Assembly: GCA_944383265.1 (NCBI GenBank)
Contig: CALWOX010000008.1
Location: 1 to 64,000, forward strand
DNA from: an uncultured Lachnospiraceae bacterium
GTDB taxonomy: Bacteria > Bacillota > Clostridia > Lachnospirales > Lachnospiraceae
Length of the DNA: 64,000 nucleotides
Direction: 5' to 3'
How positions within the stretch are numbered: the first letter of the stretch is position 1; the number at the start of each line of letters is the position of its first letter. A program made the position numbers and the translations under genes. The notes under the pieces were generated by a model. That model worked only from the letters and a program-made list of their open reading frames with translations. It had not been told where the DNA came from and searched no databases. This document shows positions 1 to 64,000 of the stretch, piece after piece.

Positions 1-1956
1 TTGGATATTAAGTTTCGAAAAAATGAAAATGGAATACCAGTTCCTCTTGTAATTGTCGGGAAAAATGGTAGCGGAAAATCTATTCTGTTGTCAAACATTG
101 TTGATGCATTTTACGAATTAGCAGATAAAGGATATGAAAATGCGACTCAGGCAACTAGCAAAGGACATCAATACTATAAGGAAATTGCACCAGCGCAAAT
201 TAGATTCGGACAGAAGCATATGATTGCTCATATCTGTTTTCAACAAGCAGATCAAAGCATTGAATATCTGTTTAAATCGGGAGAGTTGTCGTTTGAGGAG
301 TATGGTAAATCAAGAGAGAAAACAGTAAATCAGAAACTAAATTGGAAAGACGAAACTAATTTTAAGGAAGTTACTGCTGAAGGAAAAGATGCGACTAATA
401 TTTTTGAAAAAAATGTTGTTTGTTATTTTGGCCCTAACAGATATATGAAACCTGCGTGGATGGGACTGAAGTATTATACTTCTGACGATGTTGACACATA
501 TTCATTACGTCCAAAATACGCTAAGCAGTTGAATAATCCAATTACAGCAGTTAATATATCTGAACTGACACTGCAGTGGTTGTTTGATGTAATTACTGAT
601 TCAAGAGCTGACCTAGAGAAGAAGAATGACGGTACTGGATATAGTATTGTTTTTCCAAATACAAATGTTCTCGATCTATTGTGTGTTTCCCGAAACAATG
701 TTGAAAAGATAATGTCGGAGATATTAGGTGAGGATATTATTTTTAGAATGGGTAATCGTTCTTCGGGAAAACGACGGTTTTCTATTCGGCGGAAAAAGGA
801 TGATGTCGTTTTGGCACCTTCGCTTGATGCGCTATCTACAGGTCAACTAGCCTTATTTAATGTGTTTGCAACAATAATACGGTATGCTGATACTGATGAT
901 ATTGACTTGAGTCATAAGCTTCGTGATATTGCCGGAATAGTTGTAATTGACGAAATAGAGTTGCATTTGCATACACAGCTGCAAAGAGAAATTTTGCCTA
1001 AGCTTATTGCGCTCTTTCCTAATATCCAGTTTGTTATTACATCCCACTCCCCATTGTTCTTGCTCGGAATGCGAGAACATTTTGGCGAGGACGGTTTTGA
1101 CGTGATTGAACTACCTATGGGAAACAGAATTTCGGTAGAACAGTTTTCCGAATTCGAACATGCATATCGATATTTTGCTGAAACAGAAAAGTATCATCAA
1201 GAAATCAAAACCGCAATCGATGCATGGAAGAACAGACCGCTAATTATTACCGAGGGAGCAACGGATTGGAAGCACATGAAAGCCGCTTATAACCGTCTTG
1301 TTGCCGATCCCAGATGCTCCGAATGGCTATCTGGCTTGGATTTTACTTTTCTTGAATATGAACCCGAGAATAGTCCTTTGGAGAACTGCTATAAACTATC
1401 AATGAGCGGTTCACAACTTAAGACGATGTGTGAACAGTATAGCTTAATGCAACAGCCTCAAAAAATGATTTTTATTGCGGATGCAGATCTGAAAGATGTA
1501 CGAAATGCGTTGGGTGGAAAAGATAAGCCCTATAAATCATGGGGGAATAATGTCTATTCTCTGATTCTTCCATTACCAGAACACAGAGCTGATACCCCAG
1601 ACATTTGTATTGAGCATTACTACTCAGATGATCAACTTAAAACTACAATAGAGAGTAATGGCGTAAAGCGACGGTTGTACATGGGATGTGAGTTTGATTC
1701 GGATGGGCTGTCCCTTGACAAAACGCTGTTTTGCAACGAACGAAATAGCTGTGGAGAAGGGAAAATACGTATTATTGATGGCCATGAAAAAAGCCCACGT
1801 GTATATCAAATTTCTGATACAGAAAAGACAAATATTGCTCTTTCCAAAATGAAATTTGCAGCATCAGTTTTGGAAGCTGATACACCTTTTGATCAAATGG
1901 ACTTTTCCAATTTCATCCCATTGTTTGAAACAATACGTGATATTTTGAGAGAATAA
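1..1956 (+). CDS. AAA ATPase with C-terminal TOPRIM domain (OLD-like), 5' end outside the window
   Basis: The visible 651 residues start in the middle of an ABC/RecF-type ATPase fold: the P-loop GKNGSGKS is at residues 20-27, a degenerate signature (LSTGQLALFN) near 278, Walker B VVIDEIE near 315 and an H-loop SHSP near 347. The usual first beta strand before the P-loop is short and no ribosome site can be seen, so the true start probably lies upstream and the TTG at base 1 is accidental. The C-terminal third has TOPRIM-like motifs: ITEGATD near 415 and IADAD near 493. ATPase plus TOPRIM is the OLD-family nuclease layout found in several phage-defence systems and mobile elements. No UvrD-like helicase follows (an integrase fragment does), so a Gabija pair is not supported on this side. 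Function beyond ATP-dependent nuclease-like protein is inference. Confidence 0.7.
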   Translation: MDIKFRKNENGIPVPLVIVGKNGSGKSILLSNIVDAFYELADKGYENATQATSKGHQYYKEIAPAQIRFGQKHMIAHICFQQADQSIEYLFKSGELSFEEYGKSREKTVNQKLNWKDETNFKEVTAEGKDATNIFEKNVVCYFGPNRYMKPAWMGLKYYTSDDVDTYSLRPKYAKQLNNPITAVNISELTLQWLFDVITDSRADLEKKNDGTGYSIVFPNTNVLDLLCVSRNNVEKIMSEILGEDIIFRMGNRSSGKRRFSIRRKKDDVVLAPSLDALSTGQLALFNVFATIIRYADTDDIDLSHKLRDIAGIVVIDEIELHLHTQLQREILPKLIALFPNIQFVITSHSPLFLLGMREHFGEDGFDVIELPMGNRISVEQFSEFEHAYRYFAETEKYHQEIKTAIDAWKNRPLIITEGATDWKHMKAAYNRLVADPRCSEWLSGLDFTFLEYEPENSPLENCYKLSMSGSQLKTMCEQYSLMQQPQKMIFIADADLKDVRNALGGKDKPYKSWGNNVYSLILPLPEHRADTPDICIEHYYSDDQLKTTIESNGVKRRLYMGCEFDSDGLSLDKTLFCNERNSCGEGKIRIIDGHEKSPRVYQISDTEKTNIALSKMKFAASVLEADTPFDQMDFSNFIPLFETIRDILRE

Positions 1957-2039
1957 TCTCTCTACACATCTTATTTTGGCTTTGTCTAATTTAACAGATG
2001 CTGTCTGTTGGATTGAAACAAGAAAGTGCTGATAGAAGA

Positions 2040-2080
2040 GCTGTTGAAAATGCCAGACACTGATTGGCATTTTCAACAGC
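2040..2080. terminator. Perfect 16-bp inverted repeat after the ATPase gene
   Basis: The arms at 2040-2055 and 2065-2080 are exact reverse complements (GCTGTTGAAAATGCCA on the left) around a 9-base loop. It lies 83 bases after the ATPase stop codon. No long T-run follows, so it may be a transcript-ending or transcript-stabilising hairpin, or an end structure of an element. Confidence 0.6.
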
Positions 2081-2110
2081 CGTCAACTGCAAAGGAACAA
2101 TACACAAAAA

Positions 2111-2156
2111 CAGAAATCTCAGACTATCAAAATCTATTGATAGCTTGGGATTTCTG
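2111..2156. terminator. 20-bp imperfect hairpin at the 3' end of the truncated integrase
   Basis: Arms at 2111-2130 and 2137-2156 match at 17 of 20 positions around a 6-base loop, flanked by A-rich sequence on the left and T-rich on the right. It contains the stop codon and last codons of the minus-strand integrase, so these last residues are hairpin sequence and not recombinase sequence. It could act as a terminator in either direction. Confidence 0.55.
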
Positions 2157-3113
2157 CTTTTGCAGAGATATATTTTTTGTCGTGTGCTTGACATACGGGT
2201 GACGAATATCGTGGATTCTGATACGCTGTACGCCCGCTTCCTGTGCGCCTCTTGCCATTTCTCTGTGCAGGCCGCTTTTGGTTACAAGGAACATTCTATC
2301 GTTCATACCCACATCGTAGAGCTGTCTGAGATAGTCCTGTATTTCCTCGACGAGAAACTGCGGCATGGTGATGATGCGGTTGCTCTTTTCCGTTTTGGGA
2401 GTGGTGATAACATCACGCCCGTTCAAACGCTGATAGGACTTGTTGATGCTCACCGTGCCTTTTTTGAAATCGAAGTCTGCCGGGGTGAGTGCCAACAGCT
2501 CGCCCTCACGGATACCGCACCAGTAAAGCATTTCAAATGCGTAGTAGAACTGGGGCTTATCCATCATCACTTCTGCAAATTTCAGATATTCCTCTTTCGT
2601 CCAGAACAGCATTTCTCGGTTTTTCTTCTTGCCCATGCTGCCGGCTTTCCTGCAAGGATTCTCTTTGAGGTTGTAGAACTTCACCGCATGGTTGAAGATG
2701 GCGCTGAGCTGATTGTTGATCGTTTTGAGATATACGGGCGAAAGGGCTTTTCCGTTTTCGTCCTTGTAGTTCATAAGCTCGTTTTGCCATGTGATGATCT
2801 GCTGGGCGGTAATGTTGCACATCTTCAGTTTGCCGAAATACGGCAGCAGCTTGGAACGGATGATATGCTCCTTGGTTGCCCAAGTGTTTTCCTTGATGCG
2901 GGTCTGCATATCTGCCGTGTACTGCTCCACGAAGCTCTTGAATGTCATATCCAGATCAGCTCTCGCTTTATTGAGCTGTTCACGCTCCCAAGCCTGTGCC
3001 TCTCGCTTGGTCTGAAAACCACGCTTCTGTGTCTGCTTCTTTTCGCCCGTCCAATCGGTGTAGCGGTAGATCACTCGCCAAGTGCCTGTTTTTTCTTCCT
3101 TATAAACTGCCAT
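2127..3113 (-). pseudogene. Tyrosine recombinase (ICE/phage integrase), C-terminus missing
   Basis: Site-specific recombinase of the kind that moves Firmicute integrative elements. The N-terminal arm-binding domain (residues about 1-60), core-binding domain (about 65-170) and most of the catalytic domain are present, with the first catalytic Arg in CGIREGE near 200, a Lys in TPKTEKSNR near 238 and the HxxR motif HDIRH at 301-305. Directly after HDIRH the family sequence stops: the last 23 residues do not resemble a recombinase, and the second His/Trp and the nucleophilic Tyr are absent. The intact family is around 380-400 residues; this is 328. The start is well set by AAAGGAAG before ATG at 3113. 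It should not be able to recombine DNA. The excisionase-like gene lies just upstream on the same strand, as in intact elements. Confidence 0.85.
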
Positions 3114-3117
3114 TTAA

Positions 3118-3309
3118 TCACTTCCTTTCCGTTCCGCTGTAGCAGAACTTTTCCATAAAATATTTGCGGTTGACCCTTCCTGCGATGGTCATATACCCTT
3201 TTGCTTTCAGCTCCTTATTGAGCTGCTGCATAATCTTGTAGGAGTGGGAGATGGAGATTCCCAGTTCCTTTGCTACGTCCTCGACTTTCATAAAGTTGTT
3301 CTCGTTCAA
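3118..3309 (-). CDS. Small helix-turn-helix excisionase-like protein
   Basis: A 63-residue protein with an N-terminal helix-turn-helix (VEDVAKELGISISHSYKIMQ) of the kind found in small excisionase or recombination-directionality proteins next to integrases. It starts with TTG at 3309, supported by AGGAGG eight bases upstream on the minus strand. Only four bases separate it from the integrase start, so the two were one operon. It probably bound element ends or controlled the integrase. With a truncated integrase its present role is doubtful. The domain type is clear; the exact role is inferred from position. Confidence 0.7.
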   Translation of the reverse strand: MNENNFMKVEDVAKELGISISHSYKIMQQLNKELKAKGYMTIAGRVNRKYFMEKFCYSGTERK

Positions 3310-3346
3310 TAAGCGTACCTCCTGTGAATTTTTGATCTGCGGTTGA

Positions 3347-3574
3347 CTGAAGGTTTCCTGCGGCTGTTATAAGGATGCCGCACAGCTTCACGAAATGCTG
3401 TGTGCTTGGCGGCAAGCTGCCGCCATGCTCAAAGCAGGTGAGATCACGCAGGAGGAATATGACCGTTGGCGTTATCGCTATCCCGAATTTGATACCACCC
3501 AGCGTTGGGCAAAAGTTCCTTCTCAGGCACTCAGCGATATGCTTGTTGAGGCTCTGAAAAATCCAGAAGAATAA
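3347..3574 (+). pseudogene. 3' fragment of an unrecognised element gene
   Basis: A plus-strand frame runs from just after a TGA at 3344 to TAA at 3572-3574 and encodes about 75 residues, with composition typical of a real protein tail (for example AWRQAAAMLKAGEITQEEYD followed by an Arg/Tyr-rich and Trp-containing stretch). There is no start codon with a ribosome site at its head, and the sequence begins abruptly next to the excisionase leader. I read it as the C-terminal remnant of a larger gene of the mobile element. I do not recognise the family with confidence; the GEITQEEYDRWR stretch recalls short helical tails of element-encoded proteins. Confidence 0.5.
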
Positions 3575-3616
3575 TTTTTTGTGAAAAATCGCTGTAAACA
3601 CAGTTGCTACCGACAG

Positions 3617-3645
3617 TTGCGGAATTGCCTACGCTCGTGTATAGT
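3617..3645 (+). promoter_or_regulatory. Sigma-A-like promoter of the XRE regulator
   Basis: TTGCGG at 3617-3622 and TATAGT at 3640-3645 are 17 bases apart. The predicted start lies about 40 bases before the GGAGG and ATG of the XRE gene. Confidence 0.5.
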
Positions 3646-3689
3646 GTTCTACTCGTACCGATGGTATGCTTATTGTGAAAGGAGGAAAC

Positions 3690-4153
3690 ATGGCACTTTC
3701 AGAAAAACTATATACGCTACGAAAAAAAGTGGTCTTTCACAAGAGCAACTGGCAGAACAACTGAGCGTATCAAGGCAAGCAATATCCAAGTGGGAATCGG
3801 GTCAATCTGTACCGGAAAGTGATAAGTTAATTGTCATCAGCAACTATTTCAAAGTATCTTTGGATTACCTTTTGAAAGAAAATGATGAAGAACAAAATTC
3901 TTCCAAGAAAGTTGAAACAACATTGCAAACAAGCGATAAAACCAAATGGCTGCTTGGAATTATTAGTTGTATCGGCGGCGTGATCTGTTTAATTGTTTGG
4001 GGTCTGATCTCCATTCTAAACCCAGAAGCCTCCACCCGTCTCAGCGAATCGTCCATGATTCACATAGATGGAAATGGTATTTTTCTGATTTTTTGCATTG
4101 TCGCTATTGTTGTTGGTGCGGTTTTGCTCCTAAAGAACACTAAGAAAAAGTGA
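3690..4153 (+). pseudogene. XRE-family membrane-linked regulator with a one-base frameshift
   Basis: GGAGG at 3681-3685 leads into ATG at 3690, which opens the typical start MALSEKLYTLRKK. The run of seven A bases at 3722-3728 is one base short: an eighth A would continue smoothly into SGLSQEQLAEQLSVSRQAIS, the recognition helix region of a Cro/C1-type repressor. As written, the ATG frame is lost, and the frame carrying the helix-turn-helix has no good start. The restored protein would be about 154 residues: DNA-binding domain 1-65, a linker, and two hydrophobic segments near 95-115 and 130-148, ending in KKK. This layout is common in Firmicute XRE regulators paired with a small membrane protein, here the next gene 16 bases downstream. 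The shift may be real decay, slippage-based switching, or a sequencing error in a homopolymer. Confidence 0.8.
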
Positions 4154-4169
4154 TTAAGGAGGATTTCGT

Positions 4170-4388
4170 ATGAAAAAAATATCTATCATTTTCGGACTTC
4201 TTGCAGTTCTGTTGTCCGACATCATGTGTGAGGTTGTTGCATATAATTACCGTGACATGCTTTGTGGTATTGAACACGTAGGTTATAGTGCTCCGTCCGG
4301 CACTGCATTTCTATTGGTGATTCCTTATGCAATCGGCATCGCAATCTGCATTGTTCTGGCGATTGTGTTTAAGAAAAAAGCAAGATAA
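4170..4388 (+). CDS. Small two-helix membrane protein
   Basis: A 72-residue protein with AAGGAGGA well placed before ATG at 4170. It has hydrophobic segments at about residues 5-22 and 47-67, a short Cys-containing loop between them and a basic tail KKKAR. It follows the XRE regulator by 16 bases and is probably co-transcribed and controlled with it. No family is recognised. A role as a partner or sensor of the membrane-linked regulator is only a guess from context. Confidence 0.65.
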   Translation: MKKISIIFGLLAVLLSDIMCEVVAYNYRDMLCGIEHVGYSAPSGTAFLLVIPYAIGIAICIVLAIVFKKKAR

Positions 4389-4407
4389 CAAGTAATCGAC
4401 CATTATT

Positions 4408-4440
4408 CCGCCATACATTTCGGTGTATGGCGGTTTAATT
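4408..4440 (+). terminator. Rho-independent terminator after the small membrane protein
   Basis: Arms CCGCCATACA (4408-4417) and TGTATGGCGG (4424-4433) pair perfectly around a 6-base loop and are followed by TTTAATT. It closes the XRE/membrane protein transcript. Confidence 0.8.
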
Positions 4441-4728
4441 GTAGTATCAGCCTCAACGAAAAGAGATGATTGTAAGTGTGAGATATGCCCCCCTCTACCT
4501 AACATATTTTTTCGTGCCTTTTTTCACCCCTTTTTTCAAGTTTTTCTCAAATGTTTACAAAAAGTTCACGATAGCACCAATAAGAGTGAAAAAAAGAGCT
4601 AACTGACTTAATCAAAATCAGTTAGCTCTTTATTGTTGAATAATGAAGTTTTGTTGCCATTTCGTTGCCACGAATGGCTCAAATACTTAAAAAGTCCGGT
4701 GTTGACTGGGTTTTTTAGACCTGTGGGA
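4441..4728. other. Gene-free junction between the decayed element and guaA
   Basis: No complete gene is seen. The stretch holds a perfect 14-bp hairpin at 4594-4632 and, on the minus strand from about 4728 to the TAA at 4609, a short frame whose end reads SHSWQRNGNKTSLFNNKE. A tail with WQxNGNK resembles the C-terminal end of element integrases, which often abuts the attachment site. The region runs directly into the guaA stop codon. I read it as an attachment-site scar left by an integrative element at the guaA 3' end; the integrase-tail reading is tentative. Confidence 0.45.
4594..4640. terminator. Perfect 14-bp hairpin, probable terminator
   Basis: AAAGAGCTAACTGA (4594-4607) and TCAGTTAGCTCTTT (4619-4632) pair exactly around an 11-base loop, with A-rich sequence before and T-rich after. 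It may work in both directions and separates guaA (minus) from the element remnant. Confidence 0.7.
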
Positions 4729-6282
4729 TCACTCCCACTCTATCGTTCCCGGGGGTTTACTTGTGAGGTCATACATTACTCTGTTGACTCCCTTTACCTC
4801 GTTTACGATCCTTGTCATTACCTTCTGAAGCACATCATAGGGAATGTCCGCCGCTGTTGCGGTCATGAAGTCTGAAGTTACGACGGCGCGAAGCGCAACA
4901 GCGTAATCGTAGGTCCTGAAATCACCCATTACGCCTACCGAACGCATGTTTGTGAGGGCTGCAAAGTACTGGCTTATCTTTTTGTCAAGGCCTGCCTTTG
5001 CTATCTCCTCTCTGTAGATGAAGTCGGCATCCTGCACCATTTTTATCTTCTCGGGAGTTACCTCTCCGATTATCCTTATACCAAGTCCGGGGCCGGGGAA
5101 GGGCTGTCTGAATACAAGATACTCGGGGATGCCAAGCTCAAGGCCGGCCTTTCTGACCTCATCCTTAAAGAGCATCCTCAAGGGCTCTATTATCTCCTTG
5201 AAATCAACATGATCGGGAAGCCCGCCTACATTGTGGTGAGACTTTATCACCGCGCTCTTTCCGAGACCTGATTCTATCACGTCAGGATAAATGGTTCCCT
5301 GAACGAGATAGTCCACAGCGCCTATCTTTTTTGCCTCCTCCTCGAATACTTCAATGAACTCGGCTCCTATTATCTTTCTCTTCTGCTCAGGCTCCTCCAC
5401 ACCCTTGAGCTTGTCATAGAAGCGCTGCTGAGCATTTACTCTTATGAAATTAAGGTCGTAGGGGCCTTCGGGGCCGAATACAGCCTCGACCTCGTCTCCC
5501 TCATTCTTCCTTAAAAGTCCGTGGTCTACAAATACACAGGTAAGCTGCTTTCCCACTGCCTTTGAGAGAAGCACCGCCGCTACAGAAGAATCAACTCCTC
5601 CTGAAAGCGCGCAGAGCACCTTTCCGTTGCCTACCTTTTCGCGTATTTCCTTTATTGTGTTCTCCACAAAGGCATCCATCTTCCAGCTTCCGCTGCAGCC
5701 GCATACGTCAAGGACAAAGGCCTTAAGCATGTCAAAGCCGTGGACCGTATGATTCACCTCCGGATGGAACTGAGTGGCATATATTTTTTTCTCGGCATTT
5801 TCCATAGCCGCACAGGGACATACAGGTGTGTGTGCTGTGACTCTGAATCCCTCGGGGACCTCTTCTATATAGTCTGTATGGCTCATCCATACGATGTCCT
5901 TTTCGGGCACATCCTTAAAGAGCACCGAGCTCTTGTCAAAGGCCGTCTCTGTCATTCCGTACTCTGAGGTAGGCGCAGTGGCAACCTTTCCGCCGAGGGT
6001 ATAGGCTATGAGCTGTGAGCCGTAGCATATGCCAAGTATGGGTATCCCCATTTCAAATATAGCCTTGTCAATGTGAGGAGACTCTTCCAGATATACCGAG
6101 TTGGGTCCTCCTGTGAAAATGATTCCCTTGGGATTCATTTCTCTTATTTTGTCGAGCCCGAGACTTGAGGGATGTACCTCACAGTAAACATTGCACTCGC
6201 GCACACGTCTTGCTATGAGCTGATTGTACTGTCCGCCGAAGTCAAGGACTATGATCATCTCATCAGTCGTATTCTTTCCCAT
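4729..6282 (-). CDS. guaA: GMP synthase (glutamine-hydrolysing)
   Basis: Converts XMP to GMP using ATP and glutamine, the last step of guanine nucleotide synthesis in the cytoplasm. The class I amidotransferase domain comes first, with nucleophile Cys in GICYGSQ near residue 86 and the His-Glu pair in QFHPEVNHT near 170. The ATP pyrophosphatase domain follows, with PP-loop SGGVDSS near 228, then the dimerisation domain ending in the conserved PPGTIEWE. Length (517) is normal. Two ATG codons overlap at the start; the second, at 6282, has the better distance to GGAGG. The gene stands alone, with a possible promoter (TTGATT, 17 bases, TAAAAT) upstream. Its 3' end is a recognised integration site for Firmicute and other genomic islands, which fits the element remnants just beyond the stop. 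Confidence 0.97.
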
Positions 6283-6407
6283 CATTCCTCCTGAATCAGT
6301 ATGATTTGATTTTTATAAAGGATATTTTAGCAATTTTTTATTTTATAATCAATCAGTAAAAACCGCATTCAACATGTATTTAAGCTTAAAATTGAATCCC
6401 TTCATTT

Positions 6408-6806
6408 TTAATGCAAGGACTCATCCTGCATATCATCCTCAAACTCACCGTCTCCGCTCATGAATTCCCTTGCAGACACTCTGTTTCTTGTGCGCTCCGA
6501 CTCTACAGCTGCAGATATCATTTCCTTTACATTCTCGCTATCTTTGACATTTTTTATGTCAAAGCACTCAAGATCCTTATCTGTGCTGTCGATATGCACG
6601 GTGCCCATTCCGAATATCCTCTGGATAAGGCTCCTTGTAAGGCTTATGTTTAAAACCCTGTAGAGCCTGACCTCCTTTTGTCGGATATTTAAAAGTCCTG
6701 TCTCAACAAATATCCTGTCCTCATTCATTCCGTACTTTGTAAAGGTCCAGGGAAGTCCGCACCAGAGTCTTTTTCTTGCGTACCATTTCAATTTGGTTTT
6801 ATCCAT
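6408..6806 (-). CDS. Bacterial PH-domain protein (bPH2/YdbT-like)
   Basis: A 132-residue protein. Residues 15-80 carry the pattern of the bacterial pleckstrin-homology-like domain bPH2, with the typical strand GLLNIRQKEVRLYRVLNISL and GMGTVHIDSTD. The last 50 residues are charged and low in complexity. No membrane helix is present, unlike many bPH2 proteins. It lies 12 bases after the [2Fe-2S] subunit gene of xanthine dehydrogenase and has its own AAGGAGG, so it is likely the last gene of that transcript. No direct link of this family to purine oxidation is known to me, so the neighbourhood may be chance. Confidence 0.75.
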   Translation of the reverse strand: MDKTKLKWYARKRLWCGLPWTFTKYGMNEDRIFVETGLLNIRQKEVRLYRVLNISLTRSLIQRIFGMGTVHIDSTDKDLECFDIKNVKDSENVKEMISAAVESERTRNRVSAREFMSGDGEFEDDMQDESLH

Positions 6807-6818
6807 TCTTCAGCCTCC

Positions 6819-7310
6819 TTAAGCTTTCTCTCCGCATACCTTGTAGGTCTCTTCAACTATCCTCTCCATGGCGTTAAGGATATTTTCGTAGCCTGTGCAG
6901 CGGCAAAGGTGACCTGCGATGAGCTTTTTAAGCTCCTCTCTGCTGTATTTCTTTCCTGTTCCGACTATCTCAACCGCAGTCATTATAAGGCCGGGAGTGC
7001 AGAATCCGCACTGAACAGCCGCCTCCTCTATGAATGCTCTCTGAATAGGGCTGAGCTCTCCGTCAGGTCCCTTAAGCCCCTCTACCGTCATTACACTTTT
7101 GCCGTCGGCCCACATGCTCAGATAAATACAGCTGTCTATGGCCTCTCCGTTCACAAGGACAGTGCATGCTCCGCACTCACCGACCTCGCAGCCCTTCTTT
7201 ACGCTTGTAAGGCCCAGCCTGTTTCTGAGAGTGTCGAGGAGGGATTCCCTTTCATCCACAGCAAGCTCCGTCTCCTTGCCGTTTACAGTCATATGAATTA
7301 TTTTAAGCAT
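6819..7310 (-). CDS. xdhC: Xanthine dehydrogenase [2Fe-2S] subunit
   Basis: Iron-sulfur electron-transfer subunit of a molybdenum hydroxylase. Start at 7310, giving 163 residues, because GGGAGG precedes this ATG and the family begins about here. The N-terminal plant-type ferredoxin domain has Cys in GCEVGECGACTVLVNG near 42-50 and one further Cys (IDSC) near 62; the C-terminal helical domain has QCGFCTPG near 103 and LCRCTGY near 135. All eight cluster ligands are present. Its start overlaps the FAD subunit stop by 8 bases, which suggests coupled translation. It passes electrons from the molybdenum site to FAD in the cytoplasm. Confidence 0.95.
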   Translation of the reverse strand: MLKIIHMTVNGKETELAVDERESLLDTLRNRLGLTSVKKGCEVGECGACTVLVNGEAIDSCIYLSMWADGKSVMTVEGLKGPDGELSPIQRAFIEEAAVQCGFCTPGLIMTAVEIVGTGKKYSREELKKLIAGHLCRCTGYENILNAMERIVEETYKVCGEKA

Positions 7311-8334
7311 TGTTCTCACCTCCCGGGAAGGCTGCGCTTCCATCATTAAAATATACTCCCTCAGCCGCATAAACATCCCTTGAGAAGAGCTCCGCGTTTG
7401 CCTTAGATTCATTATCCGATTCATTCTTATATCTTATCTCCGCGACCTCTGACTCAAGAACACCTGACTTAAGTATAGCCTCCCTCAGGGCCCTCTTTGA
7501 GAGCTCCGATATGAGCTGAAGCCTGAATTCCTTCGATGCTCTCCATGAGCTTCTGGGATTTACCTCTGTGAGGGCTGTCTCTGAAAGCTTCTCATATATG
7601 GAAGCATCGGATATGTCCATTCCCTTGACAGCCTCCTCCGCTTTACGGCATCTTACAGGAGTAGGGCCCGCCACTCCGAAGGCAAGCCTTATGTCCTCTA
7701 TCTTTTTCTTGTCCGCAGAAAGCTTTACTCTCACGACACATCCAAGGGTAGCTATCTCCATAGCGCTTCTCTTGCCGTACTTAATGTAATGGCCATAAAA
7801 GCCCTCGTATTCCTTTTTTTCTATCTTAAAGGCTGTGCAGACCTCGTCATGCTTTCTCACTGTCCTTCCGGGGCCCACATAGAACTCTGTCACAGGTATC
7901 TCCCTTGCTCCGTCCTTACCGCAGAGCACGACTGTTGCATTGAATGACCAAAGTGTCGAGGCGGTATCAGCCGATGTAGCTCCGTTACATATATTTCCGC
8001 CTATAGTACCCATATTTCTGATCTGAGGTCCGCCTACAGTGTCTGCAGCCTCCCCAAGTACATTTATATTTTTCTTTACGATGGGATTATTTGTTATGTC
8101 GGAGAAGGACGCTCCGGCACCTATAATAAGAGTGCCGTTTTCATCCTCTCTTATCTCCTTAAGCTCTGAGATATTATGTATAGAGACAAGGGAAGCTCCC
8201 GCATCCTTTCCCTCTCTCAGCCTGATAAGGACATCCGTGCCGCCGCTTATAAGGAGGGCATTTTCATCCTCGCTTAAGGCTCTTACAGCGTCCTCAACGC
8301 TCTTTGCCTCATAAAATGATCTTATATCAAACAT
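7303..8334 (-). CDS. xdhB: Xanthine dehydrogenase FAD-binding subunit
   Basis: FAD subunit (CO-dehydrogenase medium-chain fold) of the hydroxylase. The start at 8334 (MFDIRSFYEAKSVED) has AGGAGG with good spacing, giving 343 residues. FAD-binding motifs are seen as LLISGGTDVLIRLREG near 30-45 and NMGTIGGNICNGATSAD near 108-124, followed by the usual C-terminal domain. It accepts electrons from the [2Fe-2S] subunit for delivery to NAD or another acceptor. It starts 23 bases after the large subunit gene and overlaps the small subunit gene. Confidence 0.95.
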   Translation of the reverse strand: MFDIRSFYEAKSVEDAVRALSEDENALLISGGTDVLIRLREGKDAGASLVSIHNISELKEIREDENGTLIIGAGASFSDITNNPIVKKNINVLGEAADTVGGPQIRNMGTIGGNICNGATSADTASTLWSFNATVVLCGKDGAREIPVTEFYVGPGRTVRKHDEVCTAFKIEKKEYEGFYGHYIKYGKRSAMEIATLGCVVRVKLSADKKKIEDIRLAFGVAGPTPVRCRKAEEAVKGMDISDASIYEKLSETALTEVNPRSSWRASKEFRLQLISELSKRALREAILKSGVLESEVAEIRYKNESDNESKANAELFSRDVYAAEGVYFNDGSAAFPGGENNA

Positions 8335-8357
8335 ACTTTTTCCTCCTGTAGTTCCTG

Positions 8358-10856
8358 TCAAATAAGCTCTGCATCCTTGAATGCCTTCACAAGTCTTTCC
8401 GCTGTCATGGGTGCTTCATTCATTGCAACTCCGGTAGCATTTAATATGGCATTCCTTATGGCAGGAGCGACAGGTATGGCGGGGGGCTCTCCCAACGCCT
8501 TGTTTCCGTAAGGCCCCGAAGGATCGTCAAGCTGAATAAAGCTCACCTTGAGGTCGGGAGTGTCCGCAGCTGTAGGTATCTTGTAATCCAAAAGATTGTT
8601 GTTGTAGGGCTTTCCTGTTTTTTCATCTATAAGGAGCTCCTCCGAAAGGCCGAATCCGAGGCTCATGCTCATTCCTCCGTGTACCTGCGCCTCGGCAAGC
8701 TTGGGATTTATGAGTATTCCCGAATCATGGACGTTAATGACCTCCTTTACAGTGACCTTTCCCAGAGGCATATCGACCTCTATGTCCGCAAAACAGCAGC
8801 CTGATGCAAAGGTGTTTTCTTTGCAGTGGTTTGTGACCTCTGCCGTGATATGCTGAGAGCGGTCGAGAGAATAGAAGGATGTATCCGCAAGCACTGAAAG
8901 CTCGAATAGCTTCCTTTCTTCAAAACCGAATGCTTCGTCATGGCCTGATGTATTAGTGGTGTCATTATTTACAGCGCCATGATCTACAGCATCCTTATTT
9001 ATAACTATGCAGTCATTTTCTATATCAAGCATACTTCTCGAAATATCCTTGTCCTCGGATAATCCGAGCTTTGCCTTAAGCTTTTCTTTTGCTTCTTTTA
9101 CGATTTCAGCATAAATTGTCTTTGAAATATCCGGAATTTCGTTTACGAGCATATATTCGGCATATTCAAGGATGCGCTCCCTGAAAAGCTCTCCGCACTT
9201 TTTACATGCCTTTCCCGAAACATAGGTCTGCCTTGATGCATAGGCTCCTGTGTCAAAGGGTGTGACGTCCGTATCCTGAGTCGATACTACGTATATTTTG
9301 TCAAAGCTTATGCCTGTGGTCTCTGCTGCCATCTGAGTAAATACAGTGTCCGCTCCCTGACCTATCTCCGTGGCTCCCATTATAAGCTGCATGGAGCCGT
9401 CCTGGTTGAGGACCATCCTGCATGATGCGGTCTCAAGGGATATAGGGTGAACGCCTGTCTTATAGCAGAATATAGCCATACCGACACCTCTTCTGATATG
9501 GCCCTTCTGATTTTTGTAGGCAGCTCTCTTTTCATCCCACTTTATCTGCTTACGGCCTTCCTCTATACATTTTTTGAGGCCGTAGGTGAGAAACGGTATC
9601 TTTGTTCCGGGATCCACAAAGCCCTCCTTCATACAGCTCTCAAGCCTGAAGTCACAGGGGTCCTTTCCCGTGATCTGACATATATCATCCGCCAGGCACT
9701 CCGTAAACCATATGGACTGGGGTATTCCGTAGGCTCTCATTGCTCCCGCAGTTGGAGAAGAGGTATATACTGTGGCGCAGTCCACCTCGCAGCCCAGCTC
9801 GTCCGCATAGAGATCCTTAAATACTGTTCCGCAATTGGCGCATATAGCATGTCCGTGGGAAGCATATGCCCCATTATTTGCATAGGCCTCAAGCTTTCTC
9901 GCAAGAAGCCTTCCGTCTCTTGTAAAGAGGGCGCGGCACCTTCCCTCTATGGCATGTCTTGTCCTTGTGCAGGAGATGGTCTCCTCACGGCTTATCTCAA
10001 GGCGCACAGGCCTTCCTCCCACCTGCATGGAAAGGAATGCGTTTAGCGGCTCGTAGAGGACGTCCTGCTTATTTCCGAATCCGCCTCCTATATATGGCTT
10101 TACTATCCTTATCCTTCCCGCAGGTACTCCCAGAGCCATTGCAGTGCAGAGCTTTACTATATGGGGTATCTGTGTGGAGCAGGTTATGGTTATCTTTCCG
10201 TTTTGATCCACATATGCCCATGATACAGGAAGCTCAAGATGGCAGTGAGATATCCTCGGGGTATTATAGGTGCGCTCGATAACATTTACATTTTCCTCAC
10301 CATATTTTTCCACCGCCTCGTCATAGGCCTTTTCAAAGCTGAAGTCAGCTCCTCCCATAGTCATATGGGACTTTACTATTATGTTGTCCTTCCTCAGGTC
10401 CTCATGAAGAGGAGTCGCCCCCTCGGCGAGAGCCTTCTCCACTGTAACTATGGGCTCGTACTCCTCGTACTCCACCTTTATGAGCCTTACAGCTCTCGCA
10501 GCTGCGACCTCGTCTTCCGCAACTACAGCGGCTATATCATCTCCGTAAAATCTGACTCTCCTGTTAAGTATCTTTCTGTCGCATATATCCTGATGTGCCT
10601 TCTCCACGCTCCAGGGATGCCCCGCTGTGGGAAACTGACAATCAGGCACGTCAAAGCATGTGACTATCTTTGTAACTCCGGGGACTTTAAGAGCCTCTGT
10701 GAGATCAAAGCTCTTTACGACTCCGTTTGCTATTTCAGAATGCAAAACCCTTGCGTGAAGTATGCCCTTGGGTTCAAGGTCAGCAGTATAACGTGCTTCA
10801 CCTGTAACCTTTCCGTAAGCATCAACTCGCGTAAGCTCCTTGCCGACAACCTTCAT
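8358..10856 (-). CDS. xdhA: Xanthine dehydrogenase molybdenum-binding subunit
   Basis: Large catalytic subunit (832 residues) that hydroxylates hypoxanthine or xanthine at a molybdopterin centre. The a/b hammerhead domain is at the N-terminus (VTGEARYTADL), followed by cofactor-binding segments including GGGFGNKQD near 260, MRAYGIPQ near 370, a Gln-Gly motif (TEIGQGADTVF) near 500 and ASRQTYVSG near 540. The catalytic Glu is in LGEPPAIPVAPA near 790. GAGGAG precedes the ATG. The gene follows guanine deaminase by about 105 bases with no clear terminator, so it may share its transcript. YqeB, encoded upstream, suggests that this enzyme may be of the type with a labile selenium on molybdenum; that is inferred from context and not visible in the subunit itself. 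Confidence 0.95.
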   Translation of the reverse strand: MKVVGKELTRVDAYGKVTGEARYTADLEPKGILHARVLHSEIANGVVKSFDLTEALKVPGVTKIVTCFDVPDCQFPTAGHPWSVEKAHQDICDRKILNRRVRFYGDDIAAVVAEDEVAAARAVRLIKVEYEEYEPIVTVEKALAEGATPLHEDLRKDNIIVKSHMTMGGADFSFEKAYDEAVEKYGEENVNVIERTYNTPRISHCHLELPVSWAYVDQNGKITITCSTQIPHIVKLCTAMALGVPAGRIRIVKPYIGGGFGNKQDVLYEPLNAFLSMQVGGRPVRLEISREETISCTRTRHAIEGRCRALFTRDGRLLARKLEAYANNGAYASHGHAICANCGTVFKDLYADELGCEVDCATVYTSSPTAGAMRAYGIPQSIWFTECLADDICQITGKDPCDFRLESCMKEGFVDPGTKIPFLTYGLKKCIEEGRKQIKWDEKRAAYKNQKGHIRRGVGMAIFCYKTGVHPISLETASCRMVLNQDGSMQLIMGATEIGQGADTVFTQMAAETTGISFDKIYVVSTQDTDVTPFDTGAYASRQTYVSGKACKKCGELFRERILEYAEYMLVNEIPDISKTIYAEIVKEAKEKLKAKLGLSEDKDISRSMLDIENDCIVINKDAVDHGAVNNDTTNTSGHDEAFGFEERKLFELSVLADTSFYSLDRSQHITAEVTNHCKENTFASGCCFADIEVDMPLGKVTVKEVINVHDSGILINPKLAEAQVHGGMSMSLGFGLSEELLIDEKTGKPYNNNLLDYKIPTAADTPDLKVSFIQLDDPSGPYGNKALGEPPAIPVAPAIRNAILNATGVAMNEAPMTAERLVKAFKDAELI

Positions 10857-10962
10857 TTGGTTCTCCTCTTAATTATATAGTAGTAGTGTTTACAGACCCT
10901 CTCCAAGGTCCTTCAATATGAAATCTGTTTATGTGAACTGAATTATTAAAATGGCGAAGCTG

Positions 10963-12255
10963 TTAGAACAGCATTTCTCCCGCCACAAACTTGTGCTCTA
11001 CAGGCATTTCGCCTGAGATATACACATATCTTTCAAGCCTTTCGCAGAGACTTAAGTCCGAGAGCACTGTGGGGATATTATCCTCCGAAAGCACTACAGC
11101 GTCAAGCTCGAATCCTTCCCTAAAGCTTCCTGCCTTTCCGAAGAACGCGCCTCCGCCCTCTGTGGCAAGATAAAAGGCTTCGGGGAATGTCAGAGGCTTT
11201 TTGGTATCGTCCACAAGCCTCCAATAGAGCTTTGACACCTGAATGGCATCTGTCATTATCCTCATGACGGAAAGGGTGGTGCCGCCCGCCACATCTGTGG
11301 CAAGGCCTAAATTAAGCCCCGCCTCCATGAATTTTCTTACAGGGGCTATGCCTGAGGCGATGTTGCTGTTTGATGAGGGGCTGTGGGCCACAAAGACTCC
11401 GTTTTTCTTCATAAGCCCTATCTCCTCATCCGATGACCATACGCAGTGCGCCATGACAGTCTTGTTTCCTTCACCTCCGAAGCAATTAAATCGGTCATAG
11501 GCATCACCGTAAAAGCGCGCATCCGGACAAAGCTCTCCGACCCACTCTATCTCTCCTTTGTTTTCAGAAAGGTGAGACTGCAGAGCTATGCCGGTGTCCT
11601 TTATTATCTCTCCAAGCCTTGTCATAAGCTCGTCCGTACAGGAGGGGATGAATCTGGGAGTTAGTATGGGAAGTACATTCTTATATCCCTTTTTCCCGGT
11701 ATCCTCAAGCCACGAAAGCGTGTTCCTGTAGGATTCCCCCGTGCTCTCCCTAAGGGTGTCCGGAGAATTCCTGTCCATGTTTACCTTACCTATATATGCC
11801 TTTAATCCGCTCTCCTCCACCATGTCCATAAGTATTTCCGTGGCCTCCACATGAATCGTGGAAAAAGCGCAAAATCTTGTTGTGGATGTCTTTTTTATGT
11901 CATTTACAAAAATCTCGTATGCCCTTTTCGCATAGTCCGAATCCTTATATCTCGATTCCTCCGGGAAAGTATGGAAATTAAGCCAATCTATAAGCTCCAT
12001 GTCGGTCCATATTCCTCTGTAGGCATACTGGGGAGCATGGATATGAAGGTCTGTGAGTCCCGGAATGACAAGCTTCCCGCTGTAATCAATTAAATCACAG
12101 TCCCTGTATATTTCGGGAATTTCCTCAAGGCTTTCGTATACGCCCCCGGAGATTCCGTCCTTACATATAAGGTAACCGTCCTTAACCGCAAGCAGCTTCT
12201 CCGGAGTATCGCTGTATATGATATCTCCCTTTATGATAAAGCTTTTATTTTTCAT
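10963..12255 (-). CDS. guaD: Guanine deaminase (amidohydrolase family)
   Basis: Deaminates guanine to xanthine, feeding the xanthine dehydrogenase encoded downstream. The protein is 430 residues from the ATG at 12255, which has GGGAGGAAG upstream. Metal ligands fit the family: HxH in GLTDLHIHAPQYAYRG near 65, His in LQSHLSENKGEIEW near 220, HC in VMAHCVWSSDEE near 255 and the Asp in LGLATDVAGG near 310. The guanine-deaminase type is favoured over other amidohydrolases by LHIHAPQYAYRGIWTDMEL and WLNFHTFPEE. The start overlaps the yqeB stop as ATGA, so both are translated together. Confidence 0.9.
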   Translation of the reverse strand: MKNKSFIIKGDIIYSDTPEKLLAVKDGYLICKDGISGGVYESLEEIPEIYRDCDLIDYSGKLVIPGLTDLHIHAPQYAYRGIWTDMELIDWLNFHTFPEESRYKDSDYAKRAYEIFVNDIKKTSTTRFCAFSTIHVEATEILMDMVEESGLKAYIGKVNMDRNSPDTLRESTGESYRNTLSWLEDTGKKGYKNVLPILTPRFIPSCTDELMTRLGEIIKDTGIALQSHLSENKGEIEWVGELCPDARFYGDAYDRFNCFGGEGNKTVMAHCVWSSDEEIGLMKKNGVFVAHSPSSNSNIASGIAPVRKFMEAGLNLGLATDVAGGTTLSVMRIMTDAIQVSKLYWRLVDDTKKPLTFPEAFYLATEGGGAFFGKAGSFREGFELDAVVLSEDNIPTVLSDLSLCERLERYVYISGEMPVEHKFVAGEMLF

Positions 12256-13088
12256 TCTTCCTCCCGATTTATTTTTTTTTTGTTTGCAAGGTACATTATA
12301 GCACACAGCACGCTTCCGCCGAGGCTCCTTGCCTTATCGGAAATGGTAAAGCAGTTGTCATGTTCCTCTGTCCTTGCGTCTATATCCGCTATCTTAAAGC
12401 CTGCTGTCACAGGATAGCCGTCTCTTATAAGGCCTCTCAAAAGCCCTGTAAAGGTCGCTCTGACAGGATGCTCCATACCGCTCTCATCCCTTATGACCGC
12501 TATCGTATCGCCTTCCTTTACCACATCTCCTATAGCAGCTCTGTTATAAAGTATGCCCTTATGCTCGGCATGTATGACTCTGTCGGAGGAATGCCCTGCA
12601 ATAAGCCCCGGAACGCCTGTATTCGGGATAGCACTTCCCGTCTCATACATACGTCCAAGATTGTGTCCTCGCATAGTTTCTATGACTATATCGGCATCCC
12701 GTCCCGCCTCAAAGCCCGGGCCGAGGGCTATTACTATGTCCGCCATGTCTCTGTTCGTTCCGAGATTTTTCTTTGCAAGTATGGCGTCCACAAGGGCATA
12801 GGGCCTTATGTGTTCAAGTATATCGCAGGCCTTGTCATTAAGCATTGCCACATTTCCCTTTTCATTTTCTGAAAGAGCCTCATTTACATCGGAACAAAGA
12901 ACGCATTTTATCCCTTCTATCTCAGAGCTTCCCTCGTACACTGCCTCGCAAAAGGAGACTGTTCGTCTTATGGCGGAAGGCATTTCGGTCTCAAGGGAAA
13001 TGACCTTAAATCCCGCCTTGAAAAGTACATATATGACACCTGTGGCGAGATCTCCTCCGCCCCTTACGATTACCGTTTTCTTATCCAT
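12252..13088 (-). CDS. yqeB: Selenium-dependent molybdenum hydroxylase accessory protein YqeB
   Basis: A 278-residue member of the YqeB (EF2563-type) family, which by comparative genomics is tied to molybdenum hydroxylases that need selenium. The N-terminus holds a Rossmann-like start, VIVRGGGDLATGVIYVLFKAG, and the family features ALGPGFEAGRDADIVIETMRG and NTGVPGLIAGHSSDRVIHA follow. The second ATG (13088) is preferred because GGAG lies about nine bases before it. It sits between adenine deaminase and guanine deaminase and overlaps the latter. The family's biochemical role is not settled in what I know; maturation or cofactor handling of the hydroxylase is the usual inference. Other expected partners (SelD, YqeC, MocA-like) are not in the window. 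Confidence 0.9.
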   Translation of the reverse strand: MDKKTVIVRGGGDLATGVIYVLFKAGFKVISLETEMPSAIRRTVSFCEAVYEGSSEIEGIKCVLCSDVNEALSENEKGNVAMLNDKACDILEHIRPYALVDAILAKKNLGTNRDMADIVIALGPGFEAGRDADIVIETMRGHNLGRMYETGSAIPNTGVPGLIAGHSSDRVIHAEHKGILYNRAAIGDVVKEGDTIAVIRDESGMEHPVRATFTGLLRGLIRDGYPVTAGFKIADIDARTEEHDNCFTISDKARSLGGSVLCAIMYLANKKKINREEE

Positions 13089-13148
13089 TGCTGTCATCTC
13101 CTATCGTAATAGATTTCAGGTATGCTTCTGAATACCATTTATATCCGG

Positions 13149-14849
13149 TTATTCTATAAGCTCATTTTTCACCGTATCCAAAAGGCCTCTCGGCGTTATC
13201 CTTATTTCGGGAATGACAGGAAGAGCCAAAAATGACAATGTGATGAAGGGATCGATATCATCAGGGATCCCCATTGAATGGGCCTTTTTTATCATCCTTT
13301 TGAGCTTTTTATTTACCTTTTCAAATCCCTCGTCTGACATAAGTCCCATTATAGGCAGCGGCAAGGTATCAAACACTTTTCCGTCTGAGACAAGGCTGTA
13401 GCCTCCCTGAGCGGATATAACAGCGTTTACCGCCATAGCCATGTCCCTATCATTATCTCCCACGACTATTATATTGTGTGAATCATGGGATACGCTTGAT
13501 GCTACAGCACCGTTTTGTATCCCATAATGCGAGCATATGCCTGTTCCGATCTTTCCGGTGCCCTTATGCCGCTCTATTGCCGCTATCTTATTAAGGCCGT
13601 TTACGGGAATATAATTATCCGTATTTCCTATAGTCTTTATCTTGTGCTTTGTAGTGATCTGAGAAGGGTCAAGCTCTATGATATGAGCTCTCTTTTCTGT
13701 TATAGGAAGGACAAAGTCCTCCGCTTCCTTTTTGCCAAGCCTTACAGTTTCCTTCAATTCTTTCGGACATGAACTTACAACAGGCTTCTTTTTCGAATCT
13801 ATTATTTTACCTTTGAAAAAAACTGAGGAAACATTCATTTTCTCAAGGCTTCCGACCACCACCATATCAGCCTGATATCCGGGAGCCAGGGCTCCTAAAT
13901 GCTTGAGCCCGTAGCAGCGTGCCGTATTTATCGTAGCCATTTTTATCGCCTTCATAGGAGAAAGTCCGAGCCTTATGGCCTTTCTTATGTTGAAGTTTAT
14001 ATGTCCGTCTCTCAATATATCTTCAACGTGCTTGTCATCCGTACAGAAGGAAAAGCAATCAACAGGGGTGTCGTTCTTTACTATCCCTTTTACTATAGCC
14101 TCAAGGTTTTTGGCGGCGCTTCCTTCTCTTATGTGGACATGTATTCCTCTTCTTATCTCCTCAAGAGCATACTCATATGTGGTACACTCATGGTCTGTAT
14201 TTATTCCTGAAAGCGCGTAAACAGACAGCTCTCTTGACGGAAGATAGGGTGCATGTCCGTCTTTATTCATCCCCTCAAAAAGCTCAAGCTTTTCATGAAG
14301 CCTTCGATCTCCCGTAACAACGCCCTTTGCATCCATTACCTCGCCCAAGCCCAATATTCTCGGATTATTCAGATAGGGCTTCATTTTTTCTGCAGTAAGA
14401 TCGCAGCCGTTGTCGTCAAATTCAGTTGCGGGAACACAGGAGGGAAGCATCAGGTAAACATTTGCCGGGGAATCCTTTGTCTGCTCAAGTATATAGTCGA
14501 TTCCCTCGGTGCCCGATACATTTGCCGCCTCATGGGGATCCGCTATAAAGGTCGTCGTTCCGCAGGCTGCAGCCATAGCCACAAGCTCACTCGGAGTCAC
14601 CATGGTTGACTCAAAATGCAGATGGGCGTCAATAAAGCCCGGGAGCAGATACTTTCCCTTAAGGTCTATCTCTCTTTTACCCTCATAATAGGTCCCTATT
14701 CCTGCTATAATTCCGTCGCATACAGCCACATCCGCCTTGTGTATCTCCTCGGTAAACACATCTGCCACCCTCGCATTTTTAAAGACAAGATCAGCCTTCT
14801 CCTTGCCGAGAGTGACCTGAGATATCTTTAAAAACCTCTCATAATCCAT
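13149..14849 (-). CDS. ade: Adenine deaminase
   Basis: Converts adenine to hypoxanthine and ammonia, the entry step for adenine in purine salvage or breakdown. The 566-residue length is normal for the bacterial Ade family. Metal-site motifs are visible: PGFIDAHLHFESTM near 69-82, GTTTFIADPHEAANV near 96-110, GLGEVMDAKGV near 162 and the FCTDDKH motif near 270. The C-terminal adenine-deaminase domain includes GAVASSVSHDSHNIIVVG near 425. GGGGAGG precedes ATG at 14849. It heads the run ade, yqeB, guaD, xdhABC, all on the minus strand, with a 60-base gap to yqeB. Confidence 0.97.
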   Translation of the reverse strand: MDYERFLKISQVTLGKEKADLVFKNARVADVFTEEIHKADVAVCDGIIAGIGTYYEGKREIDLKGKYLLPGFIDAHLHFESTMVTPSELVAMAAACGTTTFIADPHEAANVSGTEGIDYILEQTKDSPANVYLMLPSCVPATEFDDNGCDLTAEKMKPYLNNPRILGLGEVMDAKGVVTGDRRLHEKLELFEGMNKDGHAPYLPSRELSVYALSGINTDHECTTYEYALEEIRRGIHVHIREGSAAKNLEAIVKGIVKNDTPVDCFSFCTDDKHVEDILRDGHINFNIRKAIRLGLSPMKAIKMATINTARCYGLKHLGALAPGYQADMVVVGSLEKMNVSSVFFKGKIIDSKKKPVVSSCPKELKETVRLGKKEAEDFVLPITEKRAHIIELDPSQITTKHKIKTIGNTDNYIPVNGLNKIAAIERHKGTGKIGTGICSHYGIQNGAVASSVSHDSHNIIVVGDNDRDMAMAVNAVISAQGGYSLVSDGKVFDTLPLPIMGLMSDEGFEKVNKKLKRMIKKAHSMGIPDDIDPFITLSFLALPVIPEIRITPRGLLDTVKNELIE

Positions 14850-14865
14850 GATATACCTCCCCTCA

Positions 14866-15513
14866 TTATAGTATTTTCCCGTGCTTTATAATATTTGAGC
14901 TCCAACTCATAAGCGCCCCGGACATCCTGTCAAAATCTTCCGAAAAATCCCCTTCACATTCAAGTATCCTTCTGTCATCTCCGGAAAGTATTTCCGCAAG
15001 TCTTTTCTTTTCTCTTATGTATACCCCTGTCTCAACGCAGAGCTTTGCTTTAAGCACAATGACCGCAGTTTTATAGAGTCCTTTAAGGATTTCAGGGCTT
15101 TTTTCATGCAAGGCATTATGAACACACATATGGTAAATATCACAAGCGCCTCTGTGCATAAGCCTTATGGCGTCATTGTCTGTGATCTTATCCTTTATAA
15201 AATCAAGACTTCCATATAGTGACAGCGTATCATTGTAAAACTGAAAGAGATCGGCTCCGTCCCAAAGAAGAAGTTCATTCATGCCGGAAACAAATCCGCA
15301 TATCTTATCTCTGTCACAAAGCTCTGATATTGCTCTGTCATAAAGCTTAAGGTCCTCATAGGAGAAGCTGTCAAGTATCATTACCACATCTATATCGCTC
15401 TCCGGTGTTGCCTCTCCCCTTGCAACGCTTCCCTGTATACCTATAAAAACCACTCTGCTTCCAAACACTGAAAGCATACTGTCCCTGTACTCACGAAGCC
15501 AAGCCTCACGCAT
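14866..15513 (-). CDS. Nucleotidyltransferase-domain protein
   Basis: A 215-residue protein with the polymerase-beta-like signature GSVARGEATPESDIDVV near residues 28-45 (G-S-x-A-R-G then D-x-D, metal-binding Asp residues kept). The C-terminal half is mainly helical and resembles the helical domain of kanamycin nucleotidyltransferase/HEPN-type proteins (YKTAVIVLKAKLCVETGVY). It could transfer a nucleotide to a small molecule, protein or RNA; the substrate cannot be told. It ends 16 bases before ade and may share its transcript. No separate HEPN toxin partner is adjacent, so a toxin-antitoxin pair is not supported. Confidence 0.75.
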   Translation of the reverse strand: MREAWLREYRDSMLSVFGSRVVFIGIQGSVARGEATPESDIDVVMILDSFSYEDLKLYDRAISELCDRDKICGFVSGMNELLLWDGADLFQFYNDTLSLYGSLDFIKDKITDNDAIRLMHRGACDIYHMCVHNALHEKSPEILKGLYKTAVIVLKAKLCVETGVYIREKKRLAEILSGDDRRILECEGDFSEDFDRMSGALMSWSSNIIKHGKIL

Positions 15514-15649
15514 ATTTTCCTCCTTATAAAATATATCCTGTTATCACAAATGAAGCTCATCTCCGTTAGCTGAAATCGCTATGCTTCGGGTCATAAGCTG
15601 TAGTTAAAATTATTATAACCTGAGCTCTGTAAAAAGTCATCTTGAATTA

Positions 15650-15690
15650 AAAAAGAAGCTGACACTATTATCAGCTTCTCAAAAAAGATT
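15650..15690 (-). terminator. Terminator after the M18 aminopeptidase gene
   Basis: GAAGCTGA (15655-15662) and TCAGCTTC (15671-15678) pair perfectly. On the minus strand the hairpin is followed by T-rich sequence, and A/T runs on both sides would allow two-way use. The rest of 15514-15650 holds no gene that I can see. Confidence 0.75.
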
Positions 15691-15700
15691 TTATTGTTTT

Positions 15701-16990
15701 TTATTCAAAGAACTCCTTCACGGCCTTTACCATGTACTCGGTATCCTTCACTCCCGCCGTCTCATAGGGTGAATGCATTGCAAGCTGAGGAAGTCCTATA
15801 TCCACGCTCTTTAATGCGACCTTGGTATTTGAAATGTTTCCGAGGGTAGAGCCGCCGAGCATATCGGAGCGGTTCACAAATACCTGGAATGGAACCCCCG
15901 CCCTCATGCAAAGCTCCTTGAAGAAGGCTGCCGAATATCCGTCAGTGCAGTACTTCTGCTGAGCATTGAACTTTATAACTATTCCCTCATTTATATAAGG
16001 CCTGTTGGTAGGATCCGTGTACTCCGCATGGTTAGGATGCACGGCGTGAGCATTGTCCGCTGAAAGCATTATTCCCTCGGAGAGCATTCTGAGGTAGTCC
16101 TCGTAGTCGGCCTTTATTCCGCTGCATATGCGCATCAATACGTCGTACAGGAAGGTTGAGCCTGCTCCCTGCCTCGTCGCACTTCCGACCTCCTCGTTGT
16201 CGAAAATACAGCATATGCTTATATGCTTCTTTTTGTCTCCCTCAAGGAAGCCTGTAAGGGTGCTGTAGGCGCACTGCAGATCGTCAAGCTTCGGGGATGA
16301 TACGAATTCCTCATCCGCTCCCCATATGCTTCCCTTGCAGCGATTGTAAAGGTAAAGGTCATGGCTTAAAATATCCTCCTCCTTTACCCCCGCACTCTCA
16401 GCGATGAGCTTCATGAATCTTCCCTTCTCGCCTCCTGCGGCAAAAAGAGGAAGCATATCGGTCTGAGGATCGAACTTATATCCGTCATTTACATTTCTGT
16501 TCATGTGTATAGCCACGTTGGGGATGATAAGGAGATCCCTGTCTACATTTACCTTGATCTCTTTTATCGCGGCTCCTGAGTGCTCTCCGCCCTCATTATC
16601 CGCCTTTACAAAAATACGTCCCGCCACTGAAAGAGGCCTGTCGAGCCAGGGGGAGCATATCATTCCTCCGTATTTTTCCGTGTTGAGCTTTATATATTTG
16701 CTCTCCACGGAGATCTCAGGATTCTCCTTTATCTTAAAGGTAGGCGAGTCAGAGTGTGCCGCTGTTATCCTTACCGAAAGCTCAGGATCCTTCGGAATAT
16801 AGAAGGCTATTATCGATGAGCTGTTTCTTGTGACATAATATCCTCCCTCGGAAAGCTCCCATCTGTCCTTTTCCTTAAGCTCCTTAAAGCCCTTTTCCCT
16901 AAGCCTTCTAGCCGCCTCGTCGATTGCATGAAAGCAGCTGGGGCTGTTCTCTATAAAGCTTAAAAGATCCTTAGTTGTCTCCTTGTACAT
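15701..16990 (-). CDS. apeB: M18-family aminopeptidase
   Basis: Zinc aminopeptidase that removes N-terminal residues, typically acidic or neutral ones, from peptides in the cytoplasm. The 429-residue length is normal. Co-catalytic metal ligands are recognisable: HSDSPTFK near 79, the Asp in FVSSPKLDDLQCAYS near 235, DNEEVGSATRQGAGS near 265-280, and the final His in LAMHSPYETAG near 405. GGAGG precedes ATG at 16990. The gene is single, with its own terminator, but lies next to the peptide uptake operon and is probably part of the same peptide-using physiology. Confidence 0.95.
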   Translation of the reverse strand: MYKETTKDLLSFIENSPSCFHAIDEAARRLREKGFKELKEKDRWELSEGGYYVTRNSSSIIAFYIPKDPELSVRITAAHSDSPTFKIKENPEISVESKYIKLNTEKYGGMICSPWLDRPLSVAGRIFVKADNEGGEHSGAAIKEIKVNVDRDLLIIPNVAIHMNRNVNDGYKFDPQTDMLPLFAAGGEKGRFMKLIAESAGVKEEDILSHDLYLYNRCKGSIWGADEEFVSSPKLDDLQCAYSTLTGFLEGDKKKHISICCIFDNEEVGSATRQGAGSTFLYDVLMRICSGIKADYEDYLRMLSEGIMLSADNAHAVHPNHAEYTDPTNRPYINEGIVIKFNAQQKYCTDGYSAAFFKELCMRAGVPFQVFVNRSDMLGGSTLGNISNTKVALKSVDIGLPQLAMHSPYETAGVKDTEYMVKAVKEFFE

Positions 16991-17173
16991 GTTTTTCCTC
17001 CGTTAAGTCGTCATTTTCAGAAAATAATATATCAATATGCATATAAAACTATGCCTATAGCTTATATAAGTTATTATATCAAAAAATTGTTTTTTATAGC
17101 TATATAATATATGCCGTTTATATATCATATATTTTGATATGCATTTGTGCAAGCAAGCCGGTTTGTTTAAGTC

Positions 17174-17335
17174 CTACATTACCTCATACAGGCGTATTGC
17201 AGCCCCAAGCTCTATCAGCTTTCCTTCCCTGTCAAGGCTGCATCCGAGCGTCGACTCTATCTTTTTTATTCTGTAAAAAAGCGTATTTCTGTGCAGATAG
17301 AGCTCCTTTGCTAAAAAATCCGAAATTTCAGACAT
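17174..17335 (-). pseudogene. Fragment of a PucR/CdaR-type regulator (C-terminal helix-turn-helix only)
   Basis: About 53 residues remain. They match the C-terminal helix-turn-helix of PucR-family regulators: LAKELYLHRNTLFYRIKKIE, followed by the usual short tail with LGAAIRLYEVM. The rest of the protein (normally 400-550 residues) is gone, and the sequence runs straight into the terminator of the neighbouring operon. No ribosome site precedes the remaining frame. PucR proteins control purine catabolism in Bacillus, and this fragment lies upstream of a purine gene block, so it may be the relic of the local regulator. It is almost surely non-functional. Confidence 0.75.
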
Positions 17336-17339
17336 AAAA

Positions 17340-17391
17340 AAGGTGAAAATCCGCATTGCCTGAACATTTTGGCAGTGCGAATCTTCACCTT
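17340..17391 (-). terminator. Terminator of the peptide uptake/racemase operon
   Basis: Arms at 17340-17360 and 17371-17391 match at 18 of 21 positions around a 10-base loop. On the minus strand the hairpin is followed by seven T bases. It ends the operon that begins with the peptide-binding protein at 25.85 kb. Confidence 0.8.
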
Positions 17392-17464
17392 ATCTTTCGG
17401 TCGTTCTTATATTATAGTTATAATTATGCTTGGTTACATTTATACAAGACGCTTATATACTTAA

Positions 17465-18148
17465 TCACTTTTTAAATCTCTCCACGCACCTCTTTGCAAG
17501 AACCTTCATAGGATCCACATAGTAGCTTTCGGAAAGTCCAAGTTCCTTTCTCACTACCGAGAGCTCGGTGCATGCGAGTATCGCGCCTTCACAGCCTGAA
17601 GCCCTGCAGAAGCCTTCTATACTATCCCACAGCTTCCTGTCTGCAGGCTTGTTCTGCTTTATAAGCCCGTATATAGTCTCCATAACTGCGGCCTGTGTTT
17701 TTTCATCAGGGGCAAAAGGGATTATGCCGTGTTTTTCCAGTTCCTTCTGATAGAGTCCCGTCTTTATGGTGCCGTCTGTGGCAAGTATCGCCACCTTCTT
17801 CCCTGAAAATTTCTTTTCCATTTCCAGAGCGGTCTCTCTTATCATATGTATAAACGGAATGCCGACCTCATTTTCTATCATATCAACGAAATAGTGAGCT
17901 GTATTGCAGGTCACCGCAAGAGCTGTACATCCGTTTTCCTCAAGCTTCCTCGCATCCCTTAAAAGCCTGTCTCTTACCTCTGCAGTCTCTCCTGAGAGTA
18001 TGGCCTTTGTCCTGTCGGGCATAGCGGCGTCGCTCAGGATAAGCATATTTATATTGTTCTGGTCACAGTCCGCGTCTGTTATCTCGGTTACCATCTCGTA
18101 AAACAGCATGGTTGCAAGGGGCCCCATGCCGCCTATCACTCCCAGCAT
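17465..18148 (-). CDS. Aspartate/glutamate racemase family protein
   Basis: Cofactor-independent amino acid racemase fold, 227 residues. The N-terminus GVIGGMGPLATMLFYEMV and the two catalytic Cys regions VTCNTAHYF near 83 and LACTELSVV near 192 are all present, so it is likely active. The family racemises aspartate or glutamate, and some members other amino acids. It starts one base after the M42 peptidase stop and is the last gene of the peptide operon. Together with the D-aminopeptidase it suggests recovery of D-amino acids from peptides and conversion to usable L-forms; this is inference from context. Confidence 0.9.
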   Translation of the reverse strand: MLGVIGGMGPLATMLFYEMVTEITDADCDQNNINMLILSDAAMPDRTKAILSGETAEVRDRLLRDARKLEENGCTALAVTCNTAHYFVDMIENEVGIPFIHMIRETALEMEKKFSGKKVAILATDGTIKTGLYQKELEKHGIIPFAPDEKTQAAVMETIYGLIKQNKPADRKLWDSIEGFCRASGCEGAILACTELSVVRKELGLSESYYVDPMKVLAKRCVERFKK

Positions 18149-18149
18149 T

Positions 18150-19274
18150 TTAAATCTCTCCTTTGTGAAGCAACGCGTTTATGCGCTCCTCGTCAAGATT
18201 TTTAATGACCTCTGCCGCCATAGATACTGTCGCCTCAATATCCTCAGCCGCGCAGAAGTTGTAATGAGTATGGACATAGCGTGAGGGAATTCCGAGTACA
18301 AGGGTGGGAACAGCCTTTCCTGTAAGGCTTATAACTCCCGCGTCTGTTCCGCCTCCGCGGCGAACAGCGTCCTGATACTTGATTCCGTACTTCTTTCCTA
18401 TCTCATGAGCATACTTCATAAATGCGGGGCTTGATACATAGCTTGAGTCCATATGTCTTATCTGGGTTCCCGCCTTAAGGCTGCACTGAGCTATCCCTGC
18501 ACGGAAGTAAAAGTCATCCGCAGGCGAGCCCTCAAATACGATAGCAAGATCGGGAAGGACCTCCTGAGCTGTTACCTTTGCGCCTCTGGTGCCTACCTCC
18601 TCCTGTGAAGCAAAAGCTCCCACAACATCCACACAGAGCTTCTCGCCTACAAGCCTCTTCATGGTCTCAAGTATGCTCACGCATCCGAGACGGTTGTCAA
18701 AGGCCTTGCCGTAGCATATTCCATGCTCCTCGTCATACTCGAACCTTACATCAGGCATAACGGGATCTCCTACAGCTATGCCATAGTCCTCCATGACCTC
18801 CTGTCTGCTTGAGGCTCCCACGTCTATCCTTATACTCTCTATCTCAAGGGAATCGTCCGCTCTCTGAGCCGCTGTAAGGAAGTGTATAGGCTTTGAGGTG
18901 GTTATACCCCTTATCTTCTTTCCGCTCTCCGTCCTTACTATTACAGAGTGAGCGGGAATGTTTGTATTGTGTATTCCTCCGAGGCATATGATATCAAGAA
19001 GTCCGTTCTCCTCAATATTCTGGACCATAAATCCCACCTCGTCGCTGTGAGCGTCCAGCATGAAAACCGGGCGTCCGCTCCTTTTCTTCTCTCTGGAAGC
19101 CTTAAGCATCTCTTCGCTCAAATAAGCGTAAACATTATGCATGGCATCGTTTCTTAAAAACAGGCCCTCTGAATGCTTTTTGATGGCTGAAACTACCTCC
19201 TCCTCAAAGCCGCTGGGTCCGAAGGCGTTTGTCAAATCCTCCACTGTCTTTAAATCGATCTTTAAGTCTGCCAT
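18150..19274 (-). CDS. M42-family metallopeptidase (glutamyl aminopeptidase-like)
   Basis: Two-zinc aminopeptidase of the M42 family (PepA/TET type), 374 residues. Metal and catalytic residues are kept: AHSDEVGFMV near 75, KAFDNRLGC near 190, the pair EE in ASQEEVGTRGA near 223, the Asp/Glu in VFEGSPADDF near 245 and the last His in VHTHYNFCAAED near 335. These enzymes form large self-compartmentalised complexes and trim small peptides in the cytoplasm. AGGAGG lies 11 bases before ATG. It sits between the D-aminopeptidase and the racemase in the peptide operon. Confidence 0.93.
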   Translation of the reverse strand: MADLKIDLKTVEDLTNAFGPSGFEEEVVSAIKKHSEGLFLRNDAMHNVYAYLSEEMLKASREKKRSGRPVFMLDAHSDEVGFMVQNIEENGLLDIICLGGIHNTNIPAHSVIVRTESGKKIRGITTSKPIHFLTAAQRADDSLEIESIRIDVGASSRQEVMEDYGIAVGDPVMPDVRFEYDEEHGICYGKAFDNRLGCVSILETMKRLVGEKLCVDVVGAFASQEEVGTRGAKVTAQEVLPDLAIVFEGSPADDFYFRAGIAQCSLKAGTQIRHMDSSYVSSPAFMKYAHEIGKKYGIKYQDAVRRGGGTDAGVISLTGKAVPTLVLGIPSRYVHTHYNFCAAEDIEATVSMAAEVIKNLDEERINALLHKGEI

Positions 19275-19348
19275 CTCTGAATTTACCTCCTGACTGCTTT
19301 ACCTTAAATATGATCTGAAGCATTAACTATAATACCACAAAATTCGAT

Positions 19349-20149
19349 TTAGTATACCATAAATGAATGAGCTGTAACGATATCCTTCCAGTTATTGCTT
19401 ACAACTCTGTTTGTGGCCTCGTCCACTCTCTCCGCTCCGGGGAAAAATGACATCTGATATGCTTTCTTAAGGTCCTTGTAGTTCACAACATACTCGAAGC
19501 TCTCGGGAAGCTCTGTTTTGCATTTGGAAAAGTCGCAGGACAGTGCCTCCTTTACTCTTTTCCTAAGGAGTTCCTTTCCCGCCTCCGGACTCATATTTAT
19601 GGTGCAGGCTCCCACACCTTTCTTTACGGCAGCTGTGGTGATGGAGGGGACCATTTCCTTTGCCAATCCGCATATAGCCTCATCGCCTGAAATGAATACG
19701 GCGGGCACCCCAAAAAGTGCCGCCGTATATGTGTTGAGCATAAATTCGCTCATGAGCTTTCCGTTAAGATAAATATGATTGCTGTTTCCCGTGGAGGTAT
19801 GGCTTATGGGATTTCCTGAGCATCCTGCGGGAGAGTGATATCCCACATAGAGCACAGCGTCAAAGCTTTCATCGATTCCGAACATCATGTTATAAGGATG
19901 TCCGCTCTTTCCTCTTATGAGTTTTACTTCCTTCGGTAATGCCGTAAAATCTATATTTGTGGCATCCCCATGTCCGTCCTTTACAACTATCTCGTCGGCT
20001 CCCGCCTCAAGGCAGGCTGCACATACAGCCGCAACCTCCTCGGTCATTTCACGTGCAAATTGCTGATATACCGCCTCGTTCTTATGTGTCTCCGCGCTCA
20101 GAGTGGTACCGACACACCCCTCAATATCAGCACTGATAAACAGCTTCAT
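19349..20149 (-). CDS. D-aminopeptidase, M55 (DppA) family
   Basis: Zinc peptidase that cleaves peptides with an N-terminal D-amino acid, as in Bacillus subtilis DppA. The 266-residue length and the motifs agree: SADIEGCVGTT at 6-16 (metal Asp and Glu), KDGHGDATNID near 57-67, the His in VGYHSPAG near 104, and the catalytic Cys-containing region GVGACTINMSPEAGKEL. AAGGAGG precedes the ATG. It begins only two bases after the ATPase gene of the transporter, so transport and cleavage are made together. In B. subtilis dppA also sits in the dipeptide permease operon, which supports this assignment. Confidence 0.95.
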   Translation of the reverse strand: MKLFISADIEGCVGTTLSAETHKNEAVYQQFAREMTEEVAAVCAACLEAGADEIVVKDGHGDATNIDFTALPKEVKLIRGKSGHPYNMMFGIDESFDAVLYVGYHSPAGCSGNPISHTSTGNSNHIYLNGKLMSEFMLNTYTAALFGVPAVFISGDEAICGLAKEMVPSITTAAVKKGVGACTINMSPEAGKELLRKRVKEALSCDFSKCKTELPESFEYVVNYKDLKKAYQMSFFPGAERVDEATNRVVSNNWKDIVTAHSFMVY

Positions 20150-20151
20150 CT

Positions 20152-21195
20152 TTATGCCTCCTTAGCTCCTTCATTATTATTTTCTTCTTGAGCTTTTTCA
20201 GTCTTTCCGTTTACCGCAGGGTTCTCCTTGTCATAAAGGTGGCAGTATACGAAATGGTCATCTCCCACCTGATACTTCTTAGGAGCCTCCTTCTTGCATA
20301 TCTCCATGCACTTCGGGCATCTTGTGTGGAACTTGCAGCCTGAAGGAGGATTTATAGCAGAAGGTATATTTCCCTCAAGGATGATCCTGTCCTTCTTGAC
20401 ATTGGGATCGGGAATTGGCACAGCCGAAAGCAATGCCTGAGTGTAGGGATGCATGGGATTCTTGTAAAGATTGTCCTTGTTTGCCTCCTCCACAAAGTTT
20501 CCGAGATACATAACGCCGATCCTGTCGCTTATGTGCTCTACGACGCTCAAGTCGTGAGCTATGAATATATAGGTAAGGTTGTACTCCTTTTTGAGCTTTG
20601 ACATCAGGTTAAGGACCTGAGACTGAATGGAAACATCAAGCGCCGATACAGGCTCGTCCGCAACTATAAGCTCGGGGCGCACAGCAAGGGCTCTCGCTAT
20701 TCCTATCCTCTGTCTCTGTCCTCCCGAGAACTCGTGAGGATAACGTCTTGCATGGTAGTCATCCATTCCGACCTCTCTCAAAAGGCGTACCACCATATCA
20801 TCGATCTCCTTCTTGTCCTTGGCAAGTCCGTGAACGATAATAGGCTCTGCAAGAATGTCCCTTACAGACATTCTGGGGTTCAGAGAAGCATAGGGATCCT
20901 GGAATACCATCTGAACCTTTTTCCTTATCTTTCTCATCTGCTTGCTGTCATAGCTCTGGATCTCCTCGCCGTCAAGTATTATCTTTCCGTCGGTTGGCTC
21001 TATGAGCTTGCAGATGGCTTTTCCGAGAGTGGATTTTCCGCAGCCGGACTCTCCGACTATTCCGAATACCTCTCCCCTTTTAACCTCAAAGTCTACCCCG
21101 TCTACAGCCTTGACAAAGATCTTTTTCTCAAGAAAACCTCCTGAGACAGGATAATACTGCTTTAAACCTTCAACTTTTAACAAATCTTCCGCCAT
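20152..21195 (-). CDS. dppF: Peptide ABC transporter ATPase, DppF/OppF type
   Basis: ATP-hydrolysing subunit of a peptide importer, 347 residues. Walker A GESGCGKST near 48, signature FSGGQRQRIGIARAL near 150, Walker B LIVADEPVSALD near 173. The oligopeptide transporter C-terminal domain has the Cys pattern GCKFHTRCPKCMEICKKEAP near 298, known in the family as a likely Fe-S ligand region. The last 20 residues are rich in Glu, Asn and Lys. It follows the DppD-type gene by 12 bases. Confidence 0.95.
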   Translation of the reverse strand: MAEDLLKVEGLKQYYPVSGGFLEKKIFVKAVDGVDFEVKRGEVFGIVGESGCGKSTLGKAICKLIEPTDGKIILDGEEIQSYDSKQMRKIRKKVQMVFQDPYASLNPRMSVRDILAEPIIVHGLAKDKKEIDDMVVRLLREVGMDDYHARRYPHEFSGGQRQRIGIARALAVRPELIVADEPVSALDVSIQSQVLNLMSKLKKEYNLTYIFIAHDLSVVEHISDRIGVMYLGNFVEEANKDNLYKNPMHPYTQALLSAVPIPDPNVKKDRIILEGNIPSAINPPSGCKFHTRCPKCMEICKKEAPKKYQVGDDHFVYCHLYDKENPAVNGKTEKAQEENNNEGAKEA

Positions 21196-21207
21196 ATTCG
21201 TCCTCCC

Positions 21208-22185
21208 CTAATTTTCGCAGCGCCAGCATCTGCTCAGATGATCGTTTCCGAGATCAAAGAAGCCGGGCTCCTCTTCTCTGCATCGATCTGTCGCATAGGG
21301 ACATCTCGGTGCGAACTTGCATCCCTTGGGCATGTATTTGGGGTTCGGAACATTTCCGGGAATGGAGGCGAGTTCCTCCACGTGCTGTCCGAGCTTGGGG
21401 ATAGAATTCAAAAGCCCCTCTGTATAAGGATGCGCTGTCCTGTCGAATATATCAAAGACATTACCCTTCTCAACCACACGTCCGCAGTACATAACTACTA
21501 CGTCATCACAGGTCTCCGCCACAACTCCGAGGTCGTGGGTGATAAAGATGATGGAAGTTCCTATCTCCTCCTTAAGGTGGTTCATAAGGTCTATTATCTG
21601 AGCCTGTATAGTAACGTCAAGAGCTGTCGTGGGCTCGTCCGCAATAAGTATCTTGGGATTGCACACAAGTGCCATTGCTATCATTACTCTCTGACGCTGT
21701 CCGCCGGAGAGCTGGAAGGGATACTCATCCACCATGCGCTCCGCTCTGGGAAGGCCTGTCTTTTTGAGCATCTCGATAGTCATGGCTCTTGCCTCTTCCT
21801 TGGTCTTATCCTGATGCATGCGTATAGCCTCTACTATCTGGTCTCCTATCTTCATGACAGGATTAAGGCTTGTCATGGGCTCCTGGAAGATCATGGAGAT
21901 CTGATTTCCTCTGATCTTTCTTCTCTCCTCATCGCTAAGATGAGTTATATCTTTTCCGTCAAGAAGGATCTCCCCTTCCACTACCTTTCCCGTAGTTCCC
22001 ATGAGAAGTCCCATTACAGAGAGAGCTGTAACAGATTTTCCGCTTCCCGACTCTCCGACTATTCCGAGGGTAGAGCCTTCCTTGAGCTCTATATCAACAC
22101 CGTCAACCGACTTTACGACAGCATCATCTGTAAAGAAGTAGGTGTGCATGTTTTTGATTTCAAGAATATTTTTTCTCGTATCCAT
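21208..22185 (-). CDS. dppD: Peptide ABC transporter ATPase, DppD/OppD type
   Basis: Partner ATPase of the importer, 325 residues. Walker A GESGSGKSVTALSVMG near 44, signature LSGGQRQRVMIAMAL near 158, Walker B ILIADEPTTALD near 178, H-loop IFITHDLG near 211. The oligopeptide C-terminal domain carries GCKFAPRCPYATDRCREEEP near 293. It is placed 14 bases after the DppC gene. Confidence 0.95.
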   Translation of the reverse strand: MDTRKNILEIKNMHTYFFTDDAVVKSVDGVDIELKEGSTLGIVGESGSGKSVTALSVMGLLMGTTGKVVEGEILLDGKDITHLSDEERRKIRGNQISMIFQEPMTSLNPVMKIGDQIVEAIRMHQDKTKEEARAMTIEMLKKTGLPRAERMVDEYPFQLSGGQRQRVMIAMALVCNPKILIADEPTTALDVTIQAQIIDLMNHLKEEIGTSIIFITHDLGVVAETCDDVVVMYCGRVVEKGNVFDIFDRTAHPYTEGLLNSIPKLGQHVEELASIPGNVPNPKYMPKGCKFAPRCPYATDRCREEEPGFFDLGNDHLSRCWRCEN

Positions 22186-22199
22186 ATTTCATCCCCCTA

Positions 22200-23078
22200 T
22201 CAATCTGTCAGCTTCGGGTCAAGGGCATCTCTGAGTCCATCGCCCAAAAGGTTGAAGCAGAGAACTGTAAAGAAGATAGCAAGTCCCGGGAACAAGGTGA
22301 TATGCCAGCTGGTCATCATATAAGTACGGCCGTTGCTTAAGAGAAGTCCCCACTCGGGTGTGGGAGGCTGAGCGCCCATTCCGAGGAAGCTAAGGCTTGA
22401 TGCTGTAAGTATAGATGTACCGATAGACATAGTATACTGAACTATAATATTGGGGATAGCGCCGGGAAGGATGTGTCTGAAAAGTATCCTTGCATCGCTG
22501 TCTCCGATGTTCCTTGCAGCCTGAACAAAGACATTACCCTTGGTGGCAAGTGTGGTGCTTCGAACAAGTCTTGCAAAGGTAGGTGTGCTGAATACCGCAA
22601 CCGCGATAACGACGTTTGTCATTCCGCTTCCGAGGATAGCGATGATAGCTATCGCAAGGATGATTCCGGGGAAGGCGAAAAGCACGTCGCAGATACGCAT
22701 GATACATGAATCAAGGAAGCCTCCGTAGTATCCACCGAGAAGTCCCAGTACAGTTCCGCATATAGCGGCGATACTTACAGAGAAAAGGCCTACGCTTAAG
22801 GATATCCTTGTTCCGCATATGATTCTTGAGAACAGGTCTCTTCCGAATTCGTCTGTTCCGAACCAGTGTGCGGCGCTGGGGCCCTGCATGATAGCTGTGT
22901 AATCATACTCGTTTATGCCGTAGGGCGCTATCTGATAGCTTATAAAGGACAAGATAACGAGAAGGATTATGAAGCACAGAGCAACTATAGCAGTCTTCTG
23001 CTTTTTAAATTTTCTGACAAAGTCCTTAAACGGTGTATTCACATCCGTTTTTTCATTTAAAACTTTTTCTTTAGCCAT
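22200..23078 (-). CDS. dppC: Peptide ABC transporter permease, DppC/OppC type
   Basis: Membrane subunit, 292 residues. A cytoplasmic N-terminus of about 30 residues precedes the first membrane segment (IVALCFIILLVILSFI), as is usual for DppC. A periplasm-side loop with HWFGTDEFGRDLFSRI, the OppC signature, follows at about 71-86, then five more membrane segments. The EAA-like coupling loop (RNIGDSDARILFRHILPGAI) is near 190. It lies 18 bases after DppB. Confidence 0.95.
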   Translation of the reverse strand: MAKEKVLNEKTDVNTPFKDFVRKFKKQKTAIVALCFIILLVILSFISYQIAPYGINEYDYTAIMQGPSAAHWFGTDEFGRDLFSRIICGTRISLSVGLFSVSIAAICGTVLGLLGGYYGGFLDSCIMRICDVLFAFPGIILAIAIIAILGSGMTNVVIAVAVFSTPTFARLVRSTTLATKGNVFVQAARNIGDSDARILFRHILPGAIPNIIVQYTMSIGTSILTASSLSFLGMGAQPPTPEWGLLLSNGRTYMMTSWHITLFPGLAIFFTVLCFNLLGDGLRDALDPKLTD

Positions 23079-23096
23079 ATCAGTGCTCCTCCTTCC

Positions 23097-24017
23097 TTAG
23101 CTCAGTTTTATCTCCGGGTTAAGCAGAGCATAGAGTATGTCCACCACCAGGTTGATTACTATAAAGTGCAGTGAGAAAATAAGTATCAGTGACTGAATAG
23201 CATTGTAGTCTCTGTAGTTTACGGACTCGACAAGGAGTGAGCCGAGACCGGGGAATGCGAATACAGACTCTGTTACTACGGAACCTCCAAGGAGGAAACC
23301 GAACTGCAGTCCTACTACCGTTACAACGGAGATCATAGCGTTTCTGAAGGCATGCTTCCATATAACGGTCTTTTCCTTGAGTCCCTTTGCTCTCGCGGTA
23401 CGGATATAATCCTCCTTCATTACCTCTATTATGGAGGATCTTGTAAATCTCGCTATGATAGCGGCAATACTTGTTCCAAGGGCGATTCCCGGAAGTATAA
23501 AGCTCTTCCACGAGTCGGCGCCCGTAGTCGGGAACCAGTTCAGGTTCACGGCAAATACCATTATCAACAGGAAGCCTATCCAGAAGGATGGCATTGATAT
23601 ACCCGATATTGCTATGGTCATTCCGGTATAATCCTGCCACTTGGAGCGGTGCTTTCCTGACCAAACTCCAAGAAGTACTCCCACTATAACGCTCCATACA
23701 AGGCTGAATACTGTAAGCTTTACTGTGTTCATGTAGCGGAGGCTCACCTCGTAAGCTACGGGGCGCTTTGTCCTTAATGAATCACCTAAATCTCCATGTA
23801 AAAGTCCTGTTACATAATCCACATACTGCTGCGGAATCGGATCGTTAAGGCCCAACTCCTCCCTGATGACCTCAACATCTTCAAGAGTAGCCTGAGGTCC
23901 CGCCACAAGTCTTGCGGGATCTCCGGGTATCATACGTACGAAGAAGAAGACGAAGGTCACTACGATTATCAGGGTAGGAATAACGCCTATTACTCTCTTA
24001 ACAATATATCTAAGCAT
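23097..24017 (-). CDS. dppB: Peptide ABC transporter permease, DppB/OppB type
   Basis: Membrane subunit, 306 residues, with an N-terminal membrane segment followed by FFVRMIPGDPARLVAGPQAT, typical of DppB, and six predicted membrane segments. The coupling loop RTARAKGLKEKTVIWKHAFR is near 200. It is the first transporter gene after the binding protein and is separated from it by a strong hairpin. Confidence 0.95.
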   Translation of the reverse strand: MLRYIVKRVIGVIPTLIIVVTFVFFFVRMIPGDPARLVAGPQATLEDVEVIREELGLNDPIPQQYVDYVTGLLHGDLGDSLRTKRPVAYEVSLRYMNTVKLTVFSLVWSVIVGVLLGVWSGKHRSKWQDYTGMTIAISGISMPSFWIGFLLIMVFAVNLNWFPTTGADSWKSFILPGIALGTSIAAIIARFTRSSIIEVMKEDYIRTARAKGLKEKTVIWKHAFRNAMISVVTVVGLQFGFLLGGSVVTESVFAFPGLGSLLVESVNYRDYNAIQSLILIFSLHFIVINLVVDILYALLNPEIKLS

Positions 24018-24051
24018 TAATTATTCTCCCTTATTTACCAATCAATATTAA

Positions 24052-24088
24052 ATTGGCTTGGCAGCTTTTAAGTCGCCGCCAAGCCAAT
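24052..24088 (-). terminator. Intercistronic 11-bp hairpin between binding protein and permeases
   Basis: ATTGGCTTGGC (24052-24062) and GCCAAGCCAAT (24078-24088) pair perfectly around a 15-base loop. It lies in the 103-base gap between the binding protein gene and dppB, without a long T-run. Such hairpins often let the binding protein be made in excess over the permease by partial termination or by protecting the mRNA end. Confidence 0.7.
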
Positions 24089-24120
24089 CATGTTAACGCT
24101 TGTCGTACCTTGCTACAAAA

Positions 24121-25851
24121 TTACTGAAGCATTCTTGCATTTCTGACATTCAGACAGTTGTCAGGGAATACCTTAACATTGGCGATCTTGTTTGATGTTG
24201 CCCATGTGTTGTAGTCATTTGCAAGGCATACCATCGGGCAGTCCTCCCAGATAATATCCTGAGCCTCAGCATACTTCTCGGCTCTTATGCTCTCGTCTGC
24301 AGTCTTAAGAGCCTCGTAGAGAAGATTGTCAAATTCCTCATTCTCATAGTAGCAGATATTGTAGCTCATAGGCGGCTCCGACTCGGTAGCAAGAAGAGGC
24401 CTTATAGCCCAGTCCGCATCACCTGTTGATGAAGACCATCCGATGATGTAAAGCTCAACCTCAGCCTCTGATCCGGGTCCGCTTACGTTCTCTACAGTAT
24501 CATTAACTACCGCACTCTCAAGAGAGTTGATATTCATTTTGATTCCTACCTGAGCAAGCTGCTGCTGAAGGAACTCGGCCTGCTTAAGGTTTGCTGTTGT
24601 ACTTGCACAGATAAGTGTTGTCTCAAATCCGTCGGGATAACCTGCCTCTGCAAGGAGCTCCTTAGCCTTCTCGGGATCATAGGGATAAGGATCATTTGCC
24701 TTATAGTGCTGTGTAGCAGGTCCCATAATGGATGTTGCTACTGATGAAAGTCCGTTCTTTACAACTGCGATATATGCGTCCTTATTGATAGCATAGTTCA
24801 TAGCCTGACGTACTCTTACATCGTTATAGGGAGCCTTCTGATTGTTCATGAAGAGATAACGAACAACTATTCCTTCCTCGGCGCCTACATAAAGGTTTGA
24901 GTCCTCAGCCATGGTAGCCATGCTCTCTGTGGGAACAGGCCAGATGAAGTCAGCATCTCCCGCCTGAAGCATAGCAACACGTGTGGCATTCTCCGCAACG
25001 GGCTTGAAGGTAATACTCTTAAATCCCGCATCAGGCTCTGCAAGAGCTGTTCCTCCGCAAATTTCGGGGTCATATCCCCACCAATCCTTGTTGAGTTCAA
25101 CTGTAGCGTGGTCACCTGCCACCCACTCAACGAAGGTGTACTGTCCGGTACCTACAGGGTTCTCGGCGCAGGCTTCATTTCCCTGTGCGATGACCTCAGG
25201 GCTCATAAGCACGCATGCAGGATGTGCAAGAGTAGCTATGAACGCACCGAAGGGCTCCTGAAGATGAACCTTTACTGTGTAATCGTCAACGATCTCTGTA
25301 TTGTCGATAACGTTACAGAGAAGTGTAGTTCTCTTAAGTCCGAGATTCTCATCTCCCCAACGATCAAGGTTTGCCTTTGCAGCCTCGGCGTTAAAGGGTG
25401 TGCCGTCAGTGAAGCTTATTCCCTGTCTTAAATGAAGTGTATACTCTGTAGCATCCTCGTTAGCCTCGTAGCTCTCCGCAAGCATGGGGATTATCTCCAT
25501 CTCATCGTCAAATCCGAAGAAGCCGTCCATGATAAGTCTCTGAATTCCGCCTGAAAGAGTATCAGAGGTATCCATGGGATCCATAGTAGTAAAGTCAACA
25601 TTCATTGCTCCTACTACATCGGTTTCCTGAGATACAGACTCGCCCTCGGGAACCACGATCTCCTCGGGAGATACAGGAAGCGCTGCAGCTGTATCACCTG
25701 ATTCCGCAGCTGCGTCTCCGCCTGCTGCAGTCGTAGCTTCAGCATCAGCACTTGTGTCGGATGAATTTCCGCCGCCTCCGCAGCCTGCAAGTGACAAAGC
25801 CATAGCTCCGACTAAGGCAAGAGCTGTCAGCTTTTTCAAGTTCTTTTTCAT
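24121..25851 (-). CDS. Peptide-binding lipoprotein of the ABC importer
   Basis: Extracellular solute-binding protein family 5, 576 residues. The signal peptide ends in the lipobox SLAGC at residues 20-24, so it is anchored to the membrane by lipid. A Ser/Thr/Ala/Gly-rich spacer follows to about residue 55, then the binding domain with YTLHLRQGISFTDGTPFNAE near 135-155, a family hallmark. AAGGAGGG precedes ATG. It is the first gene of the operon and has a good promoter. Peptide is the family's usual ligand; dipeptides with D-residues are suggested by the D-aminopeptidase in the operon, but specificity cannot be read from sequence. Confidence 0.95.
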   Translation of the reverse strand: MKKNLKKLTALALVGAMALSLAGCGGGGNSSDTSADAEATTAAGGDAAAESGDTAAALPVSPEEIVVPEGESVSQETDVVGAMNVDFTTMDPMDTSDTLSGGIQRLIMDGFFGFDDEMEIIPMLAESYEANEDATEYTLHLRQGISFTDGTPFNAEAAKANLDRWGDENLGLKRTTLLCNVIDNTEIVDDYTVKVHLQEPFGAFIATLAHPACVLMSPEVIAQGNEACAENPVGTGQYTFVEWVAGDHATVELNKDWWGYDPEICGGTALAEPDAGFKSITFKPVAENATRVAMLQAGDADFIWPVPTESMATMAEDSNLYVGAEEGIVVRYLFMNNQKAPYNDVRVRQAMNYAINKDAYIAVVKNGLSSVATSIMGPATQHYKANDPYPYDPEKAKELLAEAGYPDGFETTLICASTTANLKQAEFLQQQLAQVGIKMNINSLESAVVNDTVENVSGPGSEAEVELYIIGWSSSTGDADWAIRPLLATESEPPMSYNICYYENEEFDNLLYEALKTADESIRAEKYAEAQDIIWEDCPMVCLANDYNTWATSNKIANVKVFPDNCLNVRNARMLQ

Positions 25852-25944
25852 AATTACTGCCCTCCTTATATATTTTGGGTCATTGCATCGCTAAAGTGTA
25901 TGCAGGAAAAATTAATATCCCTTTTTTGGGAATAATTGTTGATT

Positions 25945-25973
25945 ATTATCTTATACGTATGGATATCTGTCAA
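25945..25973 (-). promoter_or_regulatory. Promoter of the peptide uptake operon
   Basis: On the minus strand TTGACA (25968-25973) and GATAAT (25945-25950) are 17 bases apart. A leader of about 85 bases follows before the ribosome site. The rest of 25852-26141 holds only the fumC terminator and no gene. Confidence 0.7.
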
Positions 25974-26002
25974 CATTTTTTACAAATTCGCCCCTGATAT
26001 GA

Positions 26003-26046
26003 CAAAAAATAAAGTCTTCCATAATTTTTTTTCATGGAAGACTTTA
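26003..26046 (-). terminator. Terminator of the malic enzyme-fumarase transcript
   Basis: Perfect 13-bp arms at 26010-26022 and 26034-26046 around an 11-base loop, followed on the minus strand by six T bases. Confidence 0.85.
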
Positions 26047-26141
26047 CCGAATCATTATAGATTATCCCAATATTTTCTTTTATAGCTATAGCATTTTGTT
26101 ATAATTCAAATTCATATATTAATTCATATCCAAGCTGTATT

Positions 26142-27506
26142 TTATACCATTTCCTCAGGCTTGAACACCTCATCAAATCGCTTCTCATCAAGAAATCCGA
26201 GGCTTACACAGGCATCTTTTAAGCTTGTGTTTTCAGCATAGGCCTTCTTTGCGACCTTTGCGGCGTTCTCATAGCCTATGTAGGGATTAAGGCAGGTCAC
26301 GAGCATCAGCGAATTATGAAGGTTGTGATGCATCTTTTCCTTGTCAGCCTTTATTCCGGACGCGCAGTTTTTGTTGAAAGAATTTATACTGTCGGCAAGG
26401 AGACGCACGGACTGAAGATAATTATATATTATTACGGGCATGAACACGTTGAGCTCGAAATTTCCCTGAGAGGCGGCAAAGCCTACCGCCGCATCATTTC
26501 CCATTACCTGTACGGCTACCATGGTAACGGCCTCGCACTGGGTGGGATTTACCTTTCCGGGCATTATGGATGAGCCGGGCTCGTTTGCGGGGATGGTTAT
26601 CTCTCCGAGGCCAAGTCTGGGACCGCTTGCAAGCCATCTCACATCATTTGCTATCTTCATCATGTTTGCCGCAAGAGCCTTTAATGCTCCGTGTCCGAAG
26701 CAGAGGGCATCCTTTGAGGTGAGAGCATGGAACTTATTCTCATCGCTGACAAATTCGGATCCTGTAAGCTCCGATACTGTCTTTGCCACCGCCTCCGAAA
26801 ATCCCTTGGGGCAGTTGAGTCCCGTTCCCACAGCAGTGCCGCCTAATGCAAGCTTTGAAAGGGGAGACATTGATGCCTCTATCTCATACAGATTATTTAT
26901 GAGCATGTATCTCCAACCGCTTATCTCCTGGGAAAATGCTATGGGGGTGGCATCCTGAAGATGTGTCCTTCCGCTCTTTATTATTCCCTGATTTTCATCC
27001 TCAAGCCTTTTAAAGGTCTCTATGAGAGAGTTTATAGCAGGGATAAGTCTTTCCTTTGTCTCTGTGACCGCAGCTATGTGCATCGCTGTGGGGAAGGTGT
27101 CGTTAGAGGACTGGGACATATTTACATCGTCATTGGGATGGAGGAGCTTCTTTCCCGCTATCTCATTTCCTCTGTTTGCTATGACTTCGTTCACATTCAT
27201 ATTTGACTGGGTGCCGGAGCCTGTCTGCCATACCACAAGGGGGAAATTGTCCCAAAGCTTTCCCTCATATATCTCGTCGCATACCTTCTTTATGGTCTCA
27301 CACTTCTCATCGGAGAGCCTTCCGAGGCTGTTGTTTGTAATGGCCGCCGCCTTTTTCAACACTGAAAAGGCCTTTATGACCTCCTTAGGCATAGTCTCCG
27401 TACCTATAACAAAATTCTCATGAGAGCGCTCTGTCTGTGCTCCCCAGTATGCGTTTGCGGGGACCTTCATCTCTCCCATGGAATCATGCTCTATTCTGTA
27501 TTCCAT
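26142..27506 (-). CDS. fumC: Fumarate hydratase, class II
   Basis: Interconverts fumarate and malate. From the ATG at 27506 the protein has 454 residues and begins MEYRIEHDSMGE, the normal family start; TGGAG lies nine bases before it, while the earlier in-frame ATG has none. Motifs: GSGTQSNMNVNEV near 96, TFPTAMHIA near 138, the catalytic His in GRTHLQDATP near 180 and the loop GSSIMPGKVNP near 312. The overall pattern (NLxxDIRWLASGPR-like region) fits fumarase better than aspartase. It follows malic enzyme directly, so malate, fumarate and pyruvate are linked in one transcript. Confidence 0.93.
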   Translation of the reverse strand: MEYRIEHDSMGEMKVPANAYWGAQTERSHENFVIGTETMPKEVIKAFSVLKKAAAITNNSLGRLSDEKCETIKKVCDEIYEGKLWDNFPLVVWQTGSGTQSNMNVNEVIANRGNEIAGKKLLHPNDDVNMSQSSNDTFPTAMHIAAVTETKERLIPAINSLIETFKRLEDENQGIIKSGRTHLQDATPIAFSQEISGWRYMLINNLYEIEASMSPLSKLALGGTAVGTGLNCPKGFSEAVAKTVSELTGSEFVSDENKFHALTSKDALCFGHGALKALAANMMKIANDVRWLASGPRLGLGEITIPANEPGSSIMPGKVNPTQCEAVTMVAVQVMGNDAAVGFAASQGNFELNVFMPVIIYNYLQSVRLLADSINSFNKNCASGIKADKEKMHHNLHNSLMLVTCLNPYIGYENAAKVAKKAYAENTSLKDACVSLGFLDEKRFDEVFKPEEMV

Positions 27507-27520
27507 CTCTGTATTCTCCA

Positions 27521-28696
27521 TCAGATGTTTTTGCAGATACCCTGCTCCTTTGCAACCTTCATGACACTCTCTGATACAACCTTTGCCACCCTCTCGTCAA
27601 AGGCATCGGGGATGATGTACTCGGGATTGAGCTCGCTCTCTGATACGAGGGATGCGATAGCCTTTGCAGCTGCCATCTTCATTTCCTCTGTTATTTTTGT
27701 AGCGTGAGCGTCAAGGGCTCCTCTGAATATTCCGGGGAATACAAGGACATTATTTATCTGGTTGGGGAAGTCGCTTCTTCCTGTAGCGATGACCTTTGCT
27801 CCCGCCTCCTTCGCATCCTCAGGCATGATCTCGGGAACGGGATTTGCCATTGCAAAGATTATAGCGTCCCTTGCCATTGAGCTTACCATCTCCTTTGTAA
27901 GGGTGTTGGGAGCTGAAACTCCGAGGAAGATATCCTTTCCCTTTATAACATCGGCAAGGCTTCCGTGCTCATTGTTCTTGTTGGTTATCTCGGCGATCTT
28001 CTCCTTGACGGGGTTCATGTTCTCTCTGCCCTTTACTATGGCACCTGTCCTGTCGCAGAGGATGACGTTTCCTATGCCGTAATTTATAAGAAGCTTTGAG
28101 ATAGCCACTCCTGCAGCTCCCGCTCCGTTTATTACCACCTGAACGTCAGCGGCATCCTTTCCTACTATCTTTAATGCGTTTATTATACCTGCAAGGCATA
28201 CTACAGCTGTTCCGTGCTGGTCGTCATGGAATACAGGGATGTCAAGCTCTGCCTTAAGTCTCTCCTCGATCTCAAAACATCTGGGAGCCGAGATATCCTC
28301 AAGGTTTATCCCTCCGAATGTCGGAGCTATCCTCTTTACTGTATCAACTATCTCGTCAACATTCTTTGTTGCAAGGCAGATGGGGAACGCATCCACATTT
28401 GCAAAGCTCTTAAAGAGTATTGCCTTTCCCTCCATAACAGGCATTCCGGCCTCAGGTCCGATGTCTCCGAGTCCCAAAACAGCTGTTCCGTCGGTAACTA
28501 CCGCAACAAGGTTTCCCTTAGCTGTATATTTGTAAGCGTCATTCACATTCTCATGAATCTTCTTGCAGGGTTCCGCAACTCCGGGGGTATAGGCTGTGCT
28601 GAGATCGTCCTTTGTCTTTACTGATACCTTTGAATGTACCTCTATCTTTCCGTGATGCTCCTCATGCATGGCAAGGCTTGCCTTACTGTAATCCAT
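27521..28696 (-). CDS. NAD(P)-dependent malic enzyme
   Basis: Oxidative decarboxylation of malate to pyruvate, 391 residues, the short bacterial form without the phosphotransacetylase domain. The start at 28696 is preferred because GAGAGG lies eight bases before this ATG; an upstream GTG is also in frame. Motifs: TPGVAEPCKKI near 37, the Lys-containing GDIGPEAGMPVMEGKAILF near 77, DDQHGTAVV near 155, the Rossmann GAGAAGVAISKLL near 187, and AMANPVPEI near 280. The coenzyme choice is not clear. It shares an operon with fumC; a LysR-type palindrome lies in its upstream region. Confidence 0.93.
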   Translation of the reverse strand: MDYSKASLAMHEEHHGKIEVHSKVSVKTKDDLSTAYTPGVAEPCKKIHENVNDAYKYTAKGNLVAVVTDGTAVLGLGDIGPEAGMPVMEGKAILFKSFANVDAFPICLATKNVDEIVDTVKRIAPTFGGINLEDISAPRCFEIEERLKAELDIPVFHDDQHGTAVVCLAGIINALKIVGKDAADVQVVINGAGAAGVAISKLLINYGIGNVILCDRTGAIVKGRENMNPVKEKIAEITNKNNEHGSLADVIKGKDIFLGVSAPNTLTKEMVSSMARDAIIFAMANPVPEIMPEDAKEAGAKVIATGRSDFPNQINNVLVFPGIFRGALDAHATKITEEMKMAAAKAIASLVSESELNPEYIIPDAFDERVAKVVSESVMKVAKEQGICKNI

Positions 28697-28811
28697 TTTA
28701 TCCACCTCTCGCTTGATTATTAATGATCTTATTCACAATTTCAGGCTCTGTATCAACCTGAAACCAACATAAATATTTTACAACATTATCAATATTTTTC
28801 CACAGCTTCGC

Positions 28812-28836
28812 TATAGCTTTCCTATGTGAAGCTATA
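28812..28836. promoter_or_regulatory. Palindrome upstream of the malic enzyme gene, possible LysR-type operator
   Basis: TATAGCTT (28812-28819) and AAGCTATA (28829-28836) are exact reverse complements with a 9-base spacer, and a further CTATAGCTTTTT copy lies at 28845-28856. The T-N11-A-like geometry suits a LysR-type protein. A similar TATAGA/TCTATA pair lies before the lysR gene. Binding is inference. Confidence 0.45.
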
Positions 28837-28873
28837 CCGTTTTTCTATAGCTTTTTGCAAAAATGACCGCTTA

Positions 28874-30325
28874 TTATAACAATCCGTCAAGTCCCTTCTT
28901 GTCAAGGAGCTCCTCTCCTGATATTCCGGGCTCTGTCATTGAATAGGGGTCAAGGATTATGTTTAACTCCTCCTCTGTAAGTAGCTTGTCTCTTAAGATG
29001 AGCTCTCTTACGGAAGCCCCTGTCTTTATGGCCTCCTTTGCAACGATTGCAGCCCTCTCATATCCCACATGAGGGCAGATCGCTGTGATTATTCCCACGC
29101 TGTTAAGTACCTCGTTTCTGCATTTCTCCTCATTTGCTGTAATGCCTGTGATACAGTTGTCAACGAGGGTCCTTACAGCAAAGGAAAGTGTCTCTACAGA
29201 CTGGAAGAGGTTATAGAAGATAATGGGTTCGAAGGCGTTAAGTTCAAGCTGTCCCGCCTCTGTAGCCATCGCTATGGTCATATCGTTTCCTATAATATTG
29301 AAGGCAACCTGATTTACCACCTCGGGGATAACGGGGTTTACCTTTCCGGGCATTATGGATGAGCCGTTCTGCTTTGCAGGAAGGTTTATCTCCCCTATTC
29401 CTGTTCTGGGGCCTGAGGACATAAGCCTCAAGTCGTTTGACATCTTTGAAAGGTTTATGGCGCAGGTCTTTACGGTTCCTGATACGGAAGCATAGCCGTC
29501 AAGGTTCTGGGTAGCGTCTATAAGGTCAAAGGACTGGATAAGGTCAAGGCCTGATACTAAAGCTATGTTCTGTACGACCTTTCTGAAATACTGTACGTCA
29601 GCGTTAAGACCTGTTCCTACAGCTGTTCCTCCTATGTTTAAGGCTCCCATCTCATGCATGGCATTGTCGAAACGCCTTATGTCTCTCTGAATGGCTGTTC
29701 CGTAAGCGTGGAACTCCTGTCCGAGTCTTATGGGAACGGCGTCCTGAAGCTGAGTTCTTCCCATCTTTATTACAGAATCGAACTCCTCGCTCTTCTTCAT
29801 GAGTGCATCATAAAGCCTCTCAAGCTGTACTCTCGCCTTCTGAAGGAGCTTCATTGCAGTCATCCTTCCGCATGAAGGGAATACGTCGTTTGTGGACTGT
29901 CCGTAGTTTACATGGTCATTGGGGTTTATTATGGAATAATCTCCCTTTTGTCCACCCAGTATCTCTATGGCACGGTTTGCTATTACCTCATTTGCATTCA
30001 TGTTAAGTGAGGTTCCCGCTCCGCCCTGGATAGGGTCTACTATGAACTGATCGTGAAGCTTACCCTCTATGATCTCCTCACATGCCTTTACAATAGCCTC
30101 TGCCTTCTTTTTCTCAAGTCTTCCTACCTCAAAGTTTGTGATGGCGGCAGCCTTCTTTATCTGAGCTATGCTCACTATCATCTCAGGGTGCATCGTAAGT
30201 CCCGTAATATAGAAGTTCTCCGATGCCCTCAAGGTCTGTACACCGTAATAGGCGTCTATGGGCACCTGCTTCTCTCCTATAGAGTCATGCTCCACTCTGA
30301 ATTTCTTTGTTGTCTCCTCACTCAT
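28874..30325 (-). CDS. aspA: Aspartate ammonia-lyase
   Basis: Splits aspartate to fumarate and ammonia. The start MSEETTKKFRVEHDS at 30325 gives 483 residues; an upstream ATG at 30373 is possible but has a weaker ribosome site, while GAGGAG lies 13 bases before 30325. Motifs: GGAGTSLNMNANEV near 104, GQSTNDVFPS near 140, GRTQLQDAVP near 188 (Gln where fumarase has His) and GSSIMPGKVNP near 318. These favour aspartase over fumarase. It is divergent from a LysR-type gene and adjacent to the malic enzyme/fumarase pair, so aspartate can be turned into malate and pyruvate. Confidence 0.92.
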   Translation of the reverse strand: MSEETTKKFRVEHDSIGEKQVPIDAYYGVQTLRASENFYITGLTMHPEMIVSIAQIKKAAAITNFEVGRLEKKKAEAIVKACEEIIEGKLHDQFIVDPIQGGAGTSLNMNANEVIANRAIEILGGQKGDYSIINPNDHVNYGQSTNDVFPSCGRMTAMKLLQKARVQLERLYDALMKKSEEFDSVIKMGRTQLQDAVPIRLGQEFHAYGTAIQRDIRRFDNAMHEMGALNIGGTAVGTGLNADVQYFRKVVQNIALVSGLDLIQSFDLIDATQNLDGYASVSGTVKTCAINLSKMSNDLRLMSSGPRTGIGEINLPAKQNGSSIMPGKVNPVIPEVVNQVAFNIIGNDMTIAMATEAGQLELNAFEPIIFYNLFQSVETLSFAVRTLVDNCITGITANEEKCRNEVLNSVGIITAICPHVGYERAAIVAKEAIKTGASVRELILRDKLLTEEELNIILDPYSMTEPGISGEELLDKKGLDGLL

Positions 30326-30438
30326 TTTTCGTAATACTCTCCTCTTAAAATATTTTGCATTTGCATTTAGCATTTCATATTGCCTTAATTATAGAATTAG
30401 TCTAAGATTGTTTCAAATATATATATTCGTATATCAGT

Positions 30439-30456
30439 TATAGATAAACGTCTATA
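30439..30456. promoter_or_regulatory. Inverted repeat in front of the lysR gene
   Basis: TATAGA (30439-30444) and TCTATA (30451-30456) flank a 6-base spacer in the divergent aspA-lysR promoter region. It resembles the TATAGCTT palindrome before the malic enzyme gene and may be the regulator's own site. Confidence 0.35.
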
Positions 30457-30486
30457 GGTAAAAGACTTAAAAAGGTGGTAAAAGCT

Positions 30487-31425
30487 TTGTTTGAAGGAAA
30501 AAATTACGTTTATGAAGTGTACAAGACAAGAAGCTTTTCGAGAGCTGCGGAAAATTTGTATATTACTCAGCCCTCCTTAAGCGCTGTCATAAAGAAGATA
30601 GAAAAAAAGATAGGGGCCCCTATTTTTGACAGAAGCACAAGCCCTCTGCAGCTTACAGAATGCGGTGAGAAATACATACACTGCATAGAAAAGCTCATGG
30701 ACATGGAAAACGAATTCAGCAACTACTTGAATGACCTTGAGGGCCTTAACACAGGGCATCTCTCAATAGGAGGAACGAACCTTTTTTCCTCCTATATCCT
30801 CCCTCCCCTCCTTGCGGATTTTATGAAGAAATACCCGAAAGTAGAGGTCAACATGGTGGAGTCCAACACAAAAATGCTTGAAAGACTCCTTTTTTCCGGA
30901 AATCTTGACCTTGTAATAGATAATTACCCCTTCCCGAAAAATATATATGAGCGTCATCTTTTTCGCACGGAGCATCTTCTTATAGCCGTTCCCCGCACCA
31001 TGCTGGGAGAAAAAGAGGAGGCGCTTAAGGACATAATATTGACTGCAGACGACATACGGCACGACAGGCATCTTGGTGAGTCATCCGGGCCCCTTTGCCT
31101 TTCTGTATTTAAGGATGCTCCCTTCCTTCTCCTGCGCCCCGGAAACGACACAAGAGAGCGCTCGGATATACTTTTGTCAAAAGCGGGGATACACCACCCC
31201 AAAGTGCTTTTAAAGCTTGACCAGCAGATAACAGCCTATCATATAGCCTGCTACGGCATGGGTATAGCCTTTGTCACGGATACTTTAATAAAAAATGTGC
31301 CCTCAGACAAAAGAATAGTTTTCTTTAAGCCTGAAGGCACGGATAATCAGCGAAATATTTACTTTTATTACAAGAAAAGCCGTTACATGACAAGGGCAAT
31401 GGAGGAGTTTTTGAAGAGTCTCTAA
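30487..31425 (+). CDS. LysR-family transcriptional regulator
   Basis: DNA-binding regulator of about 312 residues. The winged helix-turn-helix is at 5-60 (RSFSRAAENLYITQPSLSAV), and the co-inducer domain begins with GHLSIGGTNLFSSYILPPLL near 88. TTG at 30487 is the preferred start, since AAAGGTGG lies eight bases before it; GTG at 30475 overlaps that ribosome site. It is divergent from aspartase and convergent with the AEC transporter, whose stop it overlaps by four bases. Likely targets are aspA and the malic enzyme-fumarase operon, with an organic acid or amino acid as signal; this is inferred from position. Confidence 0.9.
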   Translation: MFEGKNYVYEVYKTRSFSRAAENLYITQPSLSAVIKKIEKKIGAPIFDRSTSPLQLTECGEKYIHCIEKLMDMENEFSNYLNDLEGLNTGHLSIGGTNLFSSYILPPLLADFMKKYPKVEVNMVESNTKMLERLLFSGNLDLVIDNYPFPKNIYERHLFRTEHLLIAVPRTMLGEKEEALKDIILTADDIRHDRHLGESSGPLCLSVFKDAPFLLLRPGNDTRERSDILLSKAGIHHPKVLLKLDQQITAYHIACYGMGIAFVTDTLIKNVPSDKRIVFFKPEGTDNQRNIYFYYKKSRYMTRAMEEFLKSL

Positions 31426-32336
31426 TATCCCCACAGGTATCCCGCAAGGCCTATCACGGCAGGCATGGTGGCTATGGAAAAGACAGTGCTTAAAACTATG
31501 CTCTTTACAGACTGAGGATAGTCCTTTCCATGTATCTGAGCAAATACAGCCACATTTATCCCAACAGGTGCGGATGCTCCCATAAGCACGGCAAGCTTTG
31601 CCGTGACTGATGCGGGAAAGGGCGTCATCAATATTATTGTAAGGAGCGGTATGACCACAAGCCTCATGAGGCAGCTCAGATACACAGTCTTATCTGTGAA
31701 CATTTCGGAAAGCCTTGTCTGAGCAAGGTAGCTTCCGAGACATAGCATTGCGAGGGGCGCATTTGCCGCACCTATCATATCCAGGCTTCCCGTCACCATC
31801 TCGGGAAGCTCCACAGGCAGGATAAATATTATTATTCCCAGAGCCATGGCAAGAAGTACAGGGTTTAAAAGCACCTTTTTCGGAGATACAGTGCTTTTAT
31901 CCTTCGTGATCACGTACACTCCGTAGGTCCACTGAAGTATGTTCATGAGTCCTACCAAGGGTGCCGCATAAAAAACAGCCTCGCTTCCCAATACCGCCTC
32001 CACAAGGGGTATGGACATAAAGCCCGCATTTGAAAATGATGTCCCGAAGTTTTCTATGGGACTCTTTTTAAATACAAGGGCTGACACCGCCATAGCAAGG
32101 ATAAGGGAAGCTGCGGCAAGCAGAAAGGCCCATGCAAACATCAAAAGCCTCTCTCTTGAGTAATCGGCAAGGCATGACTTTATCACGACTGCAGGGATAA
32201 CTATATATATGAGTATATTTCCCATATCCTTGCTCCCTTTTTCTGTTATTTTCCCCGCTTTGAACATGAACATTCCCAAAAGCATGAGAATGAACATCAT
32301 TCCTATCCTCTTAAAAAGAACAGACGCAATAAGCAT
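31422..32336 (-). CDS. AEC-family membrane transporter
   Basis: A 304-residue membrane protein with about ten hydrophobic segments and the two-halved pattern of the auxin efflux carrier (AEC) family; polar residues interrupt helices as in SNAGFMSIPLVEAVLG near 103 and the second-half repeat GASAPVGINVAVFAQ near 255. Bacterial AEC members include malate and other organic acid permeases, which would fit the C4-acid genes nearby, but the substrate is not determined. It starts 15 bases after the YhaN-like gene. Confidence 0.88.
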   Translation of the reverse strand: MLIASVLFKRIGMMFILMLLGMFMFKAGKITEKGSKDMGNILIYIVIPAVVIKSCLADYSRERLLMFAWAFLLAAASLILAMAVSALVFKKSPIENFGTSFSNAGFMSIPLVEAVLGSEAVFYAAPLVGLMNILQWTYGVYVITKDKSTVSPKKVLLNPVLLAMALGIIIFILPVELPEMVTGSLDMIGAANAPLAMLCLGSYLAQTRLSEMFTDKTVYLSCLMRLVVIPLLTIILMTPFPASVTAKLAVLMGASAPVGINVAVFAQIHGKDYPQSVKSIVLSTVFSIATMPAVIGLAGYLWGY

Positions 32337-32351
32337 ATTTTCTCCTTTACT

Positions 32352-34871
32352 TTAAGCATCAGCTACCCGGTACGGGTTTCTCGAAGGATGGCAGAAAAAG
32401 TATATTACCTGCCTGTCATGAACGAGCTCCTTTACAAACCTGAGAGCCTTTTCAAGCTTTCCCTCATCAAGGTTTACGAAGGGATCATCCAGTATTATAA
32501 AGGGCTTTTCTTCCTTATACATAACGCTTATGAGTGCAAGCCTCGTACAGATGTTCACAAGGTCTCCGTAGCCTCTGCTCAAGTACTCACTCCTTCTGCG
32601 CCTGCCCCCTCCCTCAACCTCGACCTTAAGATCAGAGTCCAACATAAATCTCATATCCCCGTCATCAAGGAGGGAGAGGTAATATTCAAAGGCCTTTCTC
32701 ATATCGTGCATGTAGGAGGTTGAGAGCCTGTCCTTTGCTTCTGATAAAAGCTCCATGGTCTTTGTGATAAGCTCATATTTTTTCTCATAGGCCTCCGCCC
32801 TTTCGCAGAGCTCCTTGTACTCGTTTTCAAGCTCGGGTCTTGCGTCAGCCTTCTCGGACTCCGAAAGGAGCCTGCTGTCACACTCTTTCATTCTTTGTTT
32901 TACACCCGAGAGCTCCTTTGAAAGACTGTTCATTTTATTTTGAAGCTCTTCTATGCTGTACTCGGCATCAATTCCATTCTTATCCTCGCCCTCACCGGTG
33001 TCTTGCCTCTTAAGCTCTTCGAGATAAGCCATATCATTATCCCGCAAAAAGTCGAAAAGCTCTGTCCTTGCCTTTTCCAAGGATCTTTCCCTCTCTTCAT
33101 AAAGACCTTTTTCCACCCTTATCCTGCTTATGAGCTCTCTCGGGCTTTCCTTCCTTTCGTCAGCCTCTCTCTTACAGTAAAGGTCAAGGAGACCGTCAAG
33201 CTTTCCTTTGTATTCGTTCCTTAATGCATTAAGCCTTGAGAAGCCTTCCTTGTCTCTCTCCATATCGTTAAATGCATTCCTGAACTTGTCTATAGCCTTT
33301 ATAAGATCTGCGCCATGTCCTCCGGGACGTGCTTTTGCGTATTTTTTTTCAAAGACGTCTATCACATTTTTTGATGCTGTAAGCCTTCCTCTTGCCTCTC
33401 TTTCAAGCTTTCTGTAGGAGCTTATCTTTCCCGCGAGAGACTCTCTTTTCATATCCTCTGACAGTCTGCGCTTTTTAAGTTCCTCCGCCTTGGCTTTGGC
33501 ATTTCTGAAATTCTTTGCAAAACGCATACCCATTATCGCGCAGAATATTATCACTAAAAGCCACAGCAGAGCAAGGAAAAGCACAACGCTTCCAAAGCTT
33601 CCCGATGATCCGAATACCGCTAAGATCGCCACTATTCCCGCAAAGACTGCGGCTATCCCAAGCACAAAATAAAGCACAAGCTTTTTTTGAAGTGATCTCA
33701 GAACGTCACTGCCATCACTGTTAACGCTTTCATGCTTCTTTTTAAGACTCTCATACTCTGAGAGCTCCCTTTCCGATGGCTTTAAGGGATTATCAGCCGA
33801 GAGCAGCGCCTCCTCCTTTTCCACATCCGAAAGAGCCCTCATGTATTCGGACTCCTCTTCTTCCGAGGGAAAGCCTTCAGGAAGTATTTCTTTTATGCCC
33901 TCTACAGATCGTAAAAGCATATCCTCGCTTCCGTAATGCTTTTTAAGCTCATTAAGCCTCTGCTCTATTGAAGAGAGCTCCTTTTCCGTATCCTCAAGAG
34001 CCCTGATATCCTCTTCATTCGGTACCTTTCCGCCGCTGAAAAATGAAAGAGAAGCATCTATATCCTTTTTTCTTTCAGCGACTCTGTCATTTATAGAATT
34101 ATACCTTTTAAGCTTCTCCGATGAGGCCGATTTCTTCACCTTCTCGGAGATATCCTCAAGTGAATCCTCAATGACCCGGCTCCTTTTCTCAAGACCTGTT
34201 TTCTCCTCCGAAAGCTCTTTACACACTTTTTCAGCTTCCTCGCATTCCTTTATGGCCCTAAGCTTTTCGTCGGCAAGGCGTTCTGTCCTTCTTATAAGCT
34301 TTTCCTCTCCGCCCTCCCGTAGTGGCTTAAGGCTTTTTGCAAGCTCCGAAAGCCTTCCGTAGGCGCTCTCAAAATTGTTGATGTCATCAGTATTATCTAT
34401 CAGGTCACCAAGCTTTGCGTTTATACTGTCCTGCATGGCAGGGGCCTTTGCATCAAGGCTTATAAATATGCTTCTCTCAAAGGATTCCGCATCTATGCCG
34501 AATATCTCCTCACCGATATTTTCAGAATAATCCTCTGAGGTTTTTCCCGTGGCAATGTCTCTCAGCTCAAAAAAATCCTCATCCTTCTTTTTTCCGAAAT
34601 ACCTTGTGATCTCATATTCTTTCCCTGATATCGCAAAGACAAGACGCCCCCCGTAATTGCCCCCCTGCCATGGAAGGTACTTTTCTCTCTCGGTGAGCTC
34701 CTTCCTCTTTTTAGAGTACTCCATACCGTAAAACATGGCCTTTATAAAGACAGAAAGCGTTGTTTTTCCCTTACCGTTATCGTCCTCTATTATGTTAAGG
34801 CCCTCATTAAAAACAAAGCTTCGCTTTTCAAGTATACCAAAGCTTTCTATATAGCAGCTTTTTATTATCAT
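32352..34871 (-). CDS. YhaN/SbcC-like ATPase with an internal membrane hairpin
   Basis: An SMC/RecN-type ATPase of 839 residues. Walker A DNGKGKTT is at 31-38, and long coiled-coil stretches run from about 185 to 390 and 460 to 740. The signature region (YLSRGYGDLVNICTRLALI) is near 755 and Walker B FIILDDPFVNLD near 787. In the middle, at about 395-450, lie two hydrophobic segments (YFVLGIAAVFAGIVAILAVF and VLFLALLWLLVIIFCAIMG) where SbcC would have its zinc hook; no CxxC hook is present. This is the YhaN arrangement of Bacillus. It overlaps the YhaO-like nuclease gene by four bases (ATGA). Together they are probably a membrane-tethered DNA end-processing complex; the tethering is inferred from the helices. 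Confidence 0.88.
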   Translation of the reverse strand: MIIKSCYIESFGILEKRSFVFNEGLNIIEDDNGKGKTTLSVFIKAMFYGMEYSKKRKELTEREKYLPWQGGNYGGRLVFAISGKEYEITRYFGKKKDEDFFELRDIATGKTSEDYSENIGEEIFGIDAESFERSIFISLDAKAPAMQDSINAKLGDLIDNTDDINNFESAYGRLSELAKSLKPLREGGEEKLIRRTERLADEKLRAIKECEEAEKVCKELSEEKTGLEKRSRVIEDSLEDISEKVKKSASSEKLKRYNSINDRVAERKKDIDASLSFFSGGKVPNEEDIRALEDTEKELSSIEQRLNELKKHYGSEDMLLRSVEGIKEILPEGFPSEEEESEYMRALSDVEKEEALLSADNPLKPSERELSEYESLKKKHESVNSDGSDVLRSLQKKLVLYFVLGIAAVFAGIVAILAVFGSSGSFGSVVLFLALLWLLVIIFCAIMGMRFAKNFRNAKAKAEELKKRRLSEDMKRESLAGKISSYRKLEREARGRLTASKNVIDVFEKKYAKARPGGHGADLIKAIDKFRNAFNDMERDKEGFSRLNALRNEYKGKLDGLLDLYCKREADERKESPRELISRIRVEKGLYEERERSLEKARTELFDFLRDNDMAYLEELKRQDTGEGEDKNGIDAEYSIEELQNKMNSLSKELSGVKQRMKECDSRLLSESEKADARPELENEYKELCERAEAYEKKYELITKTMELLSEAKDRLSTSYMHDMRKAFEYYLSLLDDGDMRFMLDSDLKVEVEGGGRRRRSEYLSRGYGDLVNICTRLALISVMYKEEKPFIILDDPFVNLDEGKLEKALRFVKELVHDRQVIYFFCHPSRNPYRVADA

Positions 34872-35983
34872 AAATCGATCTCCCTGCCCCTTAAGGCCTT
34901 AAGGCCCATAAGGATAATCTCCCTTTTGTCCTCTTCCCGGATGCGCTTTTCCTTTACCAGCCTTATAAATTCACCCTTAAGGGATATATCATTTTCGTAG
35001 TCCTCATATTTTATACTGAGCTTGGTATCATCGCAGAGCTTAAGGAAATAAAACCTTTTTTCAAATTTCTCGGTCAGATATTCCACGTCAATATCCGTAT
35101 TTTCTTCTGTTTCTCCGGAAATAATAACCTTTACCAAATCTTTTTCAGGTATATCCTTGATTTTATCACAAATCAGCCCTTCGAGCTCATCCTCAGAATA
35201 ATACTCCCCCGAAAGCTTTATCGTCACCTCATGGAGAGCTCTCTTTGCAAAAGGAATAAATTCGCAGCTTATGTGCCTTTCATCCGAAGAAGCCTCATTC
35301 ACATCAAGAAGTACAAATCCCTTCTCCCCGCACTCGTCAAAGCCTCTGCCCTCAAGGCAGCCGCTATAGCAATACATGCCTCTTTTGTCGAGTCTTGCAT
35401 ACTTGTATGAATGAATATGTCCTAAAGCGAGATAATCTATATTTTTGTTTTTTAAAAGTTTCAGGTTTATTATCCCGCCGTCCTTCTTTCCTGATGAATA
35501 TCCTGATTCCTGCCCATGCATGACTACTATATTTATTTTCCTTGAGTCAAGCAGTAACCCACTGTAAAGCTTCTCCTCTCCTCCTTCGGGAAGCTCATCC
35601 GTAAAATCTCTTCCTGTCACGACTGTATTTCCGTATTCGTAGCTCTTCCAATCCTCGCTAAAAAGCTTCAGATTTTCAGGAAGCTCTTCTCCCTCAAGAA
35701 AGTCCCTGCTGTCATGATTGCCCTTTATATAGAGAAAGTCGATTTCGGGAGCGTTTTTTATTGCTGAAAGGACACGTCTTTTTATCCTCAGCTGCATATT
35801 TTCGGCGGTATCAAACAGATCTCCCGCTATTATTATAAGTCTTACCCCGTTCTCAACCCCATATTCGATCATTCTCGAGAATGTATCAAAAAGCTCAACC
35901 TTTCTCTGAGAGGCCCTTTGCCTGTCAAGATTGCTCTCCATCTTTGAGTCAAGATGAAGATCGGCGCAATGGATTATTTTCAT
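34868..35983 (-). CDS. DNA repair exonuclease of the metallophosphoesterase family (YhaO/SbcD-like)
   Basis: A 371-residue nuclease subunit. Phosphoesterase motifs are in order: HCADLHLDS near 4-12, IIIAGDLFDTAEN near 51-63, YIKGNHDSRDF near 86-96, VVMHGQE near 153 and LALGHIHSYKY near 186. The C-terminal capping domain follows. With the ATPase encoded next, it forms the Mre11-Rad50-like pair that trims DNA ends with a manganese-dependent site. It is the first gene of the transcript that continues into the ATPase and the AEC transporter. Confidence 0.9.
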   Translation of the reverse strand: MKIIHCADLHLDSKMESNLDRQRASQRKVELFDTFSRMIEYGVENGVRLIIIAGDLFDTAENMQLRIKRRVLSAIKNAPEIDFLYIKGNHDSRDFLEGEELPENLKLFSEDWKSYEYGNTVVTGRDFTDELPEGGEEKLYSGLLLDSRKINIVVMHGQESGYSSGKKDGGIINLKLLKNKNIDYLALGHIHSYKYARLDKRGMYCYSGCLEGRGFDECGEKGFVLLDVNEASSDERHISCEFIPFAKRALHEVTIKLSGEYYSEDELEGLICDKIKDIPEKDLVKVIISGETEENTDIDVEYLTEKFEKRFYFLKLCDDTKLSIKYEDYENDISLKGEFIRLVKEKRIREEDKREIILMGLKALRGREIDL

Positions 35984-36121
35984 TAAATGTACTCCTTAGC
36001 TGTATCCTTATAAAAAACATCTTTTATTTCATATGATTAAGTATATAATAAACTGTGGCTTTAAATGAATAGATTTAAAAAGAAATTTTGTATTTTTATA
36101 ACTTTTAAGAGGTTGACATAT

Positions 36122-37552
36122 ATGAGCATAGATATCATTAAAAGAAAAATCGGTATGAACTCAAGTCTTCATGGCACTATCAAAAAAAGCAGTAGTAATA
36201 ACAGCGGGCAAAATAACACTCATCTCTACAGCAACGCAAAGCTCCTTTCTCTGATGATTCCTCTTATATGCGAACAGATATTCACAGCCTTCATGGGAAC
36301 GGCCGATTCAATGATGGTCAGCAATGTAAGTCCCGCAGCTATCTCAGCGGTATCTCTTGTGGATTCCATAAATGTGCTTTTTATACAGGCCTTTTATGCC
36401 CTTGCCTCAGGTGGAGCTATAGTCTGTGCGAACTATCTGGGCCAGGGACGAAAGGATAAGGCCGAGACCTCAGCAAATCAGCTGCTTTTCGTCATATTTT
36501 ATATATCTGTATTTATCACGGCACTCTGTCTTATATGGAGAGCCCCTCTTTTAAGGCTAATCTTCGGCTCTGTGGAGGATGAGGTAATGGAAAATGCTCT
36601 CACATACTTTTTCTATACCTCCATGTCCTTTCCTTTTATCGCGCTATTTGACTCAGGCTCCTCTGTATTCAGGGCTCAGAATAACAGCCGTCTCCCCATG
36701 ACTGTTACGATACTCACAAATATCATGAATATCATAGGAAATGCAATACTGATATGGGGCTTCGGTCTGGGTGTCGCAGGTGCCGCTATATCCACTCTTC
36801 TCTCACGTATAACGGCAGCCTTGGCTGTACTCCTTTTCTTGAGGAGAAAGACAGGTCATATAGTAATAGGCAACTTCCTTTTCCTTAAGCCTCAGATAAG
36901 GCTGATAAAAAACATACTCAGAATAGGAATACCCTCAGGTATAGAAAACGGCATGTTCCAGTTCGGAAAGCTTGCCATTCAGTCAACAGTCTCCACCCTC
37001 GGAACTATGGCCATAGCAGCTCAGGCTATGACAAATATCCTGGAAAACTTCAACGGCATAGCAGCCATGGGCATAGGAATAGGAATGATGACTGTAGTAG
37101 GACAATGCCTCGGCGCAGGCAGGCCCGATGAAGCAAAGTACTATATAAAAAAGCTCAGCATCATAGCCGAGCTTGTGATTATAGGAAGCTGTCTTATCAT
37201 ATTTGCCCTCACAGGTCCCATAACCGTGATCGCAGGAATGGAACCTGAGAGTGCGTCTATGTGTATCTTTATGATGAGCACAATTACAATAGTAAAGCCT
37301 ATATCCTGGACGGCATCCTTTATCCCCGCCTACGGAATGAGGGCCGCAGGTGACGTGAGGTTTTCCATGATACTCTCCTGCATCTCCATGTGGCTCTGCC
37401 GTGTGAGCCTATGCATATTCCTCATAAGAGTCATGGGCTTCGGTCCCATAGCTGTCTGGATAGGAATGTTCACCGACTGGACCGTAAGGGGAATCATCTT
37501 TATCATAAGGTTCAGGAGCGGAAGATGGCTTAATCATCGTGTTACCGGGTAA
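36122..37552 (+). CDS. MATE-family efflux transporter
   Basis: Multidrug and toxin extrusion protein, about 476 residues from ATG at 36122 (AAGAGG nine bases upstream); a longer form from 36065 would add 19 residues without a good ribosome site. Twelve hydrophobic segments in two halves are visible, with the family's typical first-helix region SLMIPLICEQIFTAFMGTADSMMV split over residues 40-65 and the second half starting with RIGIPSGIENGMFQFGKLA near 300. It would export organic cations or drugs using a sodium or proton gradient. A Ser/Asn-rich leader of about 35 residues precedes the first helix. Confidence 0.92.
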   Translation: MSIDIIKRKIGMNSSLHGTIKKSSSNNSGQNNTHLYSNAKLLSLMIPLICEQIFTAFMGTADSMMVSNVSPAAISAVSLVDSINVLFIQAFYALASGGAIVCANYLGQGRKDKAETSANQLLFVIFYISVFITALCLIWRAPLLRLIFGSVEDEVMENALTYFFYTSMSFPFIALFDSGSSVFRAQNNSRLPMTVTILTNIMNIIGNAILIWGFGLGVAGAAISTLLSRITAALAVLLFLRRKTGHIVIGNFLFLKPQIRLIKNILRIGIPSGIENGMFQFGKLAIQSTVSTLGTMAIAAQAMTNILENFNGIAAMGIGIGMMTVVGQCLGAGRPDEAKYYIKKLSIIAELVIIGSCLIIFALTGPITVIAGMEPESASMCIFMMSTITIVKPISWTASFIPAYGMRAAGDVRFSMILSCISMWLCRVSLCIFLIRVMGFGPIAVWIGMFTDWTVRGIIFIIRFRSGRWLNHRVTG

Positions 37553-37581
37553 AAATATTGAATTTTTCAGCAGGAGCATCT

Positions 37582-38113
37582 ATGACAGGACTTAAAAGAG
37601 GAACTGTAAAGCTTCTTCCTTATCAAGAAGAATGGGCGGAAAATGCGAAAAATACAATAGCTTTGCTGAGAAATATCTTGGGAGATACTGCGATTGACAT
37701 TCAGCATATAGGCAGTACCGCTGTCCCTCATATCCATGCAAAGCCCATAATAGATATAGCTGTAGGTATCAGAAAGCCGGATGACATTATTCCTTACAGA
37801 GAGACCTTGAAAAAATAATTTTGTTTTTCGTGGAGAGGATATTCCCGGACAGCTGCTCCTTGTTGTCGGTGATTTTGAAAATGATATCCGTACCCATCAT
37901 ATTCATGTTGTCATGTGGAAAAAAAGTGAATGGAATAATTATATATGTTTTCGGGATTATCTGAATGCCTTCCCTGAAAAGGCCATGCTGTATGATGAAT
38001 GCAAGCTAAAGCTTGCAATGCGTTTTCCCTATGACAGAAAAAGCTACACTTCAGGAAAGAATGAATTAATAAGTATATTTTTAAAAGAAGCAATTCAAAA
38101 TTCGACATTCTGA
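37582..38113 (+). pseudogene. GrpB-family nucleotidyltransferase-like protein with a frameshift
   Basis: Two overlapping frames together make one GrpB-type (UPF0157) protein of about 176 residues. The first part starts at ATG 37582 behind AGGAG (MTGLKRGTVKLLPYQEEW) and carries the signature QHIGSTAVPHIHAKPIIDI near 39-57. It stops at TAA 37816 just after a run of six A bases at 37809-37814. The continuation in another frame gives NFVFRGEDIPGQLLLVVGDF and the conserved IRTHHIHVVMW, ending with TGA at 38111-38113. Adding two bases or removing one in the A-run restores the gene. This may be decay or a sequencing error. The family has a nucleotidyltransferase fold; its role is not well known. Confidence 0.85.
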
Positions 38114-38122
38114 TATAACAGA

Positions 38123-38175
38123 CCGCAGCCTGAAGCTATTTCAGTTTGAACATGGCCTTGGCTGCGGCATTTTTA
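38123..38175 (+). terminator. Terminator after the GrpB gene
   Basis: CCGCAGCC (38123-38130) and GGCTGCGG (38160-38167) pair perfectly around a 29-base loop with its own weak structure, followed by CATTTTTAT. Confidence 0.7.
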
Positions 38176-38195
38176 TATCGATTATAGCTTATGTA

Positions 38196-40190
38196 TTATA
38201 CTCCCGGCCCTCCCATAGGTCCCTCCACAGGGCCTGATGCTCCGGGGCCGCTCTGACTCTCTATAGGCCTAGGGCCATCGGGAGTTATGACAGCTGCACC
38301 TCCGTCATTCTGCGATCCGGATGTTTCAGTAGACACAGGCTCGCGGGGTCCTGTTGTCTCAGGCTCTTTTGCAGTCTCTGTGGGCCTTGTATGAGGACGT
38401 GACTGAGACTCGCTTTCAGGCTCATCAGCCTCATCTTCCTCACCATCCTGCTTTGACTCATCTCGGGAGTCATCCTCATTTTCAGAGTTCTCGGTACTCT
38501 CCGACTCATTCTCGCTGCCTTCTCCGCTTTCCTCAGTGCTCTCGTCTGTTGACTCCGATTCGCTTTCTGCTGTCTCGGATTCCGTAGGAGCTTCTGTCTG
38601 AGGAGCCTCTGTAGCAGCAGGTGTGTTGCTGCCGGTGTCCTTGTGAACTATTCCTCCGCCTGTTCCCGCCTCGGGAGCATTCTCTCCTGCGTCTGTAAGG
38701 CCTGTCACCTCGCCAATGTGGTCACTTATGCTCTTTACCTTTGAAGAAGGATTATAATTCTCTTCGCCGAAAAGTATCTGATGGAGAGTCACTACATTGC
38801 TCTCAAGGGTCGTGGGGACAACACAGTCAAGCTTTCCTATGTCCATAGTCTGTCTTGAGAAGGGGAAGCCTGTGGAATCTCCGATGTTATACTTGTCAAT
38901 ATTCCTTATAAGAGGAAGAAGGTCATCTATACCTATGCTTGTGGAAACCTCGGGAAGCACAGCCAATGCTGCATTTTTAAGTGTGTCAAAGTCCGCAGCC
39001 TTTGCCTTTTCAACGGCAAGGCCTATGACCTTTCTCTGCCTTGCTGTCCTGTTAAAGTCTGTATCCATAAGCCTTAATCTTCCATAGGCTACAGCCTGAA
39101 CTCCGTCAAGATGATTCATACCCGCGCTTTTAAGCTGCACAGAGCCTATTCCCGTGGAGTTCACAGTCTCGGTTATAAATGCGTTTATATATGAAAACTC
39201 CGCATCGCTTATCTCAAGGTCGATACCTCCGAGGGCATTTATTCCCTTTGCGACAGCTGACCAGCTGAAGGTTATATAATCGTCGATCTTTATATCAAGG
39301 TTTTCCTCAAGAGCCTTTACAGCCTGTTCATGTCCGCCTCTCTCATAGGCGGCGTTTATCTTGTTGTAGTTACCGTCATCGTCTATCTTAAGATAGGTAT
39401 CCCTGAATACAGATACGAGCTTCACGTCTCCGGAGCGCTTGTTGACGTTTACAATCATTATTACGTCCGAGCGGGTACCCTCCTCAAGCTCACCGTCTCT
39501 CGCATCAACTCCGAATACAGCAACAGTCCAGTTATTTCCCTGAATTATATTTTTCCCTACGATAAATACCGCAAATACAAGTATGAGACCGAGAATCACC
39601 TTTACAATGTTTTTCTTCTTTGAAGGCTTTTTGCGATGTCCCTTATTTGCTAAAGTGCCTTCCTCCTCGTAGTCATCATAGTTATCATCATAATCGTCCC
39701 CATACCCGTCATCATAGTCATCGCCATATTCATCTGTGCGATCATCATAATCTTCCACGTAGTCGTCGTCATAAATATCATCGAATTCTTCCGAGTAATC
39801 GTCAGCGTATCTTCTGCTGCGGACTCCTGAATACATGCCGCTCTTTTTTCCTGTACGGGCAGACCTGTTTTCACCATATCGGGCGGATCTTGAGGGTCTC
39901 CTTCTCTCCTCCTGATATTCATCGGAATCAGTATGTCTCTGCCTTCTTTCAGAATAATCGTCCGGAGCGGAACGCCTTATTCTTTTTTCCGAATAGTCAG
40001 CATAGTCATCCGCAGTGGAACGCCTTACTTTTTTTCTCGGATAGTCATCAGGTGCAAAACGTCTCTGCTTTCTTCCTGTCCTATCGTCCGGAGCAGAGCG
40101 TCTTTGCTTTCGCACAGGATATTCATCCGGTGCGGAGCGCCTTACTCTTCTTCCGGTGTTTCTTTCACTTTCATATTCATCATAATTCAT
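38196..40190 (-). CDS. LytR-CpsA-Psr (LCP) family protein with long charged tails
   Basis: Membrane-anchored enzyme of the family that attaches teichoic acids or polysaccharides to peptidoglycan. The LCP domain runs from about 220 to 450 and has VAVFGVDARDGELEEGTRSD, the Arg/Asp pocket in KLVSVFRDTYLKI, and GRLRLMDTDFNRTARQRKV. One membrane helix at about 196-216 (VKVILGLILVFAVFIVG) follows an unusual cytoplasmic N-terminus of 190 residues: six degenerate copies of an RRSAPDDY-type unit, then a region of almost only Asp and Tyr (residues about 130-175). The outer C-terminus (about 500-664) is disordered, rich in Ser, Glu, Thr and Pro. Total length 664 against about 300-400 for common LCP proteins. 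The gene stands alone. Confidence 0.92.
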   Translation of the reverse strand: MNYDEYESERNTGRRVRRSAPDEYPVRKQRRSAPDDRTGRKQRRFAPDDYPRKKVRRSTADDYADYSEKRIRRSAPDDYSERRQRHTDSDEYQEERRRPSRSARYGENRSARTGKKSGMYSGVRSRRYADDYSEEFDDIYDDDYVEDYDDRTDEYGDDYDDGYGDDYDDNYDDYEEEGTLANKGHRKKPSKKKNIVKVILGLILVFAVFIVGKNIIQGNNWTVAVFGVDARDGELEEGTRSDVIMIVNVNKRSGDVKLVSVFRDTYLKIDDDGNYNKINAAYERGGHEQAVKALEENLDIKIDDYITFSWSAVAKGINALGGIDLEISDAEFSYINAFITETVNSTGIGSVQLKSAGMNHLDGVQAVAYGRLRLMDTDFNRTARQRKVIGLAVEKAKAADFDTLKNAALAVLPEVSTSIGIDDLLPLIRNIDKYNIGDSTGFPFSRQTMDIGKLDCVVPTTLESNVVTLHQILFGEENYNPSSKVKSISDHIGEVTGLTDAGENAPEAGTGGGIVHKDTGSNTPAATEAPQTEAPTESETAESESESTDESTEESGEGSENESESTENSENEDDSRDESKQDGEEDEADEPESESQSRPHTRPTETAKEPETTGPREPVSTETSGSQNDGGAAVITPDGPRPIESQSGPGASGPVEGPMGGPGV
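39630..40150 (-). repeat. Degenerate tandem coding repeats in the LCP gene N-terminus
   Basis: Six or seven copies of a unit of about 11-18 residues, with consensus near RRSAPDDY plus a basic linker (RKQ, RKK, EKRI, ERRQ), fill residues 14-85; an Asp/Tyr-rich segment follows to about 175. At the DNA level the units share CGGAGCGGAACGCC-like and TCATCCG-like words. Such repeats can change copy number by slippage or recombination. Confidence 0.7.
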
Positions 40191-40358
40191 CTGAATTTCC
40201 TCTTATCTTTTTTTGTCTCAGCACTACATTATAACGCCGCAGGCTTAAAAGTCTATATTCAGCGAGCCATTTAATGTAACTGTAAGGTTTTGTTAAACTT
40301 AGTATTCAAAAATCAACCCCTATATCATAGGTTTTCAAATATCTTTTGGTTACCCGGT

Positions 40359-41054
40359 TTACATAAAGCCTGAAAATATCGGCGCCAATACCACGGTAAA
40401 TAACCCCGCCACAGCTATGGCAAGGCTGCTCATCGCGCCCTCCGCTTCACCGAGCTCCATGGCCTTTGCTGTACCTATGGCATGAGAGCAGGTACCCAGA
40501 GCTATGCCCTTTGCAACAGGTTCTTTTATTTTACAAGCCGAGAAAATCAAATCCGCAAGTATATTTCCCAGTATACCCGTAATTATTATCATGGCAACCG
40601 ATATTGTAACTATCCCTCCGAGCTCCTCCGATATTCCCATGCCTATAGCTGTAGTCACAGATTTAGGAAGTAGCGTGACATATTCGGTATGTTCAAGCTT
40701 AAACAGTCCTGACAATATAAGCACACCCGTCATACCGGAAACCGCTCCTGCAGCTATTCCGCATACAACCGCCGCAAGATTATCCTTTAAAAGCTTCAGC
40801 TGCTCATAAAGAGGAAGTGCAAGGCAGACTGTGGCGGGTGTAAGAAGATAGGAAATATATTTTGCACTCGCATTGTAGGAATCATAGTCGGTACCCGAGA
40901 GCCTGAGACAGGCTATAATGCATATGACAGCTATGAGTATGGGATTAAATATCGCAAGGTGAAATCTTTTTTTCAACAAAAGGCCAAGCTCATAAGCCAA
41001 AAGACTTATGACAGCTCCCGCAAAAAATGCGTCCCTGAAAAACTCGTCTATCAT
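40359..41054 (-). CDS. lrgB: LrgB-family membrane protein
   Basis: A 231-residue membrane protein with about six to seven hydrophobic segments and the LrgB pattern, for example LLPKSVTTAIGMGISEELGG near 126-145 and GIALGTCSHAIGTAKAMELG near 184-203. LrgB works with LrgA in control of murein hydrolase activity and, in some bacteria and plastids, in pyruvate or glycolate/lactate transport. The gene lies 19 bases after lrgA on the same strand. No LytSR two-component genes are in the window. Confidence 0.92.
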   Translation of the reverse strand: MIDEFFRDAFFAGAVISLLAYELGLLLKKRFHLAIFNPILIAVICIIACLRLSGTDYDSYNASAKYISYLLTPATVCLALPLYEQLKLLKDNLAAVVCGIAAGAVSGMTGVLILSGLFKLEHTEYVTLLPKSVTTAIGMGISEELGGIVTISVAMIIITGILGNILADLIFSACKIKEPVAKGIALGTCSHAIGTAKAMELGEAEGAMSSLAIAVAGLFTVVLAPIFSGFM

Positions 41055-41073
41055 TACTTATCTCTCCCTATTC

Positions 41074-41439
41074 TTATTTTAATTTTCTCTTATTACAGCT
41101 TTTTCTGATTATAGTCTGTGTGATCAGTCCTGTTATACCGATACCCGCTACAGTGGTCACTGGAATAATCACCACAAGAGGAAGCAGTATTCCTGAAAGC
41201 TCCTCGGTCACATCCATTATACCCACAGCTGCAGGAACGAACATAACAGGCATTATCTCAATAAGAAGCATTGCCGTCTCCTTTATGTCAGCCACCTTGA
41301 GGACTCCTGACATGAGACTTAAAAGCATTATCAAAAGCCCGTATATGCCTGCAGGAACCGGCAGAGGCAAAAACTCATTCAGGAATTCTCCTATAAAGGA
41401 GAAAAATAAAATAATCGTCATTTGTCTTAAATACTTCAT
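41074..41439 (-). CDS. lrgA: LrgA/CidA-family membrane protein
   Basis: A 121-residue protein with four hydrophobic segments and the family start, LRQMTIILFFSFIGEFLNEF, with PLPVPAGIYGLLIMLLSLMS following. These small holin-like proteins assemble in the membrane and act with LrgB. AAGGAAAG lies ten bases before the ATG. Confidence 0.9.
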   Translation of the reverse strand: MKYLRQMTIILFFSFIGEFLNEFLPLPVPAGIYGLLIMLLSLMSGVLKVADIKETAMLLIEIMPVMFVPAAVGIMDVTEELSGILLPLVVIIPVTTVAGIGITGLITQTIIRKSCNKRKLK

Positions 41440-41505
41440 TTCGTTTGAACTTTCCTTTTTTATTGAGGATCTTTCCTTCCGATTTTTCTTTTTTTATATT
41501 TTTTC

Positions 41506-41545
41506 ATAAAAAACGCAGCCGCCGCAAAAGGAACGACTGCGCTAT
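41506..41545 (-). terminator. Terminator of the hom-lysC-asd operon
   Basis: On the minus strand, CGCAG (41537-41541) and CTGCG (41514-41518) close a GC-rich hairpin, with a run of six T bases after it. It lies about 45 bases beyond the asd stop codon. Confidence 0.65.
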
Positions 41546-41588
41546 GCATTATATTTTATTGATTTTCATCTGTCAAATTATATTTTTA

Positions 41589-42632
41589 TCAAAACTCAGA
41601 TTGGCTCTGATTGAAAAGAAGCTCCGCTATCTGCACCGCATTTGTGGCCGCTCCCTTCCTTACCTGGTCCCCGCAGCAGAAAAGTGTCAGCGAGCGGTCA
41701 TACTCATCCTCGGTTGCGGAGATGTCTCTCCTTATCCTTCCGACATAGACAAGATCCTGATCGCTTGTAAGCAGCGGCATGGGGTATACCTTCTCAGAAG
41801 GCTCGTCACAGAGCTTCACCCCGGGGGCTTCCTTAAGGAGCTCCCTTGCCTTTTCAGGACTTATCTCCCTCTCAAATTCAAGGTTTATGCTCTCAGAGTG
41901 TGAGCGTACCACGGGAACTCTGACACAGGTACAATTTACTCTGAGCTTAGGGTCGTGGAGCATCTTCCTTCCCTCATTTTGCATCTTCATCTCCTCGGAG
42001 GTGTAGCCCACATCGTCAAAGCCGCCTATCTGAGGAATGAGATTGTAAGCTATCTGATAAGGAAATACCTTGAAGTCCTCCTTTCCGAGACTTCCGCCCT
42101 CGGAAAGCTTTTTCACCTCATTATAAAGCTCATCTATTCCGTCCTTTCCCGCTCCGCTTACAGCCTGATAGGTTGATACGACCATTCTCTTTATGCCGGC
42201 ATACTTATGGAGAGCATTTACCGCCGTAAGGGCTATTATGGTGGAGCAGTTGGGGTTTGCTATTATTCCCTTTGTGAGCTTTACGTCCTCGGGATTTACC
42301 TCGGGTATTACAAGGGGAACCTCCGGGTCAAGCCTGAAGGCGCTGGAGTTGTCTACCACCTGAACACCCATTGAAGCCGCTACAGGCATGTATTTCTTTG
42401 CTATATCATTCTCCGCTGCTCCCAAAAGAAGGTCAAGACCTTCAAAGCGCTTTTCATCCGTGAGTTCTACAGTCCACTCCTTTCCGAAAGCTGTAAGCTT
42501 TGAGCCGGCGCTCCTTGTTCCCGCAAAAAGCCTCAGCTCCTTTACATTAAATTTCCTCTCCTCAAGCACCTCAAGCATCTGTCTTCCGACTGCGCCGGTT
42601 GCACCGAGTATTCCTATATTAAGCTCTCTCAT
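41589..42632 (-). CDS. asd: Aspartate-semialdehyde dehydrogenase
   Basis: Reduces aspartyl phosphate to aspartate semialdehyde, the branch point to lysine, threonine and methionine. From ATG 42632 it has 347 residues; GAGGAG lies eight bases upstream, inside the end of lysC. Motifs: the Rossmann start GILGATGAVGRQMLEVLE, catalytic Cys in ANPNCSTIIAL near 131, and the His/Arg region RVPVVRSHSESINLEF near 240. It is the last gene of the hom-lysC-asd operon. Confidence 0.96.
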   Translation of the reverse strand: MRELNIGILGATGAVGRQMLEVLEERKFNVKELRLFAGTRSAGSKLTAFGKEWTVELTDEKRFEGLDLLLGAAENDIAKKYMPVAASMGVQVVDNSSAFRLDPEVPLVIPEVNPEDVKLTKGIIANPNCSTIIALTAVNALHKYAGIKRMVVSTYQAVSGAGKDGIDELYNEVKKLSEGGSLGKEDFKVFPYQIAYNLIPQIGGFDDVGYTSEEMKMQNEGRKMLHDPKLRVNCTCVRVPVVRSHSESINLEFEREISPEKARELLKEAPGVKLCDEPSEKVYPMPLLTSDQDLVYVGRIRRDISATEDEYDRSLTLFCCGDQVRKGAATNAVQIAELLFNQSQSEF

Positions 42633-42634
42633 AA

Positions 42635-43960
42635 TCAATTCTCCTCTTCGATGAAATTGTCATATATAATGGAGATAGCCCTCTCAAAATCTTTGTTCTC
42701 AACACCCACGATAATGTTTATCTCATCGCTTCCCTGGGCTATCATACGGATATTTATTCCGTTATTTCCAAGGGCGGCAAACAGTCTTCCGGATGTTCCC
42801 GGTCTCCTGTTCATATTTCGTCCGACTGTTGCTATAAGGGCTATGCCTTCTACTATATTTATGTGGTCGGTATGTATCGCGTCCTTTATCTCTGATATTA
42901 TATCGTATATATTTTCCTTAACATCCTTGCTCTGGACAACTATACTGAAGGAGTCTATTCCGCTGGGAATGTGTTCGATGCTTACATTGTACTTTTCAAA
43001 TACGCTTAAGGTCTTCCTGACTATTCCCACGTCGTTTGACATGTGCTTTTTGTATATCTCAACAGCGGTGAAATCCTTCTTTCCCGCTATACCGGTGATT
43101 ATAGGAGCATTCTTGTCGTCCTCGGTGTCAATACTGTCAAGGATTATGGTTCCCGGATCCTCAGGCCTGTTGGTATTTAAGATATGGATGGGAATATTGT
43201 ACTTTCTTATGGGGAATACAGCGTCCTCATGCAATACACTTGCTCCCATGTATGAAAGCTCTCTTAACTCAGAGTAGGTTATCCTCTCGATGTTTTTGGG
43301 ATTCTTCACTATTCTCGGATCGGCAATCAAAAATCCTGACACATCAGTCCAGTTTTCGTATATGTCAGCCTTGAGACATCTTGCAAGTATTGAGCCTGAT
43401 ATATCGGAGCCTCCTCTTGTCATTACCTTTATCCTGCCGTCAGGAGTCACTCCGTAAAAGCCCGGCATGACGAATCTGTCATGCTCTATGAGTATGGATT
43501 TCAAATTCTCCGAGGTCTTGTCATAGTCGAAGCTTCCGTCGTAGCGTATCTCTATCACGTCTTTTGCATCCACAAAAGGAAATCCGAGATAATCCGCCAT
43601 GAGCCTTGCCGTAAAATACTCTCCCCTGCTGACAAGCTCGTCTATGCTTAAGGAGGGAAGCTCCTTTTCAAGCCTCAAAAGCTCCGAGTCTATATCTGTG
43701 TCAAGTCCGAGCTCCTTTTTTATATCAAGAAATCTCTCCTCTATCATTTTGAAAAGGGGCATATAGTCCACATGATACTCTATATGGGCATGGCAAAGAT
43801 ACAAAAGATCCGTTATCTTATTGTCCTTTGAGTTTCTCTTTCCGGAGGCTGAGACTATCACAAAGCGCCTCGCCTTATCGCTCTCGATTATATCCTTTAC
43901 CTTCTTAAACTGTGTGCTGTCGGCGACGCTGCTGCCGCCGAATTTTGTTATCTTAAGCAT
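42635..43960 (-). CDS. lysC: Aspartate kinase (monofunctional, with ACT domains)
   Basis: Phosphorylates aspartate, the first step of the aspartate amino acid family. 441 residues. Kinase motifs: KFGGSSVADSTQF near 5-17, VSRGEYFTARLMA near 113, TRGGSDISGSILARCLKADI near 185 and ENWTDVSGFLIADPRI near 206. Two ACT domains follow (about 300-370 and 375-441), which normally bind lysine or threonine as feedback inhibitor. Its sequence type and its place between hom and asd, opposite thrBC, suggest a threonine-pathway isozyme; which end product inhibits it cannot be told. It overlaps hom by eight bases. Confidence 0.95.
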   Translation of the reverse strand: MLKITKFGGSSVADSTQFKKVKDIIESDKARRFVIVSASGKRNSKDNKITDLLYLCHAHIEYHVDYMPLFKMIEERFLDIKKELGLDTDIDSELLRLEKELPSLSIDELVSRGEYFTARLMADYLGFPFVDAKDVIEIRYDGSFDYDKTSENLKSILIEHDRFVMPGFYGVTPDGRIKVMTRGGSDISGSILARCLKADIYENWTDVSGFLIADPRIVKNPKNIERITYSELRELSYMGASVLHEDAVFPIRKYNIPIHILNTNRPEDPGTIILDSIDTEDDKNAPIITGIAGKKDFTAVEIYKKHMSNDVGIVRKTLSVFEKYNVSIEHIPSGIDSFSIVVQSKDVKENIYDIISEIKDAIHTDHINIVEGIALIATVGRNMNRRPGTSGRLFAALGNNGINIRMIAQGSDEINIIVGVENKDFERAISIIYDNFIEEEN

Positions 43961-45038
43961 TTACTTCGTTGTCCTCCTCATGTTCAAATGCCATAAATAC
44001 ATCCTTTTTGCGGGCTTCTACTATTAGCTCCGAAAGAAGTCCTCGCTTTTTTCCGAAGGGGAAATATCCCACGCCCTCTATGAGACTGTCATCATAAACA
44101 AGCTTTTTTTCAAGAATATCCGGCTCGGTCTTTTTGTCTCTTACCCTTACAAGGTCTCTGACCATAGCGTCCGCAGTAGGATAGCCTCCGCTGCCCTGAC
44201 CGTAAAATTTGAGTTCTCCGACAGTTACACCTGTAAGCGAAGCACAGTTAAAGTTCTGTCTGACATTTGCCTCTATGCTGTCCTTTCTTACCACCATGGG
44301 AGCTACTCCTACAGCATATCTGTCTCCGCTTCTCTCAGAGAGCATCATAAAGCGTACAGTCTTTCCTTCTGCCTCAAGCTCCTTAAGCATATCTCTCGTA
44401 AGCTTTTCCATTCCCAATACAGGAAAGTCCTTTTTCACAAAGCCGTTGTATGCAAGTGAACAGGATATAAGAGCCTTATTGTAGGTATCATGTCCTCCTA
44501 TGTCGGCTGTAGGATCGGCCTCGGCATAACCCAGTGACTGTGCCGTCCTTAAGGCGTCCTCAAACTCGATCCCTTCCCTCTCCATCTTGTCTATTATGAA
44601 ATTGCAGGTTCCGTTGAGTATTCCCTTAAGGGATACTATCTCATCAGTCTCCCTTATCTCCTTTATATTTTCTATCCAGGGAATAGTTCCTCCGCTGCTT
44701 GCCTCAAAGAGAAAGGTCGTTCCCATTTTGCCCGCAAGCTTTAAAAGTCCCTCAAAATCAGACGCTATGGCCGCCTTGTTGGCGCTCACCACATGCTTTC
44801 CCGATTCCATTATCATCTTTAAGTAGGAGTCGGCGGGCTCTCTTCCGCTCAAGGCCTCCGCCACACAAACTATCTCCTCATCCTGCAAAATGTCGTCTAT
44901 ACTGTCAGTCACACGAGAGTCTTTCGGGTCCTTATTTCTCCTTAAGATCCTCTTTACCTCTATATTGAGATCTCTCCTTTTAAGAAGCTCATCAAGGCTT
45001 CGGCCTACAGTACCGTATCCGAGCAGAGCAATCTTCAT
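43953..45038 (-). CDS. hom: Homoserine dehydrogenase, short form without ACT domain
   Basis: Reduces aspartate semialdehyde to homoserine. NAD(P) motif GYGTVGRSLDELL near 8-20, then VSANKAAIAS near 95, GILNGTCNFIIDKM near 145 and the catalytic region GYAEADPTADIGGHDTYNKA near 175. At 361 residues it ends soon after the catalytic domain, while the common 420-440-residue enzyme carries a C-terminal ACT domain for threonine inhibition. The last 30 residues do not resemble ACT. The enzyme may therefore escape direct feedback control. It is the first gene of the operon, divergent from thrC. Confidence 0.95.
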   Translation of the reverse strand: MKIALLGYGTVGRSLDELLKRRDLNIEVKRILRRNKDPKDSRVTDSIDDILQDEEIVCVAEALSGREPADSYLKMIMESGKHVVSANKAAIASDFEGLLKLAGKMGTTFLFEASSGGTIPWIENIKEIRETDEIVSLKGILNGTCNFIIDKMEREGIEFEDALRTAQSLGYAEADPTADIGGHDTYNKALISCSLAYNGFVKKDFPVLGMEKLTRDMLKELEAEGKTVRFMMLSERSGDRYAVGVAPMVVRKDSIEANVRQNFNCASLTGVTVGELKFYGQGSGGYPTADAMVRDLVRVRDKKTEPDILEKKLVYDDSLIEGVGYFPFGKKRGLLSELIVEARKKDVFMAFEHEEDNEVNA

Positions 45039-45197
45039 ATTTTCTCCATTCCGACGGATTTTTCAGATGCAAAATCCACCTTCTGATTATATAATATATT
45101 TATGTGTTTTTGAAGGGCGTAAAACTCAGGTTATATTGTCCTTATATAAAAAACACTTGTTTTTGTAACGCAAACATTGTATCATTTTGAGAAGGAA

Positions 45198-45221
45198 ACC
45201 GCAATACTTTATTGTTGCGGT
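45198..45221. promoter_or_regulatory. Hairpin in the hom-thrC divergent region
   Basis: ACCGCAA (45198-45204) and TTGCGGT (45215-45221) pair perfectly, about 30 bases before the thrC start codon. No T-box consensus, leader peptide or T-run is seen, so its role (mRNA structure or operator) is open. Confidence 0.35.
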
Positions 45222-45249
45222 CTGATAAAAAAACAATATGGAGAAGCTT

Positions 45250-46740
45250 ATGATATACCACAGTACAAGAAATAAAGAAGAAAAGGCGAACTCAAAGGAG
45301 GCCATACTCAAGGGTCTGTGCAACGACGGAGGCCTGTTTGTCAGTGACTCCTTAACTGATATAAGAGTCGATATAAATGAAATAATGGAGCTTTCTTACA
45401 AGGATACGGCAAAAAAGATCTTTTCTCTGCTCCTTCCTGACTATTCCGAAGATGAGACAGCTGATGCTGTTGAAAATGCCTACGGAGAAAGCTTTGCGGA
45501 TGAAAGCATAACTCCTCTCACAAAAATCGGAGAGGATCATCTTTTGGAGCTCTATCACGGTCCCACCTGCGCCTTTAAGGATGTTGCCCTTCAGATGCTT
45601 CCTCAGCTTATGTCAAAGGCTCTTAAGGGAAGCGGAAAAAAGATACTGATAGCCACTGCCACCAGCGGCGATACCGGAAAAGCCGCACTTGAGGGCTTCA
45701 AGGATGTTGAAGATATAGGAATAGCTGTTTTTTATCCCCATGGCAAGGTCAGCGATATACAGTATCTTCAGATGGCCACTCAGGAGGGCAAAAATGTGGC
45801 GGTCTGCGCCATAAACGGAAACTTTGACGATGCCCAAAGCGGAGTGAAAAGACTATTTTCCTCCGATGCTTATACCAAGCTTTCAGATTCAGGCATCTTT
45901 CTTTCAAGCGCAAATTCTATAAATATAGGAAGACTCGTTCCCCAGACAGTATATTATTTTGAAAGCTATAAAAAGCTCTGCCGTGAAAATGTCATAAGTC
46001 TCGGCCAAGAGGTGGATTTCTGCGTTCCAACAGGAAACTTCGGAGACGTACTTGCAGGATACTATGCAAAGCTTATGGGCCTTCCTGTTCACAGCCTTAT
46101 TGTGGCGAGCAATGAAAACAATGTCCTTACGGACTTTTTACATACGGGAGTATATGACAGAAACAGAGAATTTCATAAGACCATATCTCCCAGCATGGAC
46201 ATACTGATATCAAGTAATCTGGAGCGCATGCTCTACTATGTATCAGGCGGCGACTGCACTTTAATCTCAGAGCTTATGAACAGTCTCTCCGAGACGGGAA
46301 GATATGAGATATCTCCCGAGCTTCTCTTAAAAATACAGGAAATATTCAAGGCCGGCTGCGCCAATGACCTCGAGACAAAAGAAGCCTTGAAAAATGCTTA
46401 CAGAGAGACCGGAAGACTCATAGATCCTCACACCGCTGTAGGATATAAAGTAATGAAGGAAAACAAAACAGAGGGCATCCCCTGCGTGCTTCTCTCCACC
46501 GCAAGCCCCTACAAATTCTGCAAGGATGTATATGAGGCCATATATGATGACAATGAAAGCGATATGGACGGAAAGGACGGATTTTACTATATGGAAAAGC
46601 TTTCCGAGCGCACAGGCACTATACCTCCCGAGGCTTTAAGGAGCCTTAAGTCCCGCCCTGTAATAAGAAAAGATGTCATAGATATAAAGGACATGGAAGG
46701 ATATATATTGAAGGAAGCCTTTGAAAATATCCGATTTTAA
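45250..46740 (+). CDS. thrC: Threonine synthase
   Basis: PLP enzyme that makes threonine from phosphohomoserine. The ATG at 45250 is chosen since TGGAG lies six bases before it and the protein then starts MIYHSTRN, the usual ThrC beginning; the earlier ATG at 45238 overlaps that site. 496 residues. Motifs: GLCNDGGLFVSD near 23, the PLP Lys in HGPTCAFKDVALQ near 106, ATSGDTGKAALEGF near 138, and GNFGDVLAGYYAKLMGLPV near 265. It is followed by thrB after 30 bases, and faces the hom-lysC-asd operon back to back. Confidence 0.95.
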   Translation: MIYHSTRNKEEKANSKEAILKGLCNDGGLFVSDSLTDIRVDINEIMELSYKDTAKKIFSLLLPDYSEDETADAVENAYGESFADESITPLTKIGEDHLLELYHGPTCAFKDVALQMLPQLMSKALKGSGKKILIATATSGDTGKAALEGFKDVEDIGIAVFYPHGKVSDIQYLQMATQEGKNVAVCAINGNFDDAQSGVKRLFSSDAYTKLSDSGIFLSSANSINIGRLVPQTVYYFESYKKLCRENVISLGQEVDFCVPTGNFGDVLAGYYAKLMGLPVHSLIVASNENNVLTDFLHTGVYDRNREFHKTISPSMDILISSNLERMLYYVSGGDCTLISELMNSLSETGRYEISPELLLKIQEIFKAGCANDLETKEALKNAYRETGRLIDPHTAVGYKVMKENKTEGIPCVLLSTASPYKFCKDVYEAIYDDNESDMDGKDGFYYMEKLSERTGTIPPEALRSLKSRPVIRKDVIDIKDMEGYILKEAFENIRF

Positions 46741-46770
46741 GTACTATTATATCGAAAGGATCCCGCTCAT

Positions 46771-47679
46771 ATGAAAAAGATAAAGATAAGAGTTCCCGCC
46801 ACCAGTGCAAATCTGGGGCCCGGGTATGACTGCATGGGCCTTGCCCTTGGCCTTTATTCCGACTTTACATTTGAAGAAAGTGAAAGCCTCATAATAGAGG
46901 GCTGCCCTGAGGAATTCCGAAATGAGGATAATCTTGTGGTAAAGGCATTTAAAAAGGCCTATGAATATTATAATGAAAGGGCTGTATCAAAAGGCACCTC
47001 ACAGATATCCGCGCCCGCCTTAAAAATAATGACAGAATCTGCTGTCCCTGTGGCAAGGGGCCTCGGTTCATCAGCGACCTGCACTGTGGCGGGAGTACTT
47101 GCAGCCCAAGTCTTTCTTGATGATCCCTTCACCGACCCTGAGCTTCTTATGCTCTGTACAGAGCTTGAGGGGCATCCTGATAATGCCGCGCCCTGTCTTT
47201 TCGGAGGGCTTACGGCATCGTTTATGGAGGATGGCATGCCGCATCTTGCCTCCTTTGACTGCCGCGACGACTGGAAATTTGTAACAGTCATACCTGACTA
47301 TGAAGTAAAGACCTCAGAAGCGAGAAAGGTGGTAAAGCAGGATATAAAACTTTCGGACGGCGTCTATTCCGTGTCTCATGCCCTTTGCATGGTAAAAGCA
47401 CTTGAGACAGGTGACGGCAGCCTTTTGGGCTATGCCTGCAGAGATGTGCTCCACGAGCCCTACAGAAGGAAGCTCATAAAGGATTATGATAAGATAAGGT
47501 CCGTCTCCCTTGATTCAGGCGCTGACGCCTTCTTTATAAGCGGCTCAGGCTCTACTATGATAGCGTTGACAAGAAACGAGGAAGTTGCCGAAAATATTCG
47601 TTCCGCTCTCTGCAATGCGTTTCCGAATTTTGATATCCTTATCCTTGGTGTGTGCAAGGAAGGGGCGGTTGTTGTTTAA
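46771..47679 (+). CDS. thrB: Homoserine kinase
   Basis: GHMP-family kinase, 302 residues, which phosphorylates homoserine for ThrC. The N-terminal GHMP signature ATSANLGPGYDCMGLALGLY is at 10-29, the phosphate loop PVARGLGSSATCTVAG near 92-107 and the C-terminal motif SGSGSTMIAL near 262. AAAGGAT precedes the ATG. It is the second gene of the thrCB operon. Confidence 0.95.
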   Translation: MKKIKIRVPATSANLGPGYDCMGLALGLYSDFTFEESESLIIEGCPEEFRNEDNLVVKAFKKAYEYYNERAVSKGTSQISAPALKIMTESAVPVARGLGSSATCTVAGVLAAQVFLDDPFTDPELLMLCTELEGHPDNAAPCLFGGLTASFMEDGMPHLASFDCRDDWKFVTVIPDYEVKTSEARKVVKQDIKLSDGVYSVSHALCMVKALETGDGSLLGYACRDVLHEPYRRKLIKDYDKIRSVSLDSGADAFFISGSGSTMIALTRNEEVAENIRSALCNAFPNFDILILGVCKEGAVVV

Positions 47680-47776
47680 TATTTTTCATCAAATACTCTA
47701 TGTTATTTAAAATTACGCTTTTCAGTTAATAAAAAAATCATTATACTGTTAATATAAAATATTAAGGAGAACCCCC

Positions 47777-48274
47777 TTGAATAACATAAATTCCGGTATG
47801 CCAAAGGCATTCAATGATTCACTGAATAAGCTCAATGAACTTTCAGACGACCTATATAAATTTGTCATGCTTTACCGAGACTATATGAATGATACCCATG
47901 ATTACGGCTCGGGAGATATGCTCAGCATGGTAGAAATACATACGCTTACAGCCATTGATGATAATCCCGGAATAACGATAAATCAGCTTGCAAAAATGTG
48001 GCACCGCACTAATGGAGCCATATCTCAGACTGCTACTAAGCTTGAGGCAAAGGATTATATTACAAGAAAAAAGATGGATGGAAACGCAAAAAATATCCAT
48101 CTTTTTACTACCCCTAAGGGTAAGGCCTTAAGCGATAAGCATAAAATGTATGACTCAGCAGAGGTAGCTGAAACTGTCAAGGAACTCATGTATAAGCATT
48201 CGTGCAGCGCTGATGAGGTAGATGCTTTCTTTAAAGTCATAAAAGTTTACATTGATCTTCTTGAGGAGGAATAA
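47777..48274 (+). CDS. MarR-family transcriptional regulator
   Basis: A 165-residue winged-helix regulator. The DNA-binding part is near 65-110 (TINQLAKMWHRTNGAISQTA, then a wing KMDGNAKNIHLFTTPKG). It starts with TTG at 47777; AAGGAG is eight bases upstream. It is followed by an M20 amidohydrolase gene with its own strong promoter. The palindrome TTTAGTAGCTAAA lies in that promoter region and again before the facing C-S lyase operon at 53.2 kb, so this protein probably controls both. No copy is seen before its own gene. Confidence 0.9.
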   Translation: MNNINSGMPKAFNDSLNKLNELSDDLYKFVMLYRDYMNDTHDYGSGDMLSMVEIHTLTAIDDNPGITINQLAKMWHRTNGAISQTATKLEAKDYITRKKMDGNAKNIHLFTTPKGKALSDKHKMYDSAEVAETVKELMYKHSCSADEVDAFFKVIKVYIDLLEEE

Positions 48275-48285
48275 AGCTCTTTCAG

Positions 48286-48314
48286 TTGACACATCATTTT
48301 TCAAATCCTATAAT
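48286..48314 (+). promoter_or_regulatory. Consensus promoter of the M20 amidohydrolase gene
   Basis: TTGACA (48286-48291) and TATAAT (48309-48314) with a 17-base spacer, a perfect sigma-A match. The first base of the mRNA should be near 48321, just before the proposed MarR operator. Confidence 0.85.
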
Positions 48315-48327
48315 ATATCTATCCCTT

Positions 48328-48346
48328 TTATTTAGTAGCTAAACTT
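48328..48346. promoter_or_regulatory. Proposed MarR operator, copy 1
   Basis: TTTAGTAGCTAAA at 48331-48343, with left extension TTA and an imperfect right side. It lies a few bases after the predicted transcription start of the amidohydrolase gene, where a bound repressor would block RNA polymerase. The same 13 bases recur at 53183-53195. Confidence 0.7.
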
Positions 48347-48366
48347 TTTTTGAAAGGGGTGAATAT

Positions 48367-49764
48367 ATGGATATCAAAGCTGTTATCCAAGACAAAGAAA
48401 AAGAATTCATCAATGTCGCCATGGACATATGGAACTATGCCGAGACAGGTTATAAAGAATTTAAGTCTGCAAAGAGATTGTGCGACTGCCTTAGGGAGGA
48501 AGGCTTTAATATAAATGACAGTATCCCGGAACTCCCCACCGCTTTTATTGCTGAATACGGAAGCGGAAAGCCTGTTGTGGCCTTTTGGGCGGAGTACGAC
48601 GCTCTCCCCGGACTTTCACAAAAGGTGCTTCCTTTTAAGGAGCCTGTGGCCGAAGGAGCTCCCGGACACGGTTGTGGTCATAACCTTTTAGGCACAGCCT
48701 CCCTTGCAGCTGCTGTAGCTGTAAAAGAACTCATTAAAAAAGGAAAAATCAAGGGAACTGTGCGTCTGTATGGAACTCCCGCTGAGGAGCTTCTGACGGG
48801 AAAGGTAGTCATGGTAAAGCTTGGTCTTTTTGATGATGTGGACGCTGTAATAGGCTGGCATCCTGAACGCATTAACATGGTAATGGAAACACCTACGTCT
48901 GCTGTCTGTCAAGTAAAATTCCACTACAAGGGAAAAACCGCCCATGCTGCTGTAGATCCATGGAATGGGAGAAGTGCTCTTGATGCCGTTGAGCTTTTAA
49001 ATATTTCCGCAAACTACTTGAGGGAGCATGTTCCCCCGGGAACCACGCTCCATTATTCTACCTTGACAGAGCCCTTGGCTCCAAACATAGTTCCCGAAAA
49101 AGCTTCAGCATGGTATTTTGTAAGAGCTCGAAAAAGAGAGACTGCGCAATCAGTCTATGGCAGACTTGTAAGGTGTGCAAAGGCGGCGGCAGAAATGACT
49201 GACACAAAAGTGGAGGTTGAATTCTGCGGTGGTTGTTCAGACTACCTTCCAAACAGAACTATAGAAAAATGTCTTTATGAGGCTATGGTCAGCTGCGAAC
49301 CCATCAGTTACACTGAAGAGGAAATGGATTTCATAAGAGATATCTCAAAGACTCTCCCCGGCTCCCTTGAGGCCTCTCAGGCTCAGGTAAGGACAGATTA
49401 CGGAATTAACGTCAGCGACAAGCTGATATGCGACTTTTTTGCGCCTCTATCGGAGACTAAGAGAAAGACCTGCATCACAGGCTCTATGGACATTGGAGAT
49501 GTAAGCTACATTGTTCCAACTGCACAAATAAATATAGCCTGCTACGGATACGCTATAGCAGGACATAGTTGGCAGGTTGCCGCATATGCTGGACACAGTG
49601 TAGGCATGAAGGGTATGTTAAAGGCAGGCGAGGTAATGGCCAAGGGAGCAAAGCTTCTGTTTGAGGATACCTCTATAATAGACAGGGCAAAGGAAGAGCA
49701 TAAGGAAAGCCTCGGAGGAAAGCCCTATGAGTCTCCCCTTCCGGATGGGTATAAGCCTTTTTAA
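48367..49764 (+). CDS. M20-family amidohydrolase (AbgB-like)
   Basis: A 465-residue metal-dependent hydrolase of the M20D type that removes acyl groups from amino acids or cleaves amide-linked conjugates such as p-aminobenzoyl-glutamate. Metal-site motifs: FWAEYDALPGLS near 73, GAPGHGCGHNLLGTASLAAA near 97-116 and GTPAEELLTGK near 139, with GKTAHAAVDPWNGRSALDAV near 193 and a His-containing C-terminal part IAGHSWQVAAYAGHSVGMKG near 400. It resembles the AbgB subunit more than simple aminoacylases, but no AbgA partner is adjacent. GAAAGGGG precedes the ATG. It is probably co-regulated with the C-S lyase operon opposite. Confidence 0.9.
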   Translation: MDIKAVIQDKEKEFINVAMDIWNYAETGYKEFKSAKRLCDCLREEGFNINDSIPELPTAFIAEYGSGKPVVAFWAEYDALPGLSQKVLPFKEPVAEGAPGHGCGHNLLGTASLAAAVAVKELIKKGKIKGTVRLYGTPAEELLTGKVVMVKLGLFDDVDAVIGWHPERINMVMETPTSAVCQVKFHYKGKTAHAAVDPWNGRSALDAVELLNISANYLREHVPPGTTLHYSTLTEPLAPNIVPEKASAWYFVRARKRETAQSVYGRLVRCAKAAAEMTDTKVEVEFCGGCSDYLPNRTIEKCLYEAMVSCEPISYTEEEMDFIRDISKTLPGSLEASQAQVRTDYGINVSDKLICDFFAPLSETKRKTCITGSMDIGDVSYIVPTAQINIACYGYAIAGHSWQVAAYAGHSVGMKGMLKAGEVMAKGAKLLFEDTSIIDRAKEEHKESLGGKPYESPLPDGYKPF

Positions 49765-49823
49765 GGCTCTTCAAGAAAGAGAAAAAATGGGAACTCTCCC
49801 ATAAAAAATGATATTACAACGAC

Positions 49824-49882
49824 AAAAAACTCTCTCACCCGAAGCATCCAAACAGATGTCTTTCGGAAACGAGAGAGTTTTT
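49824..49882. terminator. Bidirectional terminator between two converging genes
   Basis: AAAAACTCTCTC (49825-49836) and GAGAGAGTTTTT (49871-49882) pair perfectly, with a second inner CCGAA/TTCGG stem. A and T runs at the two ends allow use by both the amidohydrolase gene (plus) and the DUF819 gene (minus). Confidence 0.85.
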
Positions 49883-49930
49883 ATATTTCTGTTTTTGTAT
49901 GAAGTTTTACGGAAATGATCCCTCTTTATA

Positions 49931-51121
49931 TTATTTCACCATCATGTCTATAACATTTCCTACAAAGAGTCCTGTAAAGGTTCCTATAACCGGTCCTATA
50001 GCCGCCATAACGGTTGCTATGGTAATATAAGCCTTATTTCCGTATGCCGTAGCCACAACAGGCGCTGATGAGTTTCCTCCTATGGTCGCTATAGAAGCAC
50101 AGCCCAGTGTCTGAAGATCTACATGCATCAGCTTTGCGGCAATTATCATGAAGACCGCGTGGATTATAAGCGCTGTGGCGCTGGTTGCAAGGAAATATCC
50201 TGCATCCTTGAATACGCCGAGGTCAATTCCGACACAACCGAGAAGAAGCATTACCATCGCCAAGGTTCCGCTTATTGCGGGAAGCGCAGGATTCTGTCCG
50301 AGCTTTGTGTAAGTCCCCACAAAAAGGCTGACAACTGTTACTATAAGATACATTGTTATGCTCTGTGAGAATGTCGGGAATATAGCCTCTACTTTCTCTC
50401 CTATTACAAGAGAAACGAGTTCAAGCATCATTGCTATTCCCAATACTATAAATATATCTCGCGCTCCTGCGTTCCTTCCCGCCTCTGCAGCGGTTTCATT
50501 TATATTTGATGCAGCATCCTCTATGGCTCTGATGTCCGCCTTTGTCCACTTGTTAAACTTGTCCGCAAGAATAGGTACAAGCACTATGAGCATAGTCATC
50601 CAAGGCGTAAATACAACGTAAATGAGAAGCAGAGCGTTAGCAAGACCACCGTCGCTTAGCTCAGCTATGTTTGCAGCTGCATAAAGATTCTCCGGTCCTC
50701 CTATGAAGGATCCTGTAACTGCCGCCATCGTTCCTCCCATCTCGGGAATGTTGAGCTTTGATGCGAAAGCGACTCCCGCTACTATCATACCGAGTATGAT
50801 ACTGATACAAGTGAGTACATATACCGCCAAAAGCTTGGGGCCGAGCTTAAGCATCTTTTTTCCGTCGGACTGTACTACAGCCGTGAAGATAAGGAGCGGA
50901 ACTCCGTAATCTGTCATAGCCTGCTTTGTAGCATTCACCTGGGAGGTCTCATCATAGGACCAAAGGCCGAAATGGCTGCAAAGAATAAATAAAACATAAA
51001 ATACGATAAGCGTAGGTACCACCTTAAACACCTTCGCATTGCCGAACTTCTCTGTAAAAACGTAATACAAAGCCAGCAAAGCGAAAACCGATGCAGCAAA
51101 ACCAAAACCGGTAGTTATCAT
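49931..51121 (-). CDS. DUF819-family membrane protein (YjcL-like), probable transporter
   Basis: A 396-residue membrane protein with about ten to eleven hydrophobic segments. Features of DUF819 (YjcL) are visible: GGTMAAVTGSFIGGPENLYA near 129-148 and the related second-half stretch ASIATIGGNSSAPVVATAYG near 337-356, an inverted-repeat layout typical of secondary transporters. A cytoplasmic loop is near 190-220. It is the last gene of the C-S lyase operon, so it may import the substrate of these enzymes. The family's substrate is not known to me. Confidence 0.85.
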   Translation of the reverse strand: MITTGFGFAASVFALLALYYVFTEKFGNAKVFKVVPTLIVFYVLFILCSHFGLWSYDETSQVNATKQAMTDYGVPLLIFTAVVQSDGKKMLKLGPKLLAVYVLTCISIILGMIVAGVAFASKLNIPEMGGTMAAVTGSFIGGPENLYAAANIAELSDGGLANALLLIYVVFTPWMTMLIVLVPILADKFNKWTKADIRAIEDAASNINETAAEAGRNAGARDIFIVLGIAMMLELVSLVIGEKVEAIFPTFSQSITMYLIVTVVSLFVGTYTKLGQNPALPAISGTLAMVMLLLGCVGIDLGVFKDAGYFLATSATALIIHAVFMIIAAKLMHVDLQTLGCASIATIGGNSSAPVVATAYGNKAYITIATVMAAIGPVIGTFTGLFVGNVIDMMVK

Positions 51122-51139
51122 AATTCCCCCTCCTTATAT

Positions 51140-51967
51140 CTATTTTTCAAAGACCATGAAAATATTCAGCTCGTCAAGCAGATTCACAACTATTGAGTCA
51201 TTTATCTCCTTGTAAGGGTAGCCCGAAGATTTTACGCACTCAAGGCACTTATCCATGTCTTCTGTCTTTAAGATAAGTCCCGCCTTGTTGAGCTTTCCTT
51301 TCACAGTATCAAGGCCGAATCTCTCATTACATTCTTCTGTGTTCATGAAGGTAAGATTCCTTATGCCCTCCTCCTTCTCATAGTCTCCAAGTCCCTCTTG
51401 GAAATCCTCCACTCCATTTTTTACTTTTTCAGAATATTCGGTGCTCTCGGAGAAGAGGATGACCTCCTCTATCCTTAAAGCTCCGTTCTCGTGGCTGTAT
51501 CTGTTGTTCTTGTAGAAAAGATCTCTGGTCTTATGCTCCACAGCGCCTATAAGTACATTTTCAATTATTTCTGTCTCCAAAAGTATGCAGTCGAACCTTG
51601 CCTCGCCTTTTTTCTCTCCATGGTCGGCGTATCTTCCCGCATGGACTATATCACTGCTCTTAAAGCCCTTTTCCAATGAATTTTTGTATGCCTCCTCAAT
51701 GTCTCTGCAGGCAAATTCAAAATATATGAGGCCACCCTCTGTTATGTCATACTCTTTGTAGCCTGAAGGCTTCTCCAGCACGCATTCCATATATCCGTTA
51801 TCCAGAACAAAGTGAGCATTTGCGGGGAGCTTTCCTCTCTCATCAGGGATGAGCCTGTCACAGCCGCCTGCAGCTCTGAATCCCAGCTTAAACAAAGCCC
51901 TGCTTGTATCGGGGTTCTTATTGCTGAAAAGGCCCAGATGATCGATCTTGGAACTGATTTTTATCAT
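51140..51967 (-). CDS. VOC/glyoxalase-like domain protein
   Basis: A 275-residue protein from ATG 51967, which has GGAGG eight bases upstream and overlaps the lyase stop codon as ATGA. It begins KIDHLGLFSNKNPDTSRALF and continues with a strand YMECVLEKPSG and EFACRDIEEAYKNSLEKGF, the order seen in the glyoxalase-like (VOC) fold; a second similar half starts near 150 (IEEVILFSES). Metal ligands cannot be assigned with confidence. Coupled translation with the lyase suggests it acts on a substrate or product of that enzyme. The family assignment is moderate. Confidence 0.6.
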   Translation of the reverse strand: MIKISSKIDHLGLFSNKNPDTSRALFKLGFRAAGGCDRLIPDERGKLPANAHFVLDNGYMECVLEKPSGYKEYDITEGGLIYFEFACRDIEEAYKNSLEKGFKSSDIVHAGRYADHGEKKGEARFDCILLETEIIENVLIGAVEHKTRDLFYKNNRYSHENGALRIEEVILFSESTEYSEKVKNGVEDFQEGLGDYEKEEGIRNLTFMNTEECNERFGLDTVKGKLNKAGLILKTEDMDKCLECVKSSGYPYKEINDSIVVNLLDELNIFMVFEK

Positions 51968-53163
51968 TTGTTTTTCCTCCATTCATCTACTGCTTTCTTT
52001 AACCTTTCAAGTGCTTCCTCAAGAACACTTACATGACAGGCAAGATTCCATCTTTCAAATCCGTCACCCTCAGGTCCGAACATATGGCCCTCGTCAAGAT
52101 ATAGAAGAGCCTTCTCCTTCATGAACTTCTCAAGCTCATCATACTTCATTCCCAAATCCCTGCAATCAAGCCACATAAGGTAGGTTCCTTCCATTGGCAT
52201 AACCTTAATCTCCGGGATATTTTTTTCCAAATAATCAGTCATGAACTTACGATTATTGTCTATTACCTCTATCAGTTCCTCAAGCCACTTCTCTCCATAT
52301 CTGTAGGCTGCCTCACAAGCTCTGTATCCCAAAGGGCTAACTGTATAATGTTCCTGTCCCAGAGCAATCTCATCATAGTAATGTCTTCTCATTTCAGGAT
52401 TCTTAATTATAGTGCTTGAATTCTGCATTCCTGCAAGGTTGAATCCTTTTGATGGAGCTGTAAAAACTATACAGTGATCTTCGATTTCCTCAGAAATCGA
52501 TGCAAGACAAGTATGCTTGTATCCTGGAAGTATCAGGTCGTGATGAGCCTCATCCTCCGCTATGAGAACGTCATTGTCAATACATATACGAGCCAATTTT
52601 ATAAGCTCCTCCTTTGTCCATACCCTTCCTACCGGATTATGGGGATTGCAAAGAAAAAGCATAGTCGTCTTCTCATTCTTTGCCTTTCTTTCTATATCAT
52701 CGTAATCCATCTGATACTTTCCGTCTTTGAAAACGAGGGAGCTTGTGACTATATTTCTGCCGTTATTTCCTACAATGCTATAAAAGGGGTCATAAACAGG
52801 TGATATTATTATCACATTATCTCCGGGCTTGGTGAATGAAGCCAAAGCTACATATAGAGCAGGTAATACCCCGTTCATGTCCACTATCCACTCAGGCTTT
52901 ATCTTCCAGCCGTGTCTCCTTTCCATCCAGTCCACCACAGCTTCGTAGTAAGCGGGATAACCTCCGTAATAAGCTAATACTCCGTTGTCACTGTCAAGGA
53001 AATCCTTTATTGCCTGAATTATTTCCGGAGCATTTTTAAACTCCATATCAGCAGCAGAAAAAGGGGTTATTTCCGGATCCAAGTTCCCATTATGTTCAGC
53101 CATGGCTGTCCACTTAAGCGACCCCGAGCCCTTTCTTGAAGCAATCCTGCCAAAATTATACAT
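51964..53163 (-). CDS. MalY/PatB-type aminotransferase, probable cysteine-S-conjugate beta-lyase
   Basis: PLP enzyme of fold type I, 399 residues. Family motifs: FSAADMEFKNAPEIIQAI near 35-52, GVLPALYVALASFTKPGDNV near 98, CNPHNPVGRVWTKEEL near 171, AEDEAHHDLILPG near 198 and the PLP Lys in FTAPSKGFNLAGMQ near 233. MalY/PatB proteins cleave C-S bonds of cystathionine or other cysteine S-conjugates to give pyruvate, ammonia and a thiol. AAGGAGGG precedes the ATG, directly after the proposed MarR operator. It is the first gene of a three-gene operon. Confidence 0.88.
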   Translation of the reverse strand: MYNFGRIASRKGSGSLKWTAMAEHNGNLDPEITPFSAADMEFKNAPEIIQAIKDFLDSDNGVLAYYGGYPAYYEAVVDWMERRHGWKIKPEWIVDMNGVLPALYVALASFTKPGDNVIIISPVYDPFYSIVGNNGRNIVTSSLVFKDGKYQMDYDDIERKAKNEKTTMLFLCNPHNPVGRVWTKEELIKLARICIDNDVLIAEDEAHHDLILPGYKHTCLASISEEIEDHCIVFTAPSKGFNLAGMQNSSTIIKNPEMRRHYYDEIALGQEHYTVSPLGYRACEAAYRYGEKWLEELIEVIDNNRKFMTDYLEKNIPEIKVMPMEGTYLMWLDCRDLGMKYDELEKFMKEKALLYLDEGHMFGPEGDGFERWNLACHVSVLEEALERLKKAVDEWRKNK

Positions 53164-53179
53164 TTGATTTCCCTCCTTT

Positions 53180-53198
53180 TTATTTAGTAGCTAAATAA
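53180..53198. promoter_or_regulatory. Proposed MarR operator, copy 2
   Basis: TTATTTAG (53180-53187), TAG, CTAAATAA (53191-53198): perfect 8-bp arms. It lies between the -10 box and the ribosome site of the C-S lyase operon. The 13-base core is identical to that before the amidohydrolase gene. Confidence 0.75.
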
Positions 53199-53227
53199 AA
53201 AGTAACATTGTTTTAAAGTTAAGTCAA
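53199..53227 (-). promoter_or_regulatory. Promoter of the C-S lyase operon
   Basis: On the minus strand TTGACT (53222-53227) and TACTTT (53199-53204) are 17 bases apart. The -10 box touches the MarR-type palindrome. From here to 53430 the sequence is AT-rich with no gene. Confidence 0.65.
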
Positions 53228-53433
53228 TATTTATTATAATTTTCTACTATTATTTACAGTTTTTGCAGTATTTTTTATGCACTATTTTCAAAAATATTTT
53301 ATCACTTATAATATTTTTATAGAGTCAACTAAAAACTTTCAAAACCGGATCAAAATATAAAAGCAATCTTTTTCAAATATACTACCCTCTGCTTAAAAAT
53401 GGTTTGTTCAGAATAAGTATCTTTATTTTTATA

Positions 53434-53462
53434 TTGACACAGTGTCAGAACAGTGATATATT
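53434..53462 (+). promoter_or_regulatory. Promoter of the alcohol dehydrogenase operon
   Basis: TTGACA (53434-53439) and TATATT (53457-53462) with a 17-base spacer. The first TetR-type palindrome covers the -35 box and a second lies just after the expected start point. Confidence 0.85.
53435..53447. promoter_or_regulatory. Proposed TetR operator O1
   Basis: TGACACAGTGTCA, a perfect 6-bp-arm palindrome, overlapping the -35 box of the alcohol dehydrogenase promoter. Confidence 0.8.
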
Positions 53463-53470
53463 CCAATTAC

Positions 53471-53483
53471 TGACACTATGTCA
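53471..53483. promoter_or_regulatory. Proposed TetR operator O2
   Basis: TGACACTATGTCA, a near-perfect palindrome of the same type, 36 bases after O1 and downstream of the -10 box. Two sites could hold two repressor dimers. Confidence 0.8.
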
Positions 53484-53504
53484 GAATAGAAGGAGGTATC
53501 AATT

Positions 53505-54680
53505 ATGCTCGGAAACTTTTCTTACTGCAACCCTACAAAACTTTACTTTGGGAATGATTCATTAAATTATCTCGGTACAGAGCTTCAGAAATACGGAAAG
53601 AACGTAGTCCTTATATACGGAGGCGGGTCCATAAAAAAGAACGGTATCTATGACGAGGTCGTAAGTATACTCAAGGACAATGATAAAAATATAGCTGAAA
53701 TATCAGGGGTTATGCCCAATCCGACTACAAATAAGCTCTATGAAGGCATCGACATAGCCCGCAGACATAATGCCGATCTCCTGCTTGCCGTAGGTGGCGG
53801 TTCGGTCTGCGATTATGCAAAGGCGGTTTCTGTATCTGTAAACTGCAGTGATGATCCTTGGGAGAAATATTATATCCGCTTTGAGGAGCCCGACTGCACG
53901 ATCGTTCCTGTGGGATGTGTCCTTACCATGGTAGGAACAGGCTCTGAGATGAATGCGGGTTCTGTCATCACAAATCCCCTGACAAAGCAGAAAATAGGAC
54001 ATGTATTTGCTGATAAGAGCATTATGCCACGTTTTTCCATACTTAACCCGAATTATACGCTTTCGCTTCCTCATTATCAGATGGTTGCAGGAATTTACGA
54101 CATCTTCAATCACATTTGCGAGCAGTATTTCTCAGGCGAAGATGACTGCACAAGCGACTACATAAGCGAGGGACTTATGCGTTCTGTAATTCATTCATCA
54201 AGGATAGCCAATAAGGATCCTCAGAACTACGAGGCAAGAAGCAATCTCATGTGGGCGGCCACATGGGCCTTAAACACCCTTGTATCCCGTGGGAAGTCTA
54301 CCGATTGGATGATTCACATGATAGGTCAGTCTGTAGGAGCTTACACAAATGCAACCCACGGAATGACTCTTGCGGCCGTATCACTGCCCTACTACCGCCA
54401 TATCCTTCCCTATGGACTTGCCAAATTCAAGAGGTTTGCCGTAAATGTATGGAATATTGATCCCGAGGGAAAAAGTGATAAGGAAACAGCCGAGGCAGGC
54501 CTTGAGGCCATGGCTTCTTGGATGCGTGAGCTTGGCCTTGTCATGAATACCTCAGAGCTCGGAGTCACTGATGACATGATAGAAGGTATTGCAGACGGAA
54601 GTATAATACTTCCCGGTGGCTACAAGGTTTTGGAGCATGATGAAATAGTTAAAATATTAAAGGAGAGCATGTATGAATAA
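53505..54680 (+). CDS. Iron-containing alcohol dehydrogenase
   Basis: Group III alcohol dehydrogenase, 391 residues, similar to butanol dehydrogenases (YqhD/BdhA type). Cofactor motif GGGSVCDYAKAVSVS near 95-109; the metal-binding region includes DIFNHICEQYFSGEDD near 205 and the His-rich stretch NATHGMTLAAVSLPYYRHI near 283-302. It would reduce aldehydes to alcohols with NAD(P)H in the cytoplasm. AGAAGGAGG precedes the ATG. It overlaps the flavodoxin gene by eight bases and is controlled, by inference, by the TetR protein encoded two genes on. Confidence 0.93.
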   Translation: MLGNFSYCNPTKLYFGNDSLNYLGTELQKYGKNVVLIYGGGSIKKNGIYDEVVSILKDNDKNIAEISGVMPNPTTNKLYEGIDIARRHNADLLLAVGGGSVCDYAKAVSVSVNCSDDPWEKYYIRFEEPDCTIVPVGCVLTMVGTGSEMNAGSVITNPLTKQKIGHVFADKSIMPRFSILNPNYTLSLPHYQMVAGIYDIFNHICEQYFSGEDDCTSDYISEGLMRSVIHSSRIANKDPQNYEARSNLMWAATWALNTLVSRGKSTDWMIHMIGQSVGAYTNATHGMTLAAVSLPYYRHILPYGLAKFKRFAVNVWNIDPEGKSDKETAEAGLEAMASWMRELGLVMNTSELGVTDDMIEGIADGSIILPGGYKVLEHDEIVKILKESMYE

Positions 54681-55143
54681 GAAGATTTTGGTAGCATATT
54701 TTTCGGCGAGCGGAGTTACAGCCCGCGTCGCAAAGGAAATAGCCAAGGACTCAGGTGCGGATATATATGAGATCGCTCCTTTAGAGCCCTATACCGCCGC
54801 CGACCTTAATTGGATGGACAAAAAGAGCCGCAGCACTCTCGAAATGAATGACCCTGCCTGTCGACCTGCCATTAAAGACTCTATCGATGTGACGGACTAT
54901 GATGTGATTTTTGTAGGCTTTCCTGTATGGTGGTATGTGGAGCCTCGCATCGTTGACACCTTTCTTGAAGCCCATGATTTTTCAGGTAAGGTCATGATAC
55001 CCTTTGCCACTTCAGGCGGAAGCGGAATAGAAAACTCTGAAAAAAGCCTTAAAGAACATTGCCCTAAAGCAGATTGGAAAAAGGGAAAGCTTTTAAACAA
55101 CGGCAATGTGTCAGCTTGGGTAAAAGCTGTACTGAACGACTGA
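54673..55143 (+). CDS. Flavodoxin
   Basis: A 156-residue FMN-binding electron carrier. The phosphate-binding loop AYFSASGVTARVAKEIA is at 8-24, the aromatic region VGFPVWWYVEPRI near 80-92, and FATSGGSGIENSEKSL near 116. It is of the longer, YwqN/flavodoxin_4-like form with a conserved Trp before the flavin. It overlaps the alcohol dehydrogenase gene, so both are made together; electron transfer to that enzyme is not needed by its known chemistry, and a joint role in aldehyde or redox stress is a guess. Confidence 0.9.
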   Translation: MNKKILVAYFSASGVTARVAKEIAKDSGADIYEIAPLEPYTAADLNWMDKKSRSTLEMNDPACRPAIKDSIDVTDYDVIFVGFPVWWYVEPRIVDTFLEAHDFSGKVMIPFATSGGSGIENSEKSLKEHCPKADWKKGKLLNNGNVSAWVKAVLND

Positions 55144-55234
55144 TTAATATTTACCGTCAGAAAAGGATCAATAACATTACAAAAAAGAATGAATCTCTTC
55201 CCTTTGGGTTCTTATACATACCTAAAGGCAAAAT

Positions 55235-55263
55235 TTGACGCAATGTCAGAAATTGCCTATAAT
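55235..55263 (+). promoter_or_regulatory. Promoter of the TetR gene, with operator O3
   Basis: TTGACG (55235-55240) and TATAAT (55258-55263) with a 17-base spacer. TGACGCAATGTCA at 55236-55248 differs from O1/O2 in the inner bases only and covers the -35 box exactly as O1 does, which points to autoregulation. Confidence 0.8.
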
Positions 55264-55340
55264 AATCCTTAATTAAGAATTTCGGGAATCCGGAAAAAGC
55301 TCCGTATTTCTTCGGAAATCAATCAGAGAGGTGTAAATAT

Positions 55341-55973
55341 ATGCCTAAGGGATCAGAAGAACTCACAAATTCACGAAAAGAAGAAATTATAAATGCCTGC
55401 GCTTTACTATATGAAGACCATGGTTTTAAGGATATTTCAATAAGGGACATAGGTGCAAAGACCTCATTTACAAGAACCTCTATATATAATTATTTTCAGA
55501 CAAAGGAGGAGATATTTCTCGCCCTTCTTCAAAGAGAATACGAGGCGTGGATATCTGACCTTAAAAATATAATGTCAGAAAATGACTCTCTCTCTGCAGA
55601 AGGCTTTGCGGACAAGCTTTCAAAAAGCCTTGAAAGACGCGGCTGCATGCTTAAGCTCATGTCAATGAATCTCTATGACATGGAGGGAAACAGCCGCATA
55701 GAGAATCTGGTGGCCTTCAAGCTTGTGTATGCAGACGCTATGAGGATACTCTCCTGTTGTCTGGAAAAGTTTTTTTCGAAAATGAGTGCAAATGATATAC
55801 AGGAATTTATATACGCCCTTTTTCCCTTTATGTTCGGAGTGTACCCCTATACCAACGCCACGCCGAAGCAAAAGGAGGCAATGGAGCTCGCTCATGTAAA
55901 TTATGCAAGGTATTCTGTATATGAGATAACGAATTCCTTCATAAAAAGAATGCTTGCTCCATTTGGCAGGTAG
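55341..55973 (+). CDS. TetR-family repressor
   Basis: A 210-residue regulator. The N-terminal helix-turn-helix is at about 10-60 (EEIINACALLYEDHGFKDIS, then RDIGAKTSFTRTSIYNYFQT), and the rest is a helical ligand-binding domain. GAGAGG precedes the ATG. Three palindromes of the TGACAC-N-GTGTCA type lie at the promoters of this gene and of the alcohol dehydrogenase-flavodoxin operon, placed to block RNA polymerase. The inducer is not known; a product or substrate of the dehydrogenase is plausible. Confidence 0.93.
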   Translation: MPKGSEELTNSRKEEIINACALLYEDHGFKDISIRDIGAKTSFTRTSIYNYFQTKEEIFLALLQREYEAWISDLKNIMSENDSLSAEGFADKLSKSLERRGCMLKLMSMNLYDMEGNSRIENLVAFKLVYADAMRILSCCLEKFFSKMSANDIQEFIYALFPFMFGVYPYTNATPKQKEAMELAHVNYARYSVYEITNSFIKRMLAPFGR

Positions 55974-56020
55974 CTGTCGAATTTTTCATATAAGAATTAT
56001 TACAGGGAGTTATTCGACAG
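55974..56020. other. Hairpin between the TetR and aldo/keto reductase genes
   Basis: CTGTCGAAT (55974-55982) and ATTCGACAG (56012-56020) pair perfectly; a second pair ATTACAG/CTGTAAT overlaps it on the right. There is no T-run after it. It may be a weak terminator or an operator of a type different from the TetR sites. Confidence 0.4.
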
Positions 56021-56058
56021 GGAATATTCTGTAATAGTAAATTTTTTAGGAGGCTGAA

Positions 56059-57153
56059 ATGGAATACAGGATTCATCCGAAAACCGGAGACAAGATAAGT
56101 ATAATAGGCCTTGGCACAGGGCCCATATTTGAGGCTCCTGAAAAGGAAGGAGTCGCGGCTCTCTCCTACGCCTATGAGAACGGTATAAACTATGCGGATT
56201 TCGCAACTGCAGGTGCAAAGACCTTCACCTATGCAGGCAAGGCATTTGAATCTGTCCGCAAAGATATGTTTTATCAGGTTCACTTCGGTGCTGACTACGA
56301 AACAGGAGAATATGGTTGGACTACAGACCTCGAGACAGTAAAGCGTCAGGTGGATTGGCAGCTTAAGGAATTAAGAACAGATTACATCGACTATGGCTTT
56401 ATACACTGCCTTGACGAATTATCAGATTGGGAAGCATATCGTAAAAATGGAGTCCTCGACTATCTTTTGGAGATGAAAAAGGCAGGTGTTGTTCACCACA
56501 TAGGCCTCTCCTCTCACACACCCGAGCTCATTAATACGATTTTGGATTCAGGACTCGTTGAGCAGCTGATGTTTTCCATAAATCCCGGATATGACTATCA
56601 GCAGGGCGAGTTTGCAAAGGGCAGTGCCGGTGAAAGAATGGAGCTTTATCGCCGTTGTGAGACATTGGGAATAGGTATCTCGGTAATGAAGCCCTACTCC
56701 GGAGGACAGCTCCTTGATGAAAAGACCTCTCCTTTCGGAAAGGCACTTACAAAGTATCAGTGTATACAATATGCTCTGGATAAGCCCGGTGTTTTAACTG
56801 TGCTCCCCGGCGTTCGGGATCTTTCTGATGTAAAGGAGCTTTTGGGATTCCTTGATGCCGCTCCCGAAGAAAAGGACTATTCAGTTATAGGAACCTTTAC
56901 TCCCAAGGACGTCACAGGGACCTGCGTATACTGCAATCATTGCAGACCCTGTCCTGTAGGCCTTAATATCGGTCTTATCAATAAATACTATGACCTTGCG
57001 GTCATAGGCGACAGCCTTGCCCGTGACCACTATGAAAAGCTTGACAAAAAGGCTTCGGACTGTATCGCCTGCGGTCACTGTGACAGGCGCTGTCCCTTCA
57101 AGGTGGCACAGTCAGAAAGAATGAAAGATATTGCGAAGTATTTCGGGAAATAA
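56059..57153 (+). CDS. Aldo/keto reductase with C-terminal 4Fe-4S domain
   Basis: A 364-residue protein. Residues 1-270 are an aldo/keto reductase barrel (GLGTGPIFEAP near 17, NYADFATAG with the catalytic Asp near 47, and the His of DYGFIHCLDEL near 116). The usual catalytic Tyr is not clear: GAKTFTYAGKAF near 55 may supply it. The C-terminus carries two iron-sulfur motifs, CVYCNHCRPCP near 294 and CIACGHCDRRCPF near 335. This ferredoxin-fused form is common in anaerobes and its physiological partner is unknown. AGGAGG precedes the ATG. It comes after the TetR gene but has no matching operator. Confidence 0.9.
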   Translation: MEYRIHPKTGDKISIIGLGTGPIFEAPEKEGVAALSYAYENGINYADFATAGAKTFTYAGKAFESVRKDMFYQVHFGADYETGEYGWTTDLETVKRQVDWQLKELRTDYIDYGFIHCLDELSDWEAYRKNGVLDYLLEMKKAGVVHHIGLSSHTPELINTILDSGLVEQLMFSINPGYDYQQGEFAKGSAGERMELYRRCETLGIGISVMKPYSGGQLLDEKTSPFGKALTKYQCIQYALDKPGVLTVLPGVRDLSDVKELLGFLDAAPEEKDYSVIGTFTPKDVTGTCVYCNHCRPCPVGLNIGLINKYYDLAVIGDSLARDHYEKLDKKASDCIACGHCDRRCPFKVAQSERMKDIAKYFGK

Positions 57154-57156
57154 GTT

Positions 57157-57200
57157 AACTGCGGCAGTTATCCTTAACGGATCTGCCGCAGTTTTATGAT
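57157..57200 (+). terminator. Terminator after the aldo/keto reductase gene
   Basis: AACTGCGGCAG (57157-57167) and CTGCCGCAGTT (57183-57193) pair perfectly around a 15-base loop and are followed by TTAT. Confidence 0.8.
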
Positions 57201-57230
57201 CCTCTCTTTATATATTCCTATATATTCACA

Positions 57231-58019
57231 TTAAAGGAACCATTCATTTTTTGTTCTTACAGCCTTTAAAGCTCCCAGCTTATCATTCATAGCAGCCTGA
57301 ACAGAAGGAGAAAGAATTCTGGCATGAGTAGGACATGCCGCTGTACATGCCATGCAGAGCATACATTTCGAGATATCAGTCTGAATTTTTCCTTCTGATA
57401 TTGAGATTGCGTCTGTCGGACATATCCTTACACAGCTTCCGCAGGCGGTACAGGACTCTCCGGATATAGGCGTTGCAGGAATTGTCATAGGATCCTTGTA
57501 GGGGTGGTTTCCGGGCACCTCGGATCTTATCTTGCAGTCTACAGCACAAGAATCAAGCTTTTCCGAAACAGCCCTCGCAAAGGCTTCTATTTCCTCTGTA
57601 TCCGTCATGTCCGGTCTGCCCGCACCTACAAAAGGAACCATTGAATGCTGTGCTATAAATGCTCCCGAAGCAATTACCTCAAATCCGCTGCCTGTAAGTA
57701 CGTCATTCATTTCGAGCAGCGCATCCTCATATGCTCTGTTTCCGTATACAGCAAGAGTAACAGCTTTTTTACCTTTTCCGCAAAGCTCCCCGAGCTTCTC
57801 CGATACGATATGCGGTATACGTCCTCCGAATACCGGTGCCGCGGCAACGATGATATTGCAATCCGTCCCTGCCTTTACTTCCTCAGCACAGGTTTTACAT
57901 CCCTTAGCGCCAAGGTTTACTTCTTCAACGCTTCCGGCAAAGGCCTTTGAAAATATCATTCCTACCTTCTTTGTCCCTCCTGTAGGACTGAAATAATATA
58001 AAATCACCTTTTCTTTCAT
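57231..58019 (-). CDS. EFR1-type flavodoxin-ferredoxin fusion
   Basis: A 262-residue electron carrier. From ATG 58019 (GGAGG eight bases upstream) it begins MKEKVILYYFSPTGGTKKVG with the FMN phosphate loop, then a flavodoxin-like domain to about 165, and two 4Fe-4S motifs at the C-terminus: CTACGSCVRICP near 185 and CMLCMACTAACP near 213. EFR1 proteins join flavodoxin and bacterial ferredoxin parts. It is the last gene behind two 2-hydroxyacyl-CoA dehydratase-like genes, so it may deliver electrons to those iron-sulfur proteins or their activator. Confidence 0.88.
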   Translation of the reverse strand: MKEKVILYYFSPTGGTKKVGMIFSKAFAGSVEEVNLGAKGCKTCAEEVKAGTDCNIIVAAAPVFGGRIPHIVSEKLGELCGKGKKAVTLAVYGNRAYEDALLEMNDVLTGSGFEVIASGAFIAQHSMVPFVGAGRPDMTDTEEIEAFARAVSEKLDSCAVDCKIRSEVPGNHPYKDPMTIPATPISGESCTACGSCVRICPTDAISISEGKIQTDISKCMLCMACTAACPTHARILSPSVQAAMNDKLGALKAVRTKNEWFL

Positions 58020-58048
58020 GAAAGCCACCTCCGAATAAATATATTCTG

Positions 58049-59140
58049 TCAAAGCATTTCTATAAATGCTGCAAGCCTTGTTGTAAGCTGTCCGAGATCC
58101 GCATCAGAGGTATCCGTCTCTACCGCCATATAGGGTATCCCTATCTCATTTTTGCAAAGCTGCATCATTTTGTCACGCTCGACGGTATACGGATGACATG
58201 TCTGCAATGTAACATCAAGCACGGCATCTGCCTTATACTCTTTGACCAGCTTTTTTATCAGCTCAAAACGTAAGGTATCCGGAGACATTATAGCACAGGC
58301 GGTATTTTGATAACAGTCCGCAAAGGCCTCCATGACATCCTCTTTTTCCGTATCAAAATGCCTGATTGCGGATTTTATCACTTCACAATTTTCAAAAGCT
58401 ACTACAACTCCCCCGTTTTCCTCTATCGTACTTATTATTTTAGAATATACTCCGCTCATGGGACATCCTGTCACAAGGATACGCATTGCACTCTTTTTTA
58501 CAGGAGTTTCTTTTGAAAGCAGCTCCGCCTTTGTCCGTTTATTAGCCTCTATACGGTCTTTAATGTCAGGAAGCAGGCGATTCCCCTTCAGTGCCTCAAA
58601 TATCTCCACTCCCCATGCGGCAGGCGGATCGGATTTTTGTATTGACATCAACTCAACAACGCTTTCCCTTTCCTTATTTACAAGCCTTGCCGCCTCTCGT
58701 ATGTTTTCATCGGTGACGTTGATTTCAAAGCGCTTTTTTATTTCATCAATGAGGTATTTTACCTCTGATTTTATGAGAGGACGTACATAATCTCTGTCCG
58801 TTCCCTGACTCACCTGATAGAAATATATCCTGTCCTGATTGGAAAGCAGCTCGTACATCTTCTTTTTTCCGTCGCAGGAGGTCTCGGCAATTATCATATC
58901 TGCATCAGAAAACGAGGGATCCTCACATATATCGCAAACATTTTTTACAATAGGACAGACATTGTTTATAAGTATATGCGAAGCCGAATCATCCATGCCC
59001 TCCATGTACGGAAGCCGAAAGTAACACATACCCGCAGCTTCAAATATCTCCTCAGGGACATGTGAGCAAAATGAAAATACAGTCTTCCTTTCTGCCGCAT
59101 GACAGTCTGAAATGAGCTTCTTTAATTCCTGCTTATTCAT
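58049..59140 (-). CDS. 2-hydroxyacyl-CoA dehydratase-like protein, second subunit
   Basis: A 363-residue protein of the HgdB/FldC/BadD family, whose members bind 4Fe-4S or double-cubane clusters and carry out radical dehydration or other hard reductions. Candidate cluster Cys residues: FCSHVPEEIFEAAG near 25, NNVCPIVKNVC near 61, ETSCDGKKKMYELL near 87, TGCPMSG near 223 and QTCHPY near 315. The TSCDGKKKMYEL motif is shared with the first subunit. GGAGG lies nine bases before ATG; it overlaps the upstream gene by eight bases. Without a CoA-transferase nearby, a true hydroxyacyl-CoA substrate is not shown. Confidence 0.88.
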   Translation of the reverse strand: MNKQELKKLISDCHAAERKTVFSFCSHVPEEIFEAAGMCYFRLPYMEGMDDSASHILINNVCPIVKNVCDICEDPSFSDADMIIAETSCDGKKKMYELLSNQDRIYFYQVSQGTDRDYVRPLIKSEVKYLIDEIKKRFEINVTDENIREAARLVNKERESVVELMSIQKSDPPAAWGVEIFEALKGNRLLPDIKDRIEANKRTKAELLSKETPVKKSAMRILVTGCPMSGVYSKIISTIEENGGVVVAFENCEVIKSAIRHFDTEKEDVMEAFADCYQNTACAIMSPDTLRFELIKKLVKEYKADAVLDVTLQTCHPYTVERDKMMQLCKNEIGIPYMAVETDTSDADLGQLTTRLAAFIEML

Positions 59141-60326
59141 GTGACATGGCCTCCCTTTTCTTTTCTCTTATCATTTCAAGAAAGGCTTCTATCCTTGTAC
59201 GTATCTGTCCCTCATCTCCGGGGGTAAAATCTGTCTGTATATGCAAAAGAGGTATGCCCTTTGATTCACATACGCGCCTCAGGTTTTCAGTCTCCACAGC
59301 AAAGGGATTGCAGGAGTGAAGCGTTATACTTACGTAACCGTCCGCTTTCCATTCGTCAATGGTATCTGCAACCTGTTCCATCCTTCTCTTATTGGGGGAA
59401 ACCACCGCGCAAGGGACCTCAAGATATTTTTCAGCTATACGAACGATGGGATCACGACTTGTATCCTCATCCACTGTGCGTCTTAAGGATGATATTCCGC
59501 AGCAGCCCTCATAGCACACAATAGACGCTCCCAACTCTTCCATGACATTTATGGTCTTTTCGTTTGTGGCGGCATAGCCACCCCCTGAGACTATCAGTCT
59601 CGGTCTTAAGGGATCAGGCTCCACAGGATATTTACCCTCATGCCAGTTTTTCTCGCATTCTTCTATGACAGCCTCTACCTTTTCGTATTTTGCCTCATCG
59701 TCAAACATAAACTGCAAGCCGTCGGAAACATCATTCATAGCTACTCCTGTGATTGCAGGCGGATCATATTTTCCAAGTTCATATAGCCTTGCCTGCTGAG
59801 TCCTGAGCTTGTTGTTCCACACTATAGATTCATTAAGCATATCATCGGTGATGGTGATATTGAAGTGTTTCTCGATGCCCTCCTTAAACTTTCTGACTTC
59901 CGAGACCCACATCTCAAGGGAACGGTCGTAGTCAGGGATATTAGGCAGGTGTATCACCTGCATGGGCTTATATTCCGCCATAAGCTCATACATCTTCTTT
60001 TTTCCGTCACAGGTTGTCTCTCCCACAACAAGGTCGGAAAAGTACGCAAAGGGACAGCTGTCCTCCATCACATGTCCGAAGCTTGCCTTTATAAGAGGGC
60101 AGAGATTTGCGGGAAGTCTCGTCTCCGCCGTCTTTATCGGCAGGTAACTTCTTCCGCAGAGACCTACCTGCTTAAGCCCCGCCGCGTGAATGATCTCAGC
60201 AGGCGTATACTGACAAAAGGTCCCGCATACCTGTTTTCCCTTATCCTTAAGCTCCTTCATCTTTATAAAGCCAGCACGCCTTGCATCCGCAAATTCTTCA
60301 AAATTTTTCGGTAATTCGTTTGCCAT
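59133..60326 (-). CDS. 2-hydroxyacyl-CoA dehydratase-like protein, first subunit
   Basis: A 397-residue partner protein of the same family. Cys-bearing motifs: GTFCQYTPAEIIHAAGLKQV near 34-53, NLCPLIKASFG near 74, GETTCDGKKKMYEL near 102, CYEGCCGISSLRR near 273 and LHSCNPFAVETENLRRVC near 345. The two subunits would form a heterodimer like other family members. The known enzymes need an ATP-hydrolysing activator (HgdC/YjiL type) with its own iron-sulfur cluster; none is encoded in this window. It is the first gene of the three-gene operon and has a good promoter. Confidence 0.88.
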   Translation of the reverse strand: MANELPKNFEEFADARRAGFIKMKELKDKGKQVCGTFCQYTPAEIIHAAGLKQVGLCGRSYLPIKTAETRLPANLCPLIKASFGHVMEDSCPFAYFSDLVVGETTCDGKKKMYELMAEYKPMQVIHLPNIPDYDRSLEMWVSEVRKFKEGIEKHFNITITDDMLNESIVWNNKLRTQQARLYELGKYDPPAITGVAMNDVSDGLQFMFDDEAKYEKVEAVIEECEKNWHEGKYPVEPDPLRPRLIVSGGGYAATNEKTINVMEELGASIVCYEGCCGISSLRRTVDEDTSRDPIVRIAEKYLEVPCAVVSPNKRRMEQVADTIDEWKADGYVSITLHSCNPFAVETENLRRVCESKGIPLLHIQTDFTPGDEGQIRTRIEAFLEMIREKKREAMSHE

Positions 60327-60367
60327 AGCACCCTCCGTTTTCAGGTATTATTGTCATTATGGACTTA

Positions 60368-60396
60368 ATTATAGTAGTTACGATTTGTGGCTTCAA
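60368..60396 (-). promoter_or_regulatory. Promoter of the dehydratase-like operon
   Basis: On the minus strand TTGAAG (60391-60396) and TATAAT (60368-60373) are 17 bases apart, followed by about 40 bases to the ATG. No TetR- or MarR-type palindrome overlaps it. Confidence 0.7.
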
Positions 60397-60399
60397 GAA

Positions 60400-60846
60400 A
60401 TTCAAGTTACGTGAAGACTTCTATTAAAAAGTTTTATAAAGCTATTTTTTAATATAAAAATTACTAAAAAGTACCGATATCATTAACATAATGAATACCG
60501 GTACTATATCTTTATTTGTTTCATTTTAAAAGGACACAGATTTAATATATGTTTAATATGTTTTTCCGATTTCTCCCCTGGAAAGCAAAACAACCGTCTC
60601 CACATTATCCGTAAGCATAAACAATTATTTTAACTTGTATTTATTGCTTTTTATTATTCTATATTTTTTGCTGAAAATACACAATCTAATGATTTTAGAA
60701 TTTCTCCTGTTACTATGCTATTTTTAATTATTTTTATTATTTTTTATACAATGTTGGCAAATTGCAGACATTGTCAACATTATAGATAGAAGGCGGCAGG
60801 GTCTCCTTGCCGCCTTTTTTACACACATCCGCTACAAATATTCTTA
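60400..60846. other. AT-rich gene-free stretch with three hairpins
   Basis: About 450 bases without a believable gene on either strand. It contains AGTACCG/CGGTACT arms at 60470-60476 and 60499-60505, a 10-of-11 matching repeat at 60750-60760 and 60771-60781 (AATGTTGGCAA against TTGTCAACATT), and a strong plus-strand terminator at 60791-60820. No plus-strand gene lies upstream to need this terminator. A short untranslated RNA or a relic of a lost gene is possible. Confidence 0.5.
60791..60820 (+). terminator. Orphan plus-strand terminator
   Basis: AGGCGGCA (60791-60798) and TGCCGCCT (60808-60815) pair perfectly and are followed by T bases to 60820. The orientation serves transcription from the left, where no gene on this strand is seen for more than 3 kb after 57153. 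On the minus strand no T-run follows. Confidence 0.8.
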
Positions 60847-61743
60847 TTATGGTGTATATTGTACTTCTATACTTGTAATAAGACCATTTGAATCGACTTC
60901 GGCTTTCCCATATAAATACCCTTTAGGGTACTGTTTTTTTCTCTCAAAAGTATCAACAAAATTTATATACTCAGGAATGGTAAGCCATTCACGATTATGA
61001 AAATCATAAATATGTACCAGACTCTTTCCTTCTTGTGGCCATGCATCAACATATTCGTCTCTCTCATATATATCTATATAGTCATGTATCATACACTTTT
61101 TTGAAAGATATACTGATCCTGAATATATTATTCGAGGCACATGATAGTCATTTTCTATAGACAGTATGTAATGAGCGCCTTCCTTGGTTATACTATATGA
61201 TGAGTTATAATACCCGTGATCTGCAGGGTTAACAATCTCCACTCCATAAGAATCATTTTGAGGATCAGCATAAAGTACCCTATAGTTGTATCCGTCAATG
61301 TTTATTATATCGCCGACTCCCTTGCCTGTCATGTCAAGATAATAATACTTATCCGTAAAAAACTCGGCATTTGTAAGCTCATAATAAGCTCCTTTATCTA
61401 TGATTTGTGCAAGTCCGTCTCCCCAGCCTGCCCTGAAACCTATGTCCAAGCCTTCATTTTCTTCTAAAGCTTTTTTATACTCCTCTCCAGGCACTATTCG
61501 TTCTCCACTCGGTGCCACTATATATCCGTCGGGAGTTTCCTCGTTTGAATACATATATCCATCAGGATTGAAGCAGTACCATTTGTTATCGATCTGCTTC
61601 CATTCGTTTTTAGGGTAAGTGCCGTCATCGTTTTTCCACCACCAGCCGTTAGCATCTGACTGCCAAGAACCAGCAAGCGTCTGAGAACAGATACATAGTA
61701 CCATCATTAATGTAATTATAAAAACCCTCTTAACTTTACTCAT
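60847..61743 (-). CDS. Secreted protein with a cell-wall-binding repeat
   Basis: A 298-residue exported protein of unknown function. A signal peptide is at 1-24 (FIITLMMVLCICSQTLA). It is followed by a choline-binding-like cell-wall repeat, GWWWKNDDGTYPKNEWKQID then WYCFNPDGYMYSNE, at residues 32-68. The rest (about 85-298), rich in Tyr and Asp and predicted mostly as strands, is not recognised. The ribosome site GGAGG and the start lie at the very end of an IS200-type transposase remnant, so this gene has been placed behind a broken insertion sequence. There is no terminator within 25 bases of the stop. Confidence 0.8.
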   Translation of the reverse strand: MSKVKRVFIITLMMVLCICSQTLAGSWQSDANGWWWKNDDGTYPKNEWKQIDNKWYCFNPDGYMYSNEETPDGYIVAPSGERIVPGEEYKKALEENEGLDIGFRAGWGDGLAQIIDKGAYYELTNAEFFTDKYYYLDMTGKGVGDIINIDGYNYRVLYADPQNDSYGVEIVNPADHGYYNSSYSITKEGAHYILSIENDYHVPRIIYSGSVYLSKKCMIHDYIDIYERDEYVDAWPQEGKSLVHIYDFHNREWLTIPEYINFVDTFERKKQYPKGYLYGKAEVDSNGLITSIEVQYTP

Positions 61744-61746
61744 GCC

Positions 61747-61896
61747 CTACACCTCCTTTCTTTTGCACAGCGTACTTAATATATTCGCCACATCTGCTTT
61801 GATCTTCCCATATATTATCTGCCTTCTGTATTTCGGCGCGAACACGATATAGTACTTACATTCCCATGTTGTATGTGATAATGTATTCCAGTCCAC
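61747..61896 (-). pseudogene. tnpA: IS200/IS605-type TnpA transposase, N-terminal remnant
   Basis: A 49-residue frame beginning with GTG at 61896 behind GGGAGG. It reads DWNTLSHTTWECKYYIVFAP and then KYRRQIIYGKIKADV, which is the strongly conserved start of TnpA of the IS200/IS605 group (about 150 residues when whole). It ends at TAG 61747-61749 after CKRKEV, before the HUH motif and the catalytic Tyr. The last codons contain the AGGAGG used by the secreted-protein gene that follows. The element is dead; it would need a TnpA elsewhere to move. Confidence 0.88.
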
Positions 61897-62024
61897 TTTG
61901 GACTACCTCCCAGTCTTTATTTGTGCGGTTTCGGATCCACTACTTATTATAGACTTGGAGACTTTTTTATCGCTTAAGCCGTTCAGAAATCCACTTACAT
62001 AGCAAGTGGTTTATTGGATTTTTG
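61897..62024. mobile_element. Probable left-end region of the broken IS200-like element
   Basis: Upstream of the transposase start, the 130 bases hold no gene and include a hairpin with arms CCACTT (61991-61996) and AAGTGG (62004-62009). IS200/IS605 ends carry such subterminal hairpins. The exact element border is not visible. It abuts the stop codon of the next minus-strand gene. Confidence 0.45.
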
Positions 62025-62558
62025 TTATACTACCCTAAATATTAACATCCGATCCAACTCTACATCCTCTATGGAACAATATACACCGCCTCGCAATGCT
62101 AATTCCAGACGATAAAACTGCATACAACGGTTTATGTGTTGAAGCAACAGCTGCGATCTACGTTTATATCCATACTGTTTGAGTAGTGTTCTCAGTTTAA
62201 TTCTCACATAATTGTTTCCATTTCCATACAAAATCCGAATACGCATGCTTTTAAAAAACAAATCTAAATCTGAGAAATCACTAATTAAAAGATCTGCATT
62301 TAAATCCCTGTTTATATGAGACATATCTTTTTGTATTACGGGAAACTCTTTATCAATAGCCGGCTTATCATAAAGATACTGCATCCAATAAAATGTATCT
62401 AAAATAAATTTCCGTTGATTAGTCCTGTATGAAATTGCAAGGAGTTCCTTCTCCCCCTTCCATATTAAATCAAGAATTCGGCTTTCATGCCGGCATCCGA
62501 GTTGCATACTGTTGACGATTATAGCAATATCAAGCGCAGAATAGCATAACTCTCGCAT
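62025..62558 (-). CDS. Unrecognised protein coupled to the helicase-HNH gene
   Basis: A 177-residue basic protein with no family that I recognise. It looks mainly helical, with no signal peptide or membrane segment, and has an Arg/Tyr-rich C-terminal half (KQYGYKRRSQLLLQHINRCM). Its ATG shares one base with the TAA of the helicase-HNH gene, so it is translationally coupled to it and is likely a partner of that protein. It ends next to the IS200-like remnant. Confidence 0.7.
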   Translation of the reverse strand: MRELCYSALDIAIIVNSMQLGCRHESRILDLIWKGEKELLAISYRTNQRKFILDTFYWMQYLYDKPAIDKEFPVIQKDMSHINRDLNADLLISDFSDLDLFFKSMRIRILYGNGNNYVRIKLRTLLKQYGYKRRSQLLLQHINRCMQFYRLELALRGGVYCSIEDVELDRMLIFRVV

Positions 62559-64000
62559 TACTGATCACCCTTTGTTCCATTGCAATGGCGGCAGAGAATC
62601 TGCAAATTTTCTGCAACGCTTTTTCCACCATTATTCATCGGAATAATATGATCTACTTGGAAATATATACGGGATTTATGTGCTACGCCACAACAAGCAC
62701 AGTGGTAATTTCCATTTGCATCCCTAGATTTTTCAAAAGCCTGATCTCTCAGTTTTTTTTCCATAGCAGGATTAATTTTCCCAATTTCATGCAAAGGCAA
62801 ATCTTCTAAAACTCTGGTCCCATATTTTATATTATTTTCGTCATCATAAATATCAGGGTGAGACAATTTCATAAGCTCGATGTCCAACTGACGAAGGAAA
62901 TATAGCTTTCTGCCAAAGAAAAGACGAAGCATATTATCGTCTCCTGACTCCCAGAGAGAATCAATATATTCCTTCCTTTTTCTCTCACCCATATCTTCGT
63001 CCCAAATACACTGAGCAATCTTACCCACATCAATCTTACTTCTATCCACCTCATCAAAGGTATAGAACCTGGGAACAGCTTCGTACTGAGCATAGTATTT
63101 CAAAATATTCAGTACATCTTTTCGTTCATACGGAGGAATCATTTCTCCGCAGAAGAAAGACTCCCTACACTGTGCTTCCATTTCATTGAGCTGTGTTTCT
63201 GTTAAATACTCTTCGGTTGCGCCAAAAGATTTAAACAGTGCAGGAAGCGCATCCATCAAGTTTTTGTAAGCATTTTGAGTACTATCATAAACCATTACCT
63301 GGTAAGCATGGTCCATACCACTTTCTTCAAGATATGTGAACGCATACATTCCAACGGGAATTCTCTGCTCAAAAGGAACTTTTTCCAATGCGGTAGTATC
63401 CACTGAATCATCCAAAATTGCCGCAAACTCCTCAATCTTGGAAATAGCAATCATACGCAGATCTCGTTTTGCACGCTCAGTGTCATTATCGCGAAAGTCA
63501 TTGTTCCCATCAAACAGACTTTCAGGGTTAACCCACGCAATGTGCTCGTTCCAGTGATCTACAAACGAAACAATGTATGCACTGGAGGTTCCGCCAGCAG
63601 CCGTACCCCTCAAAGCACGACCTACCATTTGAGTCATCAGTATTGAAGAAACAGTTGGTCTTGTCAAGAACACTGTCTTTGTTTTGGGAAGATCAACACC
63701 CTCAGTCAAAATATTGACATTGATTAAAACTTGTAACTTTCCTTTTCTATAATCATCCAATTTTCTTTCATTATCTTCTCGGCTGATTGTCGCACCTGTA
63801 ATTGCATCTTTAACAGAGGATACAATAAAATCCGCTTTAATATCGGCCTTCTTGAAAAGAGCTGTTAACTGAATTGCATGGATTACATTAACAGCAAACA
63901 ATATTGTCTGACCATATTCATCCTGCTTCGCTTTATATGTTTCGACAATCAGTTTATTGCGAACTGCACTATCTGCCATCTGCTGTGCAATTTCATCTGG
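62558..64000 (-). CDS. SF2 helicase with C-terminal HNH nuclease domain, N-terminus outside the window
   Basis: The frame is open through base 64000 and continues beyond the window; about 480 residues are visible. They start within the second RecA-like domain of a superfamily 2 helicase: GQTILFAVNVIHAIQLTALF (motif IV region), NVNILTEGVDLPKTKTVFLT (motif V) and ILMTQMVGRALRGT (motif VI). A middle region of about 250 residues is not recognised. The last 60 residues form an HNH nuclease: CACCGVAHKSRIYFQVDHII, then NNGGKSVAENLQILCRHCNG, with the His/Asn and four zinc Cys in place. Helicase-HNH fusions of this kind are seen in restriction-like and other DNA defence loci. The first RecA domain and any neighbours lie outside the window. 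Confidence 0.85.
   Translation of the reverse strand, partial: PDEIAQQMADSAVRNKLIVETYKAKQDEYGQTILFAVNVIHAIQLTALFKKADIKADFIVSSVKDAITGATISREDNERKLDDYRKGKLQVLINVNILTEGVDLPKTKTVFLTRPTVSSILMTQMVGRALRGTAAGGTSSAYIVSFVDHWNEHIAWVNPESLFDGNNDFRDNDTERAKRDLRMIAISKIEEFAAILDDSVDTTALEKVPFEQRIPVGMYAFTYLEESGMDHAYQVMVYDSTQNAYKNLMDALPALFKSFGATEEYLTETQLNEMEAQCRESFFCGEMIPPYERKDVLNILKYYAQYEAVPRFYTFDEVDRSKIDVGKIAQCIWDEDMGERKRKEYIDSLWESGDDNMLRLFFGRKLYFLRQLDIELMKLSHPDIYDDENNIKYGTRVLEDLPLHEIGKINPAMEKKLRDQAFEKSRDANGNYHCACCGVAHKSRIYFQVDHIIPMNNGGKSVAENLQILCRHCNGTKGDQ

Follow-up and report, generated by a model that had tools for sequence, protein, structure and literature searches.

A MarR-linked two-operon cassette in a Lachnospiraceae genome and its proposed role in the cleavage of amide-masked cysteine S-conjugates

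The locus lies in a 64,000-nt stretch of contig CALWOX010000008.1 (referred to as the window) from the 2.30-Mb genome of an uncultured, gut-type bacterium of the family Lachnospiraceae. It holds a five-gene cassette with two promoters, in which the genes for a MarR-family regulator and an M20 amidohydrolase are located on the + strand and the genes for a PatB-family lyase, a VOC protein and a DUF819 carrier on the - strand. The features are as follows.

47777..48274, + strand: MarR-family regulator, 165 aa, TTG start after AAGGAG (PF01047)
48286..48314, + strand: M20 promoter TTGACA-17-TATAAT, 12/12 in the consensus scan
48331..48343, + strand: putative operator 1, TTTAGTAGCTAAA, beginning 16 bp past the -10 box
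48367..49764, + strand: M20 amidohydrolase, 465 aa (TIGR01891)
49828..49890, no strand assigned: probable terminator of the convergent operons, AACTCTCTC...GAGAGAGTT flanked by A and T runs, read from the sequence
49931..51121, - strand: DUF819 carrier, 396 aa (PF05684)
51140..51967, - strand, with a longer frame from 51982: VOC/Glyoxalase_3-like protein (PF13468)
51964..53163, - strand: PatB-family C-S lyase, 399 aa (TIGR04350)
53176..53202, - strand: putative operator 2, an inverted repeat with 12-bp arms, CTTTTTATTTAG-nnn-CTAAATAAAAAG, core TTTAGCTACTAAA at 53183-53195
53199..53227, - strand: PatB promoter TTGACT-17-TACTTT, with TGT before it (extended -10)

A + strand match at 49859-49876 lies within the probable terminator. 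In the sequence ATGA the VOC start codon (51967) and the PatB stop codon overlap, and the VOC frame of the sister species starts at the equivalent place.

The preliminary description of the window had proposed that a single palindrome marks both operons. Both copies were recovered where it had placed them (48331-48343 and 53183-53195), and the genome-wide search that it had called for found TTTAGTAGCTAAA exactly twice in 2.30 Mb, both times at the cassette promoters, against roughly 0.14 exact copies per genome estimated from base composition. Only one further copy with a single mismatch was present in the whole genome, on a different contig and within an open frame of 472 aa. With up to two mismatches, three palindromes were found in the 64-kb window compared with 2.77 expected from shuffled sequences, which is no excess over chance, so that the evidence is carried by exactness, position and conservation. 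At 53183 the palindrome lies at the centre of a larger inverted repeat, 27 bp long with arms of 12 bp; no longer perfect inverted repeat with a spacer of at most 6 occurs in the 64 kb. The relaxed form TTTAGNNNCTAAA occurred at four places in the genome, two of them in the cassette, while the reversed control pattern occurred at nine. The two remaining TTTAGNNNCTAAA sites were considered as further regulon members and rejected: because one (C3:275448) lies inside a 238-aa frame and the other (C4:40655) about 270 bp after ftsZ and about 790 bp before the next long + strand frame, neither looks like an operator.

The promoters agree with the same description, which had reported a perfect promoter ahead of the M20 gene and a second palindrome downstream of the PatB -10 box. 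All 12 consensus positions of the M20 promoter are matched in the window and also in the two other species of the genus that carry cassette genes (L004 and L078), and the core of operator 2 begins about 3 bp past the PatB promoter. The latter promoter is weak in the window; that of the sister species matches the consensus at 10/12 positions (TTGACA-17-TATTTT). When related loci were scanned, the palindrome proved to belong to a wider class, TTTA(G/A)NNN(Y)TAAA, which was present upstream of PatB at 10 of the 15 loci where a MarR homolog is linked, compared with none of the 40 where no link was detected; shuffling the 15 MarR-linked loci gave a mean of 0.27 and a maximum of 3 in 500 runs. In 12 of the 14 promoters the operator begins 3-19 bp past a -10 box, a count reached in none of 2000 random placements (mean, 2.9 promoters), and 13 of the 14 motif copies detected in 19 scanned loci precede a PatB, M20 or carrier gene. 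At L122 a second operator lies ahead of that locus's own amino-acid permease. The perfect motif was absent from 5 of the 15 MarR-linked PatB loci, and L048 and L081 were likewise without it near PatB. PatB promoters that carry a perfect palindrome and lie near a homologous MarR gene, the combination that marks membership of the group, were found. The link between regulator, operator and lyase is thus supported by sequence comparison, through operator class, MarR linkage and promoter spacing in the relatives.

The MarR gene (47777-48274), correctly placed directly ahead of the first palindrome in the preliminary description, scored 40.6 bits with PF01047 (cut-off 24.6). Its best NCBIfam match, the FabT equivalog NF050133, reached 45.3 bits where the cut-off is 200, and among solved structures the nearest was 6jbx, a regulator of fatty-acid biosynthesis. 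The cassette regulator belongs to the same family as FabT and other MarR repressors and differs from them by its linkage to PatB and its own operator class. The lyase, described earlier as of MalY/PatB type, is of PatB type and not MalY type, as it scored 397.9 bits with TIGR04350 (cut-off 340) and its closest PDB entry was Treponema denticola cystalysin (1c7n, 398.8 bits, E 2.2e-118), with which its catalytic residues align, whereas MalY gave 168.6 bits. Residues K239, N176, D204, Y124 and R371 were invariant in a 10-sequence alignment, and we assume for the PLP-lysine and the cofactor residues the roles of their counterparts in cystalysin. The hydrolase scored 238.4 bits with TIGR01891 (cut-off 153.75) and contains the motifs GHGCGH, PAEE, WHPE and GHSW, in which C103/H105, E140-E141, H165 and H400 are presumably the metal ligands; its near relatives include HmrA and Xaa-Arg dipeptidase, and YxeP is among the nearest solved M20 enzymes. 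The carrier scored 186.2 bits with PF05684 (cut-off 27), and its AlphaFold2 model (pLDDT 81.8) had 18 PDB matches with E <0.001, all of them CitS entries (TM 0.50-0.68 by query length), so that DUF819 is a predicted transporter whose modelled fold resembles the citrate/organic-anion symporter CitS. The VOC protein scored 33 bits with PF13468 (cut-off 25.1), and its AlphaFold2 model, built from 3 sequences (pLDDT 47.8), was too poor for use.

The comparison of gene sets in related genomes, which had also been suggested, placed the cassette in two other species of the genus, and hence in 3 of its 25 genomes: G317 (locus L004) contains the whole cassette with identical operators, and G318 (L078) contains MarR, M20, operator 1 and the end of DUF819, at which the contig stops. 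All three operators visible in these two species are identical to those of the window, and the 25-bp core of operator 2 is identical in the sister species. Linkage of MarR homologs to PatB was found for 11 of 17 matches in the family and 4 of 6 in the genus, PatB not being nearby for the other 6 family matches. PatB-carrier neighbourhoods recur, and PatB-M20 neighbourhoods do so less often. Genes distantly related to the cassette M20 lie within 6 kb of PatB at 5 of 37 non-cassette loci (L010, L060, L061, L062 and L080). Among the 12 MarR-linked non-cassette loci only L080 has an M20 gene nearby, and L138 (MFS-PatB-M20-MarR), which was left off that list for its short length, adds another case; given this rarity, the hydrolase appears to be an add-on. 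By tblastn, PatB was found in none of the 14 surroundings of the closest M20 relatives, three of which are the genome's own paralogs. Inspection by eye of the genes around close M20 relatives showed, among others, ABC importers for amino acids and other carriers. Of eight DUF819 relatives, two adjoin beta-Ala-His dipeptidases and one lies near PepV. VOC relatives were detected in 1 of 299 genomes of the family (the bacterium's own), 2 of 25 of the genus and 3 of 398 of the phylum (two of them weak); a plasmid search that used the distant VOC of G357 gave no match, and a PatB-VOC-TRAP carrier arrangement occurs in two of three genomes from another family.

These comparisons establish the operator class, the geometry of the promoters, the linkage of the genes and their family membership. 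In the route that we infer from them, with its repression, ligand release, transport direction, substrate and order of steps, one MarR-family repressor would govern both operons by sitting on TTTA(G/A)NNN(Y)TAAA at the very start of the region transcribed from each promoter and blocking transcription, until it is released from the DNA by a ligand that is probably the substrate or one of the products. DUF819 would import a cysteine S-conjugate masked by an amide (N-acyl or dipeptidyl), the M20 hydrolase would take off the mask, and PatB would split the resulting amino acid by beta-elimination into pyruvate, ammonia and a thiol. The VOC protein, whose translation overlaps that of PatB, may work on the substrate or a product. 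We regard this reading, uptake, amide removal and beta-elimination under a two-operon MarR regulon, as fairly probable. As far as one regulator for two operons is concerned, the earlier proposal gains support from the conserved gene set, the operators and the promoter spacing. Its proposed import, acyl removal and conjugate cleavage are consistent with the family assignments and with the recurrence of PatB-carrier and PatB-M20 neighbourhoods; a gamma-glutamyl- or Cys-Gly-type dipeptide conjugate is as compatible as a mercapturate.

In Staphylococcus hominis, Cys-Gly-3M3SH is processed by a carrier, an M20 dipeptidase and the lyase ShPatB. The proposed cassette route shares with it the import of an amide-masked cysteine S-conjugate, unmasking by an M20 enzyme and C-S lysis of PatB type, and differs in its TIGR01891-group M20, DUF819 carrier, shared palindrome and VOC protein. 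NCBIfam includes a model named 'Cys-Gly-3M3SH dipeptidase', and a ShPatB structure is listed in the accessible part of PMC11203769. In the Bacillus subtilis scm (yxe) pathway for S-(2-succino)cysteine, the M20 enzyme YxeP removes the acetyl group from an N-acetylated sulfur amino acid, and the pathway has its own ABC transporter genes (PMC9706529, accessible part). The M20 enzyme is common to both; scm, however, N-acetylates, cleaves by YxeK or 2SL, deacetylates and keeps the cysteine, whereas the cassette route would end with a PLP lyase, and none of YxeL acetyltransferase, YxeK and 2SL is encoded in the cassette, whose five frames match other families. In line with the earlier impression that the gene combination is not a described pathway, neither a PatB-linked MarR nor the cassette gene set was described among the matches listed in open-licence PMC texts.

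A rather unlikely alternative keeps the same regulon and assigns it to general amino-acid or dipeptide nutrition, with a broad M20 dipeptidase or aminoacylase, a PatB acting mainly as cysteine desulfhydrase or cystathionine beta-lyase and no special S-conjugate. It would fit the similarity of PatB to cystalysin, which is described as making H2S from cysteine (PMC11203769, accessible part), the closeness of the M20 to HmrA and Xaa-Arg dipeptidase, the few PatB-linked relatives that have an M20 gene and the dipeptidases that adjoin some DUF819 relatives; a dedicated MarR, carriers that vary by genome and the restriction to 3 of 25 genus genomes would instead suggest a special substrate. We consider improbable a detoxification system triggered when MarR detects an electrophile or the adduct that it forms with a thiol; the adduct would be handled by VOC and M20 and cleared by PatB, with DUF819 acting as an exporter. 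Responses to electrophiles and drugs often involve MarR and VOC proteins, and the carrier could work in either direction, but its predicted CitS-like fold would point to a sodium-coupled organic-anion importer and no thiol transferase or efflux family is found among the five genes. Least probable is recognition of the palindrome by a regulator other than the adjoining MarR, for although L048, with a linked MarR homolog 44% identical, has TetR-like AACCAATTGGTT sites ahead of PatB, the palindrome tracks linkage to the MarR group and a separate, different repeat seems to serve the TetR gene at 55341.

Gut bacterial C-S lyases are credited with converting cysteine conjugates of pollutants to thiols, which can then be methylated and absorbed (PMC5515271, accessible part). 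A sequence-readable operator offers a handle on groupings of lyase, carrier and hydrolase and on their inducers, and a testable lead for the roles of DUF819 carriers and the cassette-type VOC group. More tentatively, and with some doubt, we suggest that an undescribed group of MarR repressors in several Lachnospiraceae genera governs PatB through one operator class and that in this genus M20, DUF819 and VOC were captured, giving a dedicated gut route that unmasks and cleaves mercapturate-like or dipeptidyl cysteine conjugates. On this reading, small amide-masked anions would be the first substrate class for DUF819, and some of the thiol production from cysteine conjugates known from gut studies would have a genetic basis.

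A fixed location of the cassette was considered and rejected, as the upstream flank, with LytTR-like and citrate synthase-like genes (the latter a name we assigned by eye), is common to G317 and G318 and not found in the window. MarR is about 86% and threonine synthase about 83% identical in G317, compared with 94% and 74% in G318, values that are no more than suggestive of lateral transfer.

The 13-base palindrome TTTAGTAGCTAAA was confirmed as an exact copy at both positions named in the preliminary description, 48331 (operator 1, before the M20 amidohydrolase gene) and 53183 (operator 2, before the gene for the PatB-type C-S lyase), and the genome search that it had proposed returned only these two exact copies in 2.30 Mb. 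One copy with a single mismatch was present in the genome, within a 472-aa frame. TTTAGNNNCTAAA occurred at four sites genome-wide, two of them in the cassette; with two mismatches allowed, TTTAGTAGCTAAA showed no excess in the window (3 found, 2.77 expected). Among perfect inverted repeats in the window with a spacer of at most 6, the one centred on the 53183 copy is the longest, with 12-bp arms. The cassette comprises the following features:

47777-48274, + strand, MarR regulator
48367-49764, + strand, M20 amidohydrolase
near 49830-49890, hairpin between the converging + and - genes
49931-51121, - strand, DUF819 carrier
51140-51967 or 51982, - strand, VOC protein
51964-53163, - strand, PatB-type lyase

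The VOC gene most likely starts at the ATG overlapping the PatB stop codon, the same position as its start in a sister species. In this species (G317, loci L004/L059), the gene-order comparison suggested earlier recovered all five genes, but with flanking genes unlike those of the window. The five genes are 85-94% identical between the two and both palindromes are unchanged: at operator 1 the identity block runs without a break from the palindrome to the M20 start codon, and at operator 2 a 25-bp core is kept. At fourfold sites the five genes diverge by 42-74%, so silent positions are poorly conserved. In a third genome of the genus (G318, L078), MarR, M20, operator 1 and the final 42 DUF819 residues are visible up to the contig end. 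Among the 25 genus genomes, own included, MarR at 85% identity or more was found in three and VOC in two.

The MarR protein was used as a query against 299 family genomes and the 25 genus genomes. Inspection of the surroundings of all 17 family matches (E up to 1.6e-10, the cassette's own left out) placed PatB within about 5 kb of the MarR homolog in 11, and PatB was near four of the six genus matches (down to E 4e-12, three cassettes left out); one of the two matches without it (G300:C103) lies where a 6.6 kb contig ends. The 200 bp in front of each full-length PatB gene were checked for a perfect palindrome, either TTTAG...CTAAA or TTTAA...TTAAA, which was present for 10 of 15 MarR-linked and 0 of 40 unlinked genes. 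Both the window and its close kin L059 are in this count; PatB matches with E above 1e-60, no longer than about 300 residues or beginning past residue 6 were left out, as were duplicates and loci with less than 150 bp of sequence. Markov shuffles of the 15 linked regions gave a mean of 0.27 and a maximum of 3 (500 shuffles). Because the unlinked locus L017 is the same place as L048, with MarR 3 kb away, a fairer count is 10/16 versus 0/39, where 14 of the 39 unlinked loci have flanks of only about 1.5 kb and MarR links may have been missed; counting L081, a MarR-linked locus without the motif that was removed by the E-value filter, gives 10/17. Twelve aligned sites, to which the window, L122 and L132 contributed two each and L004 and L078 none, read TTTA-(G/A)-NNN-(C/T)-TAAA, a core that is the search pattern itself and whose fixed letters are not independent evidence, and the next base is C in 8 of 12. 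In a scan of 19 loci, 13 of the 14 motif copies preceded PatB, M20 or a carrier gene, and eight loci carried no motif.

At L048 (10827-11050 and 7089-8182), three AACCAATTGGTT copies lie upstream of a PatB/permease operon and a TetR-like gene sits before a MarR homolog; PatB may be controlled by a different repressor there. At L133 (1970-6627) and L134 (7932-11084), the neighbours of PatB include a large reductase resembling old yellow enzyme and a YkvI-like membrane protein, both named by eye (the L134 membrane protein has no Pfam match), with a distant MarR nearby and no perfect TTTA palindrome. A 33% identical MarR paralog of the own genome (L140, C5:97671) is separated from another M20 gene by about 3 kb, with no PatB in the 13 kb examined.

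Fourteen motif-carrying promoters, five of them from the three cassettes, were compared, and 12 were sigma-70-like (at least 9/12 matches) with the -10 box ending 3-19 bp ahead of the palindrome, most commonly 16; with random placement the average was 2.9 of 14, and 12 was not attained in any of 2000 trials. The exceptions were the window's PatB promoter, where a weak -10 precedes the palindrome core by about 3 bp, and that of L122. The latter locus has a second motif ahead of an amino-acid permease gene and is, judged by sequence, a putative two-operator regulon like the cassette. A protein bound at the palindrome would block initiation or early elongation, and we therefore infer that it is a repressor. 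That MarR represses both cassette operons is, in our estimate, very likely.

PatB passed TIGR04350, has cystalysin as its closest PDB entry, and its PLP lysine K239 and partner residues are invariant in 10 sequences. M20 passed TIGR01891, and its nearest solved structures include HmrA, Xaa-Arg dipeptidase and YxeP. Of 37 non-cassette loci longer than 6 kb, five (L010, L060, L061, L062, L080) have a distantly related M20 gene no more than 6 kb from PatB, and a shorter locus, L138, has the order MFS, PatB, M20, MarR; by contrast, PatB adjoined close relatives of the cassette M20 in none of 14 surroundings. Two M20 paralogs of the own genome (L153, C5:143283; L154, C3:237738), 37-41% identical to the cassette M20, are located behind genes resembling amino-acid ABC importer parts. 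In another family of the phylum, two of three genomes (G357 and its congener G658) have a 280-aa VOC protein after PatB, with 25% identity over the alignment; in G357, the one scanned for them, genes for a TRAP carrier of DctM type and a solute-binding protein come next. PatB thus recurs with a carrier, with VOC, with M20 and with this MarR group, its partners differing each time, and the full set was seen only in the genus of the window. At L046 (8125-9744), a RidA-like protein, named by eye, directly follows PatB and would clear aminoacrylate from a beta-lyase.

All 18 PDB matches of the predicted DUF819 model (pLDDT 81.8) at E <0.001 were CitS entries, in agreement with an earlier study that modelled the family (PMC8396727). 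Of the 299 family genomes, 27 have DUF819 genes, and in five of the neighbourhoods of the eight best other family matches the DUF819 gene adjoins either an enzyme acting on amide bonds or a transglutaminase-like protein: beta-Ala-His dipeptidase (L083, L088), a transglutaminase-like protein (L084; L090, with PepV behind), or an epimerase-like protein below the equivalog cut-off together with pyroglutamyl peptidase (L086). No such enzyme was recognised among the partly scanned neighbours at L085, L087 and L089, L087 being cut by a contig end. DUF819 may transport small peptides. With its amino charge lost, an amide-masked amino acid is an anion, a type of substrate that would fit a CitS-like carrier; transport of such an anion by DUF819 is a lead. 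Elsewhere, the family scan placed an amino-acid permease (L122), SDF symporters (L127, L080) and an MFS carrier (L138) beside PatB; the remaining PatB-adjacent carriers were named by eye only.

The preliminary description had read the genes as a possible route for N-acyl cysteine S-conjugates or similar acylated sulfur amino acids under one MarR regulon. In the proposed mechanism, the cassette would import an amide-masked cysteine S-conjugate, the mask being possibly acetyl (mercapturate), gamma-glutamyl or glycyl; M20 would release the free amino acid, PatB would cleave it to pyruvate, ammonia and thiol, and MarR would hold both operons off while ligand is absent. We consider this whole reading, from uptake through unmasking and cleavage to MarR control of both operons, somewhat more probable than its negation, with confidence lowered slightly because M20 seldom accompanies PatB in MarR-linked loci. 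The cassette parts are known protein families. The nearest known logic to the cassette is the Cys-Gly conjugate route of S. hominis. For the deacylase it is the B. subtilis scm operon (PMC9706529), whose key enzymes are absent from the cassette. Among the literature matches listed, neither a group of PatB-linked MarR proteins sharing an operator nor this five-gene combination appeared.

A TetR regulon distinct from the cassette may lie next to it: TGACACAGTGTCAGA, TGACACTATGTCAGA and TGACGCAATGTCAGA, at 53434-53490 and 55232-55255, stand in front of the Fe-ADH/flavodoxin operon at 53505-55143 and the TetR gene at 55341-55973.
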